This document shows, in pieces, positions 1 through 32,272 of a DNA stretch of 32,272 nucleotides. The notes under the pieces are model-generated. The model ran no database searches, was not told the origin of the DNA, and saw nothing but the letters and a program-made list of their open reading frames with translations. Position numbers and translations under genes: made by a program. Origin of the DNA: Acidobacteriota bacterium (GTDB lineage Bacteria; Acidobacteriota; Terriglobia; Terriglobales; Acidobacteriaceae); assembly GCA_003224815.1 (NCBI GenBank), contig QHZW01000089.1:918-33189 (forward strand), read 5' to 3'. Numbering within the stretch: the stretch's first letter is position 1; each line of letters opens with the position of its first letter.

Positions 1-211
1 AGTACGCAAGATCATCGCGTAGTTCAGGATCGGGGGACGCCAGCAGCGAACTCAGTGCGTTGGCCAGGAGGTCGGGCGACTCGTGCTCGGGGACCGCATA
101 GTTGTTTTTAACGATGCCCTGCCGGAAAGCGCGATCATGCGGGCGCTGCGCAGTAACCGGTGTGGACAGAAGAAGCAGAAACAATCCTAAGAGAAAACAC
201 GCCTTCTTCAA
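1..211 (-). CDS. DUF2785-like protein with signal peptide, truncated by window edge
   Basis: Minus-strand frame from TTG at 211 with GGGAGGAGAG upstream: LKKACFLLGLFLLLLSTPVTAQRPHDRAFRQGIVKNNYAVPEHESPDLLANALSSLLASPDPELRDDLAY, open to the edge; signal peptide followed by a DPELRD(D/E)LAY segment. Absent from the ORF track. Confidence 0.7.
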   Translation of the reverse strand, partial: MKKACFLLGLFLLLLSTPVTAQRPHDRAFRQGIVKNNYAVPEHESPDLLANALSSLLASPDPELRDDLAY

Positions 212-262
212 CTCTCCTCCCGGATTCAATGCAGAAGATGCGGCCGTATCCGATTGCGTACC

Positions 263-1615
263 TTACTTCACGAACTGTCCCTGCCCACCTTTCGACCACG
301 GATCATATTCAAGGCTGAACCGCACTCGGTCGGAAACGGGCGGATGATCGTAGAAGAGGACGACATGGACCGGATTGGGTTTTGGATCGGCCAAGTTCAC
401 CTCGCCCAGAATCTGAAAAGCCTGAGCAGCGATCTGTCCGGAATTAGGCGTAAGCCCGTGCGTGACTTCGAGTCCGTACTGATCGGCCTGGTGCTCCAGG
501 TGTCGGCTGAATGCGCTGCCGATCGGGTTCGTGATAAACAGAAAAAGCGAGAGCAGGAACATCAGAACCGGGAGCGATGCCCAGTCGTCCAGTCCTCGTA
601 TGTCCCAGGCTCCGCCCCATCGCGCAAGCACCAAGCCAATCAACCGGTATCCGATGTAGAACAGCACCAGCAGCAGGACCGCGAAAAACGTAACGCCTTT
701 CGGGATGTGTTGAAGAACGTAATGTCCGGTTTCGTGGCCCGCAACGAACACGATTTGCGGCGTGTTCATCTTTGCGATAGTTGTATCCCATACCACGATT
801 CGCTTCGAGCTGCCGATTCCAGTGACGTAGGCGTTAAGTCCCGTCGTCTTTTCGCCGGCGCCCATCCAGAACATCCGTTCCGGCGGAATATTTTCGCCCG
901 CTCGTTGTTCCATTTGTTCAAGAGCGGCAGTTAGTGCCGGATCTTTCTGCTGCAATGGTTCGAACTTATGGAACAACGGATCAATCACCCAGGGCGTGAG
1001 AAAGAAAATCAAAATGCCGATCGGCATCGCGATCAGCCAGAAGTAAAACCACCAGCGCCGCGGGCTGCGGCGGATCACAATATATAGGAGCCAAACAAAT
1101 ACTGTTCCAATGATGAGCGCGATGATCTGCGCTTTCACCCAATCCCAGCTCCACGATCCCCAACTTTGAACCGAAATGCCGAATCTCTTCTCGACAGATT
1201 GGCTGTAAATGTCGAGTGGCAACGTTAAGACCGCGATGGTCAGCAGAAGCAGCGGCGCAAATACCAATGCCTGCAGAAATCGTCGGCCCGAAGCTTTTTC
1301 GGCCCATGTTCTGTACGCGGGAGATATCTGCCAGCGCAGGAGCAACAACAGAACTACGAGTCCGTAAATGAAGCCGATCAGCGCCAGGTGGAAATTAATC
1401 CGGCTGCGCTCTCGCGCTTTCTTGTAAAGATCAGGCGGCAAGGTGTACGCGGTCACCTTCTGCGAGTTTTCAGTAGCATTCGGTACTTCGCTCGATTGTG
1501 TCGCCGGTGTCTGTTGTTGGCCATTCGGCCCGGCCGATTGAATGCACATCCCGCGTGGACAGTATGCCAACATCGCCAAAAATAGAAAGCCTGCACCGAT
1601 CCGACGCATTGTCAT
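263..1615 (-). CDS. M48 family (Ste24/HtpX-like) membrane metalloprotease
   Basis: HETGHYVLQH (HExxH), multiple TM segments, downstream EHQADQYGLE; likely start at MTMRRIGAG rather than the longer ORF start. Confidence 0.92.
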   Translation of the reverse strand: MTMRRIGAGFLFLAMLAYCPRGMCIQSAGPNGQQQTPATQSSEVPNATENSQKVTAYTLPPDLYKKARERSRINFHLALIGFIYGLVVLLLLLRWQISPAYRTWAEKASGRRFLQALVFAPLLLLTIAVLTLPLDIYSQSVEKRFGISVQSWGSWSWDWVKAQIIALIIGTVFVWLLYIVIRRSPRRWWFYFWLIAMPIGILIFFLTPWVIDPLFHKFEPLQQKDPALTAALEQMEQRAGENIPPERMFWMGAGEKTTGLNAYVTGIGSSKRIVVWDTTIAKMNTPQIVFVAGHETGHYVLQHIPKGVTFFAVLLLVLFYIGYRLIGLVLARWGGAWDIRGLDDWASLPVLMFLLSLFLFITNPIGSAFSRHLEHQADQYGLEVTHGLTPNSGQIAAQAFQILGEVNLADPKPNPVHVVLFYDHPPVSDRVRFSLEYDPWSKGGQGQFVK

Positions 1616-1811
1616 GGCACATCCTGTGAGGAAAGAAGAACGATAGTACACCCACGCAGCACGTTCCCAGTAGAAACCTGAGTCGCGGTGTGAGTTCACG
1701 AACTTAATGGACGAATTCATCGAAAGCAGCGTCAGTCAGCTATGACCGGTTGTGGTCCAGTTCGTCCAACAAATACACGAAAAACTGTCTGTCAACGGGG
1801 AAGTGACTGTA

Positions 1812-2832
1812 ATGTTTATTGCCGTCTTGGTCGCTGCATTGCTGATGTCTTCCGCTTCGTCTCAGCAGCCAACCGCCTCCGCCCAGGCCCATCTTGCCAA
1901 TGCCGAGATCACAAACGGATGGATTACGGACGCGAATGGCGACAAGCTGCGAACGTTCATTACCCGTCCGAAAGGCGTCACCGGGAAGGTGCCGGCCATT
2001 TTCTTCGTTGGCTGGCTCAGTTGCGACAGCATGGAATATGCCGACGGCGAAACCGACGGTTTTGGCGCGCTCATTCTGCGCCTCATTACCAGTCAGGCTA
2101 TGCGACCGTACGCATGGACAAGCCCGGGGTAGGACAGAGTCAGGGCGTTTGTGCAAAGGCCGACTTTAACGCCGAGCTTTCCGGCTGGCGCGCTGCGTTC
2201 GCGTCTATGAGCCAGTATGACTTCATCGACACCGATCGCATTGTTGTCCTGGGCATGAGCAACGGCGGAGGCTTCGCGCCGTTGGTGGCGCAAGGTCATC
2301 CTGTGCGCGGATACATTGCGACCAGCACCTGGGGACGCACCTGGTATGAACACATGCTCGAACTGGAACGGCGGCGGCTCACTTCATCCGGACAAACTCC
2401 GGCACAAGTAAACGATGCGGTGAAAGCCTTCGCCGGTTTCTACGATCTCTACCTGAATCGAGGGCTCACTCCGGGGCAGGTGATCGCAAAACATCCAGAA
2501 TGGAAAGACCTTTGGTATTACGAGCGTGATGGCCAATACGGCCGACCGGCAGCTTTCTATCAGCAGCTTCAAGCACTAAACCTCGGACGCGCCTGGCAGG
2601 AAGTGAATGCGCCCGTGCTTGTTATCTACGGTACCGGCGACACCATCATGAGCCGTTCGGATAGCGACGCCATCTCCGAATCGTCAACATCGCCCACCCC
2701 GGCGCCGCGGAAAATTTCATTTTTGAGCGAATGACTCACCTCTTCGAAGTGGACGGTAATTTTTATGATGCCCTTGTGCCAAAGGTGCTGAGTTGGATGA
2801 ACGCCCGCCTTTCGGCAGCCGCTGCGCATTAG
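1812..2832 (+). pseudogene. alpha/beta hydrolase (peptidase S9/dienelactone hydrolase-like), interrupted by two frameshifts
   Basis: Homologous-looking pieces in three successive frames: MFIAVLVAAL..VPAIFFVGWLSCD, then GYATVRMDKPGVGQSQG..VLGMSNGGGFAP..VLVIYGTGD, then RIVNIAHPGAAENFIFERMTHLFEVDGNFYDALVPKVLSWMNARL ending at TAG 2830-2832. Confidence 0.8.
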
Positions 2833-3255
2833 CGTGCAGCCCGCTTGCGATGAGCACCGAACCTGACTCATCGCTGCTAATGCGTTTATGTTGTACGATG
2901 TCGTTCTCGTTTGGTCCGTAAATGCCTGGCGACAATAATCCCCTGCCGCGACTCGTCGCGCGTAAAGCGCGCACTGGAGTCTCGGTTCTCTCAGGCAATG
3001 CTGGCTTTACTTTTGGCCGACTCCGTGGGGAAGCAAAATGTACCTTGGGACCAACGTTACCGGCGACGCATATGTCTGCACGCCGCGCGGCGAAATATCC
3101 GGCTGAGGTTAGGCGGAGGCATGCGCAAGCACTTGAATCCTTTCACCGACGGAGAACCGATTCAGTTCTACAGATTTCGAGAAAGCCTGCGCAGCGGTGC
3201 GGCGCTAATTCCGTTGAGCACGACGAGACTAACGTTTTGGGCGGCCACTCTCGCA

Positions 3256-3456
3256 TTAAGCGCTCTCGGATCTCTTGTACCCGCTGCATTTCACCACCGG
3301 CAGCCTCGGATATTTCGCAAACTCCGGTTCGCTTAATGCTCTCTCGCACAAATAGAACCTTGATCCGCGCTCCGACTCCACTCGTCTCATGTGCTGGCAA
3401 TCAGTACATAGCCCGACGCGCACGCGCTCGCTCTCGCCATTTTCTTCCGCTGACAT
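3256..3456 (-). CDS. small Cys-rich hypothetical protein (putative zinc-binding)
   Basis: MSAEENGESERVRVGLCTDCQHMRRVESERGSRFYLCERALSEPEFAKYPRLPVVKCSGYKRSESA; four cysteines (CxxC..C..C) and YPRLPVxxCxGY ending. Confidence 0.6.
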   Translation of the reverse strand: MSAEENGESERVRVGLCTDCQHMRRVESERGSRFYLCERALSEPEFAKYPRLPVVKCSGYKRSESA

Positions 3457-3939
3457 TTGAACTCGCGCGGTCTCATCCCACTCTGACCGCCAGCAGTGAC
3501 ACCGATCCGCCATCCACGCCTTGCGCCGGAAACGTGATCGCATCACCCACACCGTACGCGTTCCCGTAGCATTGACTCTGTTATAGCGCTCCCGAGGGCG
3601 CTTATCAATTATGGTAGCCATTGATGAGAGTCGACACGTCTATGCGGACTCCATTTAAGTTGCCGATATTATTCCGATCGCCTGATCTCTAGGCTCTCCC
3701 CGGAGCGTTGCCTTCATCACTTCGAGTTCCTATAATTTCTGCCAAATCTCTCCCGCCTGTAAAGTATTACAAAACTAATTCGTAAACGTAGGCGAACGCT
3801 CTTTGTTCTCGGCGTATACTCTTCAACGCGAAGGCACGGACCTCGCCGAGCCAGCAAGAAGCAGTCAAACTCGCGCACGCCGCAGTTTCCGGTAAGCGTA
3901 TTCACGTCAAGATTTGAGCAGCAAAAGGAAGCGCAACCG

Positions 3940-5445
3940 ATGAATGTGCATCTCATCAACCCCAGCACTGTTTCATTTGGGGCGGCTGTCATTACGCCTC
4001 GCTGGCAATACGTGCTTGCCGGTGCTACCCCAAAAACCTTCGGTGATCCCATTCTTGTTGATGAGACCCTGTTTCAAATCGATCCAGCGCGAATTCAGCC
4101 GGGAGATGCCGTCGGCATCGGCATTCATACTGCCAACGCGCTACGCGGATATGAAATTGGGAAGCTGGCACGAGAACGTGGCGCTTACGTAATTTTCGGC
4201 GGTATTCACGCTACGCTTTATCCCGAGGAAGCGCGGGAACTCGGTGGCGCTCATGCTGTGGTGAAGGGTGATGGAGATGTTGTGTGGGCAAGGGTGCTGA
4301 CGGATTGTCACGCCGGTACTCCGCAACCTCTTTATCTTGGCGGCCAAATCGAAGCACGTGATTTCGTTCAAGCGCGCTGGGACCTGATTCCTCGCGATCG
4401 CTATATGTGGGCTTCCGTGCAGACGGTCCGCGGCTGTCCCAAGCATTGCTCGTTTTGCTCGGTTTGGCGCACCGATGGCCAGCGGCCCCGCCAACGTTCT
4501 TCAGATGTTGTGATTGAAGAAATTGTGCAACTGCGCCGTCTTGGCTTTCGCTTCATCGCCCTCGCCGACGACAACTTTTATCCCGTAACCATTACCGATT
4601 TGAGGCTGGCCACGCAGCAGAACAACACCGCGCGTCTGAACGAACTGAAAGCGCTTCGGGCTGAACGCTTCGAGCTAATGGAGCGCCTGTCGAAGCTTCC
4701 CGACGACATGGTCTTATTCACTCAGATCACCATGGAAGCCGCCGAAGACGTCGAATTTCTCAGTGCGATGAAAGCTGCCCGCATCAAAGGAGCTCTCGTC
4801 GGAGTTGAGTCGGTTACTCCCGCTGGCCTGAAAGACGTTTACAAGGATTTCAATCTTGCCGGTGCGGACCTGATCGAGCGCCTGAAGACGTTTCGACGCC
4901 ATGGCGTGCACGTGCTCGGATCGTTTATCTTCGGGCTGCCTAGCGATCGTCCTGAAACCTTCGACGCTACTGCCGCCGCGGCTCAGCAAGCCGACGTCAC
5001 CTTCGCCCAGTTCGTCACCTTAAGTCCTTACCCCGGCACAGTGGATTTCAATCGTTGGGAGAAAGGGCTGGGGGCTAATCCGCCCACTATCGCTGGAATT
5101 CCTCTCACCCGGCGCTGGCTCATTCCGCAAGCTCTGCGCCCCAAGTTGTATTGGGACCATCCTGTGATGTCCGCGGAAGAAATCCGTTCGCGCACGCAGC
5201 AGGTATGGGACAACTTTTACAGCTTCACTTCCATCTGGAAACGTTCTCGATTTATTAAGTCGAGCCGCGGCCGACTTGCGTTTCTCCTCATTTCGAAAAT
5301 CTATCGCCAGATGTACGCCGACACCGGCATTGCTACCGACAGTGCGCGAGTTTCGCGTTCGGGCAGATGGGTGCGTTTACTTGGCAGACCCTGTCGCCAT
5401 CTGTTTGCTGGACGTCCCATGCCGAATCTCCAAGTGCCGGCATAA
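3940..5445 (+). CDS. B12-binding domain-containing radical SAM protein
   Basis: CxxxCxxC in GCPKHCSFCSVW; N-terminal Rossmann-like B12-binding region (YVIFGGIHATLYPEEA); GSFIFGLPSD radical SAM segment. Confidence 0.93.
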   Translation: MNVHLINPSTVSFGAAVITPRWQYVLAGATPKTFGDPILVDETLFQIDPARIQPGDAVGIGIHTANALRGYEIGKLARERGAYVIFGGIHATLYPEEARELGGAHAVVKGDGDVVWARVLTDCHAGTPQPLYLGGQIEARDFVQARWDLIPRDRYMWASVQTVRGCPKHCSFCSVWRTDGQRPRQRSSDVVIEEIVQLRRLGFRFIALADDNFYPVTITDLRLATQQNNTARLNELKALRAERFELMERLSKLPDDMVLFTQITMEAAEDVEFLSAMKAARIKGALVGVESVTPAGLKDVYKDFNLAGADLIERLKTFRRHGVHVLGSFIFGLPSDRPETFDATAAAAQQADVTFAQFVTLSPYPGTVDFNRWEKGLGANPPTIAGIPLTRRWLIPQALRPKLYWDHPVMSAEEIRSRTQQVWDNFYSFTSIWKRSRFIKSSRGRLAFLLISKIYRQMYADTGIATDSARVSRSGRWVRLLGRPCRHLFAGRPMPNLQVPA

Positions 5446-5478
5446 AGCTCGTGCAATGGGCGTTCAAACCTGAACTCA

Positions 5479-5576
5479 CGGCAGGCTGTTGCGATATTCA
5501 ATAGCGACGAGAAGCGCCTCGCCTTTCCAGAACTGCCGGTCGAGAACATCGTCATGTCCGCTACCCACACCCACAG
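5479..5576 (+). pseudogene. fragment resembling neutral/alkaline ceramidase family
   Basis: Frame reads RQAVAIFNSDEKRLAFPELPVENIVMSATHTHSG; PVENIVMSATHTHSG resembles the ceramidase PENVxxxATHTHSGP motif; no complete ORF. Confidence 0.45.
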
Positions 5577-5648
5577 TGGCTGCAAGCCCACGAAAGTAGG
5601 TATTGATTCCCACAGTTGGAACCAGGGGAGAAGCATGTACCATTGTGA

Positions 5649-6554
5649 GTGGCCACCACTGCCTCGCTCCATCGCGAATCCTTCACTGCGCGCCCCTTCT
5701 CCAGCCTGAGTTTCGTAATCAAAGCCTCCCGCCCGGGCCTTTGGGCCACAGCCGTCTGGTTTTATCTTCTTCCTCTTGGACGCAGGCACGTCTTTGATAC
5801 GCCCGGATTCTGGTTCGGCCTCGTGTATGTGACGCTGCCTCTCGGCCTCATCATTTACGGCTGGAACGACATTGCCGACGCCACCATCGACCAGCTCAAT
5901 CCGCGAAAAGGAAGTTTTCTGTTCGGCGCACGCGGCTCGCAAGATCAACTTGCGCGTCTGCCGCTGAAGATTGCTCTTGCCCAGGTGATCTTCGCCGTCC
6001 TGTTCATGCTGTTCACCGGGCCCAAAATTCTAATCTGGTTCTCAGGGCTCATCGCCTTCACCGCGATTTACAACTTTCCTCGTTACGGTTTGAAGCAGAA
6101 TCCACCATTCGACATCCTGAACCAGGCCGGATATCTGCTGGTTTTCGTGCTCAGCAGTTGGCTGAATCATGCGCCGCAACTGCGCTGGCCGGTGATGCTC
6201 TTTGGCGCGCTCTTCGCCATGCACTCGCACGTTTTCGGCGAGGTTATGGATATTGTTCCCGACCGCGCTGGTGGCCGCCGCACCGCGGCCACCGTCATAG
6301 GAGCGGTCGCAGCAAAGCTTCTCATTTCTGGAATGTTGGCGGTCGAAGCGATTCTGATTTACATCAATCACTCCGACCGCTGGATAACCGGCGCACTGGC
6401 TTTCGGCGCCGTCTGGTTCGTGCTCGACGCCCTGCTACTGTGGCGCGATCGCCCGTATTCGTTACGAACAATGCAGGCCTTTATGGTGGGATGGAACGCG
6501 ATCGCCCTCGGCAGCATGGGATGGATTTGGTCTAACGCTGTCTTCGTGCACTGA
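5649..6554 (+). CDS. UbiA-family prenyltransferase
   Basis: YGWNDIADATIDQLNPRKG (NDxxDxxxD), multiple TM helices, second Asp-rich motif HVFGEVMDIVPDRAGGRRTAA; GTG start. Confidence 0.88.
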   Translation: MATTASLHRESFTARPFSSLSFVIKASRPGLWATAVWFYLLPLGRRHVFDTPGFWFGLVYVTLPLGLIIYGWNDIADATIDQLNPRKGSFLFGARGSQDQLARLPLKIALAQVIFAVLFMLFTGPKILIWFSGLIAFTAIYNFPRYGLKQNPPFDILNQAGYLLVFVLSSWLNHAPQLRWPVMLFGALFAMHSHVFGEVMDIVPDRAGGRRTAATVIGAVAAKLLISGMLAVEAILIYINHSDRWITGALAFGAVWFVLDALLLWRDRPYSLRTMQAFMVGWNAIALGSMGWIWSNAVFVH

Positions 6555-6567
6555 CTCCGTACTTGCG

Positions 6568-6915
6568 TTACGTCTTCGGCTCTGCGCTGACTGGCCCAAA
6601 GTGCCCACACCTTCCGCGCATTCCGGCGCGGAATTTCTCCCGCTCCTCGGGCGTCATGTTCTCCCATCGCCTACGCATGCCATGCCGATGCATCGGCCCG
6701 CCCATCCATCCCCGTGGACCTTGGAACAGAATCCAACTTAGGCCTAGCAGTCCCAGCGCCTGCCAGTACGTGATCGTGTGTAGTCCAAACAGAGCCGGCA
6801 TCAGCCAGTTCCACAGATGCAGCACCGCGGCGCCGAATCCGGCTGCGAAGATGCCAAGAAAAATAATTCCGAAGATTAATCCCTTCACGATTCTCTGTAC
6901 CCATCGTGATGCCAT
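6568..6915 (-). CDS. small membrane protein encoded next to ECF sigma factor
   Basis: One or two TM segments followed by MTPEEREKFRAGMRGRCGHFG; immediately downstream of the sigma factor on the same strand. Confidence 0.7.
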   Translation of the reverse strand: MASRWVQRIVKGLIFGIIFLGIFAAGFGAAVLHLWNWLMPALFGLHTITYWQALGLLGLSWILFQGPRGWMGGPMHRHGMRRRWENMTPEEREKFRAGMRGRCGHFGPVSAEPKT

Positions 6916-6927
6916 CGTTCCTCCTTG

Positions 6928-7401
6928 TCACTTCATGAATTCTTCGTACACCGATTGCAGTCTGCCGCGCAGATGCAACACCGCATACCTTTTCCGTGAG
7001 AGCAGAGTATTTATTCCTACTCCGGTCTCAGCCGCCAGCTCCTTAAAGCTCCGGCCCTCGATTTCATGCGCGATGAAGACTTCGCGTTGCTCGACTGGCA
7101 ATTCTTCCAGTGCGGCCTCGAGTTCCTCGACCAGCACACTGCGCGCATATGCGGCTTCCGGTCCGGCATCCGGCGATGGCAGCATTTCCTCGATCGAGAG
7201 CATCTCGCCATCTTCGGAAGCCCCGCCCAAATCCTGCAAGAGATCCGGCCTCTTCTTCCGAAATCCGTCAATAATGCGGTTGCGCGCCACCCGAAACAGC
7301 CATGCCCCGGCCTGCTCGATCGGCTTCATCAGCCGGTATGACTCGAGGAACTCGAAGAACACATCCTGCAAAATGTCTTCAACCTCGCCGGGATCAGCCA
7401 C
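6928..7401 (-). CDS. RNA polymerase sigma factor, ECF/sigma-70 family (5' end uncertain)
   Basis: EVEDILQDVFFEFLE (region 2) and LPVEQREVFIAHEIEGRSFKELAAETGVGINTLLSRKRYAVLHLR (region 4). Reading frame extends upstream to about 7464 (SSQLWEEQRPRLRNFIRRRV) without a canonical start. Confidence 0.9.
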   Translation of the reverse strand: MADPGEVEDILQDVFFEFLESYRLMKPIEQAGAWLFRVARNRIIDGFRKKRPDLLQDLGGASEDGEMLSIEEMLPSPDAGPEAAYARSVLVEELEAALEELPVEQREVFIAHEIEGRSFKELAAETGVGINTLLSRKRYAVLHLRGRLQSVYEEFMK

Positions 7402-7490
7402 CCGCCGCCGAATGAAATTCCGCAGCCGTGGTCGCTGTTCTTCCCAGAGTTGAGAAGAGCTGATGCGTGATTAACAGAAGTCGGAATGAA

Positions 7491-8144
7491 TTATCGTGCT
7501 GCTGTTGCTGTCTGCGCCCGCCATTCTTTGAAATCGGCGCTCTTCTTCAGATGCTCGGGGAAATCGTGCTCATACGGCCCCAAGCGAGGGCAGACCAGCT
7601 TATGGAAGCCGAACTTTTCCATCTCCGTGCGCGCCTCTTCCGGCGTCCATCTCTCCACCGCTATGCGATACGCCGCGATCATCATCCCCGTTCGGTCGTC
7701 GCCATAGCGACAATGCACGAAAAGTTTTTTGCTTTTGTTTTCCTCGAGCACAGAGAGGAACTTCGCCACATGCTTATCTTTCGGAAACATGCAATGCCAT
7801 GGGATCGCGACATATTGCATTCCCGCTTTGTTGACGTATTTCTTTTCCGTGTCCTTGCCGCTCAGGCGCAGATCGATCACAACATCGATCCCCATCTTCT
7901 TCAGGTTGGTGTATCCCGTGCCCTTCGGCTGTCCCCCGCGATAAAGATGTGAATTCACTTCACCGAAATTCGAAACCCCGATCACGGTGAGCCGTCGCGC
8001 AGGACGCTCAGTAGCAGACGTGTCCGGCTTCTTCGGGGATTGCTCAGCGGGACTGCCAACGCACCCTGCCAGCAGCACGATCAGAAGAGAGATAAGACGG
8101 GAGGTCGGCCCACAGATCGGACGAAAAAGACAACGCGCAGGCAT
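7491..8144 (-). CDS. tyrosine/dual-specificity phosphatase family lipoprotein
   Basis: Lipobox LLAGC; LYRGGQPKGTGYTNLKKMGIDVVIDLR; active-site-like HCRYGDDRTG (CX5R). Confidence 0.87.
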   Translation of the reverse strand: MPARCLFRPICGPTSRLISLLIVLLAGCVGSPAEQSPKKPDTSATERPARRLTVIGVSNFGEVNSHLYRGGQPKGTGYTNLKKMGIDVVIDLRLSGKDTEKKYVNKAGMQYVAIPWHCMFPKDKHVAKFLSVLEENKSKKLFVHCRYGDDRTGMMIAAYRIAVERWTPEEARTEMEKFGFHKLVCPRLGPYEHDFPEHLKKSADFKEWRAQTATAAR

Positions 8145-8228
8145 TCTGTTGTAAGTGTAGCCCCGATCTGGGGACTGAGAGAATGGAGGCGCGGGCGTCC
8201 TCGCCCGTGCACAGTCAAAGGACGGGAG

Positions 8229-9338
8229 CTATTGCCCGCTGCTCGTCGCCAACTGTTTTTCTTGAGGAGTCATCTGCCGCCAGAGGACTTGCAAATCGGC
8301 GGATATTCGCGAATTCTGTGGCTCCTGATGCAGTGCCCGCGCAAACCAACGATACGCGGTCGGCAGGTCTCGTCCTACGCAATGCCCCGTCGCATACATG
8401 GTGCCGAGAACGGTTTGCGCCTTTGAATTTCCGTGCGTCGCGGCCGTCCTCAACGACGACTCGGCCCGCTGGCAATTCTGCGGTAGCCCATTCCCGTATA
8501 GATATCGTTCGCCCGCCAGCTCCAAATCCGCATCCGGAGAAGCCGCCGCCGCAGGTGTGGTTGCACCAGCTACCGGTGCCTTCGCCTTCGGCGCAGGTGT
8601 CTTCGGGGCAGGCGTCTTTGTGCGGGTCTTTCCACTCGCAGCCCCGGCCGCAGCCTCAGCCGGAGGCGTTGCCTTCGCTTCCTCGGTCTCCTCCGTCGTC
8701 TTCTCTTCTGAAGTCGCACCGGCGGCTCCTGCTCCCGCAGCCGCCTTGCCTTCTTCGCCCTTTGCAGCCGGCGGCGTCTGTCCGCCCTGTGCCTGGGACT
8801 CCGCTGGTTTGCCTGTCTCCGGAGGCTTCGCATTCTGGTCCGGCGCAGTCGGCAGGACGTCACCCGCCCCAGTCATCGGCTTCTGAGCATTCGTCTGCGG
8901 TTCCTGTGACGGTGCCGGTGCTACTTCCGACGGAGACGCCGTTTGCGCCGGCTTGTTCTCCAAATTGAGCCTATTGAACGGGTACCCGTTGTGCTTCCAC
9001 TGCCAGTATCCGAACCCGCCTATGCCGATCAACAGAATCAATCCGAACACCACCCCCGCATAACTGCGCGGCGGCTCATCCTCATACAGGTAGTGAAATT
9101 CCGTCTTCGGATCTTGCGCCAATCCCAGGAACGACGGCCCGTGCACAGTTTCTGTGCCGTTTCCATTCCCCGCAGGCGCAATGCCGCCAGCGCTTTCAGT
9201 CCTCAAGGGTTCTTTGGTTGCAGCGGCTATCGCAGCCGGAGGGTGCGCAAGCGAAGCTCCGCACATCCCGCAGAATCGGTACTCCGGGCTATTGTCATAT
9301 CCGCAATGGGTGCAGCGGACGTACACGGATTCAAGCAT
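8229..9338 (-). CDS. zinc-ribbon membrane protein with Ala/Pro/Glu-rich linker and C-terminal Sel1/TPR-like repeats
   Basis: CTHCGYDNSPEYRFCGMCG zinc ribbon; single TM VVFGLILLIGIGGFGYW; low-complexity linker; GERYLYGNGLPQNCQRAESSLRTAATHGNSKAQTVLGTMYATGHCVGRDLPTAYRWFARAL. Confidence 0.85.
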   Translation of the reverse strand: MLESVYVRCTHCGYDNSPEYRFCGMCGASLAHPPAAIAAATKEPLRTESAGGIAPAGNGNGTETVHGPSFLGLAQDPKTEFHYLYEDEPPRSYAGVVFGLILLIGIGGFGYWQWKHNGYPFNRLNLENKPAQTASPSEVAPAPSQEPQTNAQKPMTGAGDVLPTAPDQNAKPPETGKPAESQAQGGQTPPAAKGEEGKAAAGAGAAGATSEEKTTEETEEAKATPPAEAAAGAASGKTRTKTPAPKTPAPKAKAPVAGATTPAAAASPDADLELAGERYLYGNGLPQNCQRAESSLRTAATHGNSKAQTVLGTMYATGHCVGRDLPTAYRWFARALHQEPQNSRISADLQVLWRQMTPQEKQLATSSGQ

Positions 9339-9551
9339 ATCTCAATATTTGGATGGCAGAAAGGCTGCTGCTGTTGGCCTAAGCTGAAGGGGCGTGGCTC
9401 CCGGTTGGTCTCTGTCCCAGCCTAGAACTGTGAGACATACTTGTGGAGCTCTGCTCCGGCCTCAGAACCGCGATAGGGGCGACCTTTCGGCGCATTTTGG
9501 CGTACCGTCACCCCAGGTGTTGTGATATATACCACATACGAGGTACTTACC

Positions 9552-9716
9552 TTGCAAGGCGAAAACTCCGAACGCTGGCAGGCGCTCTGCGCACAGGCGG
9601 CAGTCGAGCAAGACCCACAGAAACTCATGGAACTCGTCACGGAAATAGCCCGTCTGCTGGACGAGAAGGCGCAACCCTTATCGGAGCGGCAGACGAAGGT
9701 GCAGAAGGCAGGCTAG
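9552..9716 (+). CDS. small helical protein, family copy A
   Basis: TTG start after GAGGTACT; QGENSERWQALCAQAAVEQDPQKLMELVTEIARLLDEKAQPLSERQTKVQKAG; paralogous to 9783-9950 and 10834-11025. Confidence 0.7.
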   Translation: MQGENSERWQALCAQAAVEQDPQKLMELVTEIARLLDEKAQPLSERQTKVQKAG

Positions 9717-9782
9717 TTGTTCGGCGTTCCCTGCATTCCGTGCGATGCCAACGACCGTGCCGTCTCGGCGCAAGTTCAATTT

Positions 9783-9950
9783 CTAAGCTGCGCCTTTAGC
9801 TTGCGATTCTTCGCGTGCTGCCAGGCACTTCTCTTTTTCTTCAAGCAAGCGATCGATCTCACGGATCAATTCCATCAGCTTTCTTGGGTCTTGCTCCACC
9901 GCAGCCTGCTCGCAAAGCTTGCGCCAGCGTTCACCAGTTTCGCCCCTCAT
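9783..9950 (-). CDS. small helical protein, family copy B (below supplied ORF cutoff)
   Basis: Translated by hand: MRGETGERWRKLCEQAAVEQDPRKLMELIREIDRLLEEKEKCLAAREESQAKGAA*; GAGGTACT upstream as in copy A. Confidence 0.75.
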   Translation of the reverse strand: MRGETGERWRKLCEQAAVEQDPRKLMELIREIDRLLEEKEKCLAAREESQAKGAA

Positions 9951-10025
9951 GCCCCGAGTACCTCAAACAGAGATATACCACAGGTTCGCTGCTGCTTTCA
10001 TTTCTTATTAACCGATGCGAGGCAT

Positions 10026-10054
10026 TAAAAAACCCGCTGGTTCTGGCCAGCGGG
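10026..10054 (-). terminator. Rho-independent terminator
   Basis: CCCGCTGG-ttctgg-CCAGCGGG perfect stem; reading on the minus strand it is followed by TTTTTT, just downstream of the 10082-10273 minus ORF. Confidence 0.8.
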
Positions 10055-10081
10055 GCATGTAAGGAGGTGAGCTAGCTTGGG

Positions 10082-10273
10082 CTAGTCGGCTAGATCTGGA
10101 TCTGCTTGAAGAGCTACGAACAGCTTTTCGATGTGAGGATGAAGATTTGTCCGAGTGATGTGCTGCTGCTCCCTTAGGAATGCGCGCAATTCCTCAGCGG
10201 CACGCTCGACAGCATCGCGATCACACGCATCCCGAACGGCGACGCAAAGTTGCTTCAGTCGAGATTCGTCCAT
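10082..10273 (-). CDS. small helical protein, divergent copy C
   Basis: MDESRLKQLCVAVRDACDRDAVERAAEELRAFLREQQHITRTNLHPHIEKLFVALQADPDLAD; LC..A....D...V...A.EL...L pattern; terminator follows. Confidence 0.55.
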   Translation of the reverse strand: MDESRLKQLCVAVRDACDRDAVERAAEELRAFLREQQHITRTNLHPHIEKLFVALQADPDLAD

Positions 10274-10833
10274 ATCGCCATTTATCATGCCTGAATGGCG
10301 GCCGTTGTTCGATACAGTACATCCTGTAGGTATGTAGGTTAGGAACTCTGGCTTTCTAAGTGGGTGTTTCTGTCGCTGAAAATAGCTGTGACCCGATATG
10401 TCTTCGCCTCACTTCGTGAAGCGAAGCCTGTCCTGAGCGAGGTCTGATTTGGACGACTCAGCGGTTCCAGCAACTCGCCGTCTTTCGTGCTGTTTTCTAG
10501 CTCTGGCATTTGATGGCGCTTTATTCCCCAATCCCACGTCCACTATTTGCAAACATCCTCGCGACCGAGTCCGCTCCCGTTGCCTCACTTGGCCCAGTGC
10601 TATCGAACGCCGCCGGGAGGGTGCTTTTCTATGGACAAACAGTATTCCCGATTTGAAATGGGGGCTCGGCCGCCGTTACGAAATCAGAACAATTGCTTGA
10701 TCGGACGAGAGAAGAAGGGTTCGTCACCGACCAGACCGGCTCCATCTCCTCGCAAACGACCCGTGCAAGCACATCGCGAACTCACACTGTGATTGTCAAG
10801 TCGTTTACGTCTTGTCACGAAAATGGAACAACG

Positions 10834-11025
10834 CTATCCCGCTTTGGAAAGGTCCTCACCGCCAGCCAGGTCTGCACTCTTACGATCTGAAGGCTGCTCC
10901 AGATGCTGTTCTTTTCCATCCAGCTCGCGACTGATCTCGTTTACCAACTTCAGCAGCTTATCGTGGTCCTGCTCAACCGCAGCCTGCTCGCATAACTGAA
11001 CCCAGTGCTCTTGATGGTCTTTCAT
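10834..11025 (-). CDS. small helical protein, family copy D
   Basis: MKDHQEHWVQLCEQAAVEQDHDKLLKLVNEISRELDGKEQHLEQ..; LCEQAAVEQD identical to copy B. Confidence 0.75.
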   Translation of the reverse strand: MKDHQEHWVQLCEQAAVEQDHDKLLKLVNEISRELDGKEQHLEQPSDRKSADLAGGEDLSKAG

Positions 11026-11049
11026 AAAAACCTCGTACTTGGAGCAAAT

Positions 11050-11202
11050 TCAAATCCGGTCAACTGTCTTAAGACTCGAATCCGAAGGCACTTCGACCGT
11101 TGCTGTTGCGGGCCGTTTCTCTGCAATTTTCAGTTCTTCCTTGGCGAGCTCCCTCACGACTTTTTCTAATGGAATCTGTTCGAAATGTGTTTTCGTCTTC
11201 AT
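11050..11202 (-). CDS. small hypothetical protein (below ORF cutoff)
   Basis: MKTKTHFEQIPLEKVVRELAKEELKIAEKRPATATVEVPSDSSLKTVDRI*, translated by hand; same strand as and downstream-to-upstream neighbour of copy D. Confidence 0.5.
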   Translation of the reverse strand: MKTKTHFEQIPLEKVVRELAKEELKIAEKRPATATVEVPSDSSLKTVDRI

Positions 11203-11363
11203 AAAGACTTGTACTCCTACGATTCCAACCCTAGCAGTCTGGAACTAATACGGGTCACCTCTTTTAAAAATCGCGCCTTTCTTTAGCCTGGTAAATTGCT
11301 GATTTACGTGGTTATCACGTTGCAAAGAGAGGTTTGAACAGCTGTCGCTTGACATGCGCTGTG

Positions 11364-11396
11364 GTTAGCGTTACGTTAGCGTACCGTTAGTTATAT
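11364..11396 (+). promoter_or_regulatory. three tandem 11-bp direct repeats upstream of 11422 CDS
   Basis: GTTAGCGTTAC GTTAGCGTACC GTTAGTTATAT at 11364, 11375 and 11386; TTGACA at 11349-11354 just upstream. Confidence 0.6.
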
Positions 11397-11421
11397 GATT
11401 GAATTACGTTAGGAGGGTTCT

Positions 11422-11700
11422 ATGGCGACGCAGGCAAAAAAAGTGTCCATGAACTTCAGCACCATGTCGCAGGTGGATGTACCGCAAGGGCGAAATGGAA
11501 AACACAAAGACATCGTGACCAAAATTCTTTCAGATCTCGATCAACTCCAGAAAGGTATCGCTCTCAAAATTCCACTGGCAGAACTGGCGGACGGCAAAGA
11601 AAACGTAAGATCAGCTTTGAATCGCGCAACCCGGAAGAGTGGTCGTCGCGTAGCAACCGCAACCGATGCTACGTTTTTGTATGTGTGGAACGAAGGCTGA
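11422..11700 (+). CDS. small basic hypothetical protein, possibly DNA-binding
   Basis: AGGAGG RBS; MATQAKKVSMNFSTMSQVDVPQGRNGKHKDIVTKILSDLDQLQKGIALKIPLAELADGKENVRSALNRATRKSGRRVATATDATFLYVWNEG. Confidence 0.8.
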   Translation: MATQAKKVSMNFSTMSQVDVPQGRNGKHKDIVTKILSDLDQLQKGIALKIPLAELADGKENVRSALNRATRKSGRRVATATDATFLYVWNEG

Positions 11701-11846
11701 GATATTCCTTCTGGCCGACAGGCCGCCACGGAGAAAACAAGTTTCCAGGAAGTCATCCACGCGAATTCCCACCGCGCACGCCTGCTTTCAAGGCGAACAC
11801 GCCGGTTAGCTTGGCATCGGAGGGCGTTCGGTATTTGGGAACGGAA

Positions 11847-12095
11847 TCACGCAACCTTGCGTGCGGAAGAGATGCCGGCTACAGAGTCCAATGTCGAAAT
11901 GGTGCTTGCCTGCCCGCCCAACGAATCTTTCGCCAGACAGATGTGCTCGTGAAGAGCTGATCGAAGTTCTGGGAGGATACGCTCTAGATCAGCTTCTGTC
12001 CTGGCGGCCACTGCCTCTCGACACAGTTGCTGTATGCGTGCTTCGGTATGCTGGGGCACCTTTGTACGGTATCGGACGAACAAGCCCTTTGACAT
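11847..12095 (-). CDS. small helical protein, divergent copy E
   Basis: EARIQQLCREAVAARTEADLERILPELRSALHEHI matches the LC..A....D.......EL...L spacing of the small-protein family. Confidence 0.5.
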   Translation of the reverse strand: MSKGLFVRYRTKVPQHTEARIQQLCREAVAARTEADLERILPELRSALHEHICLAKDSLGGQASTISTLDSVAGISSARKVA

Positions 12096-12138
12096 ACACG
12101 AAGCTCTGTATCTTTAAAACGGCTATTCCCGAAGGAAA

Positions 12139-12252
12139 CTAATGCTTCAATAGCATGTACGCAAGTCCAAGCACGGAAAGCCCAATCATTGCCAGAAAAA
12201 GAAGATCCAGCCAAATTCCTGGCCGGCCGTGCGTATTGGCATTGTGCGTCAT
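12139..12252 (-). CDS. 37-aa single-TM small protein (below ORF cutoff)
   Basis: MTHNANTHGRPGIWLDLLFLAMIGLSVLGLAYMLLKH*, translated by hand; clear TM helix. Confidence 0.55.
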   Translation of the reverse strand: MTHNANTHGRPGIWLDLLFLAMIGLSVLGLAYMLLKH

Positions 12253-12277
12253 TTCGAATTCACGTCGGCCTGGGAAC

Positions 12278-12460
12278 TTAGGTATTGCCATTCCACCTCT
12301 TGCTAGAGGACGAAAGCTTTGCAGAAGGCGTCACTGGGTACCCATTCTTGAGCTGCTCTTGGGCTGCACGCAGGTCCTTGCAGTATTCACAATTTGGGTC
12401 GGAGCAATAAGGCGAATCGGCTTCCGCCTCACGCGGGGACGGAGTGGCTTGAGACGACAT
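12278..12460 (-). CDS. small Cys-containing hypothetical protein
   Basis: MSSQATPSPREAEADSPYCSDPNCEYCKDLRAAQEQLKNGYPVTPSAK..; CSDPNCEYC (Cx4CxxC) motif. Confidence 0.6.
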   Translation of the reverse strand: MSSQATPSPREAEADSPYCSDPNCEYCKDLRAAQEQLKNGYPVTPSAKLSSSSKRWNGNT

Positions 12461-12726
12461 TGTATTTTCCCTTGCGAAGGATTAAAGAGCCGGGACACCG
12501 ACGCTCTTTGGGGAGGGTGAAAACGGAGTCCCGGCACTTGTCAACGAGAGCCATTAAAGGCTCATTCCTTTGTTCACGGAAGCGCCAACTAACGTCATCG
12601 CCTTGCGAACGACTGAAACGGCGCGGGGCAGGGCTTCCGTTCGATATCGAATCGAGAAAAACGGTTGAACGTAGATTCTGGTTTGCTAGTTTTCTGCTCA
12701 CGTCTGCGTCGCAGGGAGGAAAATTA

Positions 12727-12928
12727 TGGCAACTCAGCCATTGAAGAATAACGAGCCGGGGCAAGGCCAACCCGTAGACTTAGCCATGCCGACGATGCCA
12801 CCTGGCGCATTCTGGCGAAAGGAGCCGCCGAAGAGGAAGATCCCGAAAAACTCCTGCAGATCGTCAAAACCCTGAGTCTCGCCCCTGAAGAAAAGAAGAA
12901 GAGGAAGCCAAGAAGAAATCCGCATAGC
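12727..12928 (+). pseudogene. frameshifted member (copy F) of the small helical protein family
   Basis: ATG frame MATQPLKNNEPGQGQPVDLA; then a second frame DDATWRILAKGAAEEEDPEKLLQIVKTLSLAPEEKKK; then a third frame EEAKKKSA*. The second frame has no start codon after its upstream TAA. Confidence 0.55.
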
Positions 12929-13121
12929 TTCCTTAAAACTGCGCGCTCTATCCTGCCGAGTGCCGTTCAAAAACCCTGGAAGTTGCTTGGAAATTAGAAA
13001 GAAGTTGAACTAGAAGACGCAAAAACAAGAATCACGAAGGCAAAAAGAAATGCTGCAACAAAAGCCAGAGCTAAAGAAAGTTTTCCTCCGTGATTCCGTG
13101 GTGAATTAGCCTTAAGCGGCC

Positions 13122-13865
13122 TTACGCCTTCACCTCATCGCGCTCCACCACGCCATCCTTGATGTAAATAACGCGATGCGCGTATTCAGCGATGTCGTGC
13201 TCGTGGGTGACCAGCACAATGGTGTTGCCTTCGGAGTGAAGCCGGTCGAACAGTGCCATGATCTCATTTCCCGTCTGTGAATCGAGATTGCCCGTCGGTT
13301 CGTCGGCGAGAATGATCGAAGGCTTATTGACCAGAGCGCGCGCGATCGCAACTCGCTGCCGCTGTCCGCCGGAGAGTTCGTTGGGCTTATGACTCATGCG
13401 CGATTCCATGCCCACGGCTTGCAGCGCTTCCTGCGCGCGCTCACCACGTTCATGCGCCGGTATCCCGGCATAAATGAGCGGCAGTTCCACGTTGTGCAAT
13501 GCGGTCGCACGCGCCAAAAGATTGAACGTCTGGAAAACGAACCCAATTTCTTTGTTTCGTATGTGCGCCAGTTGATCGTCGTCAAGTTCGCTGACCAACT
13601 GCGCATTCAGCCAGTACTGCCCCCGGCTCGGAGAGTCCAGGCAGCCGATCAGGTTCATCAGCGTCGATTTTCCCGACCCGCTTGGTCCCATAATCGCCGC
13701 ATATTCATTCCGCCGAATCGAGAGATTCACGCCCCGCAGCGCATGCACCTGCTGCTCGGAACCCATGTCGTAGGTCTTCCACAGGTCGGAGGTGTGAATC
13801 ATCGCCGACTCTGGTGGGGCCGACACGTGGGGTTGCGAGATATTGATTACTTCGGCAGTCGCCAT
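13122..13865 (-). CDS. ABC transporter ATP-binding protein (LolD/MacB type)
   Basis: GPSGSGKST Walker [16 protein letters not shown] signature, [12 protein letters not shown] Walker [14 protein letters not shown]; no permease adjacent in the window. Confidence 0.93.
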
Positions 13866-14189
13866 GCTTTTCTCCTGCTCCGGACGGGGCAACCGGGTCA
13901 CTCCTGTCCCTGGTTACATTGGACGGGCCACGTGGGCATTAGTCACTCGTGAATTCTGGCCGCTGCATCGAGCAACGCACGCTTACCTTCCACTAGGGGT
14001 ACGATGCGGTTCGGTGAAAAGTTCCAGTCCAGAAAGGGGAGTTTCGGGACTGCACTCCGAATTATATCCGCCTCACTGTTAATTTGGATGCATGGAATTA
14101 CAGACACTCGGTAAACCGGTAAGGTTCCCTTAGTGGGCAACCGGTCAAGAAGTCAACCCAACCCCATCGACTGCGCTCACAGCAGGCTG

Positions 14190-14327
14190 TGTCTCGCAAA
14201 AAGCGCGAGACAAGGCCGGGGCAACCGGTGGAAGATTTAATGGAAGATGAGTCGAAAATCCCGACCTCGGTCCCAGAGTCAAAGTCCCCACCCTCCCGCA
14301 AAGAACGCGGGAAGGATGGGTCACCCA
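14190..14327. repeat. two REP-like palindromes with similar tails
   Basis: GTCTCGC-aaaaagc-GCGAGAC then ggccggggcaacc; CCCACCCTCCCGC-aaagaac-GCGGGAAGGATGGG then tcaccc. Confidence 0.6.
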
Positions 14328-14612
14328 GTTGAAATTCTTACACCAGCTGGAAGTCCTAAATTGGAACGGGTGAGAGTAACTGGCAGTCGCCGTCGGTTTC
14401 GGTTGATGGCTCAGAAACTGCGGCGCCCAGCAGTTCCCAGGCTTCGAGATAAGGTGAGTACTTCTTACTCGCGCGCGCTTCGACTACTACACGATCAGCT
14501 TTGCCTTGCCGCCGGGCGCTCCGCGGTGGGGCGCGGATTTCAAGCGTGCCATCGAACGCGACGTAGCAGTTCACTCCTGAAGCTCCCTCGTGTATATAAT
14601 TTTGCATTCCAA

Positions 14613-15200
14613 ATGCCCCGTGAAACCATCGCCGATCCCCGCCAGGAAATTCTGCGCACCGCCGCGCGTCTTTTCCAGCAGCAGGGATACGACGCGACCT
14701 CGATGAACGATGTTGCTGCCGCGCTGAAACTGAGCAAGGGAGGCCTATATCACCACTTTCAGGGCAAGGACGAAATACTTTTTGACCTGATGAACCATGC
14801 CATGGACATCACCGAGCAGCGGGTCATCGCTCCCGTCAAGCTGATTGCCGATCCCGAGAAGCAGCTTCGTACACTGATCCAGCGTCACATCACCGTAGTG
14901 CTCAGCGAGCGCGACCGCGAAATCACGGTGATGCTGCACGAGAACCATCCGCTCTCGCCCGCGTTGCGCAAGCGGATCAACGCCCGCAAAAAAGACTACG
15001 TACATTTTCTCGAGAACCTGATCGCCGAAGTCCAGGCTGCTCGCGGAAAGAAAACGAGTGTCACACCGCGCGCCGCCGCGTTCGCGCTTCTCGGAATGAT
15101 GAATTGGATTTACCAGTGGTACCGCCCTGAGGGCAAGCTCGGCGAAGAAAGTCTGGTTCAGCAGTACACAGAAATTTTCTTTCAGGGAGCGCTCGGATGA
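14613..15200 (+). CDS. TetR/AcrR family transcriptional regulator
   Basis: ILRTAARLFQQQGYDATSMNDVAAALKLSKGGLYHHFQGKDEILFDLM HTH; likely start MPRETI. Confidence 0.92.
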   Translation: MPRETIADPRQEILRTAARLFQQQGYDATSMNDVAAALKLSKGGLYHHFQGKDEILFDLMNHAMDITEQRVIAPVKLIADPEKQLRTLIQRHITVVLSERDREITVMLHENHPLSPALRKRINARKKDYVHFLENLIAEVQAARGKKTSVTPRAAAFALLGMMNWIYQWYRPEGKLGEESLVQQYTEIFFQGALG

Positions 15201-15517
15201 GCGGGTTTTATTCAGTCGAGAAGCTCGTTGCGCGAACCACGCCCGACCGCCGCTACAACGAGTTCCTGCGCGTTCCGACCATGAGCGCCGGAGTTTACGT
15301 TCTGCCTGCAGGCGCAACCGACCGCCAGTCGCCGCACCAGGAAGACGAGATCTACTACGCAGTTCGCGGCAAAGCCGAGATCCGCATCGGCGACATCCAA
15401 CATTCGGTTCAGCCGGGGGACGTGATCTTCGTCGAAGCCCGCGCCGAGCACCGCTTCTTCGATATCGAAGAGGAACTGGTCTTGTTGGTAGTCTTCGCGC
15501 CCGCGGAGAGCAGTTAG
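15197..15517 (+). CDS. cupin domain protein
   Basis: ATGA overlap with TetR gene; SPHQEDEIYYAVRGKAEIRIGDIQHSVQPGDVIFVEARAEHRFFDIEEELVLLVVFAP. Confidence 0.9.
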   Translation: MSGFYSVEKLVARTTPDRRYNEFLRVPTMSAGVYVLPAGATDRQSPHQEDEIYYAVRGKAEIRIGDIQHSVQPGDVIFVEARAEHRFFDIEEELVLLVVFAPAESS

Positions 15518-16712
15518 CTTAGCGCCAGGAACATCCGCCGCACTGCTGCACGCGTCACACGCCCTTCCAGATATGCGCGGTACACTGACTCCCCTTCTGG
15601 ATGGTCCCCTTGTCCCTCCAGGTTTCCAGGACACAACAGCCGTGAGCCGAAGTGCGCCAGCGCGCCTTCCAGTTTGCTCGGCGCGTATGAATGCGGCATT
15701 CCCTTGCATGCGTGATGCAAGAACCGTGCCGCCTCTCCCGCAGCATGCGCCATCTTGAATTCACGGATGACAAAAGTGTTCGTACGTGGCACGTAAACGC
15801 AGCCCAGATGTTCGAAAGCGGCTTTTTCTTTCTCGTGCAAATGACCTTGCGCATCCGACTCGCTCACGTACACCACCTCCGGCAGCGAATCCGCCAGATA
15901 CTTCGGCTCTGTGCCGTTGTGCGGCGAATCAAGGCGGAATCCCAGGCAACGAGCCAATGAAAAAATCAGATTGTAAACTGCAGGTGAAAAATCAGGCTGA
16001 TCGTCTCCCCTCCATTTTTCGAGGCATAGCCGATAGCTCTCGTACTTCTCCAGCGGATTGGAATTGAAAACGCAAACTGCATCCGGCCCCAGGCTCACCG
16101 CCTGAGCTTCTTCGCCCACTGCTTGCCAGTAAAGCGCATCGACGTTTTGCAGGACAGTGATCGTTCGTTCGTTGGGTAACGCCTGTTTTACCAGTGGCGG
16201 CAGATGCTCCGGAGCCATATGCGACTCGCCAAACAGAACCAACAGTGTTGCTTGGGGATGCTGCTCCCGCATCTCATGAATTTTCACCGCGGCATGGCGG
16301 TCGCGCGATCGGATTCTTCGCAGATCATATCGGGGCATGCAGTCAACTCCATAAATTCCTTCTGCATGCTCACGTGCCGCAATCAGCAGACCATAAAATG
16401 GCTCCCACTGATATCCCCATTCGCGATCGAATCGCAGGCGTTCTCGAAGTTCTGGTTCAGAAATTTCTCGCCGCCACCAGGACTCCAGAATCTGCTGGTC
16501 CCGTGACAACACCGCTTCTCGGCCGATGCGATCCGGTCATTCAATTGCTCCGGCGTGAGCGGCGCATCATATTTTCGAAACGCGCCGCTGAACTCACGCA
16601 GATACTTGCTATGGCCAGCCCGGTCGCGTGACCCAATTTCGCGCCGCACTGCCGCCAGCGCGTGCATTTGCGCTCCGTGCCGCCGCATTCCGGAGATGGA
16701 CTGTCTTTTCAT
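15514..16712 (-). pseudogene. ChaN-like (haem-binding uptake/iron-regulated) family protein with internal deletion and frameshift
   Basis: N-terminal piece KYLREFSGAFRKYDAPLTPEQLNDRIASAE in one frame joins directly to EAVLSRDQQILESWWRREISEPELRERLRFDREWGYQWEPF in another. FGESHMAPEHLPPLVKQ and LQNVDALYWQAVGEEA support the family; the expected GDxHxxP segment is missing. Confidence 0.65.
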
Positions 16713-16816
16713 CCTGCCTTGACTCGCCGTCCCGTACTCCCTATCCTCGAAACTCGTTACCCATTAACTTGGGTGTCCCGCCCATTCCAGGTTTCGAAAG
16801 GTGGGAATCACAAACC

Positions 16817-17419
16817 TTGTCAACACCGCCCACCAATCTGACCATCGCCACCACCGGAGCCAGCGGTGCCATCTTCCTGCGCGAACTTCTCCCTGCCGTT
16901 GATCGCGATAAGCGAATTCAGACCGTCAACTTCATCGCTTCCGATAGCGCACTCCGCGTCATGGCTGAAGAACTAGATCTCCGCGGCCGCAACAACCTCG
17001 TCTCGCAACTGCTCGGCCGCAAGACATCCAGCAAAATCCGCCAGCAGGCTAATGCCGATATTGGTGCCAACGTCGCCAGCGGCTCTTATCCCGCCGACGC
17101 GATGATCGTGCTGCCGTGCAGCGTTGGGACGCTGGCCCGCATTGCCAACGGCATTGCTTCGCATCTCATCGAGCGCGCAGCCGACGTTTGCCTTAAAGAG
17201 AAACGTCCGCTGGTGCTCTGCGTCCGAGAAACGCCGCTCAACAAAATTCACATCCGCAACATGTACCGAGCCGCCGATGCCGGAGCGACTATCTTTCCGC
17301 TCATTCCCGCCTACTACTTCCGGCCCGCCTCACTCGACCAGATGGCCCATGAGTTCGCCTGCCGCGTCCTCGCCCACATCGGCCTGCCGCAAACAGATGC
17401 GTACCGGTGGAAGGGCTAG
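16817..17419 (+). CDS. ubiX: UbiX family flavin prenyltransferase
   Basis: LTIATTGASGAIFLRELL; PADAMIVLPCSVGTLARIANGIASHLIERAADVCLKEKRPLVLCVRETPLNKIHIRNM; TTG start inferred. Confidence 0.9.
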   Translation: MSTPPTNLTIATTGASGAIFLRELLPAVDRDKRIQTVNFIASDSALRVMAEELDLRGRNNLVSQLLGRKTSSKIRQQANADIGANVASGSYPADAMIVLPCSVGTLARIANGIASHLIERAADVCLKEKRPLVLCVRETPLNKIHIRNMYRAADAGATIFPLIPAYYFRPASLDQMAHEFACRVLAHIGLPQTDAYRWKG

Positions 17420-17638
17420 GTCGCCTACCGGCAACTGAACAACTGGCGATGCAACTGAGGGGAGAATTTCAGTCTAGAAGTACGGAAGTGCGAGCAACAG
17501 GTTTCGAGCGGACATGTACGATAGGGGAAAACCGGGCGGTGTAACCCTGTTTGCCGCCGAAAAAGCACAATCGCCTGATGACGTCTGTTATCCAAGATCG
17601 CTGCAGATGCAGCCGACGGTGTTAGCGTCGGTGTCTAA

Positions 17639-18707
17639 TTGAGGGTGACTGGCTGGGTCGGCTATTGTGGATACATTTCGTTTCGAAAAAAGCGAGTCTG
17701 GGTCGGCAGCGCAATTGCCATAATGAGCGCGTCCATTTTTGTTTGTACTCAGATGTGGATGACTTCTCGTAGTTTCATGGCTCTGAACACGCCCATTTCT
17801 CTGGCGCGTGGCGATATCAAATCCCGGCCCTTCAGGATCAATTTGAAGAATTACTACTCCGTGAGAATTGACACGGGCTGGCAATCCTACTTCGATCCAA
17901 ATTGTCCTTCCTATGACAACGTAAGATCCCGCTGGATGCTGTACAAGGATGGGACTGTTTTCGTGAAGTGGATCGACGCATCGAGCCCGTATGCGTACCT
18001 CGGTGATTTCCTCGGGGAAAAAGGAACATATGAACTCCGATTGGACATTCTGTCAGATACCGTGTGCTTAAACCCTGGTCGCCCAAGATTGCTTGTGTAC
18101 ACAGACCGAGGCGAATATGACGACCGTGCATCGCCGGTTTTGTTGCTTTCGGCATTCGGGGTAGCGTTCGGCGTGAGCCTGGTAATTCTGACGCTTATTT
18201 CAGCGGAGTTAGGCAGTCAGAATGTGCGTATTTGCGATTCGCACCGCTTAGCGCAATATTTTCAATGGGCCCAAACACTACCCCTCAAACGCCAATTCGA
18301 ATCGTCACCGGCATTCGCACTAGTTGCAACACCTATCCTCGTCATTCTTGTCATCGCTTTCAATGGTGATGTTGCAACCATATCCGTCGAAGGGTTTGTA
18401 CGTACATCTCTTAAAGCCAGGTCATTTGCCCGGGGAGGACGACGCTTTAGCTGGACCAGTTGTGGCCTGCATTGCTGACGCGGGCTCCGCACGAGTTCCT
18501 GCAGTGTACGTGAATTCGGCAGCAACATCGTGGGATGGGTTGGAAAGTGCTTTAAAGGATCAATTGAAGCTTCGCGCAAAGTGGGTCGTATACGTCGAGA
18601 CAGAGCCAAATGTTAATTGGGCTCACGTAGCCAATGCAGTGGACGCGGCGAAGGGGCTGCATGCGACCGTTGTTTTGGCTGATATTCGCAGACCCACCTG
18701 TCGTTGA
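17639..18707 (+). pseudogene. membrane protein with C-terminal ExbD-like domain, split by a frameshift
   Basis: 17639-~18400 encodes a two-TM protein (..FDPNCPSYDNVRSRWMLYKDGTVFVKW..); the next frame continues GLYVHLLKPGHLPGEDDALAGPVVACIADAGSARVPAVYVNSAATSWDGLESALKDQLKLRAKWVVYVETEPNVNWAHVANAVDAAKGLHATVVL (ExbD-like). Confidence 0.6.
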
Positions 18708-18809
18708 AACCTCGTATTCTCAGGAACTAACAGTCGTGATGCTTTCCGCTGAAGCACTAGTCCATCTACACGCACGGATTTCCGCGTCTTTGTATCATGA
18801 AGAGACGCC

Positions 18810-20216
18810 ATGTCGAAGGCGTTCGCCATCTCGATCGTCTGCACTTTGCGCGAGCACAGCCATCGGGCCTATCTCGTGGGTGGATGCGTGCGCGACCTTC
18901 TTCTGGGACGCGAACCCGCCGACTACGACGTCTCGACTGACGCCACGCCCGAACAAGTCATGCGGATTTTTCCGGAGACATACGCTGTCGGCGCGCAATT
19001 CGGAGTCGTGCTGGTTCCGCTGCCCGAGAGCGAAAAGCAGGTTCTCCATCGGCCAAAGCCGATTCGGAATGACAGTTTGGAAGAGGAAATCGCGGTCGGG
19101 CATACCCACAAACTCTGCGTTGAGGTCGCCACCTTTCGCCGCGATGTCGGCTACTCCGACGGCCGCCATCCCGACGAAGTTCAATTCAGTCGCGATCCCT
19201 GCGAAGACGTGCAGCGCCGCGACTTCACCATCAACGGCCTGCTGCTCGATCCAGAAAAGAATGAAGTACTCGACTTCGTTGGTGGGCAGGACGACCTCAA
19301 AGCCGGGATCATCCGCGCCATCGGCGATCCTGCCCTGCGCTTCGCCGAAGACAAATTGCGCATGCTTCGCGCCGTCCGCTTCGCCACGCGTTTCGAGTAC
19401 CAGATCGAGCCGGGTACGTTTTCAGCAATCCAGAAACTGTCCTCCCAAATTTCACAGGTTTCTCGCGAACGCGTACGCGACGAACTCACGCGCATGTTGA
19501 CCGAAGGTCACGCCAAGCGCGCGTTCGAACTGCTGGATCAATCGGGTCTTCTACAAGAAGTGCTGCCCGAAATCTCGGCCATGAGGGGCATCGAGCAGCC
19601 GCCTCAGTTTCATCCCGAGGGGGATGTTTTCGTGCACACCCTGCTGCTCCTCGAAAAACTCCCGCATCCCAGTCCGGCGACGCTGGCTTGGGGAGCATTG
19701 CTACATGACGTCGGGAAACCGCCAACTTTTCGCCGTGCGCCCGACCGCATTCGTTTTGACGAACACGCAAAAGTGGGGACCAGGATGGCCGAAGAAATCT
19801 GCCGCCGCCTGCGTTTTTCAAATGACGAAACCCGGCAGATTCTCGCGCTGGTAGAAAATCACATGCGTTTCGGAGACGTGCAACGCATGAAGCCTTCCAC
19901 TTTCAAGAAATTTATTCGCCTGCCGAAATTCGATCAGCACCTCGAACTTCATCGGCTGGATTGTGAATCCAGCCACCGCAGCCTCGGCATGTACAACTTC
20001 ACGCGCGAGCAAATTGCTAAGCTGCCAGCCGAATCTGTGCGGCCCAAGCCACTCGTCACCGGGGACGATCTGCTTGACGCCGGATATTCACCTGGTCCAC
20101 TCTTCCGTGAAATTCTGACGGCCGTCGAAGATGCCCAACTCGACGGAAGATTGGAAGACTCAGAGGACGCGATGCGTTTTGTGCGAGAGAACTTTCCGCA
20201 ATCAAGCAGAACGTAA
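18810..20216 (+). CDS. cca: CCA tRNA nucleotidyltransferase / poly(A) polymerase family with HD domain
   Basis: LVGGCVRDLLLGREPADYDVSTDATPEQV; RRDFTINGLLLDP; LRAVRFATRFEYQIE; HDVGKPPTF HD motif. Confidence 0.9.
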   Translation: MSKAFAISIVCTLREHSHRAYLVGGCVRDLLLGREPADYDVSTDATPEQVMRIFPETYAVGAQFGVVLVPLPESEKQVLHRPKPIRNDSLEEEIAVGHTHKLCVEVATFRRDVGYSDGRHPDEVQFSRDPCEDVQRRDFTINGLLLDPEKNEVLDFVGGQDDLKAGIIRAIGDPALRFAEDKLRMLRAVRFATRFEYQIEPGTFSAIQKLSSQISQVSRERVRDELTRMLTEGHAKRAFELLDQSGLLQEVLPEISAMRGIEQPPQFHPEGDVFVHTLLLLEKLPHPSPATLAWGALLHDVGKPPTFRRAPDRIRFDEHAKVGTRMAEEICRRLRFSNDETRQILALVENHMRFGDVQRMKPSTFKKFIRLPKFDQHLELHRLDCESSHRSLGMYNFTREQIAKLPAESVRPKPLVTGDDLLDAGYSPGPLFREILTAVEDAQLDGRLEDSEDAMRFVRENFPQSSRT

Positions 20217-20250
20217 CAGCAGTAACGATACAACACAAGACAAGTGAGAT

Positions 20251-20556
20251 TTACGCAGCGCGACGATCAGTGTTGCTGGTCATCTCATCAAACATGTACA
20301 GATGTTCCTCCGCACACGCCCGCAGCAAACGTCTCCATCCCAGACGTTTTTTCAGCCATTCGGCAAGCACCGTCTTCGCATTTACGTGAGCAATCAGTTG
20401 CTGTGGTGTGACTCGTCTCCAGGCGCAGTTGTCTTCGTCACTATTAGGAGTTGAACCGACCGACCGAAACTCCACGTGCCCATCGCATATCCGGTACTCT
20501 TCTCCGTCACGTCCGTTCTCCGATTCGAGTCGAAGGTGCATAGGTCTGAGAGCCAT
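20251..20556 (-). CDS. hypothetical protein
   Basis: MALRPMHLRLESENGRDGEEYRICDGHVEFRSVG..LTPQQLIAHV-like coherent sequence; internal start chosen. Confidence 0.6.
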   Translation of the reverse strand: MALRPMHLRLESENGRDGEEYRICDGHVEFRSVGSTPNSDEDNCAWRRVTPQQLIAHVNAKTVLAEWLKKRLGWRRLLRACAEEHLYMFDEMTSNTDRRAA

Positions 20557-20735
20557 GTTTTCGACCTCGTTTCGTTGAAGACACTCTAAAGTCCCATTTT
20601 GCTTCACATGGGCCAATCCGGAAGAAAACCCAGAGTTCCGGTGCAAAAACTGTATTTTGCCGGTTTACTTCTCACACGAGCGCAGGTTTGCCCTGCTTGG
20701 CTGTATCCCCATAGAATGAAAGTTCTTTTCACACC

Positions 20736-22217
20736 ATGCCACTTCGCCTGTTCAACACACTCTCTGGAAAAATTGAGGAATTCCGGCCGCTGGTGGACAA
20801 CGAAGTCCGCATGTACGCTTGCGGGCCTACGGTTTACGACTACGGCCACATTGGCAATTTCCGTACCTTCGTTGCGGTTGATATTCTGCGCCGCTACCTT
20901 CGCCAGAGCGGACATAAACTCCATCACGTCATGAACATCACTGACGTGGACGACAAAATTATCCGCAACGCGGCCCAGGCGGGAGTCAATGTGCACCAGT
21001 ACACAGCGAAGTATCAGAAAGCATTCCTCGAGGATGCGGCGGCATTGCATATTGAAGAGCCGCAAATCACTCGTGCCACCGAGCACATTGCGCAAATGGC
21101 AGAGTTCATCGCCAGACTGGTGGAGAAAGGGTTGGCCTACAAAACCGAAGACGGTTCCTATTATTTCCGGATTGCGAAATTTCCTGGATACGGCAAACTC
21201 TCCAAAAGAGATTTTGCCGGCATGGAAAACGGCGCGCGAGTTGATGTTGACGAATACGAAAAAGACAACGCTCGCGACTTTGCACTCTGGAAAGCACCCA
21301 AGTCCGGCGAGGCTTCTTGGGAGAGCGTCATCGGACCAGGTCGCCCGGGCTGGCACATTGAGTGCTCGGTCATGTCCATGCAAGAACTCGGCGAGAGTTT
21401 CGATCTGCATGCGGGCGGCGAGGATCTGATTTTCCCTCACCACGAAAATGAAATAGCGCAATCCGAATCGCTGACCGGCAAACAGTTCGCGCATTTCTGG
21501 TTCCATGCGCGATTCCTGCTGGTTGAAGGCGAGAAGATGTCGAAGAGCGCGGGCAATTTTTTTACGTTGCGCGATTTGGTGCTCAAAGGCCACAAGCCAT
21601 CTTCCATCCGGTATTTGCTGGCTTCGGTGCCCTATCGCCATCAGTTGAATTTCACCTTTGAAGGGCTGCAACAAGCCGCGGCTTCCGTCGAACGTCTGCG
21701 CAACTTCCGTTTACGCCTGAGCGGCAATTTCCCAGACGGTTCGTCGTTGGCGATGACCTCGCTTGCCGAGCAGACTTCAAAGCGCCTGCGCGAATCTCTC
21801 GACGACGATCTGAACACTGCGCAGGCCCAGGCGGCCATCTTTGACATGGTGCGCGCAGCGAACGCTGCCATTGACGAAGGCGAGATAAAGAAGGATGATG
21901 TGCCGCCTTTGCTCGCGGCTCTCGATCAGTTCGATGAAATATTCGCGGTTCTGAATGACGATGACGCCGAAAAGATGCAATATATCGCTGAGTGGGCCAA
22001 CTCCGATGGACGGGAGAAAGATATCAGCCCTGCTCTGCGCGATATTATCAGTTCCGCCGCACTTTCCGACGACCAGGTCAATCAGAGAATCGAGCAGATG
22101 AAAGCCGCACGTGCCGCCAAAAAGTACGCGGAATCCGATGCTATCCGCGCCGAACTCACCGCAGCCGCCATCATCATCGAGCAAACCAAAGAAGGCGTGA
22201 GATGGAGAAGGAAGTAG
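20736..22217 (+). CDS. cysS: cysteinyl-tRNA synthetase
   Basis: MYACGPTVYDYGHIGNFRTFVAVDILRRYL; HIECSVMSMQELGESFDLHAGGEDLIFPHHENEIAQSE; KMSKSAGNFFTLRD. Confidence 0.97.
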   Translation: MPLRLFNTLSGKIEEFRPLVDNEVRMYACGPTVYDYGHIGNFRTFVAVDILRRYLRQSGHKLHHVMNITDVDDKIIRNAAQAGVNVHQYTAKYQKAFLEDAAALHIEEPQITRATEHIAQMAEFIARLVEKGLAYKTEDGSYYFRIAKFPGYGKLSKRDFAGMENGARVDVDEYEKDNARDFALWKAPKSGEASWESVIGPGRPGWHIECSVMSMQELGESFDLHAGGEDLIFPHHENEIAQSESLTGKQFAHFWFHARFLLVEGEKMSKSAGNFFTLRDLVLKGHKPSSIRYLLASVPYRHQLNFTFEGLQQAAASVERLRNFRLRLSGNFPDGSSLAMTSLAEQTSKRLRESLDDDLNTAQAQAAIFDMVRAANAAIDEGEIKKDDVPPLLAALDQFDEIFAVLNDDDAEKMQYIAEWANSDGREKDISPALRDIISSAALSDDQVNQRIEQMKAARAAKKYAESDAIRAELTAAAIIIEQTKEGVRWRRK

Positions 22218-22226
22218 TGGCAGCCA

Positions 22227-22919
22227 TCAGCCAGCCGCACTCGCCTTCCGCAAGTTTCTTCCAAACTTCCTGCGCCACCTTCTGCTCCCCACCACCGCCT
22301 TTGGCCCGCCTTCTCCTTCCGCCGTCAACTGGATCCATCCTTTACGTGGATCAAGGACGGAAATGTATCCGCCGGGCGCAATCTCAAGTTGCTTTGAAAG
22401 GCGGTGCTTGAAATCCAGCCGGTCAGCTTCGGTCGGCTCAAACCATGCAGGTGTGATGAAATCCGAGACGCGCACGCCATCAATTTCATATCCCAGTTCA
22501 TCTGCCTCTACCGGATCGGCAACTTCGAGCGCATAAATTTGGTTGTCGATGGCCACAGCGCACCAGTTCGTCCACGGATCAGCCAACATTTCCAGCAGTT
22601 CGTGACTCAACGTCACTGTCCAAGGCGTTTCATTGCTGATGTCGAGCTTGGCGAATACTTTCCCAAGCGGCGTACCCTGGCTGCTGATTTCGTGATAACC
22701 CAGTACTCCCGCCTGGTCGGGGTTATCGAGTACCACGATCTGCCACCAGCCCTTCGCCAATTGCTGATTTCGCGCGCCGAATACCAACGTGCAATCCAGG
22801 TCCCAGTACGCGCGAAAGTCGTCTGTGACCTGTTTCTGCAAGGCAGGAAGAACCGCCTCGACTTGCGCATCGGTCAAACAGGTCGAAGCATTCGTAACTG
22901 CAATCATCGGAATAGCCAT
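22227..22919 (-). CDS. hypothetical protein with conserved-looking SHELLEMLADP motif
   Basis: Single coherent ORF; WTVTLSHELLEMLADPWTNWCAV.. EVADPVEADELGYEIDGVRVSDFITPAWF. Confidence 0.75.
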   Translation of the reverse strand: MAIPMIAVTNASTCLTDAQVEAVLPALQKQVTDDFRAYWDLDCTLVFGARNQQLAKGWWQIVVLDNPDQAGVLGYHEISSQGTPLGKVFAKLDISNETPWTVTLSHELLEMLADPWTNWCAVAIDNQIYALEVADPVEADELGYEIDGVRVSDFITPAWFEPTEADRLDFKHRLSKQLEIAPGGYISVLDPRKGWIQLTAEGEGGPKAVVGSRRWRRKFGRNLRKASAAG

Positions 22920-22980
22920 TCAGACTCCACGACAGCAGAGGTTGGAGGCACGGACGTCCTCGCGCCTCCACAGAGAAAAC

Positions 22981-23580
22981 TCAACGCATCGCGCAATTTG
23001 TCAATCCCACGTCAAACGCCTCACTTCCGCTGGCCGCGCATACTTGCTGGTTCCACCCCTGCTTCAACTGCGCCGTGTTCGGTGGTTCCGTTATCAGCTT
23101 GCGCCCGGTCGTTGGCGCAGACTGCGGTGCAGCCTGTGGCATTAAAGCAGCGAAATTGTTTACGGTTGAAAGAATGAGATTCACCGCTGCCGATATCCGC
23201 GCACTCAATAAGGCATTCGAAATGTGCGCTGATTGCAGTAGCGCCGGAAGGTTATGGTTCATATCAGAAATGACGCTTTGAATTTTCTGCAGCGTGGTGA
23301 CGTTTGCACTCGCTTTGTAATCGGCATACAGCGATTGCAGCAGGTTCAAATCACGGCTGGCCTGCGCTGAAATATTCTGAATGACGGCAACGTCGCCGGG
23401 ATTGGCCTGCTTTCCAGATGCGAACGCGCTTACCAGCGTGGCAATGTTGAGCGACATCTGTGTGAGCACCGGCAGGTCTTGCAAAGCGATGTTGATCCAT
23501 TGCGCGCTGCAACCTGTGGCTGCGATGCTGATCGCGAGCACGACTGCAAGCAGGGACTTCGACCTAAAATTAAGTTTCAT
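22981..23580 (-). CDS. predicted lipoprotein, hypothetical
   Basis: Signal peptide with lipobox-like SIAATGCSAQ; same strand as 22227-22919. Confidence 0.75.
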   Translation of the reverse strand: MKLNFRSKSLLAVVLAISIAATGCSAQWINIALQDLPVLTQMSLNIATLVSAFASGKQANPGDVAVIQNISAQASRDLNLLQSLYADYKASANVTTLQKIQSVISDMNHNLPALLQSAHISNALLSARISAAVNLILSTVNNFAALMPQAAPQSAPTTGRKLITEPPNTAQLKQGWNQQVCAASGSEAFDVGLTNCAMR

Positions 23581-24228
23581 GGATTCTCCTTGAAGTAGTT
23601 GTGAATGGTCCTACGACAGTTCTTATGCCTGCTCTCGACTCGTACCCTCGTAACACTGAACAGACACACGGCCACATCTGCGCCGGATAGCGCTCGGCGC
23701 ACGTCTAGCGATACTTGGGCTTCAGAAGTTGGGGATCGACGACCCTCGCGGAAAAGATTGCAAGCGTCTGATTAGGTTTGTTGAGCCTGACCGCTGCGCT
23801 ACCGACGCGGTCGCCGTCGTGACCGGTTGCCGATTCGGCAAGCACGCGTTGAAATTCCGCGACTGAGGAAAGGTCGCGGCCACAGTTGTTGATCTTGAAA
23901 TCGGACGTGCCGTTCGTGTTGCCGTCAAAGAATCATCGAAGGCTAAGCCACCACAGATGCAAACTGAAGTCGCCGACAGAAATCGGCAGCAGATGCTTGC
24001 CTACCGCGAAATGACGGACGACGACCTGTTCACCACGCAATGGGTGAAGGTCGAAACTGCCTCGAAGAATTTCCGGATACAAAGACGAAAGAATTGTGTG
24101 TGTTACGGCGAAGAAAAATCAACTTCCGCCGCGAAGTCCATCGCGAGGGCAAAGTGCTCTGCTCTCCCTGGCAAGTGCATAGGTCCTTCGCTTCGCTCAG
24201 GATGACAGAAATCAAGGACGCCCTGGTA

Positions 24229-25662
24229 TTACGCAGCCTTCTCGTACGCATGCGCCGCGCGCAGAATCGTGCTTTCGTCGAAGTGCTTGCCGAATATCTG
24301 CATGCCGATGGGTAGATTGTCTTTACTCTTGCCGACCGGAATCGATATTCCCGGAATACCGGCAAGGTTCGCCGTCACGGTATAAATGTCAGCCAAATAC
24401 ATCGCCAGCGGATCATCCACTTTCTCGCCCAGCTTAAATGCGGGCGTCGGACACGTCGGGCCGACAATGAGGTCAACCTTCTTGAAAGCGTCTTCAAAAT
24501 CTCCCGTCAGCAGCGTTCGTACGCGCTGCGCCTTCAGGTAGTACGCGTCGCAATAGCCGGCGCTCAGCGCATATGTCCCCAGCATGATGCGACGTTTTAC
24601 CTCCGCGCCGAAACCTTCATCCCGTGTCCGCCGATACATATCTGACAGCGACCGCGCACCCTTCACGCGAAGTCCGTAGCGCACGCCGTCGAAGCGCGCC
24701 AGGTTCGACGAGGCCTCCGCGGTTGCCACGAGGTAATACGCCGGAATCGCATACTTTGTGTGTGGCAGTGAGACATTCACTATCTCGCATCCCATCGCAG
24801 CGAATTTCTGGATTGCCGTCTCGATTGCGCTGCGCGTCTCAGCCTCCAATCCTTCGCCGAAATACTCTTTCGCGACGCCGATTTTCAGCCCTTTAACTGG
24901 CTTATCAAGCTCGGCAACATAGTCCGGCACTGGCAACTCGGCGGAAGTCGAATCCATCGGATCGCGACCCGCAATTGTGCGCAGCACGATGGCCGCGTCT
25001 TTCACCGTCTTCGTCAGCGGACCAATGTGATCGAGCGACGACGCAAATGCAATCAGCCCGTAACGCGAAACCCGGCCGTAGGTCGGCTTTAATCCGACCA
25101 GTCCGCAAAACGATGCCGGCTGGCGGATCGATCCGCCCGTGTCCGATCCCAAAGCTGCGACAGCCATATCTGCTGCGATCGCCGCCGCCGATCCGCCCGA
25201 CGATCCGCCTGGCACGCGGCTGAGGTCTCGCGGATTGTGCACTGGCTTGAACGCCGAGTTTTCATTCGACGAGCCCATTGCGAACTCGTCGCAGTTCAAC
25301 TTCCCCAACACCACCGCGCCCGCAGCTTCCAGGCGCACAACTGCCGTGCAGTCATATGGCGGAACGTAGTTGCCCAGAATCTTCGATCCCGCGGTAGTGC
25401 GCACGCCCTTGGTGACCATGACATCTTTGATTGCGACGGGAACGCCCGCCAGCGGTGGCAGTTTGTCATCCTCCTTGGCGAGTCTGTCTATTTCAGATGC
25501 CTTCTCCAGCCCGCGCTCCTTAGACAAGATTAAATACGCGCCGATCTTCGGATCATCGCTGTCGATTTTTGCGTAGAATGCCTCTGCCAGCGCCAAAGCG
25601 CTGGTCTTGCCTTGCGAAATAGCGGCGCGAGCAGCGTCGATTGTGAGGCCAGTTAAGTTCAT
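24229..25662 (-). CDS. gatA: Asp/Glu-tRNA amidotransferase subunit A
   Basis: [90 protein letters not shown] (amidase signature). Confidence 0.96.
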
Positions 25663-25756
25663 CGCGAAATCAGAAGTAAGAAGTAAGAATGCAGACCTAA
25701 AATCTAATACAGGTTTCACGAGAATTTACTTCTGCTCTGATTCCTGACTTCCGCAT

Positions 25757-26095
25757 TCATCTTTCAATCACTTTCGGAACTTTGAAGAACGTGTTATCCG
25801 CGTCCGGCGAGTTGGCCAGCGCGACATCCGGAGTGAATGACTTTCGCAGGCCCTCAAGCACATCCTCGCGACTGGAATACGCGAAACGCTCACTGCCTTG
25901 TTTGGACTCATCCACGCCGTAACGGTCCGAAACCTGCGCCATTGGCGGCACGTCCGCTGTGTCAAGCTCGTTGAGCGTGTCCACGTGACCGAGGATTGAG
26001 TTCAGGTCGCGCACCATGCGCGCCCGCTCGTCCTCGCCTAATTCAAGATTGGAGAGATCAGCAACATACGCCACGTCTTTTTCGGTGACCTTCAT
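25757..26095 (-). CDS. gatC: Asp/Glu-tRNA amidotransferase subunit C
   Basis: VAYVADLSNLELGEDERARMVRDLNSILGHVDTLNELDTADVPP; upstream of gatA on the same strand. Confidence 0.95.
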   Translation of the reverse strand: MKVTEKDVAYVADLSNLELGEDERARMVRDLNSILGHVDTLNELDTADVPPMAQVSDRYGVDESKQGSERFAYSSREDVLEGLRKSFTPDVALANSPDADNTFFKVPKVIER

Positions 26096-26152
26096 ACCAA
26101 ATCAGAAGTAAGAAGTCAGAATGCAGAACTGCAAATCGAAGCTCCGCCTGAT

Positions 26153-26506
26153 TCACTTCTGAATTCTTTCTTCTCCATTTTGCATTGTTCGTCGCACCAC
26201 GAATTCGATCCGGTTAACGTTCTTCGCCGTGTAACGGTTAATTACAGCCAGATATTGTGGTGCCAGGCGCTGCAGCTCGGCGCGCCATCCCGCGTCCGGA
26301 ACTGCAACCGCAAGTACGCCTTTACTAAACTCCAAAGCGCGTGTGCGGTCAGCGACTGCCGATCCGCATGCCAGCGGCCAGGCAAGGACCGGGCTTTCAG
26401 ACGCAGGTGCCGCGCGCAAACTTCTGCTGACTATTCTTTCCAGCGCCGAATCAATGCCATCCAATTTTCTATTGTCACTATTCACGGGAGTTTTTGATTC
26501 TAGCAC
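26153..26506 (-). CDS. DUF721/DciA-like protein
   Basis: AWPLACGSAVADRTRALEFSKGVLAVAVPDAGWRAELQRLAPQYLAVINRY pattern. Confidence 0.8.
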   Translation of the reverse strand: MLESKTPVNSDNRKLDGIDSALERIVSRSLRAAPASESPVLAWPLACGSAVADRTRALEFSKGVLAVAVPDAGWRAELQRLAPQYLAVINRYTAKNVNRIEFVVRRTMQNGEERIQK

Positions 26507-26663
26507 TGCGGCGAGGCCGCGGATCGTTGGTTACTGAGCAAAGAAAGATTGTCCTGCTAATTCCAGAATAGCAATTTCATGGGGTGGATTGTGCCACAGT
26601 TTCCAACTTTATTTTCGGAATTATCACCTTCACAAACCAGAGTAGCTAGCACACAAACAAAGC

Positions 26664-26697
26664 CGCCAGCTCCCCCTAAAATGGACGCTGGCGGCTC
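26664..26697 (-). terminator. possible terminator/hairpin
   Basis: GCCGCCAGC ... GCTGGCGGC inverted repeat with ~16-nt loop; minus strand continues TTTGTTTG. Confidence 0.4.
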
Positions 26698-26791
26698 AAC
26701 GGCGAGTGTGGTCGTGCGAACACCCCACCGCAAAGTAAATGATATTGAGGGTTGGGCAGGTCGGCGAGACCACTAAAGTGGGGTATTTCGA

Positions 26792-27073
26792 TTACTTGCG
26801 CTTGAGGCTGGCTTTGCTATGCTTCGTAGCCTTAGTTGGCGTCAGGTGGATTTGGGCGTTCCAAAAATGCCGCAGTATCGACTCCACTTCGCGCATATCG
26901 ATGGCTTCTTGTCCGGGGAGGATAACGAGTGGATACCATGTAGGCCTCTCTCCGTGGGGGAAAAGCGGGAGAGTGCCAACTAAGATTTTGACTTCTGTTC
27001 CATTTTCTAGTCGTCGCGTCTCGGCTACTTTTACCTTAGCCTGTTTTTGCAAAACTACAGGAGCATCTCGCAT
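26792..27073 (-). CDS. hypothetical protein
   Basis: MRDAPVVLQKQAKVKVAETRRLENGTEVKILVGTLPLFPHGERPTWYPLVILPGQEAIDMREVESILRHFWNAQIHLTP..; no recognised family. Confidence 0.55.
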   Translation of the reverse strand: MRDAPVVLQKQAKVKVAETRRLENGTEVKILVGTLPLFPHGERPTWYPLVILPGQEAIDMREVESILRHFWNAQIHLTPTKATKHSKASLKRK

Positions 27074-27382
27074 CGGTCACAACCCTTATGAAGGCATCCG
27101 ACACGTGGGAGCAGTTCAAGAGGATGCTAGACAAATCATTGCCGAGGTACGGCGATACTCCGTATCTGCCGTTTGAGGAATGATGCGCTGGCGGGCATTC
27201 TTTCCGCGCCCGCCACCAAAGTTTTAACGAGTATGGTTTGTGAAGGTGATAATTCCGTTTATTTTTGTTTTGCTTTGTGCGAGTTAAGTCAACTCGGTCG
27301 CCGCGGGGGGCTTGACAAGAATTTTGCACAGATTTCGTACACGTCCGATGTGATCTTTGCCGAAGCAGTTTCGGCCACCTCA

Positions 27383-28000
27383 TTACGAATTGGAATGCGC
27401 TTCGGGAGTGTGCAGCCGTTGGCCAACCAGGTAAACGTAATGCAATCCTGAAACGATGGTAAACATGAAAGTGGCTCGCAGGGCCACAGTGCGCGCAATC
27501 CACACCCATCTGGAGTGATCGATCTGCAGCAGAATCACGAAGACCACAGCCGCAAGCTGCGAAAAAGTATTGGCTTTACCAAAGATGCTGGGACGGAAAT
27601 CACGCAGCCCAGCAATCGTGTAAAGAACGCCGCTGACGAGCAGGATGCAGATGTCCCGGCTGAAAACCATCACGGTAAATTTCCACGGTATCTGATGAAC
27701 GATGGAAAGAATGAGAAACACGGTGCTCAGCAGCATCTTGTCAGCGATTGGATCCAGGTACTGGCCCAGAAGTGTCTGCTGATGCAGTCGCCGCGCCAGC
27801 AGTCCATCGAGTCCGTCGCTTAGCCCCGCCAGCACAAACAAAATGAGTGCGCCTTGGTAGTGATGATCAAGTAGTTTGATAACAATGAAAGGCAGAAACG
27901 CAAGGCGTGCCAGCGTGAGCTGATTGGGCGCAGTAAGAATTTGCGAGATTCTGATCGCCGTTGCCTTGGGATCGTGCACGGAATTGGCAGTCTCAGCCAC
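27383..28000 (-). CDS. pgsA: CDP-diacylglycerol-glycerol-3-phosphate 3-phosphatidyltransferase-like (CDP-alcohol phosphatidyltransferase)
   Basis: SDGLDGLLARRLHQQTLLGQYLDPIADKML matches DGxxDGxxAR-x8-GxxxDxxxD. Confidence 0.9.
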   Translation of the reverse strand: MAETANSVHDPKATAIRISQILTAPNQLTLARLAFLPFIVIKLLDHHYQGALILFVLAGLSDGLDGLLARRLHQQTLLGQYLDPIADKMLLSTVFLILSIVHQIPWKFTVMVFSRDICILLVSGVLYTIAGLRDFRPSIFGKANTFSQLAAVVFVILLQIDHSRWVWIARTVALRATFMFTIVSGLHYVYLVGQRLHTPEAHSNS

Positions 28001-28164
28001 GAAGAGATTGTCGCCGCGTCGAGCGCGGTTGGCAACCGCGAGGCATCTCAGATGGCATGGAATTTGCCGCGGTTTAGAGCGCTCCCGCGCTCCGAATACT
28101 GCGTACCCGCGATCAGGACCCTGGCTCTTCGCATGATAAAATTATTTCCAGTCTGGTCGATCAC

Positions 28165-28241
28165 AGGCGCGTAGCTCAGTTGGTTAGAGCGCTACCTTGA
28201 CACGGTAGAGGTCTGGGGTTCGAGTCCCCACGTGCCTACCA
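28165..28241 (+). tRNA. tRNA-Val (anticodon GAC), CCA encoded
   Basis: Cloverleaf: acceptor AGGCGCG/CGTGCCT, D arm GCTC..GAGC, anticodon stem CTACC TTGACAC GGTAG, T arm TGGGG TTCGAGT CCCCA, ACCA end. Confidence 0.93.
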
Positions 28242-28646
28242 TTTCTTTCTCCTGTGTTTCTGCGGCCTTGAGTCGACCGTCGTAATGCTTTCAGGGCCAC
28301 CAAAATTCCCTTTACTGCAAATTTACTGCAAATCGATTCCCATATGAGGTTTCAGTCTCGTCGCGTAGCCCCGAGCAGAACCCAGATTCGCTTCGCGTTG
28401 TAAAGGCTGGCCAGCTGCCGAGAAATTCGTTGTTGACATCTGCATAAAATCGCGCAAAATTTCGTCGATTTTTGAGGCTTGGCATCCGCCGGTTGCGCGA
28501 TTAGTGTGCCTGGTGGGCTACATGGGAACACGTGGGAACACGTCGGAAATCAAGGCCTGCGGAGTAATTGCACCTAGTAATTGCACCTCGTGAACATGTA
28601 TGCACCCGAGCGAAAAATAATTGCGACAATATAGGAGAAATGCAAA

Positions 28647-29009
28647 ATGACAGCACCCCAACGTTCTCGTCATTTCGTTAAGACAGGACACGCTCCTGGG
28701 CACATCCGGGAATGTCTGTTGAATGCACTCGACATACAGGCGGATTGGTGGAAAAACCTTGAAATGGATTTCCTCCGTGATTCGGATCAGCGGTGGTGGG
28801 ACAAGGCTTCACCGTTGAGACCCGCGCATTGGATCATCGAACAACTTTGGCATTGCGCTGATATTGTGCCCGGTCTTGAGCGCCGCTCGGTGATGGACTG
28901 GCTGGCGGACCAGGAATACTTTACCTATTCCCAGCTTGTACGCGCACTCAAGGAAGATCTGGATGAGCGAGTAGCTACACCGCAAGAAAGCCAAACGAGC
29001 GCAAGTTAG
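28647..29009 (+). CDS. hypothetical protein
   Basis: GGAGAAATGCAAA upstream of ATG; coherent MTAPQRSRHFVKTGHAPGHIRECLLNALDIQADWWKNLEMDFLRDSDQRWWDKAS.. Confidence 0.65.
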   Translation: MTAPQRSRHFVKTGHAPGHIRECLLNALDIQADWWKNLEMDFLRDSDQRWWDKASPLRPAHWIIEQLWHCADIVPGLERRSVMDWLADQEYFTYSQLVRALKEDLDERVATPQESQTSAS

Positions 29010-29429
29010 ATTTCGCGGAGCAGCAGTCGTCGACAGCTCCCCCGGGTTTCAAATGCTCAGGTCCTCCGATTACGAGGCTCTCGGGGAATTATCACGGAAT
29101 ACGGGCATCTTCCGCATATTTCGAAGAAAGATCGGCGAATTTTCTCTGCGATACAGATTGAGTGGCGGAGAGAGAGGGATTCGAGACGCGCACATTTCTG
29201 AAAGCCGAGCCGTTGCAGGGCTTCAGCTGTATATGACTGATTAACATAAACATTCTGACTTGGACTGCCTTCTCAGGCGATCCAGTCATTTGCCCTCCTT
29301 TATCCTCAATTCCGCTGGATACAGGACACCAAATGGACACCACGCTGCGGGTTCCGATCGGGCCGTCCTTTTCTATCCAGGTGTACGGCAACGAACTCTT
29401 CACCGACACGGTATTGCTAGAATCGGCAA

Positions 29430-29762
29430 TTGACTTCATCCACCAAACGAGTCTTGAGGGTGTGGTTCCCGTCTGTCACCTGGCTGGCGGTTATAGCCCT
29501 CGAATCCACCAACCTCGGGCTCTGCCGAACATACTGGGCGGATTCTGTATCCGATCTTTCATTTTGTGTTCGGAATGGATTTGGCGAGTTTTGCGGCCTA
29601 TTACTCAGCACATCACTCGTAGCGATCCTCGATGAGTGGCATCAGACTTTTTTACTCTCGCGGACGGGCGCCTTCCGTGACGTGATCCTCGACAGCACTG
29701 CAGGACTGGTCGCACAGATCGCAATCTTCACCATGCTGCGTACTTTGGTTAGTCACGATTAG
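29430..29762 (+). pseudogene. VanZ-like protein, frameshifted with internal deletion
   Basis: VTWLAVIALESTNLG then, one frame over, SAEHTGRILYPIFHFVFGMDLASFAAYYS, then back to STSLVAILDEWHQTFLLSRTGAFRDVILDSTAGLVAQI; middle VanZ helices missing. Confidence 0.75.
29602..29729 (+). repeat. ~128-bp direct repeat, copy 1 (vanZ 3' part)
   Basis: Near-identical to 30403-30529 (CTCAGCAC(A/G)TCACT(C/T)GTAGCGATCCTCGATGAGTGGCATCAGA...CAGGACTGGTCGCACAGATCGCA(A/C)TCTTC). Confidence 0.85.
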
Positions 29763-29974
29763 TCTCTTTTAGGGTAGGTTGGTATCAAGTTCTCGCGATA
29801 TTCTTCTCTTGATCCGGATGGGAGTCCACGTACGCACTGCGAAGTCGAATTCGTGGAGCGTACTCGCATAGGGAGGTTGCGGATGCGGTGTTTCGTCGGC
29901 GCTCGTGGGTGACTTGAAAAACGGTTAAGAACGGCGCGAATGAGGGTTAGACAGTCGGGAGGCCGCGATGCGAA

Positions 29975-30310
29975 TCAGCTCCCCGCCTTCTTCCCTGCCT
30001 TCACCTTCGCCCACCGCGCCCGCTGTGCTGCTGCAATTTTCCGGCGGGCTGATGCCGACATGGTCCGCTTCGCGGGAGCCGAGCCCGCCGTTTTCGCTGA
30101 TCGCTTCGCCCACCGGGCCTTCTGTGCGAGGCTGATGCGCCTGCGAGCGGAAGCTGACATTCTGCGTCTCGGTTCAGTGTAATTACTACCACCATCCAAC
30201 TTCCCCAAAACTGCAAGCGCTGCGTCAACGTGCTGTAGCTGATTTACTAGATTCGTTCTTTCTACTCTCAGTTCTGCCACTATCGCTGACAGCCCTTTCA
30301 AATTGGCCAT
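29975..30310 (-). CDS. basic protein with two SASARR(K/R)I..AQ(K/R)ARWAK repeats, putative nucleic-acid binding
   Basis: RRRMSASARRRISLAQKARWAKRSAK and KRTMSASARRKIAAAQRARWAKVKAG; N-terminal coiled-coil-like region. Confidence 0.8.
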   Translation of the reverse strand: MANLKGLSAIVAELRVERTNLVNQLQHVDAALAVLGKLDGGSNYTEPRRRMSASARRRISLAQKARWAKRSAKTAGSAPAKRTMSASARRKIAAAQRARWAKVKAGKKAGS

Positions 30311-30379
30311 TGATGCCCCCGGTGAGGATTGTAATTGATGGGCTCATTTGTCGCGTGAGGGCAACTGACCGCGATGGTC

Positions 30380-30559
30380 CCCGCAATGGGCGACGGTGGC
30401 ACTACTCAGCACGTCACTTGTAGCGATCCTCGATGAGTGGCATCAGAGTTTTTACTTTCGCGGACTGGCGCTCTGCGTGATGTGATCCTCGACAGCACTG
30501 CAGGACTGGTCGCACAGATCGCACTCTTCGCGATTCGGCGTAAGGTCAATGCATTATGA
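30380..30559 (+). pseudogene. second VanZ-like 3' fragment
   Basis: QWATVALLSTSLVAILDEWHQSF, then after a frameshift SRTGALRDVILDSTAGLVAQIALFAIRRKVNAL*; near-identical at DNA level to 29602-29729. Confidence 0.75.
30403..30529 (+). repeat. ~127-bp direct repeat, copy 2 (vanZ 3' part)
   Basis: See 29602-29729. Confidence 0.85.
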
Positions 30560-30715
30560 AAGAGCGGCCCGCTTTAGACAGAGTGCGCCGCCTCGCTGCG
30601 CTGCGCTCAGCAGGGCTTCGCTCCGCTACGTCGGCACAAGAAAGCAAGAGGAGTTTGCCTGCTTCGCAAGAACCGGACTAGAGGATAGGCGAGTCCGCTA
30701 AAGAATGGCACTTTA

Positions 30716-30762
30716 CCTTGAGGGAAAGATACCCGTGGACGGGAATGACCTTTCCCTCAAGG
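30716..30762 (+). promoter_or_regulatory. hairpin overlapping the transposase Shine-Dalgarno
   Basis: CCTTGAGGGAAAG (30716-30728) and CTTTCCCTCAAGG (30750-30762), perfect 13-bp inverted repeat with inner CCCG-tgga-CGGG; SD AAGGAGG at 30759-30765. Confidence 0.8.
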
Positions 30763-30772
30763 AGGCAACTGA

Positions 30773-31843
30773 ATGAGTGGCGACATCAAGTATATCGGCA
30801 TGGACGTGCACAAGGAAGCGATTGTGATCGCCGTCCTCAATGGCAGTGGCAAGTTGGTAATGGAGTCCATCGTCGAAACCAAAACCAGCAGCATTCTGCA
30901 GTTTGTGCACGGACTCCGGGGCGAGTTGCATGTGACGTGGGAAGAAGGGACCTGGGCAGCCTGGCTGCACGATCTGCTGCAGCCGCACGTGCACCAAGTT
31001 CTGGTCTGCAATCCACGCCGCAATGCCTTATTAAAGGAAGGCAGCAAGAACGACAAGGTGGACGCACGCAAGCTCGCTGACCTGTTGCGCACCGGCATGC
31101 TGCGACCGGTCTACCACGGAGAACATGGGCTGCGGACGCTGCGCGAGTTGGGGCGCAGTTACCAGACCATCAGCCAAGATCTGAACCGGGTGATGAATCG
31201 ACTCAAGGCTCTCTATCGCGGTTGGGGCATACCCTGTGCGGGCACCCAGGTGTATGCCTTGCACTCTCGAGAGGAATGGTTAAACAAGATCCCGCACGCG
31301 GGCGTGCGTCGGCGCGCCGAGCTGCTCTATGAACAGTTGGATGGGTTGCAGGGCTTGCGGCGAAACCTGCGGCCCGAGTTGTTGGCGGAGAGCCGGAAAC
31401 ATAAGGCCGCGAAACTGCTGCGACAGATTCCCTGCATCGGTCCGATTCGAGCCGCGCGCTTGCTCGCGCTGATGCAGACCCCGCATCGGTTCCGTAGCAA
31501 GCGACAACTGTGGACCTATAGTGGGCTGGGCATCGAGACGCACGATAGTGCGCAGTACCGTTACGTGCGTGGACAACTGCAACGTTCGAAAAAACCGCAG
31601 CAGATTCGTGGTCTGAATCGGAATCACAACCACGCGATGAAAGAGATCTTCAAAGGAGCCGCCACCCGAGCCAGTTGTGGGGTGGGGCCCTTGCGCAATT
31701 TCTATGTCGCCTTGCTGGCCAAGGGGATGAAGCCAGAGATGGCGCGTCTGACGTTGGCGCGCAAGATGGCGGCCATTACTTTGACACTTTGGAAGAAGGA
31801 GGAACGCTTCGACGCAGAACAACTGAAAGCGCAAGCAGCTTGA
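30773..31843 (+). CDS. IS110 family transposase
   Basis: IGMDVHKEAIVIAV, TWEEGTWAAWL, KNDKVDARKLADLLRTG (DEDD-like N-domain); IPCIGPIRAARLLALM..FRSKRQLWTYSGLGIETHDSAQYR..RGLNRNHNHAMKEIFKGAA (transposase_20-like C-domain). Confidence 0.95.
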   Translation: MSGDIKYIGMDVHKEAIVIAVLNGSGKLVMESIVETKTSSILQFVHGLRGELHVTWEEGTWAAWLHDLLQPHVHQVLVCNPRRNALLKEGSKNDKVDARKLADLLRTGMLRPVYHGEHGLRTLRELGRSYQTISQDLNRVMNRLKALYRGWGIPCAGTQVYALHSREEWLNKIPHAGVRRRAELLYEQLDGLQGLRRNLRPELLAESRKHKAAKLLRQIPCIGPIRAARLLALMQTPHRFRSKRQLWTYSGLGIETHDSAQYRYVRGQLQRSKKPQQIRGLNRNHNHAMKEIFKGAATRASCGVGPLRNFYVALLAKGMKPEMARLTLARKMAAITLTLWKKEERFDAEQLKAQAA

Positions 31844-32272
31844 GCGTCTCACAGAACCCAAGGTGATCTCCCAGGTCTTCCTGCCTCGGTGGTGGCCAAT
31901 CGGTTCGTGCGATGCTCGGGTTCGAGGGAGAGTATCCAAGCGCTCATTAGGCGTTTCGTGTGCTGCAACTCAGCACCCAGTCTCCGGGTCAATCCTATGC
32001 CCCCTCGGATAACCCAAAAAAGCCATAGGCCTCGAGTCTCACATAGGATGATGGTTGGCACTTAAAGCCAACGCTAGGCTTGCGTAGCTTCGGAACCCAA
32101 TGGCGTCGAGCGCCACTGTTTCATGAAACCATTCAGTGAGGAGAATCAACTGGGATTGGCATCACTGCTGAACTATGCGGCGATCCAAAGCGGAAAAACC
32201 AAAACCCCTCTGAGAAGGGAGTGGGCCTGGATGCAAGTTACCGCACTAAGCTCTCACGGAGAGGAGTGGAGA

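Follow-up and report, generated by a model that had tools for sequence, protein, structure and literature searches.

The window considered here, a 32,272-nucleotide stretch of a subdivision 1 acidobacterial genome (4.55 Mb, in 508 contigs), contains a 3.4-kb island of small genes (the region of coordinates 9522-12928), which lies between a gene for a zinc-ribbon/repeat protein on one flank and a gene for an ABC-transporter ATPase on the other (Table 1). The public close relatives of the window are subdivision-1 (gp1) Acidobacteriota MAGs, assigned where named to Acidobacteriales or Terriglobia; all support described below is comparative, and the genomes compared are mostly MAGs. An Rfam search of the island returned no match. 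Further along, at 30773-31843, lies an ORF that resembles an IS110-type transposase (by eye only).

A sequence-only reading had described the island as repeated copies of a single protein of about 55 amino acids: three clear (9552+, 9783- and 10834-), two divergent (10082- and 11847-) and one frameshifted (12727+). The three clear copies, here termed FamA, do have 21 invariant positions in common, and the first two are 62% identical over 47 amino acids (E=5e-17). The ‘divergent’ pair is related to FamA at the profile level only (hhalign P 68%, E 5e-5) and is better treated as a separate sister family, FamC, which has homologues of its own in other genomes. The frameshifted copy was also correctly perceived, in that a FamA-like domain lies in a different frame from the ATG at 12726; it belongs, however, to a W..LA subfamily, and either pseudogene formation or an error of assembly may account for it.

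The start of the first copy is best placed at the TTG at 9552, since the GTG at 9522 agrees less well with the homologues. The element that had been seen in common before the first two starts, GAGGTACT, is present at both, at 9540-9547 on the plus strand and immediately upstream of 9950 on the minus strand; complete or partial versions of it also precede further FamA copies. Its interpretation as a special operator was set aside: it is mainly a Shine-Dalgarno core in copies of common descent.

Table 1. Coordinates of the genes and sequence elements of the island and its flanks
Feature	Position	Strand	Remarks
Zinc-ribbon/repeat protein gene	8229-9338	-	Flank of island; recognised by eye
FamA copy 1	9552..9716	+	Two-helix hairpin protein; TTG start after GAGGTACT
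FamA copy 2	9783..9950	-	55 aa; AlphaFold2 model with helices 4-18 and 22-53
FamC copy	10082..10288	-	Remote FamA sister family (LC...ELR.xL.E)
FamA copy 3	10834..11025	-	63 aa; directly downstream of FamF in E/F/A cassette
FamF	11050..11202	-	50 aa; segment KTHFEQIPLE; upstream of or fused to partner modules in relatives
F leader	11248..11264	-	Conserved AAAGAGGTGACCCGTAT, then CTGCTA downstream
GTTAG repeats	11364..11390	+	Three, 11-bp spacing, in FamE promoter; probable operator; further CGTTAG at about 11408
FamE	11422..11700	+	92 aa; probable DNA-binding autoregulator, divergent from FamF
Second FamC copy	11847..12095	-	
FamD	12139..12291	-	Small predicted membrane protein (GIWLDLLFLAMIGLSVLGLAYMLLK); start probably internal ATG 12252
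FamB	12278..12460	-	Small cysteine-motif protein (YCSDPNCEYC)
FamA-like copy	12791..12925	+	W..LA subfamily; remnant or frameshift
ABC-transporter ATPase gene	13122-13901	-	Other flank of island

The neighbouring very short ORFs to which the same reading had drawn attention (11050-, 12139- and 12278-) are real families, as is 11422+, each with homologues elsewhere. Several of the companions recur near FamA. Three of seven FamC matches (E<1e-6, outside the host genome) have a FamA copy less than 600 bp away, for which the rough chance expectation is about 1% each, and three of nine other FamB matches lie within about 1 kb of one. FamB, with a conserved CxDPNCxxC motif, is found beside FamA copies in the window and at four further loci (L153, L005, L073 and L079), the first of which has the gene order F-A-B. 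A FamD relative directly follows a FamA copy at another locus (L004); the in-frame FamA-FamD ORF seen there might be a domain fusion or, just as well, a pair of adjoining genes that share a frame, and was not counted as evidence.

Spread, selection and fold of FamA

A genome-wide search places FamA at about 14 sites in the host genome (E<=0.01), so that the repetition reaches far beyond the window, and homologues were recovered from other genomes at 3-12 copies per genome across the genus. In the wider phylum three of 396 genomes gave matches at E<=1e-4, all of them members of the window's own taxonomic family, while a looser model added relatives from other genera of that family and, as single copies, from a second family of the class. 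FamA is a lineage-restricted family, belonging almost entirely to one acidobacterial lineage. One relative (L090:3313-3474) is carried on an IMG/VR contig classed as viral; a phage origin of the family was considered, and this one contig is too little support for it.

Comparison of the paralogues indicates that third codon positions differ most (0.63, versus 0.41 and 0.30), and dN/dS values are 0.02-0.10 for the more diverged pairs: 0.07 (dN 0.068, dS 1.0) for a pair encoded downstream of leuS (L072/L077) and 0.02 for another (L075/L078). Very recent duplicates are looser (0.31-0.56). By comparative standards the FamA copies are selected proteins, and the description of a selected, uncharacterised small protein is sustained by this purifying selection. 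Searches of Pfam, NCBIfam, PHROG, PADLOC and PDB sequences gave nothing above threshold. Two outcomes that would have refuted the sequence-only reading, a lack of homologues elsewhere and a lack of purifying selection, did not occur. The leuS-linked copy occurs in three MAGs (L068, L072 and L077, around 8001), adjoining leuS in two of them, and the position is orthologous.

The AlphaFold2 model of copy 2 is a confident two-helix hairpin (pLDDT 87.5), as had been anticipated, and a fold search against the PDB found no significant structural relative. No histidine is conserved among 35 members, and FamA is therefore not a phosphotransfer domain; the hairpin model, this lack of a conserved histidine and the lack of any Pfam match likewise do not identify it as a response regulator or two-component protein. 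Among genes seen beside FamA copies elsewhere are a Crp-type regulator gene (L084:8162-8911), which abuts a FamA copy with zero gap, and a dual-specificity-type phosphatase gene, which is found near FamA both in the window (7491-8144) and at a second locus (L074:3847-4485, 65 bp from FamA), perhaps by chance. Long frames antisense to FamA in the neighbour lists were discarded as shadows of the real gene.

The E/F cassette and its exchangeable modules

The FamA copy at 10834- stands third in a conserved cassette of divergent genes (E <- -> F-A), and its placement in such a cassette, with exchangeable modules, is what is new here. Of 398 genomes of the taxonomic family, 123 carry FamE (33 of 79 genera). 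FamF, recognisable by the motif KTHFEQ(I/V)P, directly precedes FamA on its strand in the window and at four other places (G000:C21, G003:C309, G007:C14 and G004:C1); in a further genome (G618) the two are fused. The literature searched contained no paper with the F motif and no description of the E/F system.

Thirty-two E loci were compared (the 29 best new matches of the E search, plus L127, L134 and L121), so that the following counts are indicative, with a bias to E proteins closely related to that of the window: behind F lies a FamA-type hairpin in 15, a receiver in seven, a zinc ribbon in four, another hairpin in two and nothing recognised in four. At the FamA-type loci F is immediately upstream of the hairpin in eight cases, fused to it in six and separated from it by 200 bp in one. 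Several genera show both arrangements, adjacency and fusion, and the FamA subfamilies involved differ; the hairpin found in the fusions is a FamA homologue (hhalign P 96.7%, E 4e-10). If ten FamA copies per 5-Mb genome are assumed, the probability of finding 15 of 32 beside E/F is about 3e-31, a figure whose exact value means little (the loci are related to one another, and the choice of three among them was not blind); chance is nevertheless excluded as the source of the linkage.

The other occupants of this position are of several kinds. The receiver occurs as six fusions in six genomes, the one scanned (L167) matching Pfam PF00072 above the cut-off (E 1.1e-20, 74 bits), and as one separate receiver-like gene that overlaps F in another family of the phylum (L121; 25.7 bits, just below the cut-off of 30.2). 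The zinc-ribbon-like modules are cysteine-rich and fused. A second hairpin family (W..L..AA..E.D...L..RI..A..AI..R; L158, L173, L015 and L083), for which Pfam gave no match, is fused to FamF in two genomes. With FamA, a receiver, a zinc ribbon or another hairpin all found behind F, FamA is one among a number of modules that can take each other's place in a small switch, which is probably autoregulated.

The evidence for autoregulation lies in the E promoters, which carry ACGTTA/ACGATA repeats (GTTAG in the window) one helical turn apart. Upstream of E there are 54 exact pentamer repeats at a lag of 11, where 3.1 would be expected and none of 200 mononucleotide shuffles gave more than 12; further peaks fall at lags of 5, 16, 21-22 and 27, and many of these regions have a CTTGAC hexamer resembling a -35 element. 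The model of FamE (beta-alpha-beta-alpha-beta-beta) is moderately confident (pLDDT 73), and the nearest solved folds include Alba, R3H, SepF and ArsR-type proteins, none of them significant (best PDB hits Alba, R3H and SepF, at E>=0.039). Phage and plasmid records gave no match to it. On the strength of repeats and model, FamE is probably a small nucleic-acid-binding autoregulator.

The intergenic region between E and F contains a second conserved element, the F leader (AAAAGA..T.ACCCGTA-N-CTGCTA, with variations), at 31 of the 32 E loci; at L134 the leader anchor landed early, and the element is visible further along. When nine genomes were scanned for it, all seven exact matches fell at E/F loci, and one-mismatch matches elsewhere were at background level. 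Rfam gave no match for the leader, which could serve as a promoter recognised by a special sigma factor, as a binding site or operator, or as an RNA element.

A candidate regulatory switch and its alternatives

The associations described above suggest, at close to an even chance, that FamA is a small protein-binding adaptor hairpin that acts in gene regulation, within a switch composed of E, F and a partner module. In this scheme E (11422+) would bind the 11-bp-phased repeats of its own promoter and thereby repress or tune itself; F (11050-), read from its dedicated leader, would supply the constant docking segment KTHFEQIP; and the gene or domain behind F would be a swappable partner (the FamA hairpin in the window; a phospho-receiver, zinc ribbon or other hairpin in relatives) that binds a partner or senses a state. 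F and its partner might then carry a signal to or from E, or to or from a shared target, with FamA serving as a partner-binding hairpin independent of phosphorylation. The remaining FamA and FamC copies would be stand-alone adaptors that arose by duplication and whose partners have diverged. What the comparisons establish are the families, their selection, the gene order, the fusions and the repeats; that E binds DNA, F docks and FamA binds a partner is inferred from association. The more far-reaching form of this proposal is a reasonable possibility that falls somewhat short of an even chance: that the E/F-X cassette is a modular switch of Acidobacteriota (an autoregulated DNA-binding protein, a constant docking segment and interchangeable partners) in which FamA replaces a phospho-receiver, and that the many free FamA and FamC copies would form a lineage-specific adaptor network derived from it.

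The alternative that best survives, although it is unlikely, is that the role of FamA has nothing to do with the cassette (for example in protein stability or stress response), and that a single early capture at E/F, inherited by descent, mimics a functional linkage. Most FamA copies do lie away from E/F, and the single-gene neighbours of those other copies are very diverse. A single capture is harder to reconcile with the occurrence of both fusion and adjacency in several genera, involving different FamA subfamilies, or with the filling of FamA's place behind F by other modules.

It is decidedly improbable that the cassettes are toxin-antitoxin-like or selfish modules, with E as an autorepressor and antitoxin, F or its partner as the toxin, and the island as a pile-up of addiction genes. 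Small genes, apparent autoregulation through repeats, patchy presence and many paralogues would all fit such an account; the supposed toxin slot, however, holds unrelated modules such as receiver domains and zinc ribbons, E and F diverge instead of forming a single operon, E is absent from the plasmid and phage records searched, and PADLOC gave no match while Pfam and NCBIfam gave none above cut-off. Of the two example roles offered by the sequence-only reading, the toxin/antidote thus finds little support, whereas the regulatory adaptor gains from the hairpin model, the linkage to an apparently autoregulated gene and the receiver as an alternative partner.

Still less probable is an immunity role, in which the FamA copies would be maintained in arrays as orphan immunity proteins belonging to a contact-dependent or polymorphic toxin system. 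Small paralogues in multi-copy arrays recall such systems, and seven of 35 FamA members give weak, sub-threshold CdiI_2 matches (best E 0.043), but these matches (CdiI, PF18593) fall far below the Pfam gathering cut-off, no toxin gene was noticed beside FamA copies, and different genomes retain a copy downstream of leuS, with a dN/dS of 0.07; the E/F linkage and the receiver exchange would also be left unexplained. Exchange with receivers and zinc ribbons, the lack of library matches and the stable leuS copy together weaken both this and the toxin-antitoxin account. Finally, that the ORFs are spurious reading-frame artefacts of a GC-rich intergenic region is scarcely credible, for although they are short, have no match in the protein-family libraries and include one frameshifted copy, they display a codon-position signal and low dN/dS, have homologues in dozens of genomes, and in most cases are preceded by Shine-Dalgarno sites.

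On the adaptor-switch reading, a set of tiny hypothetical ORFs from a phylum abundant in soil becomes a system that can be tested: it has a candidate regulator and a candidate operator, a constant segment, and partner domains that can be swapped. The receiver version is carried by well-assembled genomes of the window's own taxonomic family, the best of them in fewer than ten contigs. Should some of these belong to cultured strains, function could be studied there first and the results then extended to the hairpin versions. The reading would also help to explain the clustering of so many small proteins in this acidobacterial lineage.

Comparison with known systems

Autoregulated plasmid repressors of the CopG, ParG and omega type act on phased repeats, and FamE resembles them as a small protein with short direct repeats, in helical phase, in its own promoter. 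It differs from them in its predicted fold, which is Alba-like or winged-helix-like (with low confidence) rather than ribbon-helix-helix, and in having no plasmid or phage match.

For FamA, the functional precedent is provided by the DUF1127 small proteins (YjiS), a family to which it does not itself belong; three of them in Agrobacterium bind the sensor kinase PhoR (PMC12501420). Both are families of paralogous proteins of about 50 amino acids within one genome, with protein-protein interactions in regulation (for FamA, as a working model). FamA, however, is almost confined to one acidobacterial lineage and belongs to the E/F cassette, and no DUF1127 match appeared when its 35 members were compared with all of Pfam at E<=0.1.

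A second comparison is with single-domain response regulators (PF00072). FamA is all-helical and has no conserved phospho-acceptor, and is therefore not itself a receiver; in relatives, however, a genuine receiver takes its place, behind F and divergent from E, so that the likeness is one of position, in which FamA is the substitute.
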